Source of the DNA: Rhodospirillales bacterium
GTDB lineage: Bacteria; Pseudomonadota; Alphaproteobacteria; Rhodospirillales; Shumkoniaceae
DNA: 64,000 bases
Reading direction: 5' to 3'
NCBI GenBank assembly: GCA_028281785.1
Contig: JANQJG010000210.1
Span: 1 to 64,000, forward strand
The notes under the pieces are model-generated. The model was not told where the DNA came from. It worked only from the letters and a program-made list of their open reading frames with translations, and ran no database searches. How positions within the stretch are numbered: position 1 is the first letter of the stretch; each line of letters opens with the position of its first letter. Positions 1-64,000 of this stretch are shown in pieces. The translations under genes were made by a program, and so were the position numbers.

Positions 1-100
1 TCAAATCCGCCCGCAGAGCCGCCTCAAGGGCGGATTTGGCCACTCAAAACCGGGGAAAAGGTCACCGAGCCAAAGGCGAGGGACTTTTTCACGATCAACT
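1..100 (-). repeat. Partial copy of a dispersed hairpin element, cut by the window edge
   Basis: The reverse complement of these 100 bases matches 26439-26538 with only five mismatches. It contains two hairpins: arms 2-12 and 28-38 (CAAATCCGCCC / GGGCGGATTTG, perfect 11 bp) and 55-90 (GAAAAGG...CTTTTTC type). It lies just past the stop codon of the first gene, at 118. The other copy sits in a 305-bp element with six hairpins, so this one probably continues to the left of the window. No coding sequence is seen here. Confidence 0.85.
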
Positions 101-117
101 ACGGAATGGCGGCGAAG

Positions 118-1422
118 CTATCCGCTCACCAATCTCAGCTCGCCGGCGGACCTCCCCGTCGGACGAGGCATTCCCTCGATCCGGCTGGATTCCTGGCGAA
201 TCCAGTCGATGCATCTCGCCAGGAATTTGAGCGTGACCGTGACCTCGCCGAACCCCGCATGCTCCTCGGGGTCCAGGGTCGTGACCAGCATGCGCCCCGC
301 GAAGTTCGCCTCGTCGACCATGATCACCGCGCCGCCCTGGCCGTCCGACAGCAGGGTCCGTTGCCCCTTCTGCGGCCAGTAAATCCCATGGAAATGCCAC
401 TTCATGTCGTCCAGGGTGATCCCCTGAAACAATGAATGATCGAGCTCCTCGATACGGAGCGGCTCGGTCTGCACCTTGCCCTTGTCCCAAGACCCCGGAT
501 CATCGGACCGATAGCAGATCTTCGGTCGGCGGTTCTCCCAGCGGCAATTCGGCAGCCAGGGAACCGTCATCTCGCCAAAGCTCACCAGGGTTCGGCCCTG
601 ATCGAGGAACTGCCGGATCCTCGGCTTGATCCGATGCAGGGTCTCCTGGTTGGATTCACGGGGTACGACAAGCACGTTGTATTTGAGAAGATCCGTCGTC
701 TCGATGACTCTCGTATGCACCAGCTCGAAGTCGTCCGCGTATTCCGGCTTCGTGAACAGGTCGTGGTGGAAGTGAAGGCCGCTGTAGACGACGCCGATCG
801 GCCGGCGCTCGCGCTGCGCGCGCAGGGCGGGCGCCTCCTCCTCGATCCAATTGAGGATGTTGTCCAGCGCCCGCGTCGCCCCTTCATCGCGCGAGAAGGT
901 GTGGCAGAAGACGTCGAACTGGCTGCCCGCCACGATGACTCCGCGGGTCGACACACGGTCCTCGTATAGGATGGCGTCTCCCCGACTGTTGCAAACCAGC
1001 ACCTGTGCCGTCGGAGGCGCGATCAGATGCCCGTGGCTGCACAGCCCGTTGATGCCCTTGTGCCAATGAAGGTCGTTCGACTCGACCCCGTCGAGGATGC
1101 GGTGGTCGAGCATCTTCTCCAGCTGCATGTCATCCTCTGGCGTGAACCCGCCATAGGTGCATCCCGGAAGCCAATCGCCCCAATAGTCGCCGAGCGCCAC
1201 GACGATGCCGGGCAGATCCAGGAACTCGGCGATCTGCCGGCGGCAGGTGGCCAACGCCACCTGATCGGTCGAGCGCGGCATGATCAGGGCGTCGTAGGCC
1301 GACAGGTCGGTCCTTGGCAGGTCATAGATGTCGATTACATCGAAGCGCCCTCGGAACAACTCCAGGTTGATCGCCTGATGCTGGTAGCTGATTCCCGAAT
1401 AGATAACTGCCGTTCTCGCCAT
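118..1422 (-). CDS. Tandem-duplicated class I glutamine-amidotransferase-like (ThuA-like) protein, function unknown
   Basis: The 434-aa protein has two homologous halves, about residues 1-198 and 208-412. Each half begins with a beta-strand and YSG motif (VIYSGISYQH, VVYSGLHFHH), followed by 'DALIMPR'/'NVLVVPR', then 'WLP', a WH-containing motif (WHKG at 119, WHFHG at 342) and a C-terminal 'F/IxDWI' helix. The fold signature is that of class I glutamine amidotransferase or ThuA-like domains, but the usual nucleophile elbow reads GDYWG or GEMTV, with no cysteine, so amidotransferase activity is unlikely. No signal peptide is seen, so it is probably cytoplasmic. A GAGAGA ribosome site precedes the ATG. 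It is the last gene of the metal-transport operon, 125 bp after the rcnA-like gene. The histidine-rich WHxHG motif could bind metal or a metal complex; that is inference. Confidence 0.75.
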   Translation of the reverse strand: MARTAVIYSGISYQHQAINLELFRGRFDVIDIYDLPRTDLSAYDALIMPRSTDQVALATCRRQIAEFLDLPGIVVALGDYWGDWLPGCTYGGFTPEDDMQLEKMLDHRILDGVESNDLHWHKGINGLCSHGHLIAPPTAQVLVCNSRGDAILYEDRVSTRGVIVAGSQFDVFCHTFSRDEGATRALDNILNWIEEEAPALRAQRERRPIGVVYSGLHFHHDLFTKPEYADDFELVHTRVIETTDLLKYNVLVVPRESNQETLHRIKPRIRQFLDQGRTLVSFGEMTVPWLPNCRWENRRPKICYRSDDPGSWDKGKVQTEPLRIEELDHSLFQGITLDDMKWHFHGIYWPQKGQRTLLSDGQGGAVIMVDEANFAGRMLVTTLDPEEHAGFGEVTVTLKFLARCIDWIRQESSRIEGMPRPTGRSAGELRLVSG

Positions 1423-1547
1423 TTCTCTCTCCCATGGTTTCGATAAGTGGTTCCGGAAACCACATAGTCTTCAAGTCCCGGGTCACAAATCGGGCTGCCA
1501 CCCCCTTACGTTCCACAACCCAGTTGGCGAAAGGAGTAGGTCCCTTT

Positions 1548-2354
1548 TCAAAGCGCGACGCCCTGCCGCGCGAGATGCAGCCAGCCGGACGCCATGATCG
1601 CAATCCCGATCAACATGATCAGAAATCCAGAAAGCCAGGGCGCCATCGTAAAAAGCGCGTCCAAGCGCGAGGTCCGCGCAGAGAGCGCGTTGAGGCCGAT
1701 CGCGGCGGCGCTGCCGGCCGCAACGAGCGTCACGGCCAGCCCGGCGCTGAAGGCGGCGACAAGCGTCGCGCCAAGCCCGACCTGACCGAGATTCACACAC
1801 AGGATCAGCACGGTGATCGCCGCCGGGCACGGAACGAGGCCGCCGGAGAGCCCGAAAAGGATGGTCTGTAGCGTCGTGGTTCTGCCTGAGTTCACCCGGG
1901 TATTGAGCGCCCTGGCATGTTTGAGGGTGTGGGCGTCAACGGCTCCATGCGCGTGATCATGCGCATGATTTGGGTGATGGTGGTGGCGGTCATGATCGTG
2001 ATGATTGTGCCAAGCCGTCGCATGCCGCGCCGCGACAAGGCGATGGAGACTGATTCCGACGATGATCACTCCAGACAAAATCATGAACCAGGGCTCGGCC
2101 TGATCACCGATCAGCGCATCACCATAGGAAAGCGCGAGCGCGACGAGCACCCAGATAATAATTGAGTGTGAAAAGGCGGCCGACACGCCGAGCAGAACGC
2201 CCTGGCCGACCGTGCCACGGATCGCGACGATGTAGGCAGCCATCATCGTCTTGCCGTGTCCAGGCTCTAGGCCGTGCAAACCGCCGAGCACCAGCGCCGT
2301 CCCCGCCAGAAGAAGCGGGTTCACCTGGCCCGTGGCAATCAGACTGGTCAACAT
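1548..2354 (-). CDS. Nickel/cobalt efflux permease, NicO/RcnA family
   Basis: This 268-aa inner-membrane protein has about six hydrophobic segments. Segment 1 carries the family motif GLHGLEPGHGK at about residues 25-35. A central cytoplasmic or periplasmic loop at about 111-146 contains 15 histidines in 36 residues, as in RcnA. A second conserved region, GGLVPCPAAITVL, follows the loop. RcnA-type proteins export Ni2+ and Co2+. An AAAAGGA ribosome site lies a few bases before the ATG. It sits between amidotransferase-like genes in an operon that also holds an ABC importer and a HupE-like permease, so the locus seems to combine uptake and export of nickel-like metal. I am confident of the family but not of the metal. 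Confidence 0.88.
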   Translation of the reverse strand: MLTSLIATGQVNPLLLAGTALVLGGLHGLEPGHGKTMMAAYIVAIRGTVGQGVLLGVSAAFSHSIIIWVLVALALSYGDALIGDQAEPWFMILSGVIIVGISLHRLVAARHATAWHNHHDHDRHHHHPNHAHDHAHGAVDAHTLKHARALNTRVNSGRTTTLQTILFGLSGGLVPCPAAITVLILCVNLGQVGLGATLVAAFSAGLAVTLVAAGSAAAIGLNALSARTSRLDALFTMAPWLSGFLIMLIGIAIMASGWLHLARQGVAL

Positions 2355-2461
2355 TCCTTTTCAAGTGCCTCGTTCAGTTTGCGGTCCCGACGTATGGTCG
2401 TCGACTGATTCCGCTATCGCCCGAGCGTACGCGTTTCGGGACAGATGCGTTGCGGCGGCGG

Positions 2462-3139
2462 TCACATCTTCCGCGCCTCGCGGGTGTCAACCCGGTTATC
2501 GGAAGCATCGGCCAAACATTCTCCGCCCCCCGGCGAGTGCCCCTTGAGCCACGATAGGAAACCCGAGAGAAACCGCGTTGTCGCGGGCATGAAATGCGAG
2601 CCGTGGTGGTAGCAAGGGTCGAGCGTCGTCGCGATCAGGCGGCCGGGCGCATGGCTTTCACGATCCTCGAACAAAAGGCATCGGCCCTCGCGCGTCTCGA
2701 TCAGGGATGTCTGGTTTTCCGTGAGCGTGAACCAGCCGTGCAGGTGCCAAGTTGCCGCTCCTTGGTCGATGTAGCGGAAAAGATCGTGTTCCCGATCCGC
2801 GAGGCGCACGCCGAGATCCGCCCCCTCCTCAAGCCACCACCAGAAGTTTGTCTCGACGGCGGTCATTCGCACGTCCGGCAGCCAGCCGTCCTGGAACGTC
2901 TCTCCCATCGCGACCAGGGTGCCGCCGCCGCGCCAGAACGCGATGAGTTGCGGGGCCAGAGGCGCGATCAGGTGCGCGTTGAGACGGCAGGGCACGAATA
3001 CAGCATCGAAGTCTTCCAGCCGGGCGAAGGGAAGGTCCCGCACATAAATCCGCTCGTCGAAATACCGCGCGAACGGCGCTTCGTTCAGGGTTCGGTTGTG
3101 GTAGTAGGTTCCGCCATCAATGGCGGCGAGCGTCGGCAT
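2462..3139 (-). CDS. ThuA-like/GATase1-like domain protein (single domain, WHxHG motif)
   Basis: The 225-aa protein is one copy of the domain that is doubled in the gene at 118-1422. It shares the 'FDAVFVP' strand, 'GGTLVAMGE...GWLP', the WHLHG motif at residues 131-135, 'LLFEDRES', 'LIATTLDP' and the C-terminal 'FLSWL' helix. The elbow position is GETFQ, without the catalytic cysteine of true glutamine amidotransferases. Its first 23 bases overlap the end of the upstream gene (3117-3743), which implies coupled translation. No signal peptide or membrane segment is visible. The function is unknown; the placement among metal transporters suggests a role in handling the metal or its ligand. Confidence 0.7.
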   Translation of the reverse strand: MPTLAAIDGGTYYHNRTLNEAPFARYFDERIYVRDLPFARLEDFDAVFVPCRLNAHLIAPLAPQLIAFWRGGGTLVAMGETFQDGWLPDVRMTAVETNFWWWLEEGADLGVRLADREHDLFRYIDQGAATWHLHGWFTLTENQTSLIETREGRCLLFEDRESHAPGRLIATTLDPCYHHGSHFMPATTRFLSGFLSWLKGHSPGGGECLADASDNRVDTREARKM

Positions 3140-3743
3140 CGGCCCCTCCGGAGAAATAGTCGAAAAAGCGTCTCACATTGCTGAGCCCGTCCGGGTCCGC
3201 GCTGACGAGGAAGGAGAACAGATCATTGCCCGCGTGAACCAACAGCTGTCCACCGCCGGGACGCTCCAAAAGCCAGTCAACCGGCCACCGTTCCGGTCCG
3301 AGACTATTTAGAACCAGCGCCCCGGCCGGCGGTGGGTTCATTCCGCGGGAGTAGAAGCCGGCGACACCCCGCTGAAAGGTTAGGTGATCGTCGGTCAGGC
3401 CGGCAAAGAGGGGATGCCCCGCCTCGCGATGGATGCGAAGGCTCTCCAGGCCGCGCTGTCCGGCCGGGACGTAGGGTGTCAGTTCCGGGAGGAATGGATG
3501 TGCCACATGCCCGTTGAAGATGATGGCACCGCCCGAGTTCAGATAGGCGTCGAGCCGATTGCTTTGTTCCGCGAGGTGGCGCTGGTCGGAATGCATCGTC
3601 AGCAGAACCGCGTCGTAGCGTGGGAGTTCCGCCCGGTCGAGCGCATACTGCTGGGCCACGTCAAAGCGATGGTCACGCAAGGCGCTCAAGAAACCCGGTG
3701 GCTTGGACGGCGTGTTCGTCAAGAAAAGAAAACGTCCCATCAT
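3117..3743 (-). CDS. Diverged ThuA-like/GATase1-like domain protein
   Basis: The 208-aa protein follows the HupE-like gene after only 3 bp. It has the same overall plan as its neighbour (initial strand RFLFLTN, 'YDAVLLTMHSDQR', 'GGAIIFNGHVAHPFLPE', C-terminal 'VRRFFDYF'), but the WHxHG motif is replaced by 'FQRGVAGFYSRG'. It is therefore the most diverged of the four domain copies and may have a partner rather than a ligand-binding role. No cysteine is present at the elbow. A second ATG three bases downstream (3740) is an alternative start. The assignment to the family rests on motif order and context. Confidence 0.6.
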   Translation of the reverse strand: MMGRFLFLTNTPSKPPGFLSALRDHRFDVAQQYALDRAELPRYDAVLLTMHSDQRHLAEQSNRLDAYLNSGGAIIFNGHVAHPFLPELTPYVPAGQRGLESLRIHREAGHPLFAGLTDDHLTFQRGVAGFYSRGMNPPPAGALVLNSLGPERWPVDWLLERPGGGQLLVHAGNDLFSFLVSADPDGLSNVRRFFDYFSGGADADARRH

Positions 3744-3746
3744 GGC

Positions 3747-5009
3747 TCAAATAGACCCCGTCAATATTCCCACCCGCTCCACCGCCCAGACACAGGCAAT
3801 GCCGATGGAGCCCGTGGCAACGGCCGCGCGCATGCCGATTGCAAACCTCCGGTTCGCCCTCTGCACCGCAAGGAGAAGGAACCAGGCGACCGAAACGATC
3901 AGAAGCTGGCCGATCTCCACTCCCACATTGAACGAGAGGAGCGACACCATCAGATTCGGCGCCTCCCGACCGAGAATGTTCGCGAGCACGAAGGAAAAAC
4001 CGAAGCCGTGGAGAAGGCCGATCGCGGTCGCGATCCAAAATCCCCGGCCCCAAGGCTTGCCGAAAAGGGCAATCAGTCCCGCGTAGACAATGGACGCCGC
4101 AATGGCGGTCTCGACCGCCGGCACAAACCAGCCGAAGGCCGGCGTTAGCCCGAGAAAGCCCGCGATCAGCGTCAGCGAGTGGCCGAGCGTGAAGCCGGTA
4201 ACGTTCCAGACCAGCACCCCGAAGGACGAGGCGGCCAATGTCAGGCAGAGGACAAAAAGCACGTGATCGAAGCCTTCGAGGATGTGCCAGATCCCCTCGG
4301 CGACGAAAGTCATGATGCTCCAGGTCAAGGATAGATCAAGTAGAACGCCTTCCTGCAACTGGCCGGCGACGGTCAACACGCGGATTTCCGGTCCATTGAA
4401 ATCGAGGATATGGTTGTCGATGAAGATATCCGGTGGCAGTTGGAGTTCGGGTAGGATGCTGGCGACAACGACATCGCCATACCCATCGACGTTCTCGATT
4501 CGTAAGGCGATATCGACCACCGCCTCGCCGACGAATGGGTTCGGATGGTCATCCGCGGCCATGTTCATCGCGGCCCGCGCGTCCTGCGGCGTCGCGAACG
4601 GGGGTGCCGTCCGCTCGGGATACACGCCAAAAGCGATCATGTCGGCGGGTTTTTCCCGACCGTTGACCGTGATTCGATATCCCCCGGCGACCCATTCGCC
4701 GAAGGCTGCAGTCTCCGCCGCGATGGCGTCTAGGTCGAGGCTATGGATCCACGCGCCGCCAGCGTTTTCCGCGAAAAGAAACGGCGCTTCGACCCGTGCG
4801 CCGGGATAGGCGCGTTCCGAAAGCTCACGGGAATAGATCAACGGCGCGGGGATTCGGAGGTAGAGATCCAAGCTATCCGCCGTCCGGTCCAGAATGATGA
4901 TCCGGTTCTTGCCGTTGGGCGTGAAATGGGCATGGGCCGTCGCTACGACGCCTGCGAGGGCCATCGCCGCGAGAAGAACAAAAATGATTTCGTGATATAC
5001 CGCTCTCAT
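3747..5009 (-). CDS. HupE/UreJ-type (HupE_UreJ_2) metal permease with N-terminal extracytoplasmic domain
   Basis: This is a 420-aa protein. An N-terminal signal or anchor segment ends in AHAHF, and a beta-rich region of about 200 residues follows. From about residue 235 there are six membrane segments with the family hallmarks 'EGFDHVLFVL', 'FTLGHSLTLIA', 'GLLHGFGFSFVL' and 'FNVGVEIGQL'. HupE/UreJ proteins are secondary nickel or cobalt permeases of hydrogenase and urease clusters. The histidine and acidic residues in these motifs are the presumed metal path. The start overlaps the stop of the fused ABC gene by 4 bp (ATGA), so the two are translationally coupled. No hydrogenase or urease genes occur in this window. 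Confidence 0.85.
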   Translation of the reverse strand: MRAVYHEIIFVLLAAMALAGVVATAHAHFTPNGKNRIIILDRTADSLDLYLRIPAPLIYSRELSERAYPGARVEAPFLFAENAGGAWIHSLDLDAIAAETAAFGEWVAGGYRITVNGREKPADMIAFGVYPERTAPPFATPQDARAAMNMAADDHPNPFVGEAVVDIALRIENVDGYGDVVVASILPELQLPPDIFIDNHILDFNGPEIRVLTVAGQLQEGVLLDLSLTWSIMTFVAEGIWHILEGFDHVLFVLCLTLAASSFGVLVWNVTGFTLGHSLTLIAGFLGLTPAFGWFVPAVETAIAASIVYAGLIALFGKPWGRGFWIATAIGLLHGFGFSFVLANILGREAPNLMVSLLSFNVGVEIGQLLIVSVAWFLLLAVQRANRRFAIGMRAAVATGSIGIACVWAVERVGILTGSI

Positions 5010-7540
5010 TCCGCCGCCTCCGGTTTCAGCTCGACTTGCGGAGGTGCAGACATGTTCTCCACCGCGGCGATCAGAGCTTGCGTGTAGGGATGCTTGGGCT
5101 GAAGGGCGACTTGGTCTGCCTCTCCCTCTTCGACGACCACGCCGCTTTGCATGACCATCAACCGGTCGCAGAAATGGCGGGCCATGACGATGTCATGGGT
5201 GATGAAGAGAAACGCGACATGCCGCTCAAGCCGCAGGGACTCCATCAGCTTCAAAACGTCCATTCGGATGGACTGATCGAGCATGGAGGTCGGTTCATCG
5301 GCAAGGATCAGCTTCGGATCGGTTACGATCGCACGGGCGAAGGCCACCCGTTGACGCTGCCCGCCGGAGAGTGAGGCCGCCCGGCGCGACAGGAAGCTCT
5401 CGTCGGACGGCAGGCGCACCGCCGCCAATGCATCCCTGATCCTGTTTGCCGTATCTCTGATGCCGTGGATGCGCAGGGGCTCCGCCACGATATCGCCGAC
5501 CCGCATCCTCGGACGAAGGGATTGGTAGGGGTCCTGAAAGACCATATGGATGGGGCGCCGCCGGTCGGCGGAGACCTCCCGGCCCATAAAGAGAACCTGC
5601 CCCGCATCCGGCGTGTACCGACCCAGAGCGACCCGTGCCGCGGTCGTCTTGCCGGAGCCCGAACCGCCGACAAGGCCCACGACCTCCCCGGGGCGGATCT
5701 GGAGCGACAGCCCGCTGACCGCGATCACCGGACGAGCGTTTCGGAGCTTGGCCGTCAACCCTTTGTTGAATGTCAGTGACACGTCCACGAGGTCCAGCAG
5801 CGGCGGGACGGACGGGGCGATTGTCGGGCGCGTCCACATCTTGGGGGCGTGTATGCTGGGCGTGCTGGCAAAAAGAGCACGGGTGTGCGGATGGTCGGCG
5901 AAATTTGCAAGCGCCTCCGGTTCGCCGGTTTCCACGATCTCCCCATCCTGCATGATCGCCAGTCGGTCCGCCGCGTGGGCGATCAGAGGCAGGTCGTGGG
6001 TCACGAACAGGATCGTCACGCCGAGCCGGCGTTGCAGGTCGCTCAGAAGCTCCATGATGCCAGCCTGCACAAGCACGTCGAGACCCGTTGTCGGTTCGTC
6101 CGCGATCAGCACGTCCGGCTGATTGGCGAGCGCGATGGCGATAACCGTGCGCTGGCGCATGCCGCCGGACAGCTCATGCGGGTAGGCGCCCATACGCCCC
6201 GGCGGCAGATCGACCATTTCCAGAAGCTCGACCGCGCGCTGGCGAGCGGCGGCGGGAGACGGATTCTGGTGTAGGCGCACCGCCTCGATCAGCTGCCGGC
6301 CGATCGTCATCACCGGATTGAGCGCGTTCATGGCGCTCTGCGGAATCAGGGCGATCCGTTTGCCCCGCAGCCGGGAAAAAGCATTGGGCGTGAGCGTCAG
6401 AAGGCTCGAGTCGCCGAGCATGATGCGGCCTCCAGTGACCCGCGCGGAAGGGGCCAGGAGACCCAGAACGGCCATGGCGAGCGTGGACTTGCCGGATCCC
6501 GACTCGCCGACAAGACCGAGGGTTTCGCCCTCTGCCAAGTTCAGCGACGCGCCTTGAACGGCCCTAAAATGTCCGGGACTGGTGTCATAGTCGATGGTCA
6601 GCTCGCGAATGGCGAGCTTCGCCTCGGGCGCGTCTGGCGCCTCGGCGGGCTCCATCCCGTCGGCGGTCGGTTGCGCGCGTTTTGAGGCATCCTCTCCGTC
6701 GCCCACGCCGTAACCGATCAACGCGAACGCGACGACGGACAGGGCGATCGCGAGCCCCGGCGGCAGAACCCACCAGACCCACGCATCGGTCAGAAACGCC
6801 GTCCGCGCATTGGCGTGGAAGAGGATCGCCCCCCAGCTCTTACGGATCGGATCGCCGAGGCCGAGGAAGCTCAAAGAGGACTCGATCAGGATCGCGTTGT
6901 GGGCGACCCGGATGAACTGCGGAGCGATCAGGGGGGTGAGTTCGGGCAGGATATGGCGCGTGGTGACCCGCCAGCCGCTTGCCCCCATCGCGCGCGCCGC
7001 TTCCACATATTCCGCCGCGCGCAGGGAAAGAGCTTGCGATCGTAGCTCCCGCACCGGGTGCGCCCACATCACAAGGGTGATCACCAAGACCTGCACCGGG
7101 AGCGAGGCCCCGAAGAAGGCGCCGAGCACGATGACCAGCGGAAGGAAGGGCAGCGACATCACCACGTCCACGACCCGCATGGCGATCTGATCGACGAGGC
7201 CGCCCCTGTAAGCGGCGACAACCGCCACAAGCGTCGCGACGATGGTGGTCAGAAGCGCGGTCACGATGCCGATGGAAAGCGAGATGCGCCCGCCAACGAG
7301 GATGCCCGTCAAAAGGTCCTGCCCCACGTCGTTGCAGCCGAGCGGATGGGCCGTGTTGGGTGTTTGAAACGGCGTGCAGATATGTTCCGTCGCTTCGTAG
7401 GGGCTTAGAAACGGACCGATCAGCACGGCCGTCCCCATCACCCCGATTACGACCAGGCCGGCGCGTTGTACCCGCCCGGCGACCGTATCCGGCGGCGCCA
7501 GAAACCGGCGAATCGGCGCCGATGCGGCTGCATCGCTCAT
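5006..7540 (-). CDS. Fused ABC importer: DppC-like permease + two DppD/DppF-like ATPases
   Basis: An 844-aa single chain joins three proteins that are normally separate. Residues 1-280 are a family-5-type permease with the EAA loop 'EAARAMGASGWRVTTRHI' at about 180. Residues 308-555 are an ATPase with Walker A GESGSGKST (345), signature LSGGMRQR (457) and Walker B IADEPTTGLD. Residues 580-830 are a second ATPase with Walker A GGSGSGKTT (625), signature LSGGQRQR (724) and ADEPTSMLD. All catalytic motifs are intact, so both sites should hydrolyse ATP. With the DppB-like permease and the binding protein just upstream it forms a complete peptide/nickel-class importer. It overlaps its neighbours by 4 bp on both sides. 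The fusion fixes the stoichiometry of permease to ATPases. The substrate is unknown, and nickel or a metal chelate is suggested by context. Confidence 0.9.
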   Translation of the reverse strand: MSDAAASAPIRRFLAPPDTVAGRVQRAGLVVIGVMGTAVLIGPFLSPYEATEHICTPFQTPNTAHPLGCNDVGQDLLTGILVGGRISLSIGIVTALLTTIVATLVAVVAAYRGGLVDQIAMRVVDVVMSLPFLPLVIVLGAFFGASLPVQVLVITLVMWAHPVRELRSQALSLRAAEYVEAARAMGASGWRVTTRHILPELTPLIAPQFIRVAHNAILIESSLSFLGLGDPIRKSWGAILFHANARTAFLTDAWVWWVLPPGLAIALSVVAFALIGYGVGDGEDASKRAQPTADGMEPAEAPDAPEAKLAIRELTIDYDTSPGHFRAVQGASLNLAEGETLGLVGESGSGKSTLAMAVLGLLAPSARVTGGRIMLGDSSLLTLTPNAFSRLRGKRIALIPQSAMNALNPVMTIGRQLIEAVRLHQNPSPAAARQRAVELLEMVDLPPGRMGAYPHELSGGMRQRTVIAIALANQPDVLIADEPTTGLDVLVQAGIMELLSDLQRRLGVTILFVTHDLPLIAHAADRLAIMQDGEIVETGEPEALANFADHPHTRALFASTPSIHAPKMWTRPTIAPSVPPLLDLVDVSLTFNKGLTAKLRNARPVIAVSGLSLQIRPGEVVGLVGGSGSGKTTAARVALGRYTPDAGQVLFMGREVSADRRRPIHMVFQDPYQSLRPRMRVGDIVAEPLRIHGIRDTANRIRDALAAVRLPSDESFLSRRAASLSGGQRQRVAFARAIVTDPKLILADEPTSMLDQSIRMDVLKLMESLRLERHVAFLFITHDIVMARHFCDRLMVMQSGVVVEEGEADQVALQPKHPYTQALIAAVENMSAPPQVELKPEAAE

Positions 7541-8505
7541 GTCCGTCGCACCCTGGGGTCGAGCAACGGATAGCCCAGATCGGCGATCAGGTTGGCCAGA
7601 ACCACCCCGAGCGTGGCAAGCACGAACACGCCTTGCAACAGGTTGTAGTCACGGGCCTCCACCCCTTCGAGGATCAGCGTCCCGATTCCGGGGTAACTGA
7701 AGACCGTCTCGATCACCAGCGCGCCGCCGACCAGATTGCCGATGCCGATCATCACATTGGTGTAGATCGGCAAAAGCGCGTTTCGGAACGCGTGGCGAAA
7801 GAAAACCTGGTGCTCGGGCACTCCCTTGGCCCGAGCGAAGGTGATGTAGTCCTGACCAAGCGCGATCGACATGGCCGAGCGCGCCGTCAACAGGATGCTG
7901 GCCGTCTGAACGATGGCAAGGGCGGTCACCGGCATGATCAGGCGCTCCGCCACACCCAGGATGTACTCACCGCTTCCGGGAATCGCCCCGAGGGGCGCTG
8001 CGCCGAAGGATGGAAGCCAGCCGAGCTCCGCCGATAAGAGGGTGATCAACAGCATGGCGACCCAGAACACCGGCGCGGAACCGATGAAGAGCACCACCAC
8101 CAGCGAGGAAAGATCGAACCGGCCCCCACGCCACCATGCGGCGAGGATACCCAGCGCCGTTCCGATTGCGGCGCTCAGCGCCAACGCCCATCCCATCAGC
8201 AGAAGCGTCCACGGCAGCCGGGCCAGCACGATTTCCGAGACCGGCTCGCCAAACCTGACGGATGTTCCGAGATCGCCCCGGAAGACGCCGGTGACATAGG
8301 CCGTGAATTGCACCAGCAGCGGCTTGTCGAGGCCGAACTCCCGCAGAACCTCGGCCTCTTGCGCCGCCGTCATGTTCGCCAGCACATCCTCGGTGAGCAT
8401 GTAGTTCAGCGGGTCGCCTGGCGCGATCCGCGGTAGCGCGAAGTTGAGCGTTAGCGCTACCGCGAATACCGCCAGATACTGGCTGACAATCCTAAAGTAA
8501 ACCAT
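7537..8505 (-). CDS. ABC transporter permease, DppB/NikB-like
   Basis: This 322-aa inner-membrane protein has a typical family-5 permease layout: an N-terminal membrane segment, 'GDPLNYMLTEDVL' and 'FRGDLGTSVRFGEPV', then five segments and the EAA-type motif 'ARAKGVPEHQVFFRHAFRN'. It pairs with the permease half of the fused protein encoded by the next gene, whose start overlaps its stop by 4 bp. It lies 26 bp after the binding-protein gene, without a strong ribosome site. The family imports di/oligopeptides, nickel complexes or glutathione. The substrate cannot be decided from this subunit. Confidence 0.9.
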   Translation of the reverse strand: MVYFRIVSQYLAVFAVALTLNFALPRIAPGDPLNYMLTEDVLANMTAAQEAEVLREFGLDKPLLVQFTAYVTGVFRGDLGTSVRFGEPVSEIVLARLPWTLLLMGWALALSAAIGTALGILAAWWRGGRFDLSSLVVVLFIGSAPVFWVAMLLITLLSAELGWLPSFGAAPLGAIPGSGEYILGVAERLIMPVTALAIVQTASILLTARSAMSIALGQDYITFARAKGVPEHQVFFRHAFRNALLPIYTNVMIGIGNLVGGALVIETVFSYPGIGTLILEGVEARDYNLLQGVFVLATLGVVLANLIADLGYPLLDPRVRRT

Positions 8506-8531
8506 GCGAACACGGCGTCGGGGTCACCCAG

Positions 8532-10226
8532 CTAGTTTGTGAGAAGCGGATCGACCGTGTCGCCACGGAGGGTATCCGGCAAGAACGAATACTTGTGGAA
8601 GACGCCATAGCCGGCCGACGGCGCATAGTTGTCGTAGGACTGCCAGCGATAGGCAAAGACGGTTTCCGGGTACCAGAGCATGACCCGCGTCGGATAGCGC
8701 GTCTGGTACTCCTGCAGCTCATAGCTGACCTGCAAGCGTTTCTCGCGCGTGTCCGCCTCGTGCCAGCGCTCCACGATCTCCGCTTTTTCCTCGTCAAAAA
8801 TCATTTCGCGGTTTTTGTCGCCCCGGTAGAGGATGATCAGCATGTCCTGATCGGCGATACCGTGCGGGGTGATGTCGGCGATGCGAAGATCGAACTCGCG
8901 CGTACGCCACAATGCACTCATGGACCCCGGATCGATGGTCTCCACCCGGGTCTTGATTCCGACGGCCGCGAACTGCTCGACCAGCATCTCGCCGGCGCGC
9001 AGGAACAACGGCTGATTCGACGCGACCTTCAGGCTCCAGCTCATGGGCTTTCCGTCCGGCGTTTCGCGGAAACCATCGCCGTCCGTATCGACGTAGCCAC
9101 GCTCGTCGAGGATCGCCTTCGCCTTTTCCGGATCGTGGGGCGCGCTCAGGTCGGGCTTGGTCCAGAAGCTGTCCACATGGGGCCAGCCATGCTTGCCGGA
9201 TTTGCCCTGGCCGAGCATGACGCGCTCCAGCAACGGCTCGGGGTTGACGGCGAGCGTCACCGCGTTGCGGAGCTCGCGGTCGTCAAACGGTTTGCGGCTG
9301 ACATTGATATCCAGCCAGGCGCCCCACAGAGTAGGCGAGCTGACCAACTCCAGATCGTCGTCGTTTTTCCATTGCAGCACGAGTTCCGGCGGAACGGGAC
9401 GCGCGGCGCCGTCAATCTCGCCGGTCTTGAGCGCCGTGAACATGGTCTGCGGATCTTTGATCATCACCAGGTTCAAGCGCTTCACCACGGGCGCGCCGCG
9501 CCAGTAGTCCTCATTTGCCTCGAACTTGTAGAACTGATCGGCCTTGTAATCGACGATCCGGTAGGGTCCGGTGCCAATCCCCAGATCGGTGAAGGAGCGG
9601 GGGTCCTCTACCCCTTGCCACTGCGCCTTCTGGATGATCGGGAGGTCGGCCGCGGTGACGCGGTCGAAATTGGGCATCGGCATCTCGGATGTCAGGCGCA
9701 CCGTCAGACGGTCGATCACCTCGATCCCCACCATCCGCGGCACCGCGGAGGCATGGTGGGTCCAACGGTTGGCCGGCCCCTCGCGGTAGTACTCGAACGT
9801 GAAAGCCACGTCTTCGGCCGTGAAATCGGTGCCGTCATGCCATTTGACACCATCGCGAAGCTTGATTTCCCAAACCCTGGCGTCGTCGCTGATCTGGGTG
9901 ACGGAGGTGGCGAGCCAGTCCTCCGCCTTGCCCACATAGGGGGAAGGCTCGCGCAGCTTGTCGAAAACCAGCCACAGCACCCAGTCGTTCCAGGAGTTCC
10001 CGATGGTGTAGGTGGTGACGTTGCCCGCGCCGCTCCACATCGCGAGGGTCAGCTCCTCCGCGCTCTTGGGACCCTGATTGTCGGTCGCGCTCAGGAATTT
10101 TGCCGGCGGCACCGAAGCGCCGGATACCCCCGCTCCGGGGCTTTGTCCCGACGCTGTGGTGGAAATGAGCGCGATACCGGAGGTAAGGACCAGCGCCTTC
10201 CCCATACGTCGGATTAGCTGTCGCAT
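8532..10226 (-). CDS. ABC transporter substrate-binding protein, family 5 (SBP_bac_5)
   Basis: This 564-aa exported protein has a signal peptide at about residues 1-27, ending in 'TTASGQ'. The body shows family-5 signatures: 'WEIKLRDGVKWHDGTDFTAE', 'DVAFTFEYY', 'LGIGTGPYRIVDYK', 'FDDRELRNAVTLAVN' and 'AKAILDERGY'. It would capture the ligand in the periplasm for the permeases encoded next. It is the first gene of the operon, preceded by an AGGGG ribosome site and by a promoter/palindrome about 120 bp upstream. Family 5 includes peptide, nickel (NikA) and nickelophore (CntA) binders. The HupE and RcnA neighbours make a nickel or cobalt ligand the leading guess, but no metal-site residue can be assigned by eye. 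Confidence 0.88.
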   Translation of the reverse strand: MRQLIRRMGKALVLTSGIALISTTASGQSPGAGVSGASVPPAKFLSATDNQGPKSAEELTLAMWSGAGNVTTYTIGNSWNDWVLWLVFDKLREPSPYVGKAEDWLATSVTQISDDARVWEIKLRDGVKWHDGTDFTAEDVAFTFEYYREGPANRWTHHASAVPRMVGIEVIDRLTVRLTSEMPMPNFDRVTAADLPIIQKAQWQGVEDPRSFTDLGIGTGPYRIVDYKADQFYKFEANEDYWRGAPVVKRLNLVMIKDPQTMFTALKTGEIDGAARPVPPELVLQWKNDDDLELVSSPTLWGAWLDINVSRKPFDDRELRNAVTLAVNPEPLLERVMLGQGKSGKHGWPHVDSFWTKPDLSAPHDPEKAKAILDERGYVDTDGDGFRETPDGKPMSWSLKVASNQPLFLRAGEMLVEQFAAVGIKTRVETIDPGSMSALWRTREFDLRIADITPHGIADQDMLIILYRGDKNREMIFDEEKAEIVERWHEADTREKRLQVSYELQEYQTRYPTRVMLWYPETVFAYRWQSYDNYAPSAGYGVFHKYSFLPDTLRGDTVDPLLTN

Positions 10227-10335
10227 AGCAGAATTCCCCTGTTTGATGTTCCGTCCATCGCGGATGCCCTCGAATGCGTCGCAGCTTCCCGGGAACAGTG
10301 TTTACGGCCATCCAAAAACGCGAATGCGAGTCATC

Positions 10336-10374
10336 GTCATTCGCCATTGAATGACAGTCCGAGGCGCCCGTCAA
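10336..10374 (-). promoter_or_regulatory. Candidate promoter with overlapping palindromic operator for the metal-transport operon
   Basis: On the minus strand a TTGACG (10374-10369) is followed after 17 bp by TTCAAT (10351-10346), a plausible sigma-70 promoter. The -10 lies inside a perfect palindrome GTCATTC-6-GAATGAC (10336-10355). A second arm pair CGAATG/CATTCG (10321-10326, 10338-10343) overlaps it. The position, about 110-150 bp before the binding-protein ATG, suits repressor binding. No regulator is encoded beside it. Confidence 0.45.
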
Positions 10375-10517
10375 GACCTTACTGTTTATGTGGATAAGAA
10401 AACTGGGGCGGCTCAAACGAAGTGACGCTTATTCACCAACGCCCTTAACCGAATGAACCCCGTGGAGCGGATGTCAGCCCCGCCGGCGGCGGTGCCGTTC
10501 GAAAGGCGGGGAAAGTC

Positions 10518-11444
10518 TTAACCCGCCCTGCGATGGGACCGGAGGGTCTCCGAAACGTCGGCTTCGGAGCGGCGCGTCCAGACGTCCGCAAGGCGTCCCT
10601 GGAACGGCCCCTGGCTCTCGATGTTGAGGCTTGCCGCGACAGCGGCGAAACGGCCGCATTCCAGCGGGTCGTCACAGTCGCGCCGACGGGACATGTAGGC
10701 CGCCAGATAGGTGTCGCCGCAGCCGGTCGTATCGACGACTTCGCGCGGCGGCAGCGCTTCGATCTCGGTGACCTGGTCGCCGAAGGCGACCATTGATCCG
10801 CGGCTCGCCTTGGTCACGATGACCTCCGCGACACCCCGCCGCCGGATTTCCAGCAGCCCTTCGTGAACAGACGGTTCGCCGGAAAACGCCGCCATTTCCT
10901 GGTCGTCCGCCTGAAGCACATCGACCCCGGGAAGGACCTCATCGGTACCCGCCCGCAGGCTCGGCACGATCCGATGGTCCGTCACCTTTCGGGTCCACCC
11001 TTGAGCGTCGACGGCCAGGATGTCGGCCCGCGCGGCGCAATGACCGATCACCTCGAGATCGACATCGTTGTGGGAAAGCGGCCCGATATGGAAGACGCGG
11101 GCGCGAATCGGCGGAACGTCCTCCACCCGGATCGGCTCGGCCAAGCTATCGACACTTTGCGTTCGAATATCCGGGTTGTCGGCGGCATAGTCGTTGTGAA
11201 ACGTCGATGACGTGGCCGACGGCGAATTGAAAACCTGGATCCCGGCCGCGCGAAGCGACCCGAGGAGAACGTCTTCGTCTTCGCGCGCGACTCGTGTCAC
11301 CACGGCGCAGCGCAAGCCGAGCGCCCGGTAGACCCGGGTTGAGTAGTACGCGGTTCCGCCGGGCGTCGGGACCTGGCGAAGGCCCCCAACCAAGTTGATG
11401 TCACGCACGACATGGCCCACGACGCAAACGTCGAATTGCTCCAC
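10518..11444 (-). CDS. PfkB-family carbohydrate kinase
   Basis: This is a 308-aa cytoplasmic sugar-kinase-fold protein. The PfkB signature 2, DTTGCGDTYLAAYM, lies at about residues 238-251 with the catalytic aspartate of GCGD. An early 'VVGHVVRDINLVGG' strand and 'PTPGGTAYYST' form the substrate side. It would phosphorylate a sugar or nucleoside hydroxyl with ATP. The start is GTG, with AGAGGGG upstream; no in-frame ATG gives a better N-terminus. It is 291 bp from the binding-protein gene and 124 bp from the cyclase gene, so it is probably its own unit. The physiological substrate cannot be named. Confidence 0.85.
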   Translation of the reverse strand: MEQFDVCVVGHVVRDINLVGGLRQVPTPGGTAYYSTRVYRALGLRCAVVTRVAREDEDVLLGSLRAAGIQVFNSPSATSSTFHNDYAADNPDIRTQSVDSLAEPIRVEDVPPIRARVFHIGPLSHNDVDLEVIGHCAARADILAVDAQGWTRKVTDHRIVPSLRAGTDEVLPGVDVLQADDQEMAAFSGEPSVHEGLLEIRRRGVAEVIVTKASRGSMVAFGDQVTEIEALPPREVVDTTGCGDTYLAAYMSRRRDCDDPLECGRFAAVAASLNIESQGPFQGRLADVWTRRSEADVSETLRSHRRAG

Positions 11445-11568
11445 CGCTCTACCCCTCTATGCGGAAAGATGCGAACCGCCGCGCGCCATGGGGCTCGGAT
11501 CGGCCCACCCGACGCATCAGCTCTTTGTATGCCATGACTGGCGTTTTAGGGGAGTCTCAACACTCGGA

Positions 11569-13260
11569 TCAAGGGAGGACGTGAAAGACGGGGACCGGCG
11601 CGCTGCGTCCGCGTATGGGGATCTCACCCATGCTCTCGAAGCGGAAGCGGTCCCGGACCAGATCCCGGGTCGCCTCGGAGACCAGGATGCGGGTTCCCAT
11701 CTCCTTGTTGAGCGCTTCCAGCCGGGCCGCGAGATTCACCGTGTCTCCATGCACGGTGTAGCTCAGACGATCCCCGGCCCCGATCGATCCCGCGACGACA
11801 TTGCCGCTGTTGATGCCGATTCGCGTGACCAGCTCGACGCCGCCGTCGAAGCGGTGGGCCTGGAGCCGCTTCTGGATTTCGAGCGCGGTACGGATCGCGC
11901 TCGCCGCGTGATCGGCGTCGGCCACCGGTACGTTGTAGGTCACGAGCATGGCGTCGCCCTGGAACTGATTGACCACGCCGCCGAAGGAATCGATGACCTC
12001 GACGAGAAGTGAGAAGTACGCGTTGAGCATCGCCACGAGCTGCTTGGGGGGCATGGCTTCGCAGATCGCCGTGAAGCCCTGGATGTCCGTGTAGAGCACG
12101 GTAGCCATGCGCAGCTCCGGGGCGAAGGAATCGCGATCCTTCAGGATGGCGGCGGCAACGCTCTCGGGGACGTATTTGCCGAAGGTTTCACGGATGAACT
12201 CGCGTTCCTTGAGGCCGTCGGCCATGCGGTTCAGGCTGCGGGCGAGATGGCCGATTTCGTCCTCCTGCCGCAAATGGACCGGCTCGTCGTAGCGGCCCTT
12301 CTCGATGCGCTGCGCGAACCGATCGAGCGCCTGAACCGGGCGCGAGACCGTGCGCGCGATGAGATTGGCGAGCACCACCGAAACGGAGAGCGCGACGATG
12401 GTGAGAAGAAACAGCACGAGGCGAAGGCGGAAAAACGGGGCCATGGCCTCTTCCCGAGAGCGCTGAAGAACCGCGTTGAAGGTTCCCTGCTCGCGGCTGT
12501 CGAGGGCCGTGATCAGGGTAACGAAGGCCTCGCCGCCGATGTCCAGGCCGAAGCTTCGATCGAGCGGCGGCCGTCGGTCCGAAAGAAGGTCCCCGAGCCG
12601 CGACCGCAAGGGGATGGGCAGGGTCGACGCGTAATCCGTCCAGCCACCCTCGGCGGTGCGCCAGAACAGCGAGACCTGAGAGCGCGTATCCTCCTGCAGC
12701 TCCCTGGCGAATCGGTCGTCGACCAGGAACCCGACATGGATCCAGGCCACCGGCAGCGGCGCCAAAACCGGCACCGTCACCATGCGATGGGGACTGCGAT
12801 CCAGAAACAAGACGCCCGAGGACTCCAGCTCGTCGCTGTCCTCCGCGGCGGCGATCAGCGCGGCGAAAGCCTGGGGATCCAGGTCTGTTCTCTCGGGAAT
12901 TGTATGGGCGATGATGTCGGCGCCATCCACCGAAGTTACGGCCATGGCGTCAGCGCCGATCCGACGCTGATGGTTGGCGAGGGCGGACTGGATGGTTTTG
13001 GCGTCGCGTGTCGCCAGCACCTGTTTGAACGCGAAATCCCCGGAGAGAAGCCGGGCGGCGACTCGGAGCTCGTGGCTTCGGGTCGCGATCTGGCGGGCGA
13101 ACTGGCGGGCGGTGACCTCGAGGGCTTCGTCGATGAGCCGCCGGGCGTTCAGGGCATTGGCGAGATCGACCGTGACGAGGACACCGGCCTGAACAAGCAC
13201 GATCAAACCAAGGAAAAAGACGAGGATGCGGCTGCGGAAGCTCCGGAACCTCATATCCAT
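11569..13260 (-). CDS. Membrane-bound class III adenylate/guanylate cyclase with extracytoplasmic sensor and HAMP domain
   Basis: This is a 563-aa protein. TM1 spans about 12-32, an extracytoplasmic sensor 35-275, TM2 278-298, HAMP 298-350 and a class III cyclase domain 375-560. Two metal-binding aspartates are visible (TDIQGFTAI at about 392, FQGDAM at about 436), as is the transition-state pair in 'DTVNLAARLE' (N509, R513), so the enzyme should be active. It would make cAMP or, less often, cGMP in response to a periplasmic signal passed through HAMP. It lies 61 bp downstream of the cupredoxin-like gene in the same direction, so the two are probably co-transcribed. The sensor domain resembles a Cache-like fold, but I cannot assign a ligand. 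Confidence 0.88.
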   Translation of the reverse strand: MDMRFRSFRSRILVFFLGLIVLVQAGVLVTVDLANALNARRLIDEALEVTARQFARQIATRSHELRVAARLLSGDFAFKQVLATRDAKTIQSALANHQRRIGADAMAVTSVDGADIIAHTIPERTDLDPQAFAALIAAAEDSDELESSGVLFLDRSPHRMVTVPVLAPLPVAWIHVGFLVDDRFARELQEDTRSQVSLFWRTAEGGWTDYASTLPIPLRSRLGDLLSDRRPPLDRSFGLDIGGEAFVTLITALDSREQGTFNAVLQRSREEAMAPFFRLRLVLFLLTIVALSVSVVLANLIARTVSRPVQALDRFAQRIEKGRYDEPVHLRQEDEIGHLARSLNRMADGLKEREFIRETFGKYVPESVAAAILKDRDSFAPELRMATVLYTDIQGFTAICEAMPPKQLVAMLNAYFSLLVEVIDSFGGVVNQFQGDAMLVTYNVPVADADHAASAIRTALEIQKRLQAHRFDGGVELVTRIGINSGNVVAGSIGAGDRLSYTVHGDTVNLAARLEALNKEMGTRILVSEATRDLVRDRFRFESMGEIPIRGRSAPVPVFHVLP

Positions 13261-13321
13261 CGCCGACCGCCTTGGGTACCTCCAGCACGGGGCGGAGAGG
13301 ACACGGCCGAGGTTCGCCCCG

Positions 13322-14029
13322 TCAGAGCGGCGAGGGCGGACGCCATATCCTCTCCGGGCGGAGGCGAACGGAGAAACGGAGCGCCTGGTCCTCGCCCCCG
13401 ACGGCGATGGTCCGGGTCACCGCGCTCGTGGAGCCCTTCAATCCCGGATGCCAGACCTGAACGCGGTACTCCCCCGGTTCGAGGTCGCGAATTGTCGCCG
13501 CGCCGGCTGTTCGGGTGACGGCGTAGTGCGGCGTATCGAGGACGAGCAAATAGGCCACCATCCAGTCATGGATGTTGCACCCCAGCGTCACCACGCCCGA
13601 CCGATCGAACAGTACGGGATCATATGGTTCCCCCTTGTAGAGGGGGAGTTCGAAGGTTTTGGCGGGAGAAAAGGAATAGACGTGATGGGCGACACGGTCG
13701 TTGTTGGGGAACCGGACCCTGGTTCCGCGTTGAACCGCCGACACGAACGGGCGAAATACCATCGAGGCCTGCTCGACGATGGCGGTTTTCGATGCTTCGG
13801 CCGAGGAATCCGCCTTCCCCAATGGGGTCGCATGGACCACCGCTTCGGCCAAGGGTTGGCCGCGCTCGTTCACCACTTCGACCTCAAGACCGGCACCTGG
13901 AGCCGTGTCCACCTGGCCGAGGAACAGGGCACCGATTATGAGAGCCTGTTTGAGAAGGCCCGCCCGAACCCGCTTCGCCCCAGATCCACCGCCGGGGGCC
14001 GCGGCCTGAATGGGTCCCAAGTGACGCAT
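13322..14029 (-). CDS. Exported cupredoxin-like protein of the 'methylamine utilization protein' type
   Basis: This 235-aa protein has a hydrophobic export segment at about residues 25-46. It has a carboxypeptidase-regulatory-like beta stretch ('VVNERGQPLAEAVVHATP') and a plastocyanin-like core with a full type-1 copper ligand set: His in 'RVAHHVYSF', then Cys, His and Met in 'LGCNIHDWM'. Such proteins are often labelled MauL-like, although no methylamine dehydrogenase genes are present here. It would act in the periplasm. A GGGGAGAAACG ribosome site supports the ATG. The downstream cyclase gene may sense a signal linked to this protein. Confidence 0.75.
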   Translation of the reverse strand: MRHLGPIQAAAPGGGSGAKRVRAGLLKQALIIGALFLGQVDTAPGAGLEVEVVNERGQPLAEAVVHATPLGKADSSAEASKTAIVEQASMVFRPFVSAVQRGTRVRFPNNDRVAHHVYSFSPAKTFELPLYKGEPYDPVLFDRSGVVTLGCNIHDWMVAYLLVLDTPHYAVTRTAGAATIRDLEPGEYRVQVWHPGLKGSTSAVTRTIAVGGEDQALRFSVRLRPERIWRPPSPL

Positions 14030-14420
14030 CGTTTCTCCCCTCCTTTCCGGCCGTGCGACGCAAGGCCGGAATGGCGCGTTTGCTTTTGCTTACCTGAGAC
14101 TCTAGGGCCGGAGCGGGAGGGGAAAAAATCACTACGCTTCAATTCGAAGTGAGACGAACCCAGCGCCGGACAAAGGAATAACTCCAAGATCCCAGTGTAC
14201 ATATCTTCGAAGGGTGATTGCGAATGACAGAAGTTAAAAAAGGGGTGCGGGGCGATGGCAGTCGTTGGCCGTCTCACCCTTGGCGCCGTGACCCGGCATA
14301 TGGAGCTGACAACCAAGGGCGAAGGCCCGTCCTAACCGAGCGAGCGCCCGACCTCCGTTGACTGTCCGAGCGGGCCTTGTCAGTCTGTTCGCGGACAGCC
14401 CGGAGCGCGGTTGGGGCACC
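14030..14420. other. Divergent intergenic region between cupredoxin-like and ECF sigma genes
   Basis: These 391 bp separate two divergent units and must hold promoters for both. No open frame here looks real. A TTGACT at 14358-14363 lies close to the sigma gene, but I could not pair it with a convincing -10 element. The stretch around 14125-14245 is somewhat richer in A and T than the genes. A TTG at 14358 could extend the sigma protein by 21 residues, but that extension does not resemble the family. Confidence 0.5.
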
Positions 14421-14930
14421 ATGGACGAACGGGATGCGATCAGTGCGGAGATCCCCTCGCTCAGGCGATACGCGCGAGCTCTGCTTAGCGATCCGGTAGC
14501 CGCCGAAGACCTTGTTCAGGATTGCTTGGAACGCGCGCTATCCCGGCTCCATTTGTTCCGCCCGGACACCAGCATGCGAACCTGGCTGTTCACGATCATG
14601 CACAACATTCACGCCAACGCGGCTCGCCGCCGATCCAAACGGCCCGATACGGCTCCTCTCGACGGAGCGACCGAGAACCGGGCCGGAGTACGCCACGGTC
14701 AGGAGGACGCGGTTGCGTTGCGGGACCTCTCCAGGGCGCTTCGGGAGCTTCCGTCGGAGCAGCGCGCGGTCGTGCTTCTCGTCGGGCTGGAGGACATGTC
14801 CTACAGGCAGGTCGCCGAGGTGCTCGACGTGCCTATCGGCACGGTCATGTCGCGGCTGTCGCGCGGGCGCGAGCGGCTCCGCCGGTCAATGGAGGGCGAT
14901 GACACGCCCGTCCTGAGGAGGATCAAGTGA
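14421..14930 (+). CDS. ECF-type RNA polymerase sigma factor
   Basis: This 169-aa sigma-70-family protein has region 2 ('IPSLRRYARALLSDP', 'AEDLVQDCLERAL', 'MRTWLFTIMHNIHANAARR') and region 4 ('LRELPSEQRAVVLLVGLED', 'SYRQVAEVLDVPIGTVMSRL'). These recognise the -10 and -35 elements of target promoters. The ATG at 14421 is preferred because the family begins just before 'IPSLRRYARAL'. Its stop overlaps the GTG start of the anti-sigma gene by 4 bp, the classic sigma/anti-sigma arrangement. It is probably held inactive at the membrane until an envelope signal arrives. Target genes cannot be told from this sequence. Confidence 0.92.
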   Translation: MDERDAISAEIPSLRRYARALLSDPVAAEDLVQDCLERALSRLHLFRPDTSMRTWLFTIMHNIHANAARRRSKRPDTAPLDGATENRAGVRHGQEDAVALRDLSRALRELPSEQRAVVLLVGLEDMSYRQVAEVLDVPIGTVMSRLSRGRERLRRSMEGDDTPVLRRIK

Positions 14931-15697
14931 CGATCCCGCGTCCCATCGGCGAGCCGGAGCTTCATGCCTATGTAGACGGTGAACTGGACGCCGACGACCG
15001 CGCCGAGGTGGAGGCCTGGCTCGCGGATCATCCGCAGGACGCGGCGCGCGTCGAGGCCTATCGGAACCAGAAACGCCAGCTGCACGCGCTTTATGACAGC
15101 GTGCGGGAAGAGGGCATTCCGGCGCGCATGACGGCGCTTTTCTCGCGGCGCAAGACTCCGGCGCGGTCGATATCCTGGATGCGGATAGCTGCTTCCATAC
15201 TGCTCCTCGCCCTTGGCGGTCTGGCCGGGTGGGGCTCGCACGGCATCTGGCAGGCGCGACAGGATGAGCGCTTCGCCTTCGTCGAAAGGGCGTTGGGCGC
15301 GCATATCGTCTATGTCCGCGAGGCCCGCCATGCGGTCGAGGTTGGCGCCGACGAGGAGGACCATCTCGTCGCTTGGCTGTCCAAGCGCCTCGGGCATCCG
15401 CTCAAGGCGCCGAAACTCGGCGACGCGGGGTTTGAGCTCGTCGGCGGCCGGCTGCTGGCCGATGGGGCGGCGCCGGCGGCCCAGTTCATGTACGAAAACG
15501 CCGCCGGTCAGCGGGTGACGGTCTATCTGCGCACGGGGCGCGACGGCACCGACACCGCCTTTCGTTTCCTGGCGCGGAATGGCGTGTCCGCCTTCTACTG
15601 GGCGGACGGCCCCTTCGCCTATGCCCTGATCGGCAAGATGCCGCGCGACGACCTGATCGGCCTCGCAAGGCTGACCTATCGGGACGTGGAAGGCTGA
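14927..15697 (+). CDS. Anti-sigma factor, single-pass membrane protein
   Basis: This 256-aa protein has an N-terminal sigma-binding region (PELHAYVDGELDADDR, about 8-45) and one membrane segment (about 88-105, 'AASILLLALGGLAGW'). A periplasmic domain of about 150 residues contains 'GFELVGGRLLADG' and 'YLRTGRDG', as in RsiW/FecR-unrelated 'transmembrane transcriptional regulator' anti-sigmas. The N-terminal region has no HxxxCxxC zinc motif. The GTG start overlaps the sigma factor stop (GTGA), which couples their translation. It should sequester the sigma factor at the inner membrane. Confidence 0.88.
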   Translation: MTIPRPIGEPELHAYVDGELDADDRAEVEAWLADHPQDAARVEAYRNQKRQLHALYDSVREEGIPARMTALFSRRKTPARSISWMRIAASILLLALGGLAGWGSHGIWQARQDERFAFVERALGAHIVYVREARHAVEVGADEEDHLVAWLSKRLGHPLKAPKLGDAGFELVGGRLLADGAAPAAQFMYENAAGQRVTVYLRTGRDGTDTAFRFLARNGVSAFYWADGPFAYALIGKMPRDDLIGLARLTYRDVEG

Positions 15698-15738
15698 CGG
15701 CCAGCGCCCGATCCGAAGAGATCCGAGGAGACGCCGTT

Positions 15739-16176
15739 ATGACTGATCGTGCGCGAGACCTCGCCCTCGCCTTTTCCGCCGGAAGCCTTGGCGGCCTCGC
15801 CAACAGCCTCGTCGCCTGGCTGTTCGGAGCCCTGAGCGTGACGGCTGCCCTCGGCGTCTCCCTCGCGCCGGACCTGACACCCGGCTGGCTCTATCCCCGC
15901 CTCGTCTGGGGAGGCCTTTGGGCGGTCCTGTTCGTCCTGCCCATTCTGGAGCGGTCCTCGTGGTGGGTTCGGGGATTGGCCTTCAGCTTGGGGCCTACCG
16001 CGGTTCAGCTCTTCATCGTGTTTCCGTTTCAGGCGGTGAAGGGCATACTGGGTCTGGACCTCGGGCTGCTCACCCCGATCTTCGTAATCCTACTCAACGC
16101 CGTTTGGGGGCTGGTCGCTGCGGCTGCATTCGACGCTCTTCAAGCTCCTCGACGCTCCGCGGCCAATCCTTCTTGA
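15739..16176 (+). CDS. Small four-helix membrane protein, unknown function
   Basis: This 145-aa protein has about four hydrophobic segments: '[19 protein letters not shown]', '[16 protein letters not shown]', '[19 protein letters not shown]' and '[19 protein letters not shown]'. An AGGAG ribosome site lies before the ATG. It follows the anti-sigma gene after 41 bp and may belong to that regulon unit. Its last 83 bases overlap the convergent glycosylase gene on the other strand. I do not recognise the family. Confidence 0.7.
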
Positions 16177-17020
16177 GCAGGCGGGACAGGGCCCGGTCCG
16201 CCAGCAGCTTGCCGTCGGTCTGGCAGCGCGGGCAGTAGTTGGTTTCGTTGGTGGCATAGACGATGCGCTGGATCGGGGTTCCACAATCCGGGCAAGGCCG
16301 GCGGTAGCGACCATGCACGGCCATTTCCTCGCGAAAGGCCGTCACCTTCTCGGGAAACCCCTCTCCTGTCTCGGACCGCAGACGCTCGATCCAGATCTGC
16401 AGGGTTTCGCATGTCGCCGCGTGGAGGCGGGCGGTCTCCTCCTCGCTCAGCGTCTGGCTCATGCGGATGGGCGAGAGCCGGGCCCGATGCAGGATCTCGT
16501 CCGAATAGGCGTTGCCGATGCCGCTGAACAGCCGGGGATCGGTGAGCATGCGCTTAAGTGTATGATTTTCGATCCGCATCGTATCTTTAAATGCCTGAAG
16601 CTTCGAGCCGAGGACTTCCATGCCGCCGGGGTCATGGGCGCGCAGCGCCTCCTCGCCCCGCACCAGGTGCAGAGAGGCCCGCTTTTTCGATCCGGCTTCC
16701 GTCAGGAGCAGCGACCCCCGCGGGAAATCGAAAGCCGCGAGCTGATACCGTCCCGCGAGCTTGACGCCCGGGGGCCGCCAGTGAAGCCGCCCCGCGATCA
16801 TCAAGTGCAGGACCAGATGGAGTTCCTCCTCGAGCCCTATGACAAGGCGCTTGCCCAGCCGACGCAACCCCGTGACGCGTTTGCCCTGGGCGGCGGCAAG
16901 GGGCGGCTCGACCGAGCGCAGCAGGAACGGGCTGGCCGTACGCACAGCTTCCAATGGCTCGCCGAGGACGCGGCGCTCAAGGGCTTCGAGATAGACCGTG
17001 ATGTCGGGCAGCTCCGGCAT
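16094..17020 (-). CDS. Formamidopyrimidine-DNA glycosylase family (Fpg/MutM-like) base-excision enzyme
   Basis: This 308-aa protein starts [10 protein letters not shown], which gives the N-terminal catalytic proline (Pro2 after Met removal) and Glu3. The H2TH DNA-binding region ('[20 protein letters not shown]') is followed by a complete C-x2-C-x16-C-x2-C zinc finger (CPDCG...CPRCQ). It would remove oxidised purines from DNA and cut the strand by beta/delta elimination. It has about 35 extra basic and acidic residues beyond the zinc finger ('[17 protein letters not shown]'), not seen in standard Fpg, and is longer than the usual 270-290 aa. The 3' end overlaps the convergent membrane-protein gene by 83 bp. 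It may be a second, specialised Fpg/Nei paralogue of the genome. Confidence 0.88.
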
Positions 17021-17238
17021 AACAAAGGAGATCTAGTGACGAAGGGATGGCGTCATCAAGCGCCGAGGCCCATGCCTCGGACTCGTGCCCGGCCTGAAGA
17101 ACGGACGTATTCGTCCAAGTTAAAGGAAAAAACCTTCCTTACCAGTTGTGGTAGTTTTCCGGAGCCGATACCTGCTCGGCCGGACCAGGGTCACGTCGTC
17201 GCGATGCCGCGACGGCAATTGGCCGCCGATCAAGCCGG

Positions 17239-19107
17239 ATGAACCGCTCGAAGAGGTTGCTGGAATTGGCGAACCGGGCGATTGCCATCATCTTTGGTTT
17301 CAGTGTGCTCTGTGGACTTTCCATGGGCGCCGCCATGGCCGCCCGCGCCCAAACCACCGCGGATCCGGCTGGCGCCACCGGCGTGACGGAAGGCGACGCT
17401 CGGCTCGACTACTCCGTCGGGATAGAGGGTGTGCCGGAAAAAGACCTGCATGATGCCCTCATGCAGGTCCTGCAGCTCAAGGCCCTGCGCCGCCAGCCGC
17501 CGCTGACCTTGGCGGGATTGCGGCGAAGAGCCGACGGCGATGTCGATCGCATGTTGGCCGTCCTACGCTCGGAAGGGTTTTACGGGGCCTCGATCGACGT
17601 CCATATCGACACGTCCGAAAGCCCCGTCGCCGTGGTTCTGGCCGTGGATACGGGCGCCGTCTATCTGCTGGCCGAGTACGACATCCGCTATGGCGAAGAT
17701 ACCCGCCCGCAGGCCGGCCTCGTCACCAACCTCGGGGAGCTCGGCCTGCATATCGGCATGCCGGCAAGGGCAGCGCCGATTGCCGAGGCTCAGCAGGTCC
17801 TTCTGCGTCGTCTCGCCGAGAACGGATGGCCCCTGTCCGAGATCCGCAACCGCGAGGTTGTCGTCGACCACGCGAACACGACCATGTCCGTGAGCCTGGA
17901 GGTCGATCCTGGGCCGCGAGCCACGTTCGGCCCCGTGTCGTTCGCGGGACAAGTCTCGGTTGAGGAGGACTATCTTCGGCGGTTCGTTCCCTGGTCACCC
18001 GGACAGCTCTATGAGCAGAGTCTGGTTGAGGAATTGCGCCGGTCGCTGACCGACACGGGGCTTTTCCAATCGGTGACGGTGGAGCTGGCGCCGCGTGTCG
18101 ACGCCCAAGGCCGACTGCCGATAACCGTGCGCGTCAGCGAACGCAGACACCGCTCGATCAGTATCGGGGTGGGATTCGAGTCCGACACCGGGTTTCGTGC
18201 CGACGCCTCCTGGCAGCACCGTAATCTGATGGGCCGCCAAGAGACCCTGACGGTCGGAATCGTGGCCGCCGAAATCGAGCAAAGTGCCTCAGCCGAGTTC
18301 CGCAAACCGAATACTGGTCGGGTGGGGCAGGATCTGCTTAACAATGTCGCCATTCGCCATCTCGAGACGGACGCGTTCGACGAGGAAAGCGTAACCGCTT
18401 TCGTCGGTTTGGAACGGGAGCTCGGCCCCCTATGGACGGTCCGGGGTGGCGTCTCGTTCGAATTTGCCAGTATCGACGATCAGGAGGAAGAGGAGGAGTT
18501 CCGCCTGTTCGGCCTGCCCATCACCGCGGTCCGCGACTCCTCCGACGATCTCCTCGATCCGACCACAGGCAGCCGGCTTCACCTCGAAGCCACGCCCTAT
18601 GTCGACCCGTTCGACGCGGACACCGAATTCCTCTCCCTCGAAGCATCCTTCTCCAAATACCTGTCGCTACTACCGGACGACCGTTTGATCCTGGCGGGGC
18701 GCGCCAAGCTGGGCTCGATACTGGGGGAAAATACCGAGGCGGTCCCCGCCAGCAAGCGATTTTACGCCGGCGGCGGGGGGTCGATTCGCGGTTACGAGTT
18801 TCAGACGGTCGGCCCCCTGGACGATGAGGACGACCCGGTGGGTGGCCGCTCGGTGATCGAGCTGGGCCTTGAAACCCGTATTCGACTCACCGACTTGGTG
18901 GGCCTTGTCCCATTCATCGAAGGTGGCAACGTGTACGACGATTCGCTCCCCGATTTCTCGGAGGAGCTGCGATGGGCCGCCGGGATCGGCGCGCGGGTAT
19001 TCACGGTCGCCGGGCCCATCCGGGTCGATTTCGCTTTCCCGATCAACGGGCGCGATGGGGTGGACGATACTTTCGAGTTTTATGTGAGCGTTGGTCAGGC
19101 ATTCTGA
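17239..19107 (+). CDS. tamA: Outer-membrane translocation and assembly protein TamA (Omp85 family)
   Basis: This is a 622-aa protein. A signal peptide (about 1-37, ending AARAQ) is followed by POTRA-type domains to about residue 300 and a beta-barrel ending in the outer-membrane signature 'FYVSVGQAF'. The Omp85 loop-6 motif appears as GGGGSIRGYEF, with the invariant R-G-Y. With TamB it helps insert autotransporters and other beta-barrel proteins and moves lipids across the periplasm. The tamB ATG follows its stop by one base, the conserved operon order. A 218-bp region upstream, divergent from fpg, must hold the promoter. Confidence 0.93.
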   Translation: MNRSKRLLELANRAIAIIFGFSVLCGLSMGAAMAARAQTTADPAGATGVTEGDARLDYSVGIEGVPEKDLHDALMQVLQLKALRRQPPLTLAGLRRRADGDVDRMLAVLRSEGFYGASIDVHIDTSESPVAVVLAVDTGAVYLLAEYDIRYGEDTRPQAGLVTNLGELGLHIGMPARAAPIAEAQQVLLRRLAENGWPLSEIRNREVVVDHANTTMSVSLEVDPGPRATFGPVSFAGQVSVEEDYLRRFVPWSPGQLYEQSLVEELRRSLTDTGLFQSVTVELAPRVDAQGRLPITVRVSERRHRSISIGVGFESDTGFRADASWQHRNLMGRQETLTVGIVAAEIEQSASAEFRKPNTGRVGQDLLNNVAIRHLETDAFDEESVTAFVGLERELGPLWTVRGGVSFEFASIDDQEEEEEFRLFGLPITAVRDSSDDLLDPTTGSRLHLEATPYVDPFDADTEFLSLEASFSKYLSLLPDDRLILAGRAKLGSILGENTEAVPASKRFYAGGGGSIRGYEFQTVGPLDDEDDPVGGRSVIELGLETRIRLTDLVGLVPFIEGGNVYDDSLPDFSEELRWAAGIGARVFTVAGPIRVDFAFPINGRDGVDDTFEFYVSVGQAF

Positions 19108-19108
19108 C

Positions 19109-22100
19109 ATGAGCTGGGCATTGCGCGTGCTTCGCCGTACGGCCATGGGGCTGGTCGCGGTCTTGGGCTTCACAGCCGTCCTTGTTGCGATCGCCTGGGG
19201 AATCCTGGCAACGGAATGGGGCCGCGACTCCGTGGCGCAGGTCCTGGCCGACAGTCTGAGCGCGCCCGACGCGGTCGTCACAATTCAAGACCTGGAAGGG
19301 CCGCTGCCCCAGCACATCGGCCTGCGCGGCGTGGCGATCTCCGACGCCCGAGGTCCCCGCATCACCGTCGACTCGCTGAGCATCGACTGGAGCCCATGGG
19401 GCCTGCTCCAAGGCCGGATTCATGTGCGCGCGGCCGAGGCATCGCGCATCGAGATCCTGCGCTCCGGCGAGGGCGAGACGGACTGGGCAGCCCTGGCCAG
19501 GGATATCGGAGAGTTTCCTTACGCCGTGGTTGCCGACCGCCTGAGCGTCCAGGAACTGTCGCTCGGCGAGGCGATACTGGGAGAGCCGGCCGCGATCCGC
19601 GTCGAGGCCACGCTGGCGAGCCGCGCCGGCGCCGCCCTGCGCACCGAACTCACCATCGACCGTGTGGACGGGCGGGGAGGCGGCGGTCATGTGCGCGCGG
19701 TCCTGGATGTCGCGAGCGAGCGGCTCGACCTGGACGCACGGATCGAGGAGCCGGCCGGCGGTGTTCTGGCCGGCCTGCTCGACATCCCCGACCATCCGCC
19801 ACTCGCCGTTACCTTGTCCGGCGAAGGAGTCTTGTCCGACTGGCGCGGCAAGCTCTCGGCGCGCGCCGAGGGGCGGGGATCGATCAACGCGGAGATCGGC
19901 CTGAGCGGCCCTGACCCCATCCGCATACACACCCACGGCAGCCTCGAAGGCCTGTCGCTGGAGGATGAAACCCTGCGCGCCTGGCTCGCGCCCGGTCTGG
20001 AATTCGACTTGGCCGCGGACTGGAAGGCCGGACCGCGGATCCTCGGTTTCGAGCATATCCGACTCCACAATGCGCTTTTCGAAGGCGCGTTCGCCGGTTC
20101 CATCGCCCTCGGGGAGATGGCGGTCGGCGGCGAACTCTCCTTTGCCACCCGTGATCCGAGCGCCCTCAACGGGCTTCTGGAGCCGTTGAGCGTCACGCGG
20201 GGGTCGTCCCTGACGGCGAAGATCGATGGCCCCTTGATGCAGCCCGTCGCGCAAACACAATGGACTTTGGAGGAGCCGGATATCGAAGACATCCGCGCTA
20301 AGCGTGCGCGGGCCGCCGTGACGGTTACCGCCGACCGACCGCTTACCGACGCGGGACTGAGAATCGGTCTCGACGGCACCATCGAAACCGAAGGCTTCGA
20401 GACCGGTGATCCGATCGCACAAACGCTGCTCGGACCGGCGGTCAGGCTGGATCTGCACGGCGACTACGACCTGGATGGCGGATTGCTGGCGACGTCCGAT
20501 CTGTCGATCGTCGGGGCCGCGTTGACCGCGCATGGCTCGGGGACGCTCGCGATCGAGGGACCGTCGGTCGACTTGGCCACGACGATCGATCTGCCGGATC
20601 TCACCCGCCTGCCCTTGGAGTCGCTGCCCATCACGGGGGGAAGGGCCGAGATCACGGTCTACGGAAGGGCCGGGCCGTCGGGCGTCGACGGGGTCGTCAC
20701 GGCCGAGCTTGGGGATCTCGCCTATAGGGACGTCGCGATCGGCCAGCTGCTCGGACCGGCCGTCGCCGCGAGCGCCGACATCGCGGGGGATACAGCCTCT
20801 GGCTGGCGCTTGGCCAACCTGGCCGCCGATGCCCGGACCCTCCAGGTCTCGGGCGACGCCCAACTGGCCCCGGATTTCGCCCGTCTGGACTCCCGGTTTC
20901 GGGTGGCAGCTCGCGACCTCCGGCCCTTCTCCGAGCTCGCCGAAACGCCGCTGGCGGGAACGCTCGAGATCCGGGGCACCGCCATCGGCGACCCCATGGA
21001 TCCCGCGCTCGAAGGCACGCTGCGCCTCTCGGATCTGGTCGTTTCGGATTTCCAGTTGGGCACGGTCACGGGAGACGTCTCGATCGAGCGGATCGCGACC
21101 GAGCCACAAGGCCGTCTCGCCTTGGCCTCCGATGGCCCGGAAGGCGAGATCCGGGGCCATACGGCGTTCGCCGTCGAGGATGGGGAGCGCCTTCGCCTCC
21201 AGGGTCTCGACCTGCGGGCCCTGGACACGACGGTTCTGGGCGAGCTGACAATCCCGCTTGCTGGTGGCGCGACCGTAGGCCGGCTGTCGGTTGCGGCGGC
21301 GGACCTCACGGCCGTCGCGGCGCGTGTCGGCTTGGCCGCCTCGGGCGCGGCGGAGGGGACGGTGTCGCTGCAGGACGAGAGCGGGAACCAGGCCGTCCAG
21401 GCGGATCTTCGCGGTTTCGACCTGCGCGTGGAGATCTCCCCGGAAACCGAGCTCACGGCCGGAAAGCTCCGGCTGACCGGCGAGTTGGGCGATCTCGCCT
21501 CGGTGCCCCGATTCACCGGCCAGGCGGTGGCCACGAAGGTTGCTCAGGGGGACCTCTCCTTAGACCGTCTGACCGGCGAGATCGGTGGAACCCTCGCGGA
21601 CGCCGGCTTTCGGCTGGAAGGCAGCGGCGAAAGGCCGGGCAACTTCACGGCGGAAGGGCGTCTGAAACAGGAGGATGACTCGCTCTCGATGACCCTCGCG
21701 TCGTTCCAGGGGCGGATGGCCGGCCAGGATGCGCGACTCCGACAACCGGCGCGGCTCGTCTACGGCCCGCGGAAGATCGCCGTCGAAGATCTGGACTTCG
21801 AATGGGCGGGGGGCCGCGTTCAGACGGCCTTGAGGTGGTCTCCGGCGGATATGGAGGCAAAGCTTCGCGCCACCGCCCTGCCCCTGAGCCTGTTGAGGCT
21901 CGTGATGCCCGATGCTTCCCTCGACGGCCACCTGAACGCGCATGTCGATCTCGCCGGGCCGACGCGGGAGCCGGCGGGCGATCTGCTTGTCGAGGTCACC
22001 GACCTGACGCTCGCCGATCCAGTCCAGCCCGAAGCCGCGCCGCCGCCGCTCGGCGCACGCCTGGCGGGACGTGTGGAAAAAGGCCAGCTCAGCCTTCAGG

Positions 22101-23488
22101 GCAAGATGAGCGGACTTGCCGACACGGCCTTGGAAGTCGCGGGAAGCCTGCCCGTGGCCCTCTCCTTCCACCCGCCCGATTTCGAGTTGCCAACGGACCT
22201 GCCGATCGAGGGCCAAGCCAGTTTTCGTGGCGATCTCCAGTCGCTCTGGACCCTCTTCCCGATCGACCCGCACCGCCTGCGCGGGCGTGGAGAGGCGAAC
22301 ATCGAGGTCGCTGGAACCCTCGCGCAACCGGTGATCCAAGGCGCCATCGGGTTGCGCGACGGGGCTTATGAAAACCTGGAGACGGGGACCCAACTATCCG
22401 AGATCGTGGTGTCGGGCGACCTCGAGGGCCGGCAGCTGATCCTCCGCGAGGTTATGGCCACTGACGGCGGCAAAGGCCGGCTTACGGGCTCGGGGGCCGT
22501 CGAGTTGGCGCCGGAGCGGGACTTCCCGGTTCGCATCGACCTCGCGCTCGCGGATGCAACCCTGATCGCCCGCGACGACGTCACCGCGGCCGCGAGCGGC
22601 GATCTCTCCGTAACCGGCACGCTCGGTGCGCCGATGCTCAAGGGAGCGATCACCGCCCAACCGGTCGAGGTTCGTCTCGTTGGCGGGATGCCGGCAAGCG
22701 TGGTCACACTCGACGTCACCGAGGTGAACGCGCCGGCGCGGGAGTCCCGCGTGGCCGAACCGACGGAGGATGTCGTGGTCGGCCTCGACCTCGCCCTTTC
22801 CATTCCCCGGCGGCTGTTTGTCCGGGGGCGGGGCCTGGACTCGGAATGGGCCGGGGACTTCGAGATCGGCGGCACCTCGGCGGCCCCCGTGGTCAAGGGA
22901 CTCCTGTACCCGGTACGCGGCGACTTCTCGCTCGCGGGTAAAATCTTCAAGTTCCAGGAAGGGTCCATCACCTTCGACGGCGGCGCGGAGCTGGTTCCGG
23001 CCCTCGATCTGACCGCGGAATACGCAACATCCGATCTGACCGCCGTGATTCGTGTGCGGGGAGCGGCGACGGCACCCGAGATCACGCTGGAATCCCGCCC
23101 CGACCTGCCGCAGGAGGAAATTCTTTCACGCGTCCTCTTCAATCGTGGCACCGGACAGATCTCGCCCATGGAGGCGGCGCAGCTCGCCGCCGCGGCGGCG
23201 GAGCTCGGTGGCATCGGCGGCTCCGGGCCGGGGGTTCTCGACCGCGCCCGCGCGCTGCTCGGCGTCGACGTGCTAAGGTTCGGCGCCGCCGAGGGATCGG
23301 CCGCTCCCAATGTGACCGCCGGGCGATACGTCGCCGACGGAGTCTATGTGGGAGTCACACAGGGCACGACGGCCAACAGCACTGCGGCAACGGTCGGCGT
23401 CGAGGTGACGCCCAACATCGCCGTGGAGAGCGATGTCGGGAGCGATGCCCGGGGCCGGGTCGGTGTGCGCTGGAAATATGACTACTGA
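19109..23488 (+). CDS. tamB: Translocation and assembly protein TamB (AsmA-like/DUF490)
   Basis: This 1459-aa protein has one N-terminal membrane anchor (about 8-35). A very long repetitive beta-helical region full of 'G-x-hydrophobic-x-hydrophobic' strands spans the periplasm, and a C-terminal TamB/DUF490 domain follows ('DLPQEEILSRVLFNRGTG', 'LLGVDVLRFG', final 'GVRWKYDY'). It works with TamA as a bridge for outer-membrane protein insertion and lipid transport. The ATG at 19109 is chosen because it follows the tamA stop by one base; a TTG at 19091 would add six unlikely residues. The length is normal for alphaproteobacteria. A long open frame on the opposite strand is a GC artefact. Confidence 0.94.
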   Translation: MSWALRVLRRTAMGLVAVLGFTAVLVAIAWGILATEWGRDSVAQVLADSLSAPDAVVTIQDLEGPLPQHIGLRGVAISDARGPRITVDSLSIDWSPWGLLQGRIHVRAAEASRIEILRSGEGETDWAALARDIGEFPYAVVADRLSVQELSLGEAILGEPAAIRVEATLASRAGAALRTELTIDRVDGRGGGGHVRAVLDVASERLDLDARIEEPAGGVLAGLLDIPDHPPLAVTLSGEGVLSDWRGKLSARAEGRGSINAEIGLSGPDPIRIHTHGSLEGLSLEDETLRAWLAPGLEFDLAADWKAGPRILGFEHIRLHNALFEGAFAGSIALGEMAVGGELSFATRDPSALNGLLEPLSVTRGSSLTAKIDGPLMQPVAQTQWTLEEPDIEDIRAKRARAAVTVTADRPLTDAGLRIGLDGTIETEGFETGDPIAQTLLGPAVRLDLHGDYDLDGGLLATSDLSIVGAALTAHGSGTLAIEGPSVDLATTIDLPDLTRLPLESLPITGGRAEITVYGRAGPSGVDGVVTAELGDLAYRDVAIGQLLGPAVAASADIAGDTASGWRLANLAADARTLQVSGDAQLAPDFARLDSRFRVAARDLRPFSELAETPLAGTLEIRGTAIGDPMDPALEGTLRLSDLVVSDFQLGTVTGDVSIERIATEPQGRLALASDGPEGEIRGHTAFAVEDGERLRLQGLDLRALDTTVLGELTIPLAGGATVGRLSVAAADLTAVAARVGLAASGAAEGTVSLQDESGNQAVQADLRGFDLRVEISPETELTAGKLRLTGELGDLASVPRFTGQAVATKVAQGDLSLDRLTGEIGGTLADAGFRLEGSGERPGNFTAEGRLKQEDDSLSMTLASFQGRMAGQDARLRQPARLVYGPRKIAVEDLDFEWAGGRVQTALRWSPADMEAKLRATALPLSLLRLVMPDASLDGHLNAHVDLAGPTREPAGDLLVEVTDLTLADPVQPEAAPPPLGARLAGRVEKGQLSLQGKMSGLADTALEVAGSLPVALSFHPPDFELPTDLPIEGQASFRGDLQSLWTLFPIDPHRLRGRGEANIEVAGTLAQPVIQGAIGLRDGAYENLETGTQLSEIVVSGDLEGRQLILREVMATDGGKGRLTGSGAVELAPERDFPVRIDLALADATLIARDDVTAAASGDLSVTGTLGAPMLKGAITAQPVEVRLVGGMPASVVTLDVTEVNAPARESRVAEPTEDVVVGLDLALSIPRRLFVRGRGLDSEWAGDFEIGGTSAAPVVKGLLYPVRGDFSLAGKIFKFQEGSITFDGGAELVPALDLTAEYATSDLTAVIRVRGAATAPEITLESRPDLPQEEILSRVLFNRGTGQISPMEAAQLAAAAAELGGIGGSGPGVLDRARALLGVDVLRFGAAEGSAAPNVTAGRYVADGVYVGVTQGTTANSTAATVGVEVTPNIAVESDVGSDARGRVGVRWKYDY

Positions 23489-23500
23489 GACACGGCCCAG

Positions 23501-23773
23501 CTAGGGCCTGTTGACATTCACCGCATCGATCTGGTTCGAGACCAAAATCGTCGCGGACAAGGAGAGAAGCGCAAGGAAGTGCCGGCCACTTTCGAGCATT
23601 CTCGACACCGTCCGCGGCGATTTTGGCCGAACCCCAAAGGGGCTGGGCGAAAACCCACCATTTCCGCGTCGCTCGTCCTCGAATATGCCTAGCATGTCCT
23701 TCGTCCTCGCTCCTAAAACTGACGGGTTTTCGACACCAGCCAGATCGATGTGCTGAATGTCAACAGGCCCTAG
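23501..23773. mobile_element. MITE-like non-autonomous element with 34-bp terminal inverted repeats
   Basis: The ends CTAGGGCCTGTTGACATTCA (23501-23520) and its exact reverse complement (23754-23773) form a perfect 20-bp inverted repeat. The match continues to 34 bp with two mismatches (ATCGATCTGG arms). The element is 273 bp, has no credible gene and starts and ends with CTAG, consistent with a TA or CTAG target duplication. It lies 13 bp after the tamB stop. This fits a miniature element moved in trans by an IS transposase; I could not identify the parent IS by eye. Confidence 0.75.
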
Positions 23774-23895
23774 TCCGTCCTATACGGGGTCAGCCTGGGG
23801 TGGCTGTGCATTTTCCCGCTCTTGCCCCTCACACCCCCTGCGCCTAAAAGAGGCGCCATCCAACACTCGGCGGACGGCGCTACGAAGGAGGCCCC

Positions 23896-24810
23896 TTGCG
23901 CATCGGCATCGATCTCGGCGGAACGAAGATCGAGGGTATCGCCATCACCGACAATGGCGAAGAGCGCGCCCGCCGGCGCGTTCCGACGCCGCGCGAGGAC
24001 TACCCGGCGACCCTGGCCGCGGTCGCCGGGCTGGTGGCCGAGATCGAGGCGGAGGTCGGCCCCGCGCCGCGCATCGGCATCGGCATCCCGGGCATCCTCT
24101 CGCCGGCAACCGGGCTGGTGAAGAACGCCAACTCGACATGGATGATCGGCAAACCGTTGGACCGGGACCTCGCGGACGCCATCGGCAAGCCGACGCGGGT
24201 CGAGAACGACGCCAACTGCTTCGCCATCTCGGAGGCAACGGACGGCGCCGCGGCCGGGGCCCAGGTGGTGTTCGGCGTGATCCTGGGCACCGGCACCGGC
24301 GGCGGCGTCGTGGTGAACGGGCGCGCGATCACCGGACGCAACGCGATCGCCGGCGAATGGGGCCATAACGCCCTGCCCTGGCCCGACGACGAGGAGCGGC
24401 CGGGGCCGGAGTGCTATTGCGGGCGCCGGGGCTGCGTCGAAACCTTCCTCGCCGGGCCTTCGTTCGCCCGGGATTTCCGGCAGGCGACGGGCGAAGACGT
24501 GAAACCGGCCGAGATCGCGGCCCGGGCCGAGGCCGGCAATGCCGCAGCCGAGGCCGCGCTCCAACGCTATGAGCGGCGGCTCGCCAGGGCGCTGGCGATG
24601 GTTGTGAATGTTCTCGATCCGGACGTCGTCGTGCTCGGCGGGGGCATGTCGAACATGATAAGGCTTTACGAGAACGTGCCCCGGCTGTGGGGCGAATGGA
24701 TATTCTCGGACCGCGTGGATACCGCGTTGCGCCGCAACCGCCATGGCGATTCCAGCGGCGTGCGGGGCGCGGCCTGGCTTTGGCCGGCGGAGGCCGACAT
24801 CGGCCTTTAA
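23896..24810 (+). CDS. ROK-family sugar kinase (fructokinase/glucokinase-like)
   Basis: This 304-aa protein has the ATP phosphate-binding motif 'IGIDLGGTKIEG' at its N-terminus, the second phosphate motif 'LGTGTGGGVVV', the ROK histidine in 'GEWGHNALP' and a zinc-binding CxCGRRGCVE cluster. It should phosphorylate a hexose (fructose, glucose, N-acetylglucosamine or mannose) in the cytoplasm. The start is TTG at 23896, supported by GAAGGAG five bases before it; no ATG gives the GIDLGGT strand its proper N-terminus. It stands alone between the MITE and the symporter gene. Confidence 0.92.
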   Translation: MRIGIDLGGTKIEGIAITDNGEERARRRVPTPREDYPATLAAVAGLVAEIEAEVGPAPRIGIGIPGILSPATGLVKNANSTWMIGKPLDRDLADAIGKPTRVENDANCFAISEATDGAAAGAQVVFGVILGTGTGGGVVVNGRAITGRNAIAGEWGHNALPWPDDEERPGPECYCGRRGCVETFLAGPSFARDFRQATGEDVKPAEIAARAEAGNAAAEAALQRYERRLARALAMVVNVLDPDVVVLGGGMSNMIRLYENVPRLWGEWIFSDRVDTALRRNRHGDSSGVRGAAWLWPAEADIGL

Positions 24811-24994
24811 GGCAGAGACGCGAAGCGCCCGGTCGCTTTTTCAACCAATTTTCCACAAATTTTCCCCAGATCGCGAAACAAAAAGGGGCTTGATTATTTT
24901 CGCGACTTACAATTGTATACCCCCAATTACTTGGAAGACCCGTCCCGGGGAGAGACACGCGCTCTTATGACTGGTCGGCCAAAGGGGGTTTCAC

Positions 24995-26367
24995 ATGCAG
25001 GCATTCGAAAGCTTCGTAAACGCGGTCGGCTCCTTTATCTGGGGTCCCGTTATGCTGGTTCTGCTTCTGGGAACCGGTCTTTATCTCACGCTGGGCCTGA
25101 AGGGCATGACCTTCGCCCGCCTCGGCTACGGTTTCCGCATGCTCTGGCACGGCCGCAAGCCGGGCGAGGGCCACGAGGGGCAGATCAGCCCCTTCAACGC
25201 CTTGTCCACGGCGCTCGCCGCGACCATCGGCACCGGCAACATCGCCGGCGTCGCCACCGCCATCTATCTCGGCGGGCCCGGTGCCGTCTTCTGGATGTGG
25301 GTCACGGCCCTGGTCGGCATGGCGACCAAGTATGGGGAGTCCGTGCTGGCCGTGCGCTACCGCGAGGTCGACGAACTCGGCAACTATGTCGGCGGGGGCC
25401 CATGTACTACATCAAGAACGGCCTGGGCGAGAACTGGAAGTGGCTGGGTTTCGCCTTCGCCTTCTTTGGTATGTTCGCAGCCTTCGGAATCGGCAACGCC
25501 ATCCAGGCCAACTCGGTGGCCCAGGCCGCCAACGACCATTTCTCGGTGCCGCTCTGGCTGACCGCCATCCTGCTCGCCGGCCTGACCTTCCTGGTCATTA
25601 TCGGCGGCATCACGCGCCTCGGCGAGGTGGCCGGCAAGCTGGTTCCGCTGATGGCCATCCTGTACGTGGCCGGCTCGCTCATCATTATCATGGTCCACAT
25701 CGGCCAACTGCCCGCCGCCCTTGGCCTGATCTTCACCAAGGCGTTCAGCTTCGAGGCCGTCGAAGGCGGGGCCTATGGCGCGCTGATCTGGGCGGCGATC
25801 CGGTTCGGCGTGGCCCGCGGCATCTTCTCCAACGAGGCGGGGCTGGGCACCGCGCCCATCGCCCACGCCACGGCCAAGACCGATAATCCGGTGCGTCAAG
25901 GCACCATCGGCATGCTCGGCACCTTCATCGACACGATCATCGTCTGTTCGATGACGGCGCTGGTGATCATCATGACCGGCGCCCTGGACAGCGGCCAGAC
26001 CGGCGCGACGCTGTCGACGCTAGCGTTCGACACCGGCCTTCCGGGCCTCGGCAAGTATGTGGTGGTCGGCGGCCTTTTGGTTTTCGCCTACACGACCCTA
26101 CTGTCCTGGAGCTTTTATGGCGAGCGCTGCGCCGAGTACATCTTCGGGGTGAAGGTGATCACGCCCTATCGGGTGGCGTGGATCTTGATGATCTTCATCG
26201 GCGCCCTGGCCAAGGAGTATCTGGAACTGCTGTGGCTGATCGCCGACACCCTCAACGGGCTGATGGCGATCCCCAACCTGATTGCGCTTTTGATCCTGAG
26301 CCCGATCATCTTCAGGATCACCAAGGAATACTTCGCATCCCAAGCGGCGTCGGCTCCGGCTGAGTAG
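24995..26367 (+). pseudogene. Sodium:alanine symporter (AGCS family), interrupted by a -1 frameshift
   Basis: Two frames together encode one AGCS protein of about 457 aa. The first runs from the ATG at 24995 through 'FNALSTALAATIGTGNIAGV' to 'NYVGGGP'. The second continues with 'MYYIKNGLGENWKWLGF', through 'RGIFSNEAGLGTAPIAHA', to the C-terminus at 26367. The join is at 25396-25404, in a run of five G and three C. One missing C, a sequencing error, or programmed -1 slippage on GGGCCCA would each explain it. Apart from this the protein is intact and without other stops, which suggests a recent event or a real recoding site. AGCS proteins import alanine, glycine or related amino acids with Na+. 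An AAAGGGGG ribosome site precedes the ATG. Confidence 0.85.
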
Positions 26368-26386
26368 GCGCGCTACCACCACGTGA

Positions 26387-26424
26387 CCGCCGTCGGGACC
26401 CGGTCCCGGCGGCGGTTGCGTTTT
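26387..26424 (+). terminator. Rho-independent terminator of the symporter gene
   Basis: A 13-bp stem (26387-26399 with 26403-26415, one T-G wobble) around a CCG loop is followed by TTGCGTTTTA. It lies 20 bp after the symporter stop codon. Confidence 0.75.
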
Positions 26425-26437
26425 ATGATAGACGAAT

Positions 26438-26742
26438 CAGTTGATCGTGAAAAAGTCCCTCGCCTTTGGCTCGGTATACTTTTCCCCGGATTTGAGTGGC
26501 CAAATCCGCCCTTGAGGCGGCTCTACGGGCGGATTTGAAGATACTTCCCGCCTGATCCGGCAACTACGCCGGATCAGGCGGAATCTCAAATCGCAAGCTT
26601 GCGGCCTGATCGGTCCGAAAGCTTGCGATTTGGCAACACCTGAAATGGGGGCGCCGGGCCGCCCCAAGCCCCCATTTCGCCTTGTAACCATTGAAAAAAA
26701 GTACAGTGAGCAAAGCGAGCGACTTTTTTTCACGGAGAACTG
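26438..26742. repeat. Six-hairpin composite palindromic element (305 bp)
   Basis: Between two convergent genes lie six consecutive hairpins. A is 26449-26484. B is 26501-26537 (11-bp arms CAAATCCGCCC). C is 26548-26581 (14-bp arms CCGCCTGATCCGGC). D is 26587-26632 (14-bp arms CAAATCGCAAGCTT). E is 26642-26678 (11-bp arms GAAATGGGGGC). F is 26693-26731 (10-bp arms GAAAAAAAGT). A and F are related inverted versions of one another, and the outer ends CAGTTGATCGTG and CACGGAGAACTG are an imperfect inverted repeat, so the whole is a bounded element. A and B recur at 1-100. No gene fits here. It resembles REP/BIME-type composites, but I do not recognise a named family. Confidence 0.8.
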
Positions 26743-26816
26743 TTGACGGCCGTACCGTTCTTTTCAGGGCAATTCGGAAGGACCGGTTGAAAGAGTACCG
26801 GTTCAAAAGGTCGGTG

Positions 26817-27365
26817 CTACGTATGAGACAGTTCGGCCTGGAAGCTTTTCAGCCAGGCCAGCCGTGCCCGCACCGCCTCGGTATCGTGCTCCAGCCAATG
26901 GCCGAGATAACCCTCGTCATCCGCGTGATGCTGGCGCAGTTCGTCGAGGCGCGCCAACTCGTTCTCATACATGTCGATAAGCATGTCCGCCTGGGCGACC
27001 CGGTCGTCCTCGCCGAGGAGGTGCAAGAAGCGGAATTTGAGCGTGACGATAAGCTTGTTGAGCTCCGCCGCGCCACTGCGCAACGGCGCGTTCAGAAGCA
27101 CGCCAAGCTCCTCACGTCCGGCCGGCGTGATTTGCAGTTCGGCGTCATCGGTCATGCCGACGCCATCCACCGCCTCGACCAGCCCTTCATACTTCAGAAG
27201 CTCGACGGATGTGCCCATCAGGTCCAGGGACGGGCCCAGAACATGGCCGACAAAGTGCCGGATGGAGGATGCCAGCGCCGAATAGCGCATGGGGCCGAGG
27301 GCGAGTGTGCCCAAGGCACTGAGCCGGATTGCCTCTTTCGGAGTCAGCGTGTTGTCGGCATACAT
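26817..27365 (-). CDS. PadR-like winged-helix transcriptional regulator
   Basis: This 182-aa protein has an N-terminal winged helix ('TPKEAIRLSALGTLALGPM...LKYEGLVEAV...LQITPAGREELGVLL'). A helical C-terminal dimerisation region ('MLIDMYENELARLDELRQHH') resembles the PadR/Vir C-terminal domain. GAAGGAG precedes the ATG at 27365, which is preferred over an upstream GTG/ATG extension of 18 residues. It is divergent from the aminotransferase gene, 219 bp away, and could control it or itself. The ligand is unknown. Confidence 0.7.
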   Translation of the reverse strand: MYADNTLTPKEAIRLSALGTLALGPMRYSALASSIRHFVGHVLGPSLDLMGTSVELLKYEGLVEAVDGVGMTDDAELQITPAGREELGVLLNAPLRSGAAELNKLIVTLKFRFLHLLGEDDRVAQADMLIDMYENELARLDELRQHHADDEGYLGHWLEHDTEAVRARLAWLKSFQAELSHT

Positions 27366-27584
27366 CGCACCAGCTCCTTCTACCCATAATGATATAGGGA
27401 TTCGGGCCGGTCTGTCCACTTATCCCACCCGGAAAACCAACGAAACCGGCGGCGCGGCTCTTGATTGGGGGAGGGGGTCTCGGTGTATGGCACTAGGCGT
27501 CGACGGCGGCGGCGCTTGCACCGCCCAGCTCGACTTCGTGCCTGCTCGCTGTCTTGGCGTGACAACAGCCCAGGGAGGTTCATC

Positions 27585-28820
27585 GTGCCCGGCAACCGCT
27601 CATTGAACGTGGACTTCTGCCGCTCCTTCTTTCCCACGCTCAACGACGATTGGGCGTTTCTGGAGAACGCCGGGGGCACCTATGTGCCGACCACTGTCAT
27701 CGAGCGCCTGACGGACTACATGCGTTTCAATCAGGTTCAGCCCGGTGCCGGATTCGAGGCCTCCGCCGAGGCCAGCGACCGCATGGCGGCAGGCCGGGCC
27801 TGCGCGGCGGCGCTCATCAACGCGGAACCGGACGAGATCGCCATCGGCCCCTCGACCACCGCCAACGTCTACGTCCTCGCCCATGGCCTGCGGCCCTGGT
27901 TCGCGCCGGGGGACGAGGTCATCGTGACCGACCAGGACCACGAGGCCAACAACGGGGCGTGGCGCCGCCTATCCGAAATTGGAGTGACGGTCAGGGAATG
28001 GCGCCTGCGTCCGGAGACTTCGGAGCTCCACATCGAGGATCTGGACGCGTTGCTGACCGAGCGGACCCGCCTCGTCTGCTTCACCGGATGTTCCAACATC
28101 GTCGGCACGCTCTATGACGTGGCCGAGATCACACGGCGGGTGCATGCGGCCGGCGCCCTGGTTTGTGCGGATGGGGTGGCCTGGACGCCGCATCGGCGCA
28201 TCGACGTCAAGGCGCTCGACGTCGATTTCTTTCTATACAGCCTCTACAAGGTCTACGGCCCGCATATCGCCGTGCTCTATGGAAAGGGCGAACATCTGCG
28301 GCGGGCGGAGAATCAGAACCACCATTTCGTCGCGGACGACCCGACCTTGAAGCTGAACCCGGGCGGCCCGAACCACGAGCTGACGGCTGCGAGCGCCGGT
28401 ATCGGTGCCTATTTCGACCGCCTTTACGATCATCATTTCAGATCTGATAACAAAGGGTTAGGAGAAAGAATTTCCAGAATATATGAACTTATCGGCAGCC
28501 ATGAGGACGCATTGTCCCAGCCGCTGGCCGCCTATCTGGGCGATCACACGAACGTCCGGCTCTATGGACGCGCGACGGGCGACGGGAAGCAGCGCGTGGC
28601 CGTCTTCTCCTTCACCGTCGAGGGGCGTGACTCCCGGGAGGTCGCCCAGGCCCTCAATGATCGGGGTCTTGCCGTGCGGGCCGGAGACTTCTATACCTCG
28701 CGCTGCGTTGACGCCCTCGGGGCACGACCGCAGAATGGCGTGATTCGGGCATCGATGTGCCATTACAACTCGGTCGCGGAGATCGGGCGGCTGATCGAGG
28801 CGCTCGACGCCGTGATCTAA
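27585..28820 (+). CDS. Class V aminotransferase-fold PLP enzyme (cysteine-desulfurase-like)
   Basis: This is a 411-aa fold-type I PLP enzyme. The PLP lysine is K222 in 'YSLYKVYGPHIAVLYG', the cofactor aspartate is in 'VCADGVAWTPH', and the early motif 'AFLENAGGTYVP' is typical of the SufS/class V group. It lacks an obvious catalytic Cys loop for persulfide formation, so it may be a lyase or aminotransferase of another substrate. The GTG at 27585, with GGGAGG seven bases upstream, is chosen; the frame extends upstream with low-quality sequence. A patch of rare AT-rich codons occurs at 28440-28493. The ABC ATPase gene follows closely. Confidence 0.82.
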   Translation: MPGNRSLNVDFCRSFFPTLNDDWAFLENAGGTYVPTTVIERLTDYMRFNQVQPGAGFEASAEASDRMAAGRACAAALINAEPDEIAIGPSTTANVYVLAHGLRPWFAPGDEVIVTDQDHEANNGAWRRLSEIGVTVREWRLRPETSELHIEDLDALLTERTRLVCFTGCSNIVGTLYDVAEITRRVHAAGALVCADGVAWTPHRRIDVKALDVDFFLYSLYKVYGPHIAVLYGKGEHLRRAENQNHHFVADDPTLKLNPGGPNHELTAASAGIGAYFDRLYDHHFRSDNKGLGERISRIYELIGSHEDALSQPLAAYLGDHTNVRLYGRATGDGKQRVAVFSFTVEGRDSREVAQALNDRGLAVRAGDFYTSRCVDALGARPQNGVIRASMCHYNSVAEIGRLIEALDAVI

Positions 28821-28875
28821 AAAACGTGATCTGAAACCAAAAACGAAACACAGGGAAGCCAGGGAGCGCCTTATA

Positions 28876-29652
28876 CTGGAGAACGGACGACATCCGGCGC
28901 TGACCGTCACGGATCTTCACAAGAGGTTCGGCTCGCTCGAAGTGCTGAAAGGCATCGATCTCGTCGCCCAGGACCATGACGTGATTTCGGTGATCGGCGC
29001 CAGCGGCTCGGGCAAGAGCACGTTCTTGCGCTGCATCAACTTGCTGGAGGTGCCGGACGCGGGGACGATCGCGGTCGACGGCGAGGAAATAGCCATGCGC
29101 CGGATGCCCGACGGCCGCTCGGCGCCGGCCGATCACAGACAGGTCGACCGCATCCGCGCGCGTGTCGGCATGGTGTTCCAGGGCTTCAATCTCTGGTCCC
29201 ATATGACGGTGCTGCAGAATGTCATCGAGGCGCCGGTTCATGTGCTCAAGGTCCCGAAGAAGGAGGCGGTCGAAAGGGCGGAGGCCCTGCTCGACAAGGT
29301 CGGGATCGCCGACAAGCGCGACCACTATCCGGCGCATCTCTCCGGCGGTCAGCAGCAACGTTGTGCGATCGCCCGGACGCTCGCCATGGATCCCAAGCTC
29401 CTCCTCTTCGACGAGGCCACCTCGGCTCTCGATCCGGAGCTCGTGGGCGAAGTCCTTCGGGTCATTCGCGATCTGGCGCGGGAGGGGCGGACCATGATCA
29501 TGGTCACCCACGAGATGGGTTTCGCGCGCGAGGTCTCGGATCGGATTGTTTTCCTGCACGAGGGGCGGGTCGAGGAGCAGGGGCCGCCCGCGCAGGTTTT
29601 CGGAAACCCCAAGTCGGCCCGTTGCCGGCAATTCCTGGCCAGTGTCTTGTAG
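28876..29652 (+). CDS. Orphan polar amino-acid ABC transporter ATPase (HisP/GlnQ type) with probable CTG start
   Basis: This is an ATPase of 258 aa if begun at CTG 28876. Motifs are Walker A GASGSGKST, Q-loop 'VFQGFNLW', signature LSGGQQQR, Walker B 'LLLFDEATSALDPE' and the H-loop 'VTHEMGF'. The conserved beginning 'LTVTDLHKRFGSLEVLKGID' is read in frame upstream of the first GTG (28942), but there is no ATG, GTG or TTG between the in-frame stop at 28813 and that GTG. CTG 28876 is 9 bp from AGGGAG and gives almost exactly the length of HisP. No permease or binding-protein partner is adjacent, so it must serve a transporter encoded elsewhere or be a remnant. It lies 55 bp after the aminotransferase gene. 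Confidence 0.82.
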   Translation: MENGRHPALTVTDLHKRFGSLEVLKGIDLVAQDHDVISVIGASGSGKSTFLRCINLLEVPDAGTIAVDGEEIAMRRMPDGRSAPADHRQVDRIRARVGMVFQGFNLWSHMTVLQNVIEAPVHVLKVPKKEAVERAEALLDKVGIADKRDHYPAHLSGGQQQRCAIARTLAMDPKLLLFDEATSALDPELVGEVLRVIRDLAREGRTMIMVTHEMGFAREVSDRIVFLHEGRVEEQGPPAQVFGNPKSARCRQFLASVL

Positions 29653-29825
29653 GAACGCCCCATCCCACCGTGTGTCCGAATCCCCAAACTTGCCAAGGGG
29701 CGATTGAGCGGCCGGGGTGGCGGGGAGCCAAAGTTCGGGCGGGGAGCCCCCGCCTTGACGGGCCGAGCCTATTCGGTCATCGTATGCGTTGTTTTATACC
29801 GAGGCTTTAAGCTGAATTCGGCCAA

Positions 29826-29848
29826 GATTGCCGAGAATCTCGGCAATC
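29826..29848. promoter_or_regulatory. Perfect 23-bp palindrome before tctC (operator or leader hairpin)
   Basis: GATTGCCGAGA-A-TCTCGGCAATC is a perfect inverted repeat with 11-bp arms, ending two bases before the AGGGAGA ribosome site of the binding-protein gene. It could be a repressor site or, in RNA, a hairpin close to the ribosome site. No regulator gene lies in the operon itself. Confidence 0.55.
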
Positions 29849-29863
29849 TCAGGGAGAGTAAAC

Positions 29864-30871
29864 ATGAAAAAACTCGGTTTGTTTGCGGCGTTGGCCGCAG
29901 GGGCGGCTCTTGTCTTCAGCGCGCCGGCGATGGCGGATTGGAAACCGACGAAGCCGATCCGGATTATCGTGCCGTGGGGGGCTGGCGGCTCCACCGACCA
30001 GTTGGTCCGCACCTTGGCCGGTGATCTTGAGGACGCGCTGGGGCAGAAGGTCGTGGTCGTCAATCAGACCGGCGGCGCTGGCGCGGTCGGCACCAAGGCC
30101 GCCTGGGATGCGCCGAAGGACGGGTACACTTGGACGGCCGGCGCGGCTTGGGATCTGGGCACCTATGTGGTCACAGGCGCGCTCGACGCGAAGATCTCGG
30201 ATTGGCATCTGTATCTGGCGACGGCCAATTACATGATCCTCTCCGTCCATCCGGACTCCAAGTTCCAGTCCGTGGACGACATCAAGAACGCCATGAACAA
30301 CAGCCCGGATACGGTGACGATCGCCACCGGCGGCATCAACTCGTCCGGCGGCATGGCGGCGGAGCTTCTCAAGGCGGCGACCGGCGGCGACTACAAGATG
30401 GTCACCTATGACGGCGGAAATCCGGCGGTGAAGGCGGCCGTGGCGCACGAGACGGAAGTGACCACCCAGCTCGTGGCCGAGCAGTACGAGATGCTGCGGG
30501 CCAAAAAGCTGAAGCCGCTCGCGGCCTTCACGCCCGACGATGTGGAGATCCCCGGCGTCGGCACCATTCCCTCGATCAAGAAGGCCCTGCCCGACGCCAA
30601 CACGTCCTATGTCCTGTTCGGAATCTGGGCACCGAAGGGGATTCCGCAGGAAGTCGTCGACACGATGGGCAAGGTCTGGGACACCAAGATCAAGAATTCC
30701 GAGCGTCTGATGAAGTACGCCGAATCGAAGGCCCAGGCCGTCAAGGTACATTGGGGTGAGGCGGCGGCTGAATCCGGCATGGCGGCGACCCAGGTCATGG
30801 CCTGGCAGCTCTACGCCGGCGGCAAGGCCAAGGTTAAGCCCGACGAAGTCGGAATTCCGCCGCTGAAGTAA
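29864..30871 (+). CDS. Tripartite tricarboxylate transporter substrate-binding protein (TctC/Bug family)
   Basis: This 335-aa periplasmic protein has a signal peptide at about 1-24 ('MKKLGLFAALAAGAALVFS' to AMA). The Bug-fold motifs are 'PTKPIRIIVPWGAGGSTD', 'VVVNQTGGAGAVG' and 'ATGGINSSGGMAAELL'. It would bind a carboxylate or sugar-acid-like ligand with ordered water and deliver it to TctA/TctB. The ATG at 29864 is chosen over an upstream in-frame ATG because it gives a proper signal peptide and follows AGGGAGA. It is the first gene of an 11-gene catabolic operon. Confidence 0.9.
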   Translation: MKKLGLFAALAAGAALVFSAPAMADWKPTKPIRIIVPWGAGGSTDQLVRTLAGDLEDALGQKVVVVNQTGGAGAVGTKAAWDAPKDGYTWTAGAAWDLGTYVVTGALDAKISDWHLYLATANYMILSVHPDSKFQSVDDIKNAMNNSPDTVTIATGGINSSGGMAAELLKAATGGDYKMVTYDGGNPAVKAAVAHETEVTTQLVAEQYEMLRAKKLKPLAAFTPDDVEIPGVGTIPSIKKALPDANTSYVLFGIWAPKGIPQEVVDTMGKVWDTKIKNSERLMKYAESKAQAVKVHWGEAAAESGMAATQVMAWQLYAGGKAKVKPDEVGIPPLK

Positions 30872-30890
30872 CATAGCGGGACGGACCTTT

Positions 30891-30954
30891 TTCGTTCCGC
30901 CTGAGTTGCGGAACGAAGAGACGCCGGGCGGGCGGAAGGCCATTCCGCCCGCCC
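30891..30954 (+). promoter_or_regulatory. Two consecutive intercistronic hairpins between tctC and tctB
   Basis: Hairpin 1 has 10-bp perfect arms TTCGTTCCGC (30891-30900) and 30908-30917. Hairpin 2 has 12-bp perfect arms GGGCGGGCGGAA (30926-30937) and 30943-30954. Neither is followed by a T run. They probably stabilise the binding-protein transcript or reduce read-through, which gives more TctC than TctA/B. Confidence 0.65.
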
Positions 30955-30991
30955 TCGTCAACATACGCCAAGGTCGCCTCTGGTCATTGCC

Positions 30992-31612
30992 ATGCCCAAA
31001 CCCGGGATGCCGCGGGCGGACTTCGTTTCCGCCCTCATCTTCTTTGTTCTCGGCGTCTTCATGATCGTCTCGGGCACCCGGATGCCCGGCCAGGAAGAGG
31101 TCTCCTATATCGAGCTGGGTGGCGAGCCGGGGCGGGTTCCGATTTTGCTCGGTGGCATCATCGCCTTCTTTTCTCTGGTTCTGCTTATTCGATCCGTGCG
31201 TGCCGATGGCCACAGGCTGTGGGTCGGGCGGTCGGTGGCGGGCACCGATCGGGTTGGCCTCATCCGCACGCTCGGCGCCATTATCGGCTGCTCGGTCTAT
31301 GCCGTGGGGTTGGTCGGGGCCTCGCTCGGCGGCTGGCAGGTGCCCTATGTCTGGGCTACCGGAGTGTTCGTATTCTTCTTCATTGTCGCCTTCGAATGGG
31401 AGCTCGCACCTCGGATCGCGGCGCGGCGATGGGCCGGCACCCTTGAGAAACGGCCGGGCCTGGCGCGGTGGCTGCAGTCCACATTCGGCTTCCTGCCGCC
31501 CTCCAGAGCCCCGTATGTCTGGCTGCTGGTCACGGCGTCGATCCAGGCCGTATTGGTGGCGATGATCGTCACCTATGTCTTCGAAAAAGAATTCTTCGTG
31601 ACCCTTCCATGA
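30992..31612 (+). CDS. Tripartite tricarboxylate transporter small membrane subunit TctB
   Basis: This 206-aa protein has about five hydrophobic segments, the first being 'FVSALIFFVLGVFMIVSG', followed by the family-like 'GGEPGRVPILLGGIIAF'. It is the small, poorly conserved membrane partner of TctA; its gene lies between the binding-protein and tctA genes, the standard order. The gap to tctA is 24 bp. It is longer than many TctB proteins (about 145-180 aa) because of an extra loop around residues 140-170. Confidence 0.85.
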   Translation: MPKPGMPRADFVSALIFFVLGVFMIVSGTRMPGQEEVSYIELGGEPGRVPILLGGIIAFFSLVLLIRSVRADGHRLWVGRSVAGTDRVGLIRTLGAIIGCSVYAVGLVGASLGGWQVPYVWATGVFVFFFIVAFEWELAPRIAARRWAGTLEKRPGLARWLQSTFGFLPPSRAPYVWLLVTASIQAVLVAMIVTYVFEKEFFVTLP

Positions 31613-31636
31613 GGGCCGGTTGGGAAAGCTGACGCC

Positions 31637-33460
31637 ATGGATGTTCTAACCGGCCTCTTTGGCTATCTGGCGACGACAAGCGGCTTTGTCCTCGAGGCGA
31701 CGGCCCGTTTCGCCCAGCCCGAAATCGTGTTGTTCGTGGTCGGCGGAACCTTGTTGGGCATCACCATCGGTATGCTGCCCGGCCTCACGGCGACGATGGG
31801 GGTGGCGCTGCTGACCACCCTGACCTACCGCATGGAGCCGGACGACGCGCTGATGATCCTCATCTGCCTCTATGTCGGGGCGATCTATGGCGGCAGCCGC
31901 AGCGCGATCCTGCTCAACATTCCCGGCACGCCGGCCAATGCGGCCACCACGGTGGACGGCTATCCCCTGGCCAAGGCCGGCAAGGCGGGCCCCGCCATGG
32001 GCACGGCCACCACGGGGTCGTTCCTGGGCACCTTCATCGGCATGTTCTTCCTGGCCACGGTGGCGCCGATCCTGGCCGACTACGCCTTGCAGTTCCAAAC
32101 CCACGAGTTCTTCTGGCTGGCGATCTTCGGGATTCTGATATCGGGCCAGTTGACGGCCCTCGAGGATCCGCTGAAAGGCTGGATCGCCGGCTTCCTGGGC
32201 TTGGCCGTGGCCATGATCGGCCAGGAAGGCCTCTACATGACCGACCGTTTCACCTTCGGATTCACCGAGATGCAGGGCGGTGTCAACCTGATCCCGGCCA
32301 TGGTCGGCGCCTTCGGTTTCTCCGAGGTGATCACGGTCATGTACAACCGGCGCGCCGAAGTCATCAAGGTGACCACCGGCTTGCTCGACGTGATCCCCAA
32401 TCCACGCCACGTGCTGAAATACTGGCGCACGATTGGCCGGTCCGGCGTGTTGGGCACGCTGATCGGTGTCATCCCGGGCGTCGGAGAGGATATCGGCGCC
32501 TGGGTCTCCTACGCCGCGGCGCGCCGGGCCTCCAAGGAAAAGGAGAAGTTCGGCAAGGGCTCGGTGGAGGGGCTGATGGCCGCCGAGACGGGCAACAGCG
32601 CGGCACCGCCAGGCGCGCTGATCCCCGTGCTCACCCTCGGCATTCCCGGCTCCGCCCCGGCGGCGGTCCTTCTGGCGGCGATGATCCTGCATGGCGTACG
32701 CCCCGGCCCGATGATCATGATCGAGTTCCCCCTCTTCGTTTACGAAGTGGTGGTGATGATGCTCTTCGCCGCGGCCGCCATTTTCGTGCTCGGCATCCTT
32801 TTGACCCCGATTCTGCTCAAGGTCCTGGCCATCCGCCGCGAGCGCCTGATGCCCGTGGTTTTCGTGCTTTGCGTGATCGGCAGCTATGCCATCGAACAGC
32901 GCATGTTCGACGTCTGGGTCATGGTCATCTTCGGCATTCTCGGCTTCATTTTGCGGCAGATGAAGTATCCGATGGCGCCCCTGGTGCTCGGCATCGTGCT
33001 CGGCGACATCTTCGACAAGAGCTTCCGTCGTTCCTGGGTCATCCACAACGGCGAGTTCGAGTTCTACTTCACGCGGCCGATCTGCATTGTCCTGATGCTG
33101 ATGTGCCTGGCCACTGTCCTGATGAGCTTCGGCCCGACTCGGACCTACCTGTTGCCCAAGATCCAGCGCATCAGCGGCGCCGTCACGGAGGGTCTGTGGT
33201 GGGCCACCCGCGGACAGGTGAGGCTGGTCGTTTGGATCTTCCGGTCGTTCAAGGCGGCGTTGGGACGCCCTCATGTAGAGGCGACCGGAGACGTATTGGG
33301 TTTCGGCGCCTGCTTGGCCACCGGGTTCAAGGTCTACGGGACGAGCTTGGTCGAGGTCGTTGTCGAACTCGTGACATCAATCCTCGCCTTCGTCTTCGCG
33401 CCGGTGGTAGATGTGCTGCGCCTGCTGCGTGTCGTGCCGAGAACGGAGGACAGGGGATGA
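31637..33460 (+). CDS. Tripartite tricarboxylate transporter large permease TctA, with C-terminal extension
   Basis: This 607-aa membrane protein has about 12 hydrophobic segments. The TctA signatures are 'GTLLGITIGMLPGLTATMG', 'YVGAIYGGSRSAILLNIPG', 'GYPLAKAGKAGPAMG' and the second half repeat 'IPVLTLGIPGSAPAAVLL'. It drives Na+- or H+-coupled uptake of the ligand handed over by TctC. Usual TctA length is about 500 aa; here about 100 extra residues follow 'FGPTRTYLLPK', with two further hydrophobic stretches. Its stop overlaps the ATG of the cupin gene by 4 bp, which ties transport to the catabolic genes. Confidence 0.92.
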   Translation: MDVLTGLFGYLATTSGFVLEATARFAQPEIVLFVVGGTLLGITIGMLPGLTATMGVALLTTLTYRMEPDDALMILICLYVGAIYGGSRSAILLNIPGTPANAATTVDGYPLAKAGKAGPAMGTATTGSFLGTFIGMFFLATVAPILADYALQFQTHEFFWLAIFGILISGQLTALEDPLKGWIAGFLGLAVAMIGQEGLYMTDRFTFGFTEMQGGVNLIPAMVGAFGFSEVITVMYNRRAEVIKVTTGLLDVIPNPRHVLKYWRTIGRSGVLGTLIGVIPGVGEDIGAWVSYAAARRASKEKEKFGKGSVEGLMAAETGNSAAPPGALIPVLTLGIPGSAPAAVLLAAMILHGVRPGPMIMIEFPLFVYEVVVMMLFAAAAIFVLGILLTPILLKVLAIRRERLMPVVFVLCVIGSYAIEQRMFDVWVMVIFGILGFILRQMKYPMAPLVLGIVLGDIFDKSFRRSWVIHNGEFEFYFTRPICIVLMLMCLATVLMSFGPTRTYLLPKIQRISGAVTEGLWWATRGQVRLVVWIFRSFKAALGRPHVEATGDVLGFGACLATGFKVYGTSLVEVVVELVTSILAFVFAPVVDVLRLLRVVPRTEDRG

Positions 33461-34176
33461 CGGACGGTTTGATCGGCGGCATCGGCATCACCCATCTCAA
33501 GGTCTATGACCAGCGGCCGGGGCCGGACGGAGTCAAAGCCGGATGCGCCCATATTCACGCCCTCTGCGATGAGGCCTATTTGGGGGTCAAGGGGTCCGGC
33601 GCGGTCGAGCTGCACGATCCAGAGCTGGGATTCCGGACCGTGCCCATCGAACCCGGGACCTATGTCCAGTTCCCGCCGGGTACCCTGCACCGCTCGGTCT
33701 GCTATGAGGATTTCGAGGTCGTGGCTGTCATGGGCAATTCGGGCCTGCCGGAACGGGGCGACGCGCGCATCTATTTCGGCCCCGAGGTTGACGCCGACGC
33801 CCAGGAATTCGAGCGTCTGAAGGGGCTTGCCGCCGATGGGCTGGACGGGGCGCTGGCCCGGCGGGACGCGTCCACCGAGGCGTATGGCCGCCTTTTGGCC
33901 TCGTGGCAGTCCGATCGCGAGGCCTACCGGGCCGAGCTGCGGCGCTTCTTCGACTGCCATTGCGCGACCTTGGCGGATCGCCGGGCGGAACTGGAGGCCG
34001 TGGTCCGCAACGGGCCGCTCGCCGGTGCGCAGGAAAGCCTCGCGCGCATTCAAATGCTGCCGGCCCAGGCCGCGCGCGGCTCGATCCTGCGGGCCGAGGC
34101 CGGCAGCGACGGGGTCAAGCTTGGCATGTGCGGCCTGCTCAGGCAGGTCTCCCAACTGTCCGATCTGGCAGGCTAA
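33457..34176 (+). CDS. Cupin-domain protein with helical C-terminal region
   Basis: This 239-aa protein has an N-terminal cupin with motif 1 HIHALCDEAYLGVKGSG (His, His, Glu) and motif 2 'PPGTLHRSV', which together give a likely metal site. Residues 120-239 are mostly helical and of unknown type. Cupins in sugar-acid operons are often isomerases or sugar-binding regulators of enzyme activity. The ATG overlaps the tctA stop, and the next gene begins 15 bp after its stop. A role in the pathway (isomerase or anomer/lactone handling) is inference. Confidence 0.75.
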   Translation: MTDGLIGGIGITHLKVYDQRPGPDGVKAGCAHIHALCDEAYLGVKGSGAVELHDPELGFRTVPIEPGTYVQFPPGTLHRSVCYEDFEVVAVMGNSGLPERGDARIYFGPEVDADAQEFERLKGLAADGLDGALARRDASTEAYGRLLASWQSDREAYRAELRRFFDCHCATLADRRAELEAVVRNGPLAGAQESLARIQMLPAQAARGSILRAEAGSDGVKLGMCGLLRQVSQLSDLAG

Positions 34177-34191
34177 AAAGGAAGCGAATCG

Positions 34192-35625
34192 ATGCAGGCC
34201 CCCAAGGTCGATGTCAGGGAAATCCGGCTGCACGAGCGGCCGGTGCGGCTGCGCCTGCCGTTCAAGTTCGGCATTGTCACACTGACCGAGGCGCCGCAAG
34301 CCTTCGTCCGCGTCCGCGTGGCCGTCGAGGGGTTGGGCGAAGCCTGGGGGCAGGCCGCCGAGCTGATGGTGCCCAAATGGTTTGATAAGAACCCCAACCT
34401 CAGTAACGAGCAGAACTTCGATCAGCTGCGCTTGGCGCTCGGCCTAGCCCGGGATATCCGCCTGGCCGCGCCCGCGCAGACGCCCTTCGCCCACTATGCC
34501 TCATCTTATGCCGAGGTCGTGGCGACGGGGCGTGAAAACCGCATCGATCCGTTGGTCGCCCATTATGGTCCGGCGGTGATCGACCGCGCGATCCTGGACG
34601 CCCTTTGCCGAATCCTCAACATGTCATTCCCGGACGCCATCCGTTCCAATTTGCCCGGCTTGACGGCGGAAGGCTTCGCCCGAGACTTGGATGGATTCGA
34701 CCTCAACGGCTTTCTGGCGAGCCTCACCTTTCGGCAGAGTATCCATGCCCGCCACACGGTCGGCATGGCCGACGCGCTGACGGAAGGTGATATCGACCCG
34801 CGACACCGCGTGGGCGACGGACTGCCGGAGACGCTCGAGGAGGTCATCCGCGCCTACGGACAGACCTATTTCAAGATCAAGATCCTGCGTGACGTGGGCG
34901 AGAACGTCGCACGCATGGAGTCCGTGGCCGCGCTGCTGGACCGCTCGCCAAGTCCCTACCATGTCACCGTCGACGGCAACGAGCTGTTCGAGGACGGCGA
35001 GGGGGTGGTCGAGCTGTGGCGGGCCATGAAGGCGTCGCCGAAGCTCGCGCGCTTCACCGGTTCGGTGCTCTGGATCGAGCAGCCGATCGCGCGAGCCAGG
35101 ACCTTCGACGTGGACATGTCGGCCCTGGCCGCCGAATGCCCTGTCATGATCGACGAGGCCGATGCCGATATCGACGCCTTTCCGCGCGCCCGCGCGCTCG
35201 GATATCGGGGTGTTTCAAGCAAGATCTGCAAGGGCTTCTACAAGTCGCTTCTCAACGCGGCCCGGGTCCGTTACTGGAACGGCGCGGGCCGCGATGCGCC
35301 ATGCTTCTTGTCTGGCGAGGACCTGACCTGCCAGGCCGGGATCTGCATGCAGCAGGACCTTGCGCTGATGGCCCTGCTTGGCGCCGAACACGTAGAAAAG
35401 AACGGTCACCATTTCGGTCGAGGCATGGACGGAGCGCCGGAGAGCGAGCAGCAGGCCTTTCTGGCCGCCCACCGCGACCTCTATCGGCGCCAGGGGGACG
35501 TCACGACCTTGCGGATCGAAGAAGGCCGGATCGCGATCGGGTCGCTGAACTGCGTCGGCTACGCCAGCGGCGCCGAGCCCGATTGGGACTCGCTGGCCGA
35601 GATGCCGATGCCGGCGACGGTTTAG
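34192..35625 (+). CDS. Enolase-superfamily enzyme (mandelate racemase/muconate lactonizing-like)
   Basis: This is a 477-aa protein. The C-terminal barrel shows 'TYFKIKIL' (KxK base, about residue 225), 'VDGNELF' (metal Asp), 'LWIEQPI' (metal Glu), 'VMIDEADAD' (third metal ligand) and 'SSKICKGFYKS' (Lys on the opposite face). These residues are as needed for proton abstraction next to a carboxylate, giving dehydration, racemisation or cycloisomerisation. It is about 90 residues longer than typical mandelate racemases, owing to an insertion in the N-terminal half. In the operon it may dehydrate a sugar acid. The exact reaction is unknown. Confidence 0.85.
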   Translation: MQAPKVDVREIRLHERPVRLRLPFKFGIVTLTEAPQAFVRVRVAVEGLGEAWGQAAELMVPKWFDKNPNLSNEQNFDQLRLALGLARDIRLAAPAQTPFAHYASSYAEVVATGRENRIDPLVAHYGPAVIDRAILDALCRILNMSFPDAIRSNLPGLTAEGFARDLDGFDLNGFLASLTFRQSIHARHTVGMADALTEGDIDPRHRVGDGLPETLEEVIRAYGQTYFKIKILRDVGENVARMESVAALLDRSPSPYHVTVDGNELFEDGEGVVELWRAMKASPKLARFTGSVLWIEQPIARARTFDVDMSALAAECPVMIDEADADIDAFPRARALGYRGVSSKICKGFYKSLLNAARVRYWNGAGRDAPCFLSGEDLTCQAGICMQQDLALMALLGAEHVEKNGHHFGRGMDGAPESEQQAFLAAHRDLYRRQGDVTTLRIEEGRIAIGSLNCVGYASGAEPDWDSLAEMPMPATV

Positions 35626-35637
35626 GGTAGGGGCGCC

Positions 35638-36474
35638 ATGCGCATTTCGCTCTGCAACGAAGTCATCCGCGAGCTGGACTTTCCTGCCCAGTGCGAACTC
35701 GCCGCCGCCCTCGGCTATGACGGGCTGGAGGTGGCGCCCTTTACCTTCTCCGACGACCCCCACCTTTTGCCCGGGAGCCGCCGCATCGAAATCCGCCGCG
35801 CCGCCGCCGACGCGGGAATCGAGGTCACCGGCCTGCACTGGCTTCTGATCAAGCCGGAGGGGTTGCATCTGACCACGTCCGATTCCGCCGTTCGGGCGTG
35901 CACGCTCGACGTGATGGAGCGCCTGGTCGGGCTGTGCGCCGATCTCGGCGGCTCGGTGCTGGTTCATGGCTCGCCCAAGCAGCGCTCCGTGCCCGAGGGG
36001 GAGGATCCGGCCGTGGCCCGCGACCGCGCCATGGGGGCCTTCGCCGCCGCCGCCCGCGCCGCCGAGGCCGCCGGCGTCGTCTATTGCATCGAGCCCTTGG
36101 CGCCCGGCGAGACCGACTTCGTGAACACGGTGGCCGACGGCGCGGCCTTGGTGGACGCCATCGGTTCGCCGGCGCTGCGTACGATGATAGATAACAAGGC
36201 CGCCCGCGCGGCCGAGTCCGAGCCCGTCGCGGCGGTCATCGACCGCTGGCTGCCGAGCGGCCACATCGCCCATGTCCATCTGAACGACGGCGAGCTGCGC
36301 GGGCCCGGCCAGGGCAAAGACCGCTTCGCGCCATTGCTGGCGGCGTTGTTGCGCAACGGCTACGGCGGGGTCGCGGCGGTCGAGCCTTTCGTGTATGAGC
36401 CGGACGGCCCCTGTACGGCGGCGGTCTCCATCGGCTATGTGCGGGGTATTCTGGAAACCTTGAACGGGAAGTGA
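35638..36474 (+). CDS. Sugar phosphate isomerase/epimerase-like TIM-barrel protein (AP endonuclease 2 family)
   Basis: This 278-aa TIM barrel starts 'MRISLCNEVIRELDF' and has metal-site type residues in 'VYCIEPLAP' (Glu), 'MIDNKAARA' (Asp) and 'AHVHLNDGELRGPG' (His, Asp). A late 'GGVAAVEPF' glutamate completes the usual four-ligand Mn/Mg site of xylose-isomerase-like enzymes. It probably isomerises or epimerises a keto sugar or keto acid. The start is 12 bp after the enolase-family gene. The substrate is unknown, and hydroxypyruvate isomerase or keto-sugar epimerase are alternatives. Confidence 0.82.
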   Translation: MRISLCNEVIRELDFPAQCELAAALGYDGLEVAPFTFSDDPHLLPGSRRIEIRRAAADAGIEVTGLHWLLIKPEGLHLTTSDSAVRACTLDVMERLVGLCADLGGSVLVHGSPKQRSVPEGEDPAVARDRAMGAFAAAARAAEAAGVVYCIEPLAPGETDFVNTVADGAALVDAIGSPALRTMIDNKAARAAESEPVAAVIDRWLPSGHIAHVHLNDGELRGPGQGKDRFAPLLAALLRNGYGGVAAVEPFVYEPDGPCTAAVSIGYVRGILETLNGK

Positions 36475-36485
36475 AGGAGGGGGAC

Positions 36486-37637
36486 ATGGCGGAGAGACGC
36501 CTCGGCATCATCATGCACGGGGTCACCGGCCGCATGGGCACGAACCAGCATCTCGTACGCTCGGTGCTGGCGATGCGCGAGGAGGGGGGCGTGGCGCTCA
36601 AGGATGGCACGCGCGTCGTGCCCGATCCGATCCTGGTCGGGCGCAATCCCGACAAGCTCAGGCGCCTCGCCGACGAGACCGGGGTGACTCGGTGGACGAC
36701 GGATCTCGACGCCGCCCTTTCCGACCGCAATGACGAGCTGTTCTTCGATTCCGCCAGCACGCAGCTGCGGGCGGCCCTGGTCCGCAAGGCGATCGCGGCC
36801 GGCAAGCATATCTATGTGGAGAAGCCGACGGCCGACACCTTGGCCGACGCGATGGAGATCCACAAGCTGGCCGAGGAAGCCGGGATGAAGCACGGCGTCG
36901 TGCAGGACAAGCTCTACCTGCCGGGCCTTCTGAAGCTGAAGATGCTGAAGGATGCCGGCTTCTTCGGGCGGGTGCTGTCGGCGCGCATCGATTTCGGCTA
37001 TTGGGTCTTCGAGGGTGACCTCCAGGAGCCTCAGCGGCCGAGCTGGAACTATCGCAAGAAGGATGGCGGCGGCATCATCCTCGATATGATGCCGCACTGG
37101 CGCTATGTGGTGGACAATCTTTTCGGCGAGATCACCGGGCTGTTTTGCATCGGCGCCACCCACATTCCGAAGCGCTGGGACGAGCGGGGCGAGCCCTATG
37201 ACGCCGACTGCGACGACGCGGCTTACGCGATCCTGCAACTCGAGGGCGGCGCAATGGCGCAGATCAACTTCGACTGGTGCGTCCGCGTCCGCCGCGACGA
37301 TCTCGTCACATTCAAGGTCGACGGCACGCACGGTTCGGCCGTGGCCGGGCTTATCGATTGCTGGACGCAGGAGCGGGTCAACACGCCGCGCCCGGTGTGG
37401 AACCCGGACGTGGCCGAGCCCGTCGACTATTTCGCCGATTGGCACCGCATGCCCAACCTCGTCAACCCGGCGAACGCCTTCCGCATCGAGTGGGACATGT
37501 TCATCCGCCATCTCTATGACGACGCTCCCTGGCCGCATGGCCTGTTGGAGGGCGCCAAGGGCCTGCAGTTGGTCGAGCAGGCTTTCAAGAGCTGGGAGGA
37601 GAAGCGCTGGGTCGAGGTTCCCAAGCTGACCGGTTGA
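36486..37637 (+). CDS. Gfo/Idh/MocA-family NAD(P)-dependent oxidoreductase
   Basis: This 383-aa protein has a Rossmann N-terminus ('IIMHGVTGRMG') and the family motif 'GKHIYVEKPTADT', where the EKP lysine contacts substrate. The C-terminal alpha/beta domain has 'GGGIILDMMPHWRYVVDNLF' (Asp/His catalytic pair). It would oxidise a ring or chain hydroxyl of a sugar derivative. The ATG at 36486, with GGAGGGG before it, is chosen over a GTG at 36471 that overlaps the previous stop. It is slightly longer than usual at both ends. Its place between an epimerase-like and an SDR gene suggests sequential oxidation steps. Confidence 0.88.
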   Translation: MAERRLGIIMHGVTGRMGTNQHLVRSVLAMREEGGVALKDGTRVVPDPILVGRNPDKLRRLADETGVTRWTTDLDAALSDRNDELFFDSASTQLRAALVRKAIAAGKHIYVEKPTADTLADAMEIHKLAEEAGMKHGVVQDKLYLPGLLKLKMLKDAGFFGRVLSARIDFGYWVFEGDLQEPQRPSWNYRKKDGGGIILDMMPHWRYVVDNLFGEITGLFCIGATHIPKRWDERGEPYDADCDDAAYAILQLEGGAMAQINFDWCVRVRRDDLVTFKVDGTHGSAVAGLIDCWTQERVNTPRPVWNPDVAEPVDYFADWHRMPNLVNPANAFRIEWDMFIRHLYDDAPWPHGLLEGAKGLQLVEQAFKSWEEKRWVEVPKLTG

Positions 37638-37696
37638 TGTCGTGGTGTAGGCGTCGCCAAGGGAAATGCTTAGAAGCGCAGTTTGATTGGGGGAAT

Positions 37697-38476
37697 ATGG
37701 CCGATACGAGGAAAGTGGCGTTGGTGACAGGGGGCCGCCGGGGCATCGGCCTTGGCATCGCGAAACGCTTGGCCGTCGAGGGCTGCGATATCGCGATCTG
37801 CGACATCGTCGAGGAAGGCGAGGTTGCCGGCGCCAGGGACGCGCTTCAGGCGCTGGGCGCCGAGGTGCTGTACGTGCGCGGGGACATTTCACGTGACGAT
37901 GATCGCCGGGGTATCGTCGACGCCGTTGGCAGCCGGTTCGGACGGTTGCACGCGCTGGTCAACAACGCCGGCGTTGCGCCGCTTTCCCGCGATGACATTC
38001 TGGAGGCGACGGAGGAAAGCTTCGAGCGCCTCATCCGGATCAATCTCCAGGGACCGTACTTCCTGACCCAGCACGTCGCGAACTGGATGGTTGAGCAGAA
38101 GCGGGCCGATCCCGGCTTCGGGGGGACGATCGTTTTCATCGGCTCGATGTCGGCGACGATTCCCTCGGTCAGCCGAGGTGACTACTGCATCAGCAAGGCG
38201 GGGATCGCGATGACCGCGCGGCTCTTCGCGACGCGCTTGGCGGATTCAGGTATTTGCGTCTATGAGGTGCGCCCCGGAATCATCGCCACCGACATGACGG
38301 CCGGGGTCAAGGAGAAGTACGATCGGCTCTTTGCCGACGGCCTCGCCCTGCAGCCGCGATGGGGCACGGTCGAGGATGTGGGCAGGGCGGTCGCCATGCT
38401 GGTGCGCGGTGATCTTGCCTATTCGACCGGCCAGGTCATCGGCGTCGATGGCGGCATCACGATCAAACCGGTTTGA
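37697..38476 (+). CDS. Short-chain dehydrogenase/reductase (FabG-like)
   Basis: This 259-aa SDR has the cofactor motif 'VTGGRRGIGLGIA', the NNAG motif 'LVNNAGVAPLS', catalytic Ser in 'IGSMSATIP', Tyr/Lys in 'GDYCISKAG' and 'VRPGIIATDM'. It should interconvert an alcohol and a ketone with NAD(H) or NADP(H). An acidic residue at the end of beta-2 ('ICDIVEEG') favours NAD. It is closely similar in motif wording to the SDR at 46885-47685 ('VTGGRRGIGRG', 'GEYCLSKAA', 'VYEVRPGIIRT'), so the two are paralogues in neighbouring catabolic operons. Confidence 0.9.
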   Translation: MADTRKVALVTGGRRGIGLGIAKRLAVEGCDIAICDIVEEGEVAGARDALQALGAEVLYVRGDISRDDDRRGIVDAVGSRFGRLHALVNNAGVAPLSRDDILEATEESFERLIRINLQGPYFLTQHVANWMVEQKRADPGFGGTIVFIGSMSATIPSVSRGDYCISKAGIAMTARLFATRLADSGICVYEVRPGIIATDMTAGVKEKYDRLFADGLALQPRWGTVEDVGRAVAMLVRGDLAYSTGQVIGVDGGITIKPV

Positions 38477-38489
38477 GGGGAGGGAGGAG

Positions 38490-40469
38490 ATGATCCGGAG
38501 AAAGAAATCGAAGATCAAGCTGGGGAGTGGCCGCTCGGCGGTGAAAGCGCCGATGACATGGGCCCACACCCTTGTGATCGGCAGCGGCGCGGCCGGGCTC
38601 AATGCCGCGGTACAGCTTCACGCCCAGGGGGTCGAGGACGTCCTGGTGCTGACCGAGGGGCTCAAGATGGGCACCTCCATCAATACCGGCAGCGACAAGC
38701 AGACTTACTACAAGCTGTCGATGTGCGGGGAGGATTCGGACGCGCCCAGAACCATGGCCGAGACCTATTTCGCCGGCGGCAGCATGCATGGCGATCTGGC
38801 ACTCGTGGAGGCCAGCTTGTCGGCGCGTTGTTTCCTGAACCTGGTCAATCTAGGAGTCCCGTTTCCGTTTGATGCCTTCGGCCAGGCCATCGGCTACAAA
38901 ACGGACCACGACCCGCGGCAGCGGGCGACCTCGGTCGGCCCTTATACTTCGCGGGAGATGTGCCTCACCCTGATCCGCGAGATCGAACGGCGGGGCATCC
39001 CGGTGAAGGAGCGCCGGAATGTCGTCTCCCTGTTCACGGTCGGCAGTGGCCGCGGAAAACGCGCGGCCGGCGCGATCGCCGTCGATCGGCGCGGCAAGTT
39101 CGAGGCCTATGGCGCGGAGAACGTCGTCTTCGCCGTCGGCGGTCCCGGCGGGATCTACAAAACCTCGGTCTATCCGCCCGTGCATACGGGGGCCATCGGT
39201 TTGGCGCTGCTCGCCGGCGTCCGCGCGCAGAGCCTTCCCGAGTCCCAGTACGGCATGGCGTCGACCAAGTTTCGCTGGAACGTCTCGGGGACGTATATGC
39301 AGGTCGTGCCGCGCTTCATCAGCACGGACGCCAAGGGCAAGGACGAGCAGGAATTCCTGCGGCCCAATTTCGCCTCTCCCGGCGACATGAATTCGATGAT
39401 CTTCCTCAAGGGCTATCAATGGCCGTTTGACCCGCGCAAGGTCGTGGGCGGATCCTCGATCATCGATATCCTCGTCTATATCGAGACGGTGCTGAAGGGG
39501 CGCCGCGTCTTCCTCGACTATCGGACCGAGCCGGCGGATTTCTCGTTCGACGATCTCAGCGAGGAGGCCCTGTCCTATCTCAAGAATTCGAAAGCGCTGG
39601 TGGCGACGCCGATCAAGCGGCTGCAAACCATGAACCCCGGGGCCATCGAGCTCTATCTCGACCATGGCATCGACATCCGCAAGGAGCCGCTCGAGATCGC
39701 GGTCTGCGCCCAGCACAACAATGGCGGGCTGGCGGCCAATCACTGGTGGGAGTCCGTGAACGTCAAGCATCTGTTCCCGGTGGGCGAGGTCAACGGCACC
39801 CATGGTGTCTACCGGCCCGGCGGATCGGCGTTGAACGCGGGACAGGTCGGCTCCACCCGGGCCGCCGACTTCGTCGCCCATCGCTACGCGGGCTGGACGG
39901 TGGATGCAAAGGCTGCCGAAAAGGCGGCCTCCGAAGCCCTGGCCGAAGTCAGCGAATTCGTTGCGCGCTGCAAAAAGGCGTCAACACCCTGGAAGGCGGT
40001 CCGCCGCGGTTTCCAGACCCGGATGAGCGAGTACGGGGCGCATATCCGCTCGCTCGACAAGCTCAAGGAAGCCGTCAAGGACGCCCGCGCGCAGTGGCAG
40101 GCGCTGGCCGCCGAGGGGTGCAGCTTCAAGGATACAAAGGGCATGATCGAGGCCATGCGAAACCGGCATCTCTGCTACGCCCATCTGGTGTATCTGGACG
40201 CGGTGCGCCATCAGGTCGCCAGCGGCGTGGGGAGTCGGGGATCGGCAATGGTCCTGGTGCCGCGCGGAGGCGCCAAGGCGCATCCCAAGCTGGGACCGGA
40301 ATGGCGCTTCGCCAAGGAAGCGGAGAGCTTTCGCAGGAAGGTCCTGGAAACCGACGCCCGGGGCGACAAGATCAGCAATCGCTGGGTTGAGCGCCGACCG
40401 GTTCCGGAGTCCGATCTGTGGTTTGAAACCGCCTGGGCGGCTTTCCGGCGTGGCGAAACTTATCGATAG
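38490..40469 (+). CDS. FAD-binding fumarate reductase/succinate dehydrogenase-type flavoprotein
   Basis: This is a 659-aa flavoprotein. The dinucleotide-binding motif 'LVIGSGAAGLNAAVQL' starts at about residue 27, 'FAVGGPGG' lies in mid-chain, and the flavin-histidine region is 'AQHNNGGLAAN'. A C-terminal 'FPVGEVNGTHGVYRPGGSAL' covers the FAD, as in fumarate reductases and L-aspartate oxidase. It has a basic N-terminal extension (RRKKSKIK) of about 20 residues before the FAD motif and no twin-arginine signal. No iron-sulfur or membrane subunit gene is adjacent. It could oxidise a pathway intermediate, passing electrons to O2, a quinone or a soluble carrier. GGGAGGAG precedes the ATG. Confidence 0.85.
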   Translation: MIRRKKSKIKLGSGRSAVKAPMTWAHTLVIGSGAAGLNAAVQLHAQGVEDVLVLTEGLKMGTSINTGSDKQTYYKLSMCGEDSDAPRTMAETYFAGGSMHGDLALVEASLSARCFLNLVNLGVPFPFDAFGQAIGYKTDHDPRQRATSVGPYTSREMCLTLIREIERRGIPVKERRNVVSLFTVGSGRGKRAAGAIAVDRRGKFEAYGAENVVFAVGGPGGIYKTSVYPPVHTGAIGLALLAGVRAQSLPESQYGMASTKFRWNVSGTYMQVVPRFISTDAKGKDEQEFLRPNFASPGDMNSMIFLKGYQWPFDPRKVVGGSSIIDILVYIETVLKGRRVFLDYRTEPADFSFDDLSEEALSYLKNSKALVATPIKRLQTMNPGAIELYLDHGIDIRKEPLEIAVCAQHNNGGLAANHWWESVNVKHLFPVGEVNGTHGVYRPGGSALNAGQVGSTRAADFVAHRYAGWTVDAKAAEKAASEALAEVSEFVARCKKASTPWKAVRRGFQTRMSEYGAHIRSLDKLKEAVKDARAQWQALAAEGCSFKDTKGMIEAMRNRHLCYAHLVYLDAVRHQVASGVGSRGSAMVLVPRGGAKAHPKLGPEWRFAKEAESFRRKVLETDARGDKISNRWVERRPVPESDLWFETAWAAFRRGETYR

Positions 40470-40520
40470 CCGATCGACCGCGGTCCGGCATCGATTGGCA
40501 ACAGTCAGAGGCGATCTTCG

Positions 40521-41687
40521 ATGGTGACATTACGACTTCCGGTCAAGGACGGCCCCTTGCGTCCCTACACCGCGCGCGATGCGGTGGATTTCGGCCCACC
40601 GCCCGAAAAGCCGCTGACGCGCATCGCGATGGCCGCACCCCATATCGTCAGCAACCCGTTGGCCCACACCAATCCATGGCTTGAGCCGGTGGTGGCCTGG
40701 GACGACACCCTCAAATACCGCCGGTATCTCTGGGGTCTCGGCCTCGGCGTCGCCGAGGCCATGGACACCTCCCATCGCGGCAGCGGGCTCGACTGGCCGA
40801 CGGCGATCAGACTGATCGAGTTGAGCATCGCCGAATCCCGCGACTTTCCAGGCGCGGTGCTGTTCTCCGGCGCCGGTACCGACCATGTGAGCCCCGATGA
40901 GGCCAAATCCCTGGATGACGTGATCGCCGCCTATGAGATGCAATGCGGGGCCATCGAAAAGGCGGGCGGACGGATCGTCCTTATGGCGAGCCGGGCGCTC
41001 GCCCGCATCGCGACCTCGCCGGACGATTATGCCTTCGTCTACCGGCGGGTTCTCTCACAGTTGCGGGAGCCGGTCATCATCCACTGGCTGGGCGACATGT
41101 TCGACGCGCAGCTCGCGGGCTATTGGGGCTTCGACGACCCTCGCAAGGCCATGTCGGTCTGCCTCGACGTGCTCGCCGAAAACAAGGCGAAGATCGAAGG
41201 CATCAAGATGTCCCTGCTCGACAAGACTCTCGAGGTCGAGATGCGGCGGCGGCTCCCCGATGGAGTCCAGATGTATACGGGGGACGACTTCAACTATCCG
41301 GAGCTGATCGCCGGGGATAAAGAGGGCTTCAGTCACGCGCTCCTGGGGATTCTCGATCCGATCGCGCCGGCCGCCATGGCCGCCCTGGTGGCGCTGAGCG
41401 AGGGGGACCCGGCCCGCTACGACGAGCTTCTGAATCCCACAATTGCCCTGTCGCGGCACATCTTCCGGGCGCCCACACAGTACTTCAAGACGGGGATCGT
41501 CTTCATGGCCTATCTCAATGGCCATCAGCCCCATTTCGTGATGATGGGTGGCCAGCAGAGCGCCCACTCGCTGCCCTACCTGGCGGATGTCTTCCGCCTT
41601 GCGGACCAGGCCGGGCTGCTCATCGATCCCGAGCGCGCGGCGGAGCGGATGAAGACGGTGTTGCGGCTCTACGGGATCGAGGGGTGA
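40521..41687 (+). CDS. DUF993 protein, dihydrodipicolinate-synthase-like aldolase family
   Basis: This 388-aa TIM-barrel protein belongs to the DUF993 group ('LTRIAMAAPHIVSN', 'MDTSHRGSGLDWP', 'VIIHWLGDMFD', 'GIKMSLLDKTLEVEMRRRL', 'MYTGDDFNYPELI', 'FRAPTQYFKTGIVFMAYLNG'). A lysine in 'IKMSLLD' sits where DapA-like aldolases form the Schiff base. It is therefore a candidate aldolase or lyase that splits the final keto intermediate. The family is usually found with Gfo/Idh and TIM-barrel epimerase genes, as here. The reaction has not been assigned from sequence. Confidence 0.85.
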   Translation: MVTLRLPVKDGPLRPYTARDAVDFGPPPEKPLTRIAMAAPHIVSNPLAHTNPWLEPVVAWDDTLKYRRYLWGLGLGVAEAMDTSHRGSGLDWPTAIRLIELSIAESRDFPGAVLFSGAGTDHVSPDEAKSLDDVIAAYEMQCGAIEKAGGRIVLMASRALARIATSPDDYAFVYRRVLSQLREPVIIHWLGDMFDAQLAGYWGFDDPRKAMSVCLDVLAENKAKIEGIKMSLLDKTLEVEMRRRLPDGVQMYTGDDFNYPELIAGDKEGFSHALLGILDPIAPAAMAALVALSEGDPARYDELLNPTIALSRHIFRAPTQYFKTGIVFMAYLNGHQPHFVMMGGQQSAHSLPYLADVFRLADQAGLLIDPERAAERMKTVLRLYGIEG

Positions 41688-41692
41688 GCGCG

Positions 41693-42526
41693 ATGGGCGA
41701 GATCCGCTATCCGCTGTCCATCAACCAGGCGACCACGCGTGAGCAGTGGAGCCTGCCGGAAGCCATCGAGGGCTACGCCCGCCAGGACGTGCGCGGCATC
41801 GCGATCTGGCGCGACAAGCTCGCCGAATGCGGGGTGGAGAAGGCAAGGAAGCGGCTCGCCGATCACGGCATGACGGTCACCGGATTGTGCCGGGGCGGCA
41901 TGTTCCCGGCGGCCGATGCCGCTGGCCGCCAGGCGGCGATCGATGACAACCGGCGGGCCATCGAGGAGGCAGTGGGAGTCGGGGCAAGCTGTCTGGTCCT
42001 GGTCTGCGGCGGGCTGCCCGAGGGATCGAAGGATTTGGCTGGCGCGCGGGAAATGGTCCAAGACGGGATCGCGGCGATCCTCCCAGAGGCGCGGGCGGCG
42101 GGAATTCCGCTCGCGATCGAGGCCCTCCATCCCATGTATGCCGCCGACCGCAACTGCATCAATACGATCGGGCAGGCCAACGATCTTTGCGATACGTTGG
42201 GGGAGGGGGTCGGCATCGCCGTCGATGTCTATCATCTCTGGTGGGATCCCGACCTTGAGGGCGAGATCGGTCGGGCCGGCCGCGCCCCGGGCACGCGGCT
42301 TCTCGCCTTTCATATCTGCGATTGGCTTGTCCCCACCAAGGACCTGCTTCTGGATCGGGGCATGATGGGAGATGGCGTCATCGATATTCCCGCGATCCGC
42401 GGATGGATGGAACGCGCCGGCTATGAAGGCTCTGCTGAGGTCGAGATCTTTTCGACCCGATGGTGGGCGGCCGATCCGGACGACGTGGTGGCGGCCTGCA
42501 TCGCGCGCCATCGGACCGTATGCTGA
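41693..42526 (+). CDS. Second sugar phosphate isomerase/epimerase-like TIM-barrel protein
   Basis: This 277-aa TIM barrel begins 'RYPLSINQATTREQWS'. Metal-ligand positions appear as 'LAIEALHPM' (Glu), 'IAVDVYHLWWDPD' (Asp, His), 'LAFHICDW' (His) and a late 'AEVEIFS' (Glu). It is homologous in fold, but not closely, to the protein of 35638-36474. The ATG at 41693 is chosen over a GTG at 41684 that overlaps the preceding stop. It is the last gene of the tct-catabolic operon. It typically accompanies DUF993 and probably prepares its substrate. Confidence 0.82.
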   Translation: MGEIRYPLSINQATTREQWSLPEAIEGYARQDVRGIAIWRDKLAECGVEKARKRLADHGMTVTGLCRGGMFPAADAAGRQAAIDDNRRAIEEAVGVGASCLVLVCGGLPEGSKDLAGAREMVQDGIAAILPEARAAGIPLAIEALHPMYAADRNCINTIGQANDLCDTLGEGVGIAVDVYHLWWDPDLEGEIGRAGRAPGTRLLAFHICDWLVPTKDLLLDRGMMGDGVIDIPAIRGWMERAGYEGSAEVEIFSTRWWAADPDDVVAACIARHRTVC

Positions 42527-43014
42527 GTGCCCAAATTTTGACAAATCTCGCGGGTATTGAGGCCAAACGATACTATGTAGAGGGGCGTGGGCGTCGACCA
42601 CTTCGGTAGAACGGGGAGCATTGTCGGACCAGATGGCGGCAAATCTGATAGCTGCGCGGTATGGCGGTCCGTCCGGTGTCGGACGCGGCGCGATGCGGGA
42701 TTAGCCGCCTTGGATCCGTCAGAGTTTTCCGCTTGGTCCGATAATGGCCAAGGATTCACACTTGACCGGGGCGGGCATGGCGCGAGGATATGGGCGTATC
42801 CAGATATCGGCTGGATGGCTTGTGCCAGGCGGAGGGTCTCAGGAATGGTCTCTGTCACCTGCGAGGGGGCCTTGGCGGCTCGGCGCCGGGATGGAGGTTT
42901 TGGACGAAATCGGCTCGAACCTTGGTTGTTCCGAGGGTGATCGGCGTTTTCGTTTGGTGCGTAGAGGGCTTGTGTAGCCATTCTTGGTTTAGCGTATTGG
43001 CGGGAGGCTTGATG
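42527..43014. other. Intergenic region, no gene seen
   Basis: These 488 bp after the catabolic operon carry only short frames with poor composition. A TTGACA at 42538-42543 has no well-spaced -10 element. The region must hold the promoter of the lipoprotein gene, which has GGGAGG just before its start. I see no hairpin strong enough to call a terminator. Confidence 0.5.
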
Positions 43015-43896
43015 ATGTCAAGGATTGTAACGGTTACTGTGATCGGGCTTGCGGCCGGCGTTTTGTCGGCTTGCGGCATTCAGCTCGAGAAGGCACAGAG
43101 GATAGACCCCCAGGGGACCAGTTTCGACCGTGAACTCTATGCCGAGTATGTGGGTCTGTCCTCGTCCGAATTTGACGAAGCGGACTACAGGGATTCCGAT
43201 GTGTTTGCCCGACGCGCGATGTCTTCGGGCGAGGGGCAGACGGTGGCTCCGGAAGCGCTCGAGGCAAGGAATTTACCTTCAAGCATGACCGGAGAGCTCG
43301 GCGCGGCGCGCAGTCGGCTTGTTGCCGCCCTTGATGGCGGCGCGAGGGAATCAATGCCGGACGAGGCCGCGCGCGCGCAGGGGATGTTCGATTGCTGGAT
43401 GCAGGAGCAGGAAGAGAACTTTCAGCCGGAGGATATCGCTCGATGCCGCGAGGGCTTCCTTGATTCGGTGGCCAAGCTCGAGGCAGGCATGCAGCCGCCG
43501 CAACCGGTCGCCCAGCCGGCGCCTCCGCCTCCGCCGCCTCCGGCCGCGCCGCCGCCACTTCCCGGACCGTTCCTCGTGTTCTTCGACTTCGACAGTTCGG
43601 TTCTTTCCGAAGGGGCCGAACGCACGATCGGTGACATCGCCTCGGCCATCGCCCAGAGTGGCTCCGCCTCGATCAACGTCGCTGGATATACCGATACATC
43701 CGGCACGGCAGAGTACAATCTTGGGCTTTCGGAGCGGCGCGCCGATGTGGTCGCGCAGGCGCTTCGGTCCGCTGGGGTTTCCTCGGGCATCCCGATGACG
43801 ACCGAGGCATTCGGCGAGGATTCACTCCGTGTTCCGACCGATGACGGGGTGCGTGAGCCCGCCAACCGGCGCGTTCAGATCATGCTGTCGCGTTAG
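43015..43896 (+). CDS. OmpA-family outer-membrane lipoprotein
   Basis: This 293-aa protein has a lipoprotein signal peptide with lipobox LSAC (Cys at about residue 20), a variable N-terminal region, and a proline-rich linker (about 155-180, mainly P and A). The C-terminal OmpA-like peptidoglycan-binding domain has 'LVFFDFDSSVLSEGAERTIG', 'VAGYTDTSGTAEYNLGLSER' and 'NRRVQIML'. It should tie the outer membrane to peptidoglycan. The ATG at 43015 is seven bases from GGGAGG; an ATG at 43012 is possible. It stands alone and ends at a strong terminator shared with the convergent gene. Confidence 0.88.
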   Translation: MSRIVTVTVIGLAAGVLSACGIQLEKAQRIDPQGTSFDRELYAEYVGLSSSEFDEADYRDSDVFARRAMSSGEGQTVAPEALEARNLPSSMTGELGAARSRLVAALDGGARESMPDEAARAQGMFDCWMQEQEENFQPEDIARCREGFLDSVAKLEAGMQPPQPVAQPAPPPPPPPAAPPPLPGPFLVFFDFDSSVLSEGAERTIGDIASAIAQSGSASINVAGYTDTSGTAEYNLGLSERRADVVAQALRSAGVSSGIPMTTEAFGEDSLRVPTDDGVREPANRRVQIMLSR

Positions 43897-43923
43897 AAAC
43901 AGGCCGGGCTGAGGCATGCTTCA

Positions 43924-43955
43924 GGGGCGCCGCGTTCGCGCGGCGCCCCATTTCT
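43924..43955. terminator. Strong bidirectional-looking terminator with TTCG loop
   Basis: Arms GGGGCGCCGCG (43924-43934) and 43939-43949 form a perfect 11-bp stem with a TTCG loop, followed by ATTTCT. It lies between the convergent OmpA-like and CoA-transferase genes. Confidence 0.75.
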
Positions 43956-43982
43956 ACGCAATTTGCCGGGCCATCCAGCGTT

Positions 43983-45521
43983 TCAGGCGGCGAAGTACTC
44001 GGCGGCCATGAGTTTGGGATGCGCCGGCATGAGCGGCGCGAAGCCCATGGCGCCCAGCACATCCCGTTCGAGATTGACGCCTTTGGCGATCTCCACCAGA
44101 GCGACCCCCTCCGGAAACAGGCGGAAGACCGCGCGCTCCGTTACATAGACGACCTCCTGGCCGCGGATGCGCGCCTGATCGGCGCTGAACGTGATTTGCG
44201 CGACCCGCTCCACCAGCTTTTGGATCCGCCCCGGCCGTGCCACCTTCAGACCGCCGTTTTGAAGCGCGACCTCGCTTCCCTTCGTATCGAAGGTGCCGCA
44301 GAACACGACCTTTCGCGCGTTCTGGGAGATGTCGATGAATCCGCCGGTGCCGACCAGCCGGCCATTCAGATGGGAGACGTTGACATTGCCTGCGGCATCC
44401 ATCTCGCCCATGCCGAGGCAGGTGACGTCGATGCCGCCGCCGCCATAGAAGTCGAATTGGTTGACCGAGCTCACGATGGCATCGGGATTGACGGCGGTGC
44501 CGAACAGGGCGCCGTCGATGACGGCGCCGTTGTGGATGCCCTGCTCGATGGTCAGCCAGTAACGATCCTCCTCGCCCCGCTCGGCCAGCATGTTGAAGAT
44601 GCCGCCCGGGATGCCGTAGCCGAAGTTGACGACCGCGCCGGGCCGCAGCTCGGCCGCCGCCCGTCGGGCGATGACTTGGCGCGGGCCGGCCTGGGGCGCC
44701 GCGTTGGTCAGGGCGAGGGGGTTGTCCGTCCGCTCCTGGCCGCAGAGGGCGGGCTCGTAGGCGGCGCGATGGGTCTGCATCTGGGTCGGGTCCGGCGTCA
44801 CCATATCGACGAGCACGCCGGGTACGCAGACCTCGCGCGGCCGGAAGCTGTGCGTTTTCGCAAGTTCCCGCACCTGGGCGATCACCATGCCGCCCGAGTT
44901 GTGCGCCGCCAGGGCGACGGCCAGGGAGTCGAGGTCGGCCGGCTCCTCAACCGCGCTGATGTTGCCGTCGGGATCGGCGAAACTGCCCCGTATGATCCCC
45001 AGGTCGACAGGGAAGGGCTTGTAGCGAAGGATCTCGCGGCCGTCGATCTCCAGAAGCTCGACCAACTCCTGTTGCGTCCGGCGGTTGCAGCGGCCGCCGC
45101 CCAGTCGCGGATCGACGAAGGTACCGAGGCCGACCGGCGTGAATAGTCCCGGCCGGCCCGCCCCGATCTCGCGCAGAAGCTGGGAGATGACGCCGCCTGG
45201 CAGGCAGTAGGCCTCGACCGCGTCGGCCTCGACCATGTCCTGAAGGCGCGGGGACCAACTCCACAATCCCATGATCACGCGCTTGACAAGGCCTTCATGG
45301 GCGAAGTGGTTGATTCCCTTTGTATGGCCTGGATCGCCGAAACCGAGGCTGTTGACGATGGTCAGGTCACGCGGGTGGCCGCTCGCGAGGAAGCGGGCCT
45401 CCACGGCGGCGCAGACGGCCTCGGGTTCCAGCAGGCCGCCGCCGGCGGCGGCGATGGCGATGGTGGCGCCGTCGGGAATCCGCCCAGCCGCCTCTTCGGG
45501 TGTCAGAGTTTCGATCGTCAT
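43983..45521 (-). CDS. Acetate/propionate CoA-transferase-like enzyme, fused alpha and beta parts
   Basis: This is a 512-aa family I CoA-transferase with both halves in one chain. The N-terminal part has 'DGATIAIAAAGGGLLEP' and 'GLGTFVDPRLGGGRCN'. The C-terminal part has 'VVNFGYGIPGGIF' and the catalytic glutamate in 'WLTIEQGIHNG', followed by 'FDFYGGGGIDVTCLG' and 'GTGGFIDISQNA'. It would move CoA between acyl-CoA and a free acid. This is the arrangement of propionate CoA-transferase/YdiF. It is divergent from the acyl-CoA dehydrogenase gene, 219 bp apart, so the two may be co-regulated in acid activation and oxidation. Confidence 0.9.
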   Translation of the reverse strand: MTIETLTPEEAAGRIPDGATIAIAAAGGGLLEPEAVCAAVEARFLASGHPRDLTIVNSLGFGDPGHTKGINHFAHEGLVKRVIMGLWSWSPRLQDMVEADAVEAYCLPGGVISQLLREIGAGRPGLFTPVGLGTFVDPRLGGGRCNRRTQQELVELLEIDGREILRYKPFPVDLGIIRGSFADPDGNISAVEEPADLDSLAVALAAHNSGGMVIAQVRELAKTHSFRPREVCVPGVLVDMVTPDPTQMQTHRAAYEPALCGQERTDNPLALTNAAPQAGPRQVIARRAAAELRPGAVVNFGYGIPGGIFNMLAERGEEDRYWLTIEQGIHNGAVIDGALFGTAVNPDAIVSSVNQFDFYGGGGIDVTCLGMGEMDAAGNVNVSHLNGRLVGTGGFIDISQNARKVVFCGTFDTKGSEVALQNGGLKVARPGRIQKLVERVAQITFSADQARIRGQEVVYVTERAVFRLFPEGVALVEIAKGVNLERDVLGAMGFAPLMPAHPKLMAAEYFAA

Positions 45522-45740
45522 CGGGAAGCAGAGGTCACCGCTTGTTGAATTGCCTCACCGGGCTGTTTAGCATGCCGCGCGTCGAATTTGGGCACCGATG
45601 GCAGGGGGAATCACAACGGCCATCCGGGGCGCCGACTTTAGCGATCCAGACACGACCCGCCAAGTCATGCGCCGTCGAGCGTTGTGCGGGAGGACGAAGA
45701 AGGTTTGCTGGCCCACGTCCGATGTAGGAGGAGGAGTTCC

Positions 45741-46874
45741 ATGTATCTCTCCGAGCAGCACGAAGCCATTCGCGACATGACTCATGATTTCGCGGAGAAC
45801 GAGATCCGTCCGGTCGCGAACGAGCTGGACGAGAGCGAACGATTCCCCTCGGAGATTTACGCCAAGATGGCGGAGCTTGGACTGTTCGGCATCTGCGTGC
45901 CGGAGGAGCTTGGCGGCGCCGGCTGCGACGTGCTGTCCTATGCCATCGTCATGGAGGAGCTGTCGCGCGGCTACGCGTCAGTTGCCGACCAATGCGGCCT
46001 CGTCGAACTGATCAGCACGGTCCTGACCGAGCACGGCACCCCGGAGCAGAAGGAACGCTATCTCAAGCCCTTATTGAAGGCAGAGCTTCGCTGCGCCTAT
46101 GCCCTGACCGAGCCGGAGGCCGGCAGCGACCTGTCCAATCTGCGGACCACCGCCGTGCGCGATGGCGAGGGTTGGCGGCTCACCGGCAATAAAATCTGGA
46201 TTCACAATGCGCCGATCTGCGATTTCGCCGTCGTGCTCACCCGCACCGACAAGGAAGCCGGCCATCGCGGCATGAGCATCTTCATCGTCGAGCGCGATTG
46301 GCCGGGTTTCAGCACCGGCCCCAAGGAGCACAAGATGGGTCAGCGCGCCTCGCAGGTCGGAGCGCTGGAGTTCGACGGCGTGCCGTTGCCGCCGACCGCC
46401 CTGCTCGGACCCGAGAACCGAGGGTTCCACATCATGATGAGCCTGCTCGACAAGGGCCGCGTGGGCATCGCCGCCCTGGCGGTGGGGATCATGCGGGCGG
46501 GGCTCGATGCCTCACTCGAATACGCCCGGGTGCGCAAGCAGTTCGGTCAGACGATCGGCGAGTTCCAGGGCGTGCAGTGGATGCTGGCCGACATGGCCAA
46601 GGACGTCACCGCGGCGCGTCTTCTCGTGCACAACGCGGCGACCGCTCTCGATCACGGGAAGCGGGCGACGCTGGAGGCCTCGATGGCGAAGTGCTTCGCC
46701 GGCGACGCGGCAGTCCTGCACACCCAGAACGCCGTGCAGATCTTCGGCGGCAGCGGCTACATCCGCGGCTTCGAGGTCGAGCGCCTCTATCGCGACGCCA
46801 AGATCACCCAGATCTACGAAGGCACCAACCAGATCCAGCGCATGATCATAGCGCGTAGCCTCCTCAAGGAATAG
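45741..46874 (+). CDS. Acyl-CoA dehydrogenase
   Basis: This is a 377-aa flavoenzyme. FAD/substrate motifs are 'CAYALTEPEAGSDLSNLRT' and 'KIWIHNAP', a middle domain follows, and the catalytic base is the glutamate of 'QIYEGTNQIQRM' near residue 366. It introduces a 2,3-double bond into an acyl-CoA and passes electrons to ETF. GGAGGAGGAG lies before the ATG at 45741. The SDR gene follows after 10 bp. Its presence in a group otherwise made of sugar-acid enzymes is unusual and hints at a CoA-linked or short-branched substrate. Confidence 0.92.
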   Translation: MYLSEQHEAIRDMTHDFAENEIRPVANELDESERFPSEIYAKMAELGLFGICVPEELGGAGCDVLSYAIVMEELSRGYASVADQCGLVELISTVLTEHGTPEQKERYLKPLLKAELRCAYALTEPEAGSDLSNLRTTAVRDGEGWRLTGNKIWIHNAPICDFAVVLTRTDKEAGHRGMSIFIVERDWPGFSTGPKEHKMGQRASQVGALEFDGVPLPPTALLGPENRGFHIMMSLLDKGRVGIAALAVGIMRAGLDASLEYARVRKQFGQTIGEFQGVQWMLADMAKDVTAARLLVHNAATALDHGKRATLEASMAKCFAGDAAVLHTQNAVQIFGGSGYIRGFEVERLYRDAKITQIYEGTNQIQRMIIARSLLKE

Positions 46875-46884
46875 GGCAGGGAGC

Positions 46885-47685
46885 ATGTCGGACGGAAAGG
46901 AAGACGGCCAGGGCCGAGCCCCGGTGGCCCTGGTGACCGGTGGGCGGCGCGGCATCGGCCGGGGCTGCGCCTATGCCCTCGCCGAAGCGGGCTACGACGT
47001 CATGATCAACGACCTGGAGCGGTGCGCGGACGCGGAGGAAACCCTCGCCGGGATCGAGGCGCGGGGTCGGCGAGGCGCGTTCGTGCGGGCGGATATCTCG
47101 GATCTCGGCTCCCACGCCCGGCTCGTGGACGAGGCGCTCGCGGCCTTCGGCGCCGTCGATTGCCTCGTCAACAATGCCGGCGTTTCCGTGCTCAGCCGCG
47201 GCGACCTGCTCGATGTGACCGAGGAGAGCTACGACCGCTGTCTCGATACCAACCTGCGCGGAACCTTCTTCCTGACCCAGCGGGTGGCCCGATACATGCT
47301 TGAAAACCCCGCGGCGGAGGGCGATCCGCCCCGGTCGATTGTCGTCATCTCATCAGTCAACGCCGAGATCATGGCCATTACGCGCGGCGAGTATTGCCTG
47401 TCCAAGGCGGCGCTGGCGATGCTGACCAAGCTGTTCGGCATTCGCTTGGCCGATGCCGGGGTCGGCGTCTACGAGGTGCGCCCGGGCATCATCCGCACGC
47501 CCATGACCGGGCCCTCGGCTGGCCGCTACGACCAGGAGATCGCCAAGGGGCTCTCACCGGTCCGCCGCTGGGGCGAGATCGAGGATGTGGGGCGGGTGGT
47601 GGCGACGCTCGCCACCGGGGGCCTGCCGTTCAGTGTCGCCCAGCCGATTTATGTGGATGGCGGTCTGGTCTGGCGGCATTTCTAG
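46885..47685 (+). CDS. Short-chain dehydrogenase/reductase (paralogue of the SDR in the tct operon)
   Basis: This 266-aa SDR has 'VTGGRRGIGRGCA', 'LVNNAGVSVLSRGDLL', catalytic Ser in 'VISSVNAEI', Tyr/Lys in 'GEYCLSKAA' and 'VRPGIIRTPM'. An Asp at the end of beta-2 ('INDLERC') suggests NAD. It matches the protein of 37697-38476 motif for motif, more closely than expected for random SDRs. It lies 10 bp after the acyl-CoA dehydrogenase gene. The substrate is probably a sugar-acid or hydroxyacid-type alcohol. Confidence 0.9.
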   Translation: MSDGKEDGQGRAPVALVTGGRRGIGRGCAYALAEAGYDVMINDLERCADAEETLAGIEARGRRGAFVRADISDLGSHARLVDEALAAFGAVDCLVNNAGVSVLSRGDLLDVTEESYDRCLDTNLRGTFFLTQRVARYMLENPAAEGDPPRSIVVISSVNAEIMAITRGEYCLSKAALAMLTKLFGIRLADAGVGVYEVRPGIIRTPMTGPSAGRYDQEIAKGLSPVRRWGEIEDVGRVVATLATGGLPFSVAQPIYVDGGLVWRHF

Positions 47686-47798
47686 AGGGGCTGATTGGCG
47701 GGGCGGAAGAGTTTCAGGGCTTTTCCCGATGGGGCTTCGAGGCTACTTTTCCCCTAACACGGATAATTACCCGGGCGAGAAATGGGAAGGAACGCAGA

Positions 47799-48758
47799 AT
47801 GAGCGACATGTTTCAACAGCTTAGCGACTTCGGACTGATTCCCGTGGTGGCCATCAACGATGCCGATCACGCGGTGCCGCTGGCCAAGGCGCTGGTCGCC
47901 GGCGGCTTGCCGGTGGCGGAGATCACCTTCCGCACGGCGGCCGCCGAGGAATCGATGAAGCGGATCGCGGCCGAGGTGCCGGAGGTCTTGCTCGGGGCCG
48001 GCACCGTGCTCACCGTCGAGCAGGCGGAGGCGGCCGTCAACGCCGGCGCCAAATACATCGTTGCCCCGGGCTTCAATGCCAAGATCGTCGCCTACTGCGT
48101 CGACAACCGCATCCCCGTGACGCCGGGCGTGTGCACGCCGACCGATCTTTCCGCGGCCCTCGATTTCGGCCTTGAGGTGGTGAAGTTCTTCCCGGCCGAG
48201 AACGCTGGCGGGCTGGCGACGCTGAAGGCAATCAGCGCGCCTTACGGCATGGTCAGGTTCATCCCCACCGGCGGCATCAACGCCGGCAATCTCAATACCT
48301 ATCTGTCCTTCCCCAAGGTTCTGGCCTGCGGCGGCAGCTGGATGGTCAAGTCCGACCTTATCGCGGGCGAGCAGTTCGACGCGATCACCGAGCTCACGCG
48401 CGAGGCGGTCAACACGATGCTCGGTTTCGATCTCGCCCATGTCGGGCTGAACGCGCCGGATGCCGACACCTCGCTCAAGATCACCCAGGATATCGCGGGG
48501 CTGCTCAACCTGCCGGTGAAGCAGGGTAACAGCTCCAACTTCGCCGGCAGCCTCGCCGAGGTCATGAAGAGCCCGTTCCTGGGCACCCACGGCCACCTCG
48601 CCATCGGCACCAACAGCGTGCCGCGGGCCATGGCCTATCTCAGACGGCGCGGCGCCGAGTTCGACATGTCGACGGCGAAGCCCGAGGGCGGACCGATCAA
48701 GGCGGTCTATCTCAAGGGCGAGATCGGCGGTTTCGCCATTCATCTGCTGCAGAAATAG
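47799..48758 (+). CDS. KDPG/KHG-type aldolase with C-terminal VOC-like domain
   Basis: This is a 319-aa protein. Residues 1-200 are the Eda aldolase: 'VVAINDADHAVPLAKALVAG', 'EITFRTAAAEE', 'LLGAGTVLT', the Schiff-base lysine in 'VVKFFPAENAGG' and 'FIPTGGIN'. Residues 205-319 ('FDLAHVGLNAPDADTS', 'GHLAIGTNSVPRAMAYL', 'IKAVYLKGEIGGFAIHL') resemble a glyoxalase/VOC domain. It would cleave a 2-keto-3-deoxy (phospho)sugar acid to pyruvate and an aldehyde. It follows the SDR gene after 113 bp and precedes the uronate dehydrogenase gene. The role of the extra domain is unknown. Confidence 0.88.
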   Translation: MSDMFQQLSDFGLIPVVAINDADHAVPLAKALVAGGLPVAEITFRTAAAEESMKRIAAEVPEVLLGAGTVLTVEQAEAAVNAGAKYIVAPGFNAKIVAYCVDNRIPVTPGVCTPTDLSAALDFGLEVVKFFPAENAGGLATLKAISAPYGMVRFIPTGGINAGNLNTYLSFPKVLACGGSWMVKSDLIAGEQFDAITELTREAVNTMLGFDLAHVGLNAPDADTSLKITQDIAGLLNLPVKQGNSSNFAGSLAEVMKSPFLGTHGHLAIGTNSVPRAMAYLRRRGAEFDMSTAKPEGGPIKAVYLKGEIGGFAIHLLQK

Positions 48759-48869
48759 GAATCAGATCCCGGCATACGCCCTTCCCCTTTGGCCGGCCCC
48801 GCCAAACCGACTAAGATTGGCTGGCGGGGGTCCGATGCGGACCGGCCGGTAGGAGAGAAGGGGAGGGGC

Positions 48870-49685
48870 ATGATGCATCGGGTCTTGATCACCGGCGCCG
48901 CCGGCTATCTGGGTGGGCTCGCGCGCGAGGGGCTTCAGGGGATCTACCCCGTGCTTCGCTTGACGGATCGGGCCGAACTCGGGGAGGCGCGGTCGGGGGA
49001 GGAGGTCCTGCGCGCCGACCTGGAAAACCTGTCGGAAGTCGAGGCCGCCATGGAAGGCGTCGACGCTGTGCTGCATCTCGGCGCGCGCGCCGACGAGGAC
49101 GATTGGGACGTCATCCTCAACAGCAACATCATCGGCACCTACAATGCCTTCGAGGCGGCCCGGCGGCAGGGCGTCAAGCGCATGATCTATGCCAGCAGCC
49201 ACCATGTGGTCGGGTTCTACCGGCGGGAGCGGATCCTCGGACCGGACGAGCCGCCACGGCCCGACTCCCGCTACGGCGCGGCCAAGGTGTTCGGCGAGGC
49301 GCTGGGCCGCCTCTACGCCGACAAGCATGGGATGAGCGTGCTCAGCCTGCGCATCGGCGTCGCCCGGAACAGGCCGCCGCATGTGCGGTCGCTGTGGACA
49401 TGGCTCGGCCCCGAGGACTGGGTGCGGCTCGTGCGCGCCAGCCTCGATGCGCCGGCCGATCTTCATTTCGCTGTCGTCTACGGGGTCTCGAACAACGCGC
49501 GCAAGCTCTACGACGACCCTCACGGCGAGGCCATCGGGTATCGGCCGGAGCAGAACGCCGAGGACTACATCGAAGAGATCTTCGAGATCCAGAAGCCGGA
49601 GAACGAGCCGCCGCTCGAGAAGCCCTTCCATGGCGGGCATCTCTGCGCCGGCGAGTTCAGCGGCGACCTCGACAAAATCGACTGA
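48870..49685 (+). CDS. Uronate dehydrogenase-like NAD-dependent epimerase/dehydratase family protein
   Basis: This 271-aa extended SDR has 'VLITGAAGYLGG', 'VLHLGARADEDDWD', the Ser in 'MIYASSHHVVGFY', Tyr/Lys in 'SRYGAAKVFGE' and 'LRIGVARNRP'. The short length and 'SSHHVVGFY' resemble uronate dehydrogenases, which oxidise glucuronate or galacturonate to the aldaric acid lactone with NAD+. AGGAGAGAAGGGGAGGGG upstream is a strong ribosome region. A second ATG at 48873 is an alternative start. It ends the plus-strand sugar-acid group. Confidence 0.83.
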   Translation: MMHRVLITGAAGYLGGLAREGLQGIYPVLRLTDRAELGEARSGEEVLRADLENLSEVEAAMEGVDAVLHLGARADEDDWDVILNSNIIGTYNAFEAARRQGVKRMIYASSHHVVGFYRRERILGPDEPPRPDSRYGAAKVFGEALGRLYADKHGMSVLSLRIGVARNRPPHVRSLWTWLGPEDWVRLVRASLDAPADLHFAVVYGVSNNARKLYDDPHGEAIGYRPEQNAEDYIEEIFEIQKPENEPPLEKPFHGGHLCAGEFSGDLDKID

Positions 49686-49831
49686 AGGGGGGCGATCCTT
49701 CCCATCGTCACGCTTCCTTCCAAGGAAATAATATTTGGAATAGGTTATAATGATTTTTTGATGTCATAAATCAAATTAGGGCAGGTGACCCGCGCCGCGC
49801 GATCTGTGGCACCGCGTTTCGCCGGTTTCGC
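49686..49831. other. AT-rich gap between convergent genes
   Basis: This 146-bp gap is much richer in A and T than its surroundings around 49725-49780. It contains an exact TATAAT (49744-49749) in 'GGTTATAATGATTTTTTGA' without a good -35. A small palindrome CCTTCCAAGG lies nearby. No gene can be supported. Confidence 0.45.
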
Positions 49832-50947
49832 TTAAAGCCCCGCCTGGACGGCCTCCAGCCCGCCCTCGAAGTAGCGGTACGCCTCGATGCCGTCGAGCAG
49901 CACGCCATCATAGCCCTGGTCGATCACGCCGTAGATATAGGATTTGGTGCCGCCGATCAGGATCTCCCGCCATCCCGGCTGCCAGTACTCGACGAAGTAG
50001 CGGTCGGCCTCGCCCGGAACCGGGGCGCTGACCCAATGCGGAAGGGCGCCGATCCATTCCGGCCTCCAATAATACCGGTAGGCGGCCGCGGTGCCGATAT
50101 CGACATGGGCGAAGACCAGGCGTTTCGCCCCGAGCTTCTTGTATTTAAGGGTCTCCACCGCGCGCTTGGTCAGGGGCTCGCCGAGCCGGTGGAACACGTC
50201 AACGATGACAAGGTCGTAGTTGGTGCCATGCACTTCCATGGCGAAGGCATCCTGCCGGCCGAACCCGCCCGAGTCCCGGATCACCAGGAAGTTTCGCACG
50301 TCGCGCAGGGAGAGGGCGCTGCGCCCGTTCTCTGCGAAGGGATGTCCCGGAATCCGTGGCAGACGGTTGAGATTCAGCCCGCGGGCGTAGGCGGCAAAGG
50401 CTGCATAGCCGCGACGGTCGCTTAGTTGTCCCAGCTGGGAAACCGTCCCCGGCATGGTCACGTGATCCATCACCAGGACGGAGAGACCATGATCCTGGGC
50501 TTGTTTCAAACGCTCCCGCAAGCGCGCACGTCGTTCCTTCGAGTTGCGGTCGTTCGCGTTGGGGTGGCCGAAGAAGACGTCGCGCTGAAGCACGCCATGG
50601 ATGGTCCGCAGATAGGTTGCGGCGGGAACCCTGCGCTCTTGATCGGGGTCGGTGAGGTCGGTCTTCAACAGGAGTTCCAGCCCGTTGATCGGGACAATGG
50701 CGAAGTCGCGGCGATGGTCCCGGGCGAAGGTGGAGATGGCCTGTATCAGCCGCCGCATCTCCTCGCGGTGATCGATCAGCCCTTCGCCGGGCAGGGCGCC
50801 AGCATCCGGCGTCGCCAAATTATCGCTAGGGAGCACCTCCCGGCCATCGGCGCGCACCTGTCCCGGCACCTGGGCCGTCGCGAAAGCAGGCGCGAGAAAG
50901 AGCAACAGAATCGGCCAGAACGAGCGCCTTAGGCGCAGTCGTGGCAT
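49832..50947 (-). CDS. Exported GH114/TM1410-like (endo-alpha-1,4-polygalactosaminidase-type) protein
   Basis: This 371-aa protein has a clear signal peptide (about 1-25, 'FWPILLLFLAPAFATAQ'). The body matches the GH114-type barrel: 'DFAIVPINGLELL', 'YDLVIVDVF', 'RLVFAHVDIGTAAAYRYY', 'FVEYWQPGW' and 'GYDGVLLDGIEAYRYF'. The acidic residues in the last two motifs are candidate catalytic groups. Family members are thought to act on galactosamine-containing exopolysaccharides. It has no polysaccharide-synthesis neighbours. It is transcribed away from the oxidase gene, and the reaction is inferred from family only. Confidence 0.75.
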   Translation of the reverse strand: MPRLRLRRSFWPILLLFLAPAFATAQVPGQVRADGREVLPSDNLATPDAGALPGEGLIDHREEMRRLIQAISTFARDHRRDFAIVPINGLELLLKTDLTDPDQERRVPAATYLRTIHGVLQRDVFFGHPNANDRNSKERRARLRERLKQAQDHGLSVLVMDHVTMPGTVSQLGQLSDRRGYAAFAAYARGLNLNRLPRIPGHPFAENGRSALSLRDVRNFLVIRDSGGFGRQDAFAMEVHGTNYDLVIVDVFHRLGEPLTKRAVETLKYKKLGAKRLVFAHVDIGTAAAYRYYWRPEWIGALPHWVSAPVPGEADRYFVEYWQPGWREILIGGTKSYIYGVIDQGYDGVLLDGIEAYRYFEGGLEAVQAGL

Positions 50948-51023
50948 AAAATCTCCTTCGCCGACGGAATCCGACTTCTATTTCTGTACAGCAAATGCGT
51001 TTGGGAAAGGTAAACCCGCGGAG

Positions 51024-52127
51024 CTAGCTCAGCCGCTTCGCCACCTCCTCGGCAATCGCGAGGGAAGCGGTGAGCCCCGGCGATTCCATGCCGTAGAGGT
51101 TGACCAGCCCCTTGACCCCATGCACCTCGGAGCCCTGGATGATGAAATCGGCCGCCGGCTCTCCCGGGGCGGAGACTTTGGGCCGCACGCCCGCATAGCC
51201 CGGTTGCAGGGCGTCGTCCGGCAGGTCCGGCCAGTAGCTGCGGATCGCCTTGTAGAATTTGTCGGCGCGGCCGGGATCGACGTCGTAGTTGATCTCCTCG
51301 ACCCATTCGACATCGGGGCCGAAGCGGGTCTGCCCGCCGAGGTCGAGGGTCACATGGACGCCGAGCCCGCCGGGCTCGGGCACGGGGTAGACCAAGCGGC
51401 GGAAGGGCGAGCGGCCCGAAAGAACGAAATAGGTCCCCTTGGCGAGATAGCGCGGGGGGATCGTCTCCGGTGGCACGAAATCGAAGGACGAGGCCAGCGC
51501 CTGGGCACCCAGGCCTGCGCTGTTGATGACGATATTGCAGGCAAGCTCCATGGGTTCGTCGCCATGGACCTGGATGACCATCGCGTCGCCCTCCATGCGG
51601 CCGCCCCAGACCGGAGCCTTGAAGGCGATGACGCCGCCGCAGTCTTCGGTATCGCCCTGATAGGCGAGCATCAGGCGGTGGCTGTCCATGATGCCGGAGG
51701 AGGGGGAGTGCAGGGCGGCGACGGCGCGCACGGCCGGCTCCATGTTGTTGATCTCCGCCGCGTCCAACCATTCCAGATTGTCGACGCCGTTGGCCTTGGC
51801 TTTCTGCCTCAGGTCCTCGAGCTTCGGGATCTGACCGTCGTCGGAGGCGACGATCAGCTTGCCGCAGCGTTTGTGCTCGACCCCACGCTCGGCGCAATAG
51901 GTGTACAGCATCTCGCGTCCCGCGACGCAGAGGCGTGCCTTGAGGCTGCCGGCCGGGTAGTAGATGCCGGCATGGATGACCTCGCTGTTGCGCGAGCTGA
52001 TGTCGGAGCCGATGGTGTCGGTCTCCTCGAGCACGATGACCTCGTGCCCCCTCAGCGCCAGGGCGCGGGCGATCGCCAGACCGATGGCTCCGGCGCCGAT
52101 GACCGCGCAATCTATGGACTCCGTCAT
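51024..52127 (-). CDS. FAD-dependent L-2-hydroxyglutarate dehydrogenase/oxidase-like protein
   Basis: This 367-aa DAO-fold flavoprotein has '[21 protein letters not shown]' for FAD, the L-2-hydroxyglutarate dehydrogenase-like motif '[15 protein letters not shown]', '[10 protein letters not shown]', '[11 protein letters not shown]' and a C-terminal '[20 protein letters not shown]'. It would oxidise an L-2-hydroxy acid to a 2-keto acid and reduce quinone or O2. It is divergent from the small GatC-like/amidase pair with a 200-bp gap. Other DAO-type substrates remain possible. Confidence 0.87.
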
Positions 52128-52327
52128 AAATCCGTTATTCCTCTAATACTTGTTTGAAGGTCCTTCATATAGCGTCGAAATCCGCGGGCGGTAAGACCGA
52201 CATTTCGCGTTGCCGGGTATTTGCCCTGGAATTCGGGGCCGAAGGCGTGGCAGGCTCTGCCCGTGTCCATTTCCACATGCTCCGCATCGCCTTCCAGCCG
52301 GGTTCCATCATGCCAGGGTCTGCCGCC

Positions 52328-52537
52328 ATGAAGCTCTCGTCTGACCTCATTCAAAAACAAGCCGCCGAAGCTCATGATCGTCCCATCGAAGACGCCCGGA
52401 CCGCCGAGCTGGCCGAGGAGGTCGGGCGCCTGAACGCGCGCATCGCGGGAGTGGCCGACGGGGCTCTCGGCCCCTTCGACGAGCCGGCACATTTCCCGCT
52501 TGCGCTCGAGCGGTTGCGGGACCGCTGGCCGGAATGA
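52328..52537 (+). CDS. Small GatC/AtzG-like partner of the amidase
   Basis: The 69-aa protein has a helical N-terminus and the pattern 'ELAEEVGRLNARIAGV' followed by 'FDEPAHFPLALERLRD'. This is the arrangement of AtzG and GatC-like subunits, which wrap around amidase-signature enzymes. The last 4 bp overlap the amidase ATG (ATGA), so the two are coupled. The ATG at 52328 is chosen; the frame is open further upstream to 52154, but that part looks non-coding. It probably stabilises or modulates the amidase. Confidence 0.68.
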   Translation: MKLSSDLIQKQAAEAHDRPIEDARTAELAEEVGRLNARIAGVADGALGPFDEPAHFPLALERLRDRWPE

Positions 52538-53976
52538 GCGCCACCGACCCGACCCGTTGGTCCCTGACCGAGGCCGCGATCGCGATCCGAAACGGCACCG
52601 TCTCCTCGCTTTACGTCACCAAGGCCTGCCTGAATCTCATCGAAACCTGGCAGCCTCACATCAACTGCTTCATCGAAGTCGAATCCAAGGCGGCCCGCGA
52701 GGCGGCGAATCGGGCGGACGCCGCCCTCGTCAAGGGACAGATCCTGGGGCCACTGCACGGCGTCCCCGTGGCCTACAAGGATCTGTTTCGGCGGGAGGGT
52801 CGAACCCTGACGGCCGGGTCGCGCATCCTCGGTCAGCAGGTTTCGCCGGATACCGCCACCATCGTCGCGCGGCTGGAAAAAGCGGGCGCGGTGCCCTTGG
52901 GCGCGCTCAATCTTGCCGAGTTGGCGGCCTACACCACCGGCGAGAACATCCACTGGGGCGACTGCCGGAATCCCTGGAATCCGGACCATATCCCCGGCGG
53001 GTCCTCCAGCGGATCGGCTGCTGCGGTGGCCGCCCGGCTGGCCTACGGCACGCTGTCCTCCGACACCGGCGGGTCAGGTCGGCATCCGGCAGCCTTCTGC
53101 GGCGTCGTCGGGCTCAAGACAACCCATGGTCGGGTCAGCCGCCATGGCGCCTATCCACGCGCCTGGTCGCTGGACACCATGGGAGTGATGGCGCGGACCG
53201 CGGCCGACTGCGCCGTTCTTCTCGGGGCCATCGCCGGACACGACCCGAACGACCCGACGTCCAGCCGGCTGCCTGTGCCCGATTACGAATGGACCCTCCA
53301 CTTTCCGGTATCCGGAATGCGGATCGGCGCGCCCGGGGGATACTATCGAAACGATCTCTCGCCGGCTGCCGCCGATGCGCTGGAGCGCAGCCGGTCGGTG
53401 CTGGCGGACGCGGGTCTGAATGTCACGCCGGTCGAGGTGCCCGATCCCGGGCCATACTCGGATCTCGCCGATGCGATCATGAAATGCGAGGCGGCCACCA
53501 TTCACGGCCGCCGGATTCGGGAAAGGCCGGAAGACTTCTCGGCGCCCGTGATCTCCCGCAACGAGACCGGGCTCCACCTGCTGGCGCCGCGCTACATCTC
53601 GGCTCTGGCCATGCGAGGCCGCCTGCTCGAGAAGTTCGTGGCCACCGCCTTTGCCGAGGCGGATGTCCTGCACCTTCCCGCCGTCGGCTTCCCGGCGCCT
53701 TCCTTCGAGGAGGTTCGCCGCGGCGGCCCAGGGGGTGTGCCGGACGTCGTCCGGCGGATTGCGCGCTTCCACCGGCCCTTCAACTATCTCGGCCTCCCCG
53801 CCGTGGTCGTTCCCTGCGGCTTCTCCGAGGACGGCCTGCCGCTTGCCTTTCAGCTCGTTGGCCGCCCGTTCTCCGAGGCGCGTCTGCTCGCCATCGCCCA
53901 CGCCTACCAGGCCCGCACCGATTGGCACAAGCGAGCGCCGCCGGCCCTGGCCGAGGAGAGCGCCCCGGAGGGATAA
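52534..53976 (+). CDS. Amidase-signature enzyme
   Basis: This 480-aa amidase has the Ser-cisSer-Lys triad: Lys in 'VPVAYKDLF', the cis-Ser in 'GGSSSGSAAAVAA' and the nucleophile Ser in 'DTGGSGRHPAAF'. The usual 'GGSIRIPA' reads GGSGRHPA here, so the substrate pocket may differ. C-terminal 'FNYLGLPAVVVPCGF' and 'LAFQLVGRPFSEARLL' are standard. It hydrolyses a carboxamide, urea-like or amino-acid amide bond. The gene just before it encodes an AtzG/GatC-like small subunit. This resembles AtzE/biuret-type amidases or a Gat-like paralogue, but no GatB is present. Confidence 0.9.
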   Translation: MSATDPTRWSLTEAAIAIRNGTVSSLYVTKACLNLIETWQPHINCFIEVESKAAREAANRADAALVKGQILGPLHGVPVAYKDLFRREGRTLTAGSRILGQQVSPDTATIVARLEKAGAVPLGALNLAELAAYTTGENIHWGDCRNPWNPDHIPGGSSSGSAAAVAARLAYGTLSSDTGGSGRHPAAFCGVVGLKTTHGRVSRHGAYPRAWSLDTMGVMARTAADCAVLLGAIAGHDPNDPTSSRLPVPDYEWTLHFPVSGMRIGAPGGYYRNDLSPAAADALERSRSVLADAGLNVTPVEVPDPGPYSDLADAIMKCEAATIHGRRIRERPEDFSAPVISRNETGLHLLAPRYISALAMRGRLLEKFVATAFAEADVLHLPAVGFPAPSFEEVRRGGPGGVPDVVRRIARFHRPFNYLGLPAVVVPCGFSEDGLPLAFQLVGRPFSEARLLAIAHAYQARTDWHKRAPPALAEESAPEG

Positions 53977-54066
53977 GGGCCGGTCGCGGCCGCGACCGTC
54001 CAGCCTCGCGGACATGTGACGGCGCGAGAGTGGTGGATTCATCCCGTCGTGCCAATATCCCTGTAC

Positions 54067-54702
54067 ATGATCAAAAAACTCGCAATGTCCGTCGGAGCCG
54101 CCGCCGCCCTTCTTGGAGCCGGGTCCGCGATGACCGCGGAGGCCGGCACCGAAGCCCCCACGGGCAACCTTGCCGTCGCCACCTTCGCCGGCGGCTGCTT
54201 CTGGTGCATGGAGCCGCCCTACGACAAGCTTCCCGGCGTCGTCTCGACCGTCTCCGGCTATATCGGCGGTCATGTCGACAACCCGTCCTACCACCAGGTC
54301 ACGCAGGGCGATACGGGGCATTACGAAGCGCTGCAGGTCACCTACGATCCCGCGAAGATCGGCTACGAAAAGCTGCTCGACGTCTTCTGGCGCAATGTCG
54401 ACCCGCTCGACGACGACGGCCAGTTCTGTGATCGCGGCCCGCAATATCGAACCGGGATTTTCTATCACGACGAGGAGCAGAAGCGCTTGGCCGAGGAGTC
54501 CAAGGCACAGATCGACGGCTCGAAAGTCCTGGATCGCCCGATCGTGACGGAGATCATGACGGCGCCGACCTTCTACCCGGCGGAGGACTATCACCAGGAC
54601 TACTATCGAAAGAACCCGCTGCGGTACAAATTCTACCGCTACAGCTGCGGGCGCGACCGGCGCCTGGAGCAGCTCTGGGGAACGACCTCGCCACCGGCCT
54701 GA
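54067..54702 (+). CDS. msrA: Exported peptide-methionine (S)-S-oxide reductase
   Basis: This is a 211-aa protein. A signal peptide (MIKKLAMSVGAAAALLGAG, cleaved near 'TAEAG') is followed by the MsrA core with nucleophile Cys in GGCFWCMEPPY, 'GYIGGHVDNPSYHQV', 'GHYEALQVTYDP', 'QYRTGIFYHDEEQ' and 'AEDYHQDYY'. It reduces methionine-S-sulfoxide in proteins, here probably in the periplasm. The ATG at 54067 gives the signal peptide; a GTG at 54016 would only lengthen it. The electron donor system is not encoded next to it. Confidence 0.92.
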   Translation: MIKKLAMSVGAAAALLGAGSAMTAEAGTEAPTGNLAVATFAGGCFWCMEPPYDKLPGVVSTVSGYIGGHVDNPSYHQVTQGDTGHYEALQVTYDPAKIGYEKLLDVFWRNVDPLDDDGQFCDRGPQYRTGIFYHDEEQKRLAEESKAQIDGSKVLDRPIVTEIMTAPTFYPAEDYHQDYYRKNPLRYKFYRYSCGRDRRLEQLWGTTSPPA

Positions 54703-54880
54703 CTCGAGGTTTAGCGTCCCCAACACGATTCGTCTCCCACGCTCCCCTGGGTTGCATTGCCAGGGCGGCGGCGACAGGCTAAAAACACCCTGTCCAATAT
54801 CAAATAAGAGAACGTGGCCGGGCGCTGACGCGGGCGAAACACCGCCATTGCCGTCCCGGCGCGATCCGGAGGAGATTTCC

Positions 54881-55834
54881 ATGAGCCGTGTCGCCGTTAC
54901 CCCCGCCTTTTTCGGGCGTCATCCGATCCTGCGCGAGGAGTTGCTCGCGCGCTATCCGGACGTGACGTTCAAGGAGGACGACCGCATCCTTGCCGGCGAG
55001 GATTTCGTCGACTTTCTAAGGGGGCACGACAAGGTCATTATGTCCATCGACAAGCTGACAGACGACGTGCTGGCGGCCGTGCCGGAGCTCAAGGTGGTGG
55101 CCAAGCACGGGGTCGGCCTCGACAGCCTCGACCTGGAGGCGATGGCCCGGCGCGGCGTCGAACTCGGCTGGCGGGGCGGGGTCAACCGGCGTGCCGTGGC
55201 CGAGCTCGCCCTCAGCTTCATCATCACCGTCCTGCGCAACCTGCCGCTGGCCAATCGCGACCTCTGCCAGGGCGTCTGGGAACGGCGCATGGGCTCGCTC
55301 CTGACCGGCAAGACGGTCGGGATCATCGGCTGCGGTTTCATCGGCAAGGAGCTGGTGCTCCTTCTCCAACCTTTCGACTGCAAGATTCTGGTCAACGACA
55401 TCCGCGACTATCCCGACTTCTACAAGGCCCACGACATCGAGACGGTCGGCCTGGAAGAATTGCTGGAGCGCTCGGATGTCGTCAGCCTCCACACCCCCCT
55501 GGACGAGACGACCCGCAACATCCTCTCGCCCAAGCGGCTGGCCCTCATGAAGCCGACCGCCATCTTGATCAATACGGCCAGGGGCGGCCTCGTCGACGAG
55601 GCGGTCCTGAAGGCGGCGCTCAAGGAAGGGCGGCTATGGGGCGCGGCCTTCGACGCCTTTGCCGTCGAGCCGCTCACGGATACCGAACTCTATAACCTGC
55701 CGAATTTCTGGGCGACCCCGCATATGGGGGCGAATGCCGAGGAAGTGGTGCTGGCCATGGGCCGCTCGGCCATCGCCGGGCTGGACGAGCACCGCCCGCC
55801 CGGGCCCGACTGGCTCGACGCCTGGCCGAGTTAG
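54881..55834 (+). CDS. D-2-hydroxyacid dehydrogenase (phosphoglycerate-dehydrogenase-like)
   Basis: This 317-aa NAD-dependent enzyme has the nucleotide motif 'VGIIGCGFIGKEL', the catalytic Arg in 'NTARGGLVDE', Glu in 'FAVEPLTDTELY' and His in 'ATPHMGANAEEV'. It reduces a 2-keto acid to the D-2-hydroxy acid or the reverse. There is no C-terminal regulatory ACT domain, so it is not a standard SerA. GGAGGAGA precedes the ATG at 54881. It stands alone, 178 bp after msrA. It may reduce glyoxylate, hydroxypyruvate or a pathway keto acid. Confidence 0.9.
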   Translation: MSRVAVTPAFFGRHPILREELLARYPDVTFKEDDRILAGEDFVDFLRGHDKVIMSIDKLTDDVLAAVPELKVVAKHGVGLDSLDLEAMARRGVELGWRGGVNRRAVAELALSFIITVLRNLPLANRDLCQGVWERRMGSLLTGKTVGIIGCGFIGKELVLLLQPFDCKILVNDIRDYPDFYKAHDIETVGLEELLERSDVVSLHTPLDETTRNILSPKRLALMKPTAILINTARGGLVDEAVLKAALKEGRLWGAAFDAFAVEPLTDTELYNLPNFWATPHMGANAEEVVLAMGRSAIAGLDEHRPPGPDWLDAWPS

Positions 55835-56191
55835 CTGCGTCAACTCGGCGGGCACGCAGAACTGCGAGCAAGGAGCTATTCAATCCAAGGACTCGCCCAA
55901 TGACCGAGGGACACAAAGGGCCCAGGTCAGGGGCTGGAGCCCGACACGCCTTGCCTCATCCTGAGGCTGTCGAAGGATGGGTCTGTCGTAGGGTGAGCGC
56001 CGTCTAATCAGGTCGGGACCCTGTAGATTTTGCCGTCCTTCGTGATCGGGCGAGCGCAACGCCGTCGACGCAAGTTAATTGATTTTCTCGCACTTAGATC
56101 GATATGACCATTGGTTACCGGAATGTCCGGAAATGCTCACGTCGGTGATTGCTCAGCTAAGCAGCCTCCCGCTAAAATTGGAAGGTCGACG
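55835..56191. other. Intergenic region with one alphaproteobacterial palindromic repeat
   Basis: These 357 bp hold no credible gene. A short palindromic repeat lies at 55954-55980. From about 56080 the sequence becomes AT-richer and leads into the low-GC TAXI/MscS pair, whose promoter should be here. Confidence 0.5.
55954..55980. repeat. Short palindromic repeat of the CCTCATCCTGAGG...CGAAGGATG type
   Basis: CCTCATCCTGAGG followed by CTGT and CGAAGGATGG gives a small imperfect hairpin (CATCC with GGATG arms). This wording is a very common dispersed intergenic repeat of alphaproteobacteria. Only one copy is seen in the window. Confidence 0.6.
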
Positions 56192-57181
56192 ATGTCATCA
56201 AATCAATGGTTTGGCGTATGCCTTTTTCTATCCCTAGGCATTGCTCTCTCAGTCGGTACTGCACCTCCTGCACACGCGGCAACCGATCGGGTCACCATCA
56301 CCATAGCCACCGGTCCCGTGGGTGGCCTCTACCACCCGTTTGGCGGCGCCATCTGCAAGCTGGTCAACGAGCGGCGCCGTGAACACGGGATTACATGCAC
56401 GGTCAGCATAACCGGCGGCACGGTCGAGAATATCAGAGATCTCCGGCGGGGTGACGTTGACTTGGTATTGTCTCAGTCCGATTGGCAGCACGATGCCGTC
56501 AAGGGTGAAGGGCCATTCACCGCGGACGGCCCGTTCGATGACTTGCGGTCCGTCTTCGCGGTGTATGTGGAGCATTTCACAGTTGTCGCGCGGCCCGATG
56601 CCGAAATTACACAATTCGAGCATTTAAAAGGAAAACGCGTTTTTTTGGGTGAACCGGGGTCCGGACACCGCCAGACGATGCGCGTTCTGCTGGATTCTTA
56701 TGGCTGGGCACCCGCCGAACTCACGGACTTCTCTGAGTTTCAGGCCGACAGCCTATCCGAGGCGTTGTGCGACAACGAGTTCGACGCCTACGTTTATACG
56801 ATCGGTCACCCGAACCCAACGGTTCAGGAGTCGATCAGCACCTGCAACGCCGTACTCGTGGAGGTCACGGGCCAGATCGTCGACGAACTCGTCGCCGCAA
56901 ATCCGTTCTATGTCAGCTCCTTCGTTCCGGCGAATTTGTACCAGGGAATGGAGCGAGACAAGAAGGGGTTCGGATTGGTCGCGTCATTGCTGACGAGGAA
57001 AGACGTCGAGGACGACGTCATATTCGAGATCACCGGGGCCTTCGTTGAGAATCTGGATCGGCTGAGGGACGCTTCGTCCGCCTTCCGAACGATCAGACCC
57101 GGGGATATGAAGCGGCGGGGACTGACCGCACCGCTGCATGACGGGGCGATCCGTTACTTCGATGCAGCCCGGCTCAATTGA
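56192..57181 (+). CDS. TAXI-family TRAP transporter substrate-binding protein
   Basis: This 329-aa periplasmic protein has a signal peptide (about 1-29, ending AHAA). The TAXI motifs are 'ITIATGPVGGLYHPFGGAIC', 'SITGGTVENIRDLRRGDVD' and 'HLKGKRVFLGEPGSGH'. The ATG at 56192 follows GGAAGG and gives the signal peptide. TAXI proteins bind glutamate-like or other carboxylates for TRAP permeases, but no TRAP permease gene is near. The next gene, 16 bp downstream, encodes an MscS channel instead. Base composition is visibly lower in GC than in the neighbours, which suggests transfer as a pair. Confidence 0.88.
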   Translation: MSSNQWFGVCLFLSLGIALSVGTAPPAHAATDRVTITIATGPVGGLYHPFGGAICKLVNERRREHGITCTVSITGGTVENIRDLRRGDVDLVLSQSDWQHDAVKGEGPFTADGPFDDLRSVFAVYVEHFTVVARPDAEITQFEHLKGKRVFLGEPGSGHRQTMRVLLDSYGWAPAELTDFSEFQADSLSEALCDNEFDAYVYTIGHPNPTVQESISTCNAVLVEVTGQIVDELVAANPFYVSSFVPANLYQGMERDKKGFGLVASLLTRKDVEDDVIFEITGAFVENLDRLRDASSAFRTIRPGDMKRRGLTAPLHDGAIRYFDAARLN

Positions 57182-57197
57182 ACGAGGCTGCGGCTCG

Positions 57198-59141
57198 ATG
57201 AGGGGCATATCCCAGGCATTCAGGCGCTTCTTTTGGGTCATCCTTTTTTCTTTGACCGCTGTCACTATTTCATCGGGCACGGCACGCGGCGATCTCATTG
57301 GCGGACTCGAGGATCCCTATCCGCTTCGTCCCGCCGACACCGCAAGCCCGCGTGACACCCTGCGAAGCTTCATTCGCATATTCAACACGGCTGTCAAGGA
57401 TTGGCGAAATCTAGAGGAACGGCCGGATATCAATCTCTCGCTCCGTCGCGCGGCGGACACGCTGGACTTCAGCGAGCTTCCGAGTTTGCGCCGGGATGCG
57501 GCCATGGTGGTCCATATGGTGCTGCTGAAGGAAATCCTTGACCGCGTTGAGCTGCCTCCATTTAACGAGGTACCAGGAGTTCAGGACGTCACCGATAATC
57601 AGGTCTTGAGATGGACCGTTCCCAATACTGAGATTGAAATTGCGAAAATTGAAGAGGGACCTCGCGCTGGTCATTTTGTCTTCACCAAAAATACCGTTGC
57701 AAACCTGCACGAGTACTACCGCATAGCGCAGGACTTGCCATACAAGCAGGGAGCGACGGTCGGAATATACGACGAAATCCGATACTCGGCGGGCCCCTGG
57801 ATCTCAAAGGAGTACACGGATCGACTCCCCGCTTGGTCGACGGAAATTGTACTCGGGCAAGGTGTTTGGCAGTGGATCTTCTTCGGTTTGCTGCTGGTCG
57901 TGGCGGCCGTCTCGTTTGTATGGCTTTACAGGATGGGTAAGGCTTGGGATGAGCTTACGCCTACAAACCGCCCCTGGCGGCGTCTTGGAATCCCCCTTGC
58001 ACTGACAGGCATCGTGGGCGCCGCGGAACTGGTCTATCGGACAGCCCAAAACGGGGTCGGCATGATCGAGGAACCGCTTGAGTTCGTCGCCTACCTCACC
58101 CTGCTCATACAGATAGGGGGCCTTGCCTGGCTCGCGCTGGTGATCGCCGGACGCTTTGCCGAACTGTTCGCCTATGGTCAAAGTAAGCCTGAAGCGAAAC
58201 AACGCGCTGACGCAGCCCTGATGCGGATCGTCTTTCGCCTGATCAGCATCATTATCCTCGTCTATCTCGCGATTTACGCCGCTGAAGCGGTCGGAATTCC
58301 GTTGGCACCGCTGGTCGCTGGTCTCGGTGTCAGCGGTCTCGCCATCGCGTTGGCAGTGCGGCCGACGCTGGAAAACATCATCGGTGGGCTGACGCTCTTC
58401 GCCGACCGGCCCGTCCGGGTGGGCGATTTCTGCCGGTACGGCGATCAGGTCGGGACGGTCGAGCAGATCGGATTGCGATCAACGCGCATCCGCTCCCTTG
58501 AAAGGACGATGGTGAGCATCCCGAACGCCGAGTTTTCGCAGATGCAGCTTGACAATTATGGGGCTCGCGATCAGCGGCTGCTCAATACCGTCCTTCAGCT
58601 TCGCTACGAAACAACACCGGACCAGTTGCGGTACGTCCTCGCCAAGCTGCGAGAGTTGCTCCTCGGCCATCCCAAGGTGACGCCCGAGCCGGCGCGTGTT
58701 CGCTTCGTCGGGTTTGGCGCGTATTCGCTCGATTTGGAGGTGTTTGCATATCTCCGCTGCCAGGACCAGGATACCTTTCTCGCCATTAAAGAGGATGTCC
58801 TCCTACGGATGGCCGACATCGTAAATGGGTCGGGCGCCGGCTTCGCATTCCCCTCGCAGACCGCCTATCTCACGAGGGACAGCGGTGTCAGCGCGGAGCG
58901 AAGGGATGACGTCGAAGCCGAGGTTCGGGGCTGGCGGCTCAGGAGCAAGCTCCCGTTCCCGGAGTTTGAGGAAGAAGAACGGGAGCGGCTCGAAGACACG
59001 CTCGATTATCCGCCTCAGGGATCTCCGGACCACGAATCGCGCGTCAGCGCGCCCGATCAACCGACAGAGCCGGTTACGCCAGCGACGGCTAATCGCGGGG
59101 GGTGGCGTGATCGACGTTTCTTCTTGGGCAAGAAGCGCTAA
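57198..59141 (+). CDS. MscS-family mechanosensitive channel with N-terminal periplasmic domain
   Basis: This 647-aa protein has an export segment (about 8-30), a periplasmic helical domain to about 215, four or five membrane segments, and the MscS pore and beta domain. The channel signature is 'LVAGLGVSGLAIALAVRP' then 'NIIGGLTLFADRPVRVGDFC', followed by 'GTVEQIGLRSTRIRSLERTM' and 'VSIPNAEFSQMQLDNYG'. A charged C-terminal tail ends in basic residues. It should open under membrane tension or a ligand signal. It is co-transcribed with the TAXI binding-protein gene (16-bp gap), which raises the possibility of ligand-linked gating. Confidence 0.9.
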   Translation: MRGISQAFRRFFWVILFSLTAVTISSGTARGDLIGGLEDPYPLRPADTASPRDTLRSFIRIFNTAVKDWRNLEERPDINLSLRRAADTLDFSELPSLRRDAAMVVHMVLLKEILDRVELPPFNEVPGVQDVTDNQVLRWTVPNTEIEIAKIEEGPRAGHFVFTKNTVANLHEYYRIAQDLPYKQGATVGIYDEIRYSAGPWISKEYTDRLPAWSTEIVLGQGVWQWIFFGLLLVVAAVSFVWLYRMGKAWDELTPTNRPWRRLGIPLALTGIVGAAELVYRTAQNGVGMIEEPLEFVAYLTLLIQIGGLAWLALVIAGRFAELFAYGQSKPEAKQRADAALMRIVFRLISIIILVYLAIYAAEAVGIPLAPLVAGLGVSGLAIALAVRPTLENIIGGLTLFADRPVRVGDFCRYGDQVGTVEQIGLRSTRIRSLERTMVSIPNAEFSQMQLDNYGARDQRLLNTVLQLRYETTPDQLRYVLAKLRELLLGHPKVTPEPARVRFVGFGAYSLDLEVFAYLRCQDQDTFLAIKEDVLLRMADIVNGSGAGFAFPSQTAYLTRDSGVSAERRDDVEAEVRGWRLRSKLPFPEFEEEERERLEDTLDYPPQGSPDHESRVSAPDQPTEPVTPATANRGGWRDRRFFLGKKR

Positions 59142-59220
59142 TCAGCGACACAAGCGCGAGGCGTGACGGCGTCCGCTTTCCGGGAGCGCCTGGGCGGATC
59201 GTGCGCTAACGAGCCACTTG

Positions 59221-60426
59221 CTAAGCTGCCGCCTTCGCCTCGCGGATCTCGCGGATGAGGACCGGTAGAATCTCCATCGCGTCGCCGACGATGCCGATAT
59301 CCGCGACCTTGAAGATCGGCGCCTCGGGATCGTTGTTGATGGCGACGATGGTGCGCGAGCCGCTCATCCCGACCACATGCTGGACGGCGCCGCTGATGCC
59401 GACGGCGATATAGAGGTCCGGCGAGACCGTCGTCCCGGACTGTCCGACCTGGATCGTATGGGGAATCCAGCCGGCCTCGACGATGGGGCGCGATCCGGCC
59501 ATGCTGCCGCCGAGTTCCTCGGCCAGCTCGCGGATCAGCGACAGATTCTCCAAGGCCTGGCAGCCCTGGCCGGCGGCGACGATGACGCGGGCGTTCTCGA
59601 TGCTTTCCACCGCCTCCTCGACAACGGCCTCGACCTCCAGCAGCCGCGTCCGGACGGCACCTTTGTTCAGGGTGACCTCGAAGTCCTCGACCTCGCCGGT
59701 GCGGCCGGGCGCCGCGTCGCCGACCTGGAACACATTGGGCCGCACGGTCGCCATCTGCGGGCGCGAGAAGGGGGTGAGGATCGAGGCCATGATGTTGCCG
59801 CCAAAGGCTGGCCGGGTCTGCACGAGCTGCCGGTCCTCGTTGATCTCCAGCATGGTGCAGTCGGCCGTCAGCCCAAGCTTCAGCCGGGCCGCCACGCGCG
59901 GGGCCAGGTCGCGACCGTCCGGCGTCGCGCCCAGCAGGAAGACGGAGGGCTTCTTCGCGGCGATTATGCCGGAGACGACGGTGGTGTAGGCATCGGTCGA
60001 ATAACGGTCGAGCAGCTTGTTCTCATAGCGGATGACGCCGTCGGCGCCATGCGCGAACAGCGGGTCGAGATCGACCGGCCGCCCGTCGGTGAGCACCAGC
60101 ACCTTGACCTGCTCGCCCAGCTGTTCGGCCAGCCGGCGTCCCTCATGCAGCAGTTCGAGAACCACCTTCTTGGGAACGAGCCGGTCGCCATGCTCTTCGC
60201 ATTCGGCCCAGATGAAGACGCCGGAGTACCTGGCGAGCTCCTCGGGCGAGGCCTGGGCCCGCTCGATCTGGATCGCGTGCTCGGAGCACACGTTCATGCA
60301 GGCCCCGCAAAGGGTGCAGTTCTCAAGCGCCTTGGCGGTGCCCTCGACGACGATCATGGCGCTGAACGGGCAGTTCTTCTCGCACAGCTTGCAGCCGGTA
60401 CAGGCCTTGCTATCGACAACCAACAT
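59221..60426 (-). CDS. Electron transfer flavoprotein alpha subunit with N-terminal two-[4Fe-4S] ferredoxin domain
   Basis: This is a 401-aa protein. Residues 1-60 are a ferredoxin-like domain with two cluster motifs, [12 protein letters not shown] and [11 protein letters not shown]. Residues 70-401 are EtfA, with a C-terminal FAD site in '[19 protein letters not shown]', '[16 protein letters not shown]' and '[12 protein letters not shown]'. The ATG at 60426 follows GAGGGAGG; longer upstream frames are not supported. Ferredoxin-extended EtfA occurs in electron-bifurcating ETF complexes such as LctC and CarE. It is the last gene of the GntR-GlcD-EtfB-EtfA operon. Confidence 0.92.
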
Positions 60427-60440
60427 GCTGGGCACCTCCC

Positions 60441-61235
60441 TCAGACGAAATGCTTGTCTTTGAGGAACTCGACGACCTGGCGGGCGGCGAGCGGCGGGTT
60501 CGTCCCGTCCACCACCCGTCCCGCCTCGCGCTCGACCGGCGGGAAGATCTTGACCACCTGGGTCAGCGAGCCCTTGAGCCCAAGCTCGCTCTCGTCCACG
60601 CCAAGATCGTCGGCGGTCATGGTGATGAGTTCCTTGCGCCGCGCCTCCAGAATGTCCTGGAAGGAGCAGACGCGGCGAAGCGCCGCGCCCTTGCTCACCG
60701 AAACCAGCCCCGGCAGCCGCATCTGCACGACCTGATGGCCCCGGTCGGTCTCGCGGCGCACGCGAACGCGTCGGCGTTTCTCGTCGAGCTCGAGGCCGAC
60801 GGCGTAAGTGACCTGGGGAATGTTCAGGCATTCCGCCAGCTCCGGCCCGACTTGGGCGGTGTCGCCGTCGATCGCGTGCTTGCCGACAAGAATCAGATCC
60901 ACCTTGTCCAGCTTCTCGACGATCTTGGAGATGGTCAGCGCCGTGGCCCAGGTATCGGCCCCGGCGAAACGCCGGTCTGTGACCAGGATGGCCCGGTCGG
61001 CGCCCATCTCCAGGCAGCGCATCAGCGCCGCCCGGGCCTGCGGCGGTCCCATGGAAAGAACCACGATTTCAACGTCATCCATGCCCTTTTTAAGATCCAA
61101 CGCGAGGTCCATGGCATATTCGCAGAAGGGATTGAGGATCGAGGCGACGCCGTCGCGGTTCAGCGTCCCGGTCTCCGGATCGACCTGGACGTCGGTGACT
61201 TCCGGCACCTGTTTGGCGCAGACCAGCACTCTCAT
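60441..61235 (-). CDS. Electron transfer flavoprotein beta subunit
   Basis: This is a 264-aa EtfB with 'VLVCAKQVPEVTDVQVDPET', 'NPFCEYAMDLAL' and the nucleotide-site motif 'LVGKHAIDGDTAQVGPEL', followed by 'LPGLVSVSKGAALRR'. It forms a heterodimer with the EtfA encoded 14 bp downstream and takes electrons from the dehydrogenase encoded upstream. The ATG overlaps the dehydrogenase stop by 4 bp. In bifurcating systems this subunit binds a second FAD; whether it does here cannot be read by eye. Confidence 0.92.
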   Translation of the reverse strand: MRVLVCAKQVPEVTDVQVDPETGTLNRDGVASILNPFCEYAMDLALDLKKGMDDVEIVVLSMGPPQARAALMRCLEMGADRAILVTDRRFAGADTWATALTISKIVEKLDKVDLILVGKHAIDGDTAQVGPELAECLNIPQVTYAVGLELDEKRRRVRVRRETDRGHQVVQMRLPGLVSVSKGAALRRVCSFQDILEARRKELITMTADDLGVDESELGLKGSLTQVVKIFPPVEREAGRVVDGTNPPLAARQVVEFLKDKHFV

Positions 61236-62902
61236 TGGACGGCTCCCTGAATGTCGAGAATGTCGCCGGGATTCATCATGGCCTGAGGATCGAGCGCGAG
61301 CTTCAGCGCCGCCATCTCCTCCAGCTCATCGGGCGTGAACATGACGGCCAGGAACTTCTTCTTCATCTTGCCGATGCCGTGCTCGGCCGAGACCGTGCCA
61401 TGGAGGTCGACGGCCTTGCGCGCGAAGTCCCGATAGATGTCGAGACCGCGCGCCAGCTCGTCCATGTCCTTGGGCAGGATGTTGACGTGCAGGTGGTTGT
61501 CGCCGATATGCCCGAACACCACCCATTCGAGCCCGGCGGCGGCCAGCCTTTCTTTGTAGAACTGCCAGATCTCGCGCAGGCAGGCGTCCGGGACCGCCAA
61601 ATCGGTGCCGAGCTTGTGGAGACCGGGGTGGGCCTTCTTGCGCTCGCCAATGATGCTGTTGACGGTTTCCGGCAGGGCGTGGCGGAAATGGCGGAACCGG
61701 GCGAGGTCGCGGCGTTCATAGCCGGCCCAGGTCTGGGCCAGGGAGGCGCCGCAGCGCCGAGTGACCTCTTCCAGCCGTGAGAAGTCGGGCGCCGCCGCGT
61801 TGCCGTCGAACTCGATGTCATAGAAGACGGCAGCCCCGGCATCCTCGGGAATCGGCGGCATGTCGATGAATTTGGGGTTTTCGCGCTGGCGGTCGCGCAG
61901 CAAGGCGAGGGCGCCGTCGTCATAGAACTCGACGAACTCCGGCCGGATGTCTTTCTCCTCGCGCAAGCCGATGACAAAGTCGAGCGCCGCCTCGTCGGAG
62001 GGCAGGAACTGGACCACGGAAATGCTGCTGTGCCAGACCTCGAGCGCGATCTCCACACGGGTGATGATCCCGAACAGGCCCTCGGACCCGATAAACAGGT
62101 CGATCAGGTCCATGCCGGGCGCGGAGAAGAACCCGGCGGTGTTCTTCTTGGTTTCCGGCATGCGGTAGGAGGGCAGGGTAAGAGGGGTCCGTTCGCCAGC
62201 CCCGTTGACGACCGTGAATTTGCGGTCCCCGGTGACGAAGTACTTTCCGCGCGGCACATCCAACACCTCGCCAGAGGCGAGCATGACCCGGAGGCCGCGG
62301 ATCCATTCGCGCGTTGCGCCGTAGCGGAAGCTGGCCGCACCCGACGCATTGGTCGCCACGGTTCCGCCCAGCGAGGCGCTCATTTCAGTCGGATCAGGGG
62401 GGTAGAAGTAGCTCCTTGGATCTTCCTTGAAGAGTCCGAACTGCTTCTCGGTCTCGGGGGAGGCGCGGCCAAGCAGGCCGGGAAAGCTCTTCTTGTTGAT
62501 CCAGTCTCCCAGGTCGCGCAGGCTGACCGCGCTTTCGACCGAAAGCCGCCATTCCTTCGATCCCTCGTCGTAACGGATATCGACGACCTTGTCGAAACGG
62601 TCCATGGAAACGATGGCCCCGCCGGCCGGCACGGCGCCGCCGACAAGCCCGGTGCGGGCGCCGGAAATCGTGACCGGCTTGCCCTGCCGCGACATTTCCC
62701 GCATCACTGCGGCAAGTTCGGCCTCGTCATTGGGAAAGAACAGGTAGTCCGCTCCTTGATGGGGCAGGCGGCTTTCATCCGCCAAATAGGGAGCGTAGTT
62801 GGCGGCGATTTCCTCCAGCCCGTCGATTCGGCGCACCGTGTCGAAGGCAATTTCGGGCACCGTCTCGGCGCGGATCTCGTGCTGACTGTTCGTGTTGTTC
62901 AT
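61232..62902 (-). CDS. GlcD/LctD-type FAD-linked 2-hydroxyacid (lactate/glycolate) dehydrogenase
   Basis: This 556-aa protein has an FAD_binding_4 domain ('VTISGARTGLVGGAVPAGG', 'IVSMDRFDKVVDI', 'GGTVATNASGAASFRYG', 'GSEGLFGIITRVEIAL') and an FAD-oxidase C-terminal domain with metal-type histidines in 'FGHIGDNHLHVN' and 'VSAEHGIGKMKKKFL'. It would oxidise D-lactate or a related 2-hydroxy acid. The ATG at 62902 overlaps the regulator stop by 4 bp, and its own stop overlaps the etfB start. No GlcE or GlcF partners are present, so ETF is the likely electron acceptor, as in the lactate dehydrogenase-ETF complex. Confidence 0.9.
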   Translation of the reverse strand: MNNTNSQHEIRAETVPEIAFDTVRRIDGLEEIAANYAPYLADESRLPHQGADYLFFPNDEAELAAVMREMSRQGKPVTISGARTGLVGGAVPAGGAIVSMDRFDKVVDIRYDEGSKEWRLSVESAVSLRDLGDWINKKSFPGLLGRASPETEKQFGLFKEDPRSYFYPPDPTEMSASLGGTVATNASGAASFRYGATREWIRGLRVMLASGEVLDVPRGKYFVTGDRKFTVVNGAGERTPLTLPSYRMPETKKNTAGFFSAPGMDLIDLFIGSEGLFGIITRVEIALEVWHSSISVVQFLPSDEAALDFVIGLREEKDIRPEFVEFYDDGALALLRDRQRENPKFIDMPPIPEDAGAAVFYDIEFDGNAAAPDFSRLEEVTRRCGASLAQTWAGYERRDLARFRHFRHALPETVNSIIGERKKAHPGLHKLGTDLAVPDACLREIWQFYKERLAAAGLEWVVFGHIGDNHLHVNILPKDMDELARGLDIYRDFARKAVDLHGTVSAEHGIGKMKKKFLAVMFTPDELEEMAALKLALDPQAMMNPGDILDIQGAVQ

Positions 62903-63669
62903 GAGTGCTGTTCCACTGGCTCCATCAATCCCAGGCGCCTTGCCGCGCGTGTCAGATGCGACCGGACCGCCAGCCGGGCGGCGGCCGGGTCCCGGTCGGC
63001 GATGGCCTCGCAAATCCGTTCATGCTCGCGCTGGGCCGTCGGGGTCCACTCGTCGAACAATGCCGAATTCTCCCGCGCCGCGGCGATGCTTTGGGCGACG
63101 CCGACGGCGAGGAAGATCATCAGATCCCGGTAGTAGGGGTTGTTCGAAGCCTCGGCGATGGCGCGATGGAAGGCGGCATCGGCGGCCACGCCGTCGCCTT
63201 CGTTGGAGATCGCCCGTCCCATATCCTCCAAGGCCTCGCGGATGGCGGTGAGCTGGGCCTCGGTCCGGCGCTGGGCAGCGAGGGCGGCGGCGCCGGTCTC
63301 GACCTCGGCGCGAAGCTCGAACACATGGCGCAGGTCATCCTCCGCCGAGAGGTTTTCGGTGCCGATTCGATAGGATAGGCTGACGGGATGCGCGCTGACA
63401 AAGGCGCCGAGCCCCTGGCGGCTCTCGATCAGCCCGTCCTGTTTAAGCCGGGCCACGGCCTCGCGGACGACATTGCGGCTGACGCCGAATTCCTTGGCGA
63501 GTTCGGCCTCGGTGGGCAGACGGGCGCCCCGCTCGATCCTTCCCTCGACGATCTCGCGCTCCAGCACGCCGGCGACCTCGTCGGGCAGCGGCTTGCGGCG
63601 AACGACGGTGGGGAACCGCTCGCGTCGCCGGGATCCCATGCCAGGTGTCTCGATCGAATCCATCTGCAT
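62899..63669 (-). CDS. GntR-family regulator, FadR/LldR type with metal-binding FCD domain
   Basis: This is a 256-aa protein. The N-terminal winged helix includes 'EGRIERGARLPTEAELAKEF' and 'GVSRNVVREAVARLKQDGLI'. The FCD domain has Asp and His in 'DAAFHRAIAEASNNPYY', then His in 'QREHERICEAI' and 'VRSHLTRA', the usual metal and carboxylate-ligand site. Such regulators respond to lactate, glycolate or related acids. It is the first gene of the dehydrogenase-ETF operon and probably binds the palindrome at 63734-63758. Confidence 0.92.
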   Translation of the reverse strand: MQMDSIETPGMGSRRRERFPTVVRRKPLPDEVAGVLEREIVEGRIERGARLPTEAELAKEFGVSRNVVREAVARLKQDGLIESRQGLGAFVSAHPVSLSYRIGTENLSAEDDLRHVFELRAEVETGAAALAAQRRTEAQLTAIREALEDMGRAISNEGDGVAADAAFHRAIAEASNNPYYRDLMIFLAVGVAQSIAAARENSALFDEWTPTAQREHERICEAIADRDPAAARLAVRSHLTRAARRLGLMEPVEQHS

Positions 63670-63733
63670 CGGCCTGCCCTGGGGTTGCGGGCGGGCCTCC
63701 TATAAGCCTGTAACGATCTCATATCTTACCAGA

Positions 63734-63758
63734 TGTCCGGTTGTTGGACAACCGGACA
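63734..63758. promoter_or_regulatory. Candidate operator of the GntR regulator
   Basis: TGTCCGGTTGT-TGG-ACAACCGGACA is a perfect inverted repeat with 11-bp arms. It lies 65 bp before the GntR start and about 160 bp before the divergent gene at 63917, as expected of a FadR-type site (TTGT...ACAA core). Confidence 0.7.
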
Positions 63759-63916
63759 ATTTTGCCCGTCAATCCGGCAAAGTAGCCATGCCGCGCCGCC
63801 CGCATCACCGGAATGTGAGCGGAGTTGAGTTGCCCGCCGGATCTTCCGGCGGCCACGTAACCCTTGATCGCGGAGCTGTGAAGAGTCGTGCTGCGACTGA
63901 TGCGGAGGAAAGAGAG

Positions 63917-64000
63917 ATGGGAATGGGGCGCGCAACTCTCGCCTTTTGTGCTGTGGCCTTTCTCGCCACGCCTGCATGGGCCAATCCTCAGATGTGGGCG
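63917..64000 (+). CDS. Start of an exported protein, truncated by the window end
   Basis: The first 28 codons (MGMGRATLAFCAVAFLATP then AWA-NPQMWA) form a clear signal peptide with an AxA cleavage site. GGAGGAAAGAG lies just before the ATG. It is divergent from the GntR-dehydrogenase operon, so it may share its regulation; a binding protein or cytochrome would fit, but nothing beyond the signal peptide can be read. Confidence 0.7.
   Translation, partial: MGMGRATLAFCAVAFLATPAWANPQMWA

Follow-up and report, generated by a model that had tools for sequence, protein, structure and literature searches.

What is carried by an operon that combines an ABC importer of family 5, a HupE-type permease and an RcnA-type exporter with four copies of a domain that belongs to no described family, and what do the proteins built from that domain contribute? 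The operon occupies positions 118-10226 of the window, a stretch of 64,000 nucleotides from a Rhodospirillales bacterium, and all eight collinear minus-strand open reading frames listed in a preliminary description of this DNA were confirmed at their places. The first gene encodes a periplasmic binding protein of family 5 (8532-10226, 564 aa; SBP_bac_5, PF00496, 268.9 bits), followed by an inner-membrane permease of the OppB/NikB type (7537-8505, 322 aa; PF00528, BPD_transp_1, 138.1 bits) and a triple fusion of an OppC-type permease with two ATPases (5006-7540, 844 aa; PF00528 at 103-278, two PF00005 ABC_tran domains and oligo_HPY). The same joining of OppC-type permease and both ATPases in one polypeptide is seen in HupE-type relatives. 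Next come a permease of the HupE/UreJ-2 family (3747-5009, 420 aa; PF13795), a 208-residue protein that we call a (3117-3743), which reaches no family cut-off and is recognised by profiles built from its relatives, and a 225-residue protein that we call b (2462-3139), which has no Pfam match and is defined by its predicted fold and its conserved residues. The last two genes encode an exporter of the NicO/RcnA nickel-cobalt type with a histidine-rich loop (1548-2354, 268 aa) and a 434-residue protein (118-1422) that the profiles match in the order a-b. The four domain copies are therefore two a+b pairs, one as separate genes and one as a strongly diverged fusion.

The genes are tightly packed, with two overlaps of exactly 4 bp (7537-7540 and 5006-5009) and a third of 23 bp (3117-3139). 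Neither of the two wider gaps, 107 bp ahead of the RcnA gene and 125 bp ahead of the last one, contains a promoter-like match, and it is thus plausible that the eight genes form one transcript. The contig (C192) starts at window base 1, and the operon is visible only down to position 118. A PfkB-family kinase gene lies closely upstream on the same strand (10518-11444); it was considered as a further member and rejected, being absent beside a and b at all other loci, and the presence of a comparable gene next to STM3548 in Salmonella (PMC13432705) is probably a coincidence.

The families of the importer, the HupE permease and the RcnA exporter were all assigned above their cut-offs, in agreement with the earlier view of a transport operon linked to metals. 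The HupE protein scores 117.4 bits against HupE_UreJ_2 (PF13795; gathering score 24.5) and contains the HX5DH motif as HILEGFDH, although it differs from the family in its long N-terminal region; a second HupE copy is encoded elsewhere in the same genome, on contig C179. The exporter scores 235.6 bits against the RcnA subfamily NF007454 (cut-off 195) and 64.1 bits against NicO, and is a predicted nickel/cobalt exporter. Earlier work on marine alphaproteobacteria had already drawn attention to HupE genes next to ABC importers (PMC4771312). The binding protein falls under every NCBIfam equivalog cut-off including those of NikA and Opp4A (124.5 bits against the NikA equivalog TIGR02294, cut-off 393), and its relatives in the PDB are a mixture of peptide, nickel, haem and sugar binders; its sequence does not assign it a ligand. 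The OppB/NikB-type permease likewise scores 254 bits against Opp2B, below the cut-off of 350. The closest known systems are the NikABCDE and CntABCDF importers of metals and metallophores, with which the window operon has in common a family-5 binding protein, Opp-type permeases and ATPases. It differs from them in that its binding protein is no equivalog by the NCBIfam cut-offs, in carrying a permease and both ATPases in one protein, and in the addition of HupE, RcnA and the a/b proteins.

These transporters invite an account in terms of nickel and cobalt homeostasis, in which the ABC importer and HupE would take up nickel, as such or as a chelate, for use by the cell's hydrogenases, RcnA would export the excess, and a and b would be chaperones for nickel or its ligand. 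The clear HupE_UreJ_2 match and the RcnA score above its curated cut-off speak for such an account, as do two [NiFe] hydrogenase large subunits encoded in the same genome, both with the RICGIC and DPCxxCxxH motifs; the failure of the binding protein to reach the NikA cut-off speaks against it.

None of the four domain copies reaches a Pfam or NCBIfam cut-off, and the copies are related to one another, with the fused protein 26-30% identical to the two single proteins and a and b homologous by profile comparison (hhalign probability 99.5, E 2.6e-23); the claim of an undescribed domain present four times in three genes is borne out. Domain a scores 20.4 bits against DUF4159 (PF13709) and 13.1 bits against ThuA (PF06283), short of the gathering scores of 25.9 and 33.4, and b and the fusion are unmatched by ThuA. 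The window's fused protein has an end branch of 2.41 in the b tree, indicating strong divergence. An AlphaFold2 model of b computed from 58 sequences has a mean pLDDT of 91.7; the model of the fused a-b protein, from five sequences, is poor (pLDDT 64). The nearest solved structures to the b model are 2gk3 (STM3548, Z 15.7) and 3soz (STM1381, Z 15.6), which superpose with an rmsd of 2.7 across 181 residues; further down the ranking come domains from other class-I amidotransferases, ThuA-like proteins and beta-galactosidases, which have this fold too. Similarity to many members of the class-I-glutamine-amidotransferase-like fold (Z 12-15.7, rmsd about 2.7-4 over 165-190 residues) places b within it, and a search of the PDB found no sequence relative. 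While b has its fold in common with glutamine amidotransferases and ThuA-like proteins such as 2gk3, 3soz and 1t0b (Z up to 15.7), it is only about 8-16% identical to them, has no conserved cysteine at the nucleophile position, and has conserved WHxHG and LDPxxHxG motifs of its own.

Seven residues of b (W101, W102, H132, H134, D174, P175 and H178) are invariant among 67 sequences. In an amidotransferase the nucleophilic cysteine would be expected after the strand that spans 74-77 in b; b has G79-E80 there, with Glu at position 80 in 52 of the 67, and the catalytic cysteine of the Cys-His-Glu triad of class I glutamine amidotransferases is absent. The only conserved cysteine is C51 (82% of the 67 sequences), which is present in the window's protein at 2462-3139, and the domain a consensus has none; the description of these proteins as amidotransferase-like and cysteine-less is therefore right about the fold and the missing nucleophile, and too broad in that b conserves C51 elsewhere. 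From the order of the residues and the secondary structure we infer that D174, H178, H132 and H134 together sit where the active site used to be. The His/Trp/Asp set is retained by every sequence or almost every one, which suggests that it binds a ligand or metal and is not just a surface for contact with another protein. No signal peptide is visible by eye in a or b, and the two probably act as a heterodimer.

With each species represented by a single genome, scanning confirmed 296 relatives of b, of which 80 were kept. They occur in alpha-, beta- and gammaproteobacteria, in Paenibacillus and in haloarchaea, and single metagenome-assembled matches in Campylobacterota and Bacteroidota may be misbinned. 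Among culturable non-pathogens, Rhizobium johnstonii 3841 and a Thalassospira carry the pair with a FecBCD or SBP_5 importer. In a sample drawn evenly from its class the domain is rare, being present in 7 of 385 genomes including that of the window, and it was not found in four searched relatives from the window's family, which suggests horizontal spread. The loci compared below were chosen by similarity to b and include related species that are not independent; the contig scan used a narrower b alignment, the first being too divergent, a choice that favours loci from this branch. No published description of the a/b pair was found in the literature searched.

Genes a and b are adjacent or fused, and an ABC importer is encoded nearby at 83 of 93 loci. 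The importers are of four kinds, FecBCD (47 loci), SBP_5/Opp (26), SsuABC (4) and Fbp (1), with five loci mixed. Several of the ten loci that lack an importer are on short contigs; at five loci (L038, L039, L041, L085 and L091) the contigs are long enough to show one and the pair has no recognised importer within several kilobases. The b tree requires ten or more switches in importer type for FecBCD, and well-supported branches force six of these, indicating that the a/b pair has been re-coupled repeatedly. About half of the loci also contain a gene, here called c, whose product is weakly FmdE-like (PF02663 just below the cut-off or unreported). HupE is found near a and b at only seven loci by one count and nine by another, all of the SBP_5 type (the window, L026, L027, L029, L034, L035, L036, L047 and L083), and RcnA lies within an a/b operon in the window alone among the loci examined. 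An apparent second RcnA association in Thalassospira was rejected, since the NicO gene there belongs to a zinc-type ZnuA-DUF1007-NicO cluster (L061:11704-14531) with an unrelated gene in between. The factor common to the a/b loci is thus ABC import and not HupE or RcnA. The preliminary description had suggested a link to nickel or cobalt, and had itself named conserved operons with the ABC and amidotransferase-like genes without HupE and RcnA as the observation that would speak against this. Most of the 83 loci are of exactly that kind, and with HupE in a minority, RcnA in the window operon only and the NikA cut-off missed, nickel/cobalt is one variant reading and not the rule for the family.

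Regulatory sites point towards iron. Two Paenibacillus operons of the arrangement c-a-b-SBP_5-OppB-OppC-ABC have a perfect Fur core, TGATAATCATTATCA, upstream. Matches to TGATAATNATTATCA with three or fewer mismatches occur in 21 of about 110 upstream regions, ranking first against 129 permuted palindromes, the next best of which has 17 (and contains the TGA-N9-TCA frame), the one after it 10, and the median 2. TGA-N9-TCA with an A/T-rich centre is the frame common to Fur boxes and the rhizobial IRO box; it is present in 22 of 70 upstream regions (10 of 46 for FecBCD and 12 of 24 for SBP_5), with 0-2 for permuted half-sites. The matches span many genera, and neighbouring relatives among them are not independent. 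At the level of the family an iron-type (Fur/RirA) operator is therefore enriched, yet it is absent in some relatives. Consensus sites for NikR, Zur, Mur and MntR upstream of a/b loci are close to the shuffled background.

Gene content and expression data agree with this. A siderophore reductase (SIP) gene lies beside the c-SBP_5-HupE operon L047, feoB lies beside another HupE-type operon (L027), and siderophore synthetases and TonB receptors are encoded near the loci in Methylocystis and Methylosinus; IucA/IucC genes likewise stand near some of the loci. In Aliivibrio salmonicida, the importer beside a fused b-a gene on plasmid pVSAL320 is up-regulated under iron limitation, 2.4-fold for the binding protein VSAL_p320_27 and 1.7-fold for the ATPase VSAL_p320_29 (PMC4324432), these tags being matched to the genes beside the fusion through annotation and plasmid; an earlier description of the same importer has it dependent on iron and probably under the control of Fur (PMC2627896). 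The usual metal across the a/b family is most likely iron, with the reservation that iron regulation of a locus is no proof that its ligand carries iron.

The window's own promoter is different. No good Fur-type site is found upstream of the operon, the best match to TGATAATNATTATCA having five mismatches. A repeat search found a pair of inverted repeats, GCGAATG-N11-CATTCGC and GTCATTC-N6-GAATGAC, that overlap each other ahead of the binding-protein gene (10320-10355) and form a candidate operator. The second was considered as the mark of a single regulon and rejected, since it is exact only here and its remaining matches across the genome deviate at two positions. There is no RcnR-type match within the operon. 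No Rfam riboswitch is found in the window at the gathering score, none upstream of the operon at E up to 1, and no relevant one at 12 related loci; control by a cobalamin or nickel/cobalt riboswitch was accordingly rejected. The genome encodes only one TonB receptor, which also tells against iron here. With RcnA and HupE in the operon, two [NiFe] hydrogenases in the genome and no clear iron box at the promoter, nickel is possible for the window itself. As an explanation of the operon and of a and b together, nickel/cobalt homeostasis is nonetheless unlikely, because most a/b relatives have neither HupE nor RcnA, relatives, HupE-type loci included, are accompanied by sites of the Fur/IRO type and by genes for siderophores or iron, and neither an enrichment of NikR-type sites nor an RcnR-type site is seen.

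The operon is best read as a variant of ABC metallophore import whose accessory a/b pair is uncharacterised. We consider the chances evenly balanced that it encodes an ABC importer of a metal chelate, with a and b handling the chelate inside the cell and iron as the usual metal of the family. The binding protein, permeases and fused ATPases would carry a metal with a small organic carrier, a metallophore or other chelate, into the cytoplasm. There the a/b pair, cysteine-less at the nucleophile position and probably a heterodimer that is fused in some relatives, would bind the imported complex and aid release of the metal or processing of the carrier. HupE and RcnA would then move the free divalent metal, with RcnA most simply serving as a safety valve against nickel or cobalt that enters with the same ligand. 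In FecBCD siderophore importers, cytoplasmic release factors (SIP, FhuF or esterases) are often found in the position that a and b take; like these, a and b occur mostly with FecBCD and partly with TonB receptors and iron-type sites, but they are of an unrelated fold and family and also serve SBP_5, SsuABC and Fbp importers. To our knowledge, the release of metals from imported carriers is understood for few chemistries only, such as reduction of the SIP/FhuF kind and cleavage by esterases. An unannotated pair that accompanies several unrelated importers, with iron-type control in several lineages, is a direct candidate for a step of release or processing that has not been described before, and its function would account for hundreds of hypothetical proteins. 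More tentatively, a and b may define a new type of protein that handles metallophores in the cytoplasm: an amidotransferase-fold heterodimer lacking the cysteine, which uses a His/Asp/Trp site to strip metal from imported chelates or to cleave them, and which through repeated re-coupling has come to serve no fewer than four unrelated ABC families in Bacteria and haloarchaea.

A catabolic role, in which a and b would cleave or isomerise imported chelators or anions (siderophores, aminopolycarboxylates, phosphonates or sulfonates) as sources of carbon, nitrogen or phosphorus, appears distinctly improbable, since the loci show no consistent catabolic genes and several lineages have iron-type sites. 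Its attractions are that hydrolases exist within the class-I-amidotransferase/ThuA fold, that Chelatococcus and Chelativorans both carry a/b loci, that some of the importers (SsuABC) have no fixed metal role, and that phnG and phnH stand beside FecBCD and c at two loci. At these loci, in Labrenzia (L022:15812-17956) and Stutzerimonas (L089:13588-15331), a LysR gene, a fused a-b gene, FecBCD and c are followed by C-P lyase phnG/phnH, which together make up a phosphonate island that includes an importer of the FecBCD type. Together with the SsuABC-type importers, such neighbours suggest that some members of the family import other organic anions. That a and b are instead regulatory or stabilising cytoplasmic partners, binding the ligand or the ATPase and tuning transport, would suit a pair that swaps among unrelated importers while staying adjacent and has no catalytic cysteine, but is hardly probable given the conserved His/Trp/Asp residues that suggest a ligand or metal site and the lack of an obvious docking surface common to unrelated importers.

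Several further arrangements were seen among the loci. In a Sulfurovum metagenome-assembled genome, an operon with SBP_5, c and HupE has a DUF364/DUF4213 gene annotated as 'putative heavy-metal chelation' after a and b (L083:10669-11700). Three loci have the fused gene in the order b-a and not a-b (L020:11923-13212, L021:12016-13296 and L018:6879-8159), and with both orders in existence the fusion must have arisen at least twice. Finally, two contigs of the same genome (C237 and C166) have tandem FmdE-like c-c genes beside ABC importers and no a or b, in one case an SBP_5 importer with an LCM-type methyltransferase (L136:629-7064) and in the other FecBCD (L137:7283-11328), showing that the FmdE-like domain has an importer association of its own.
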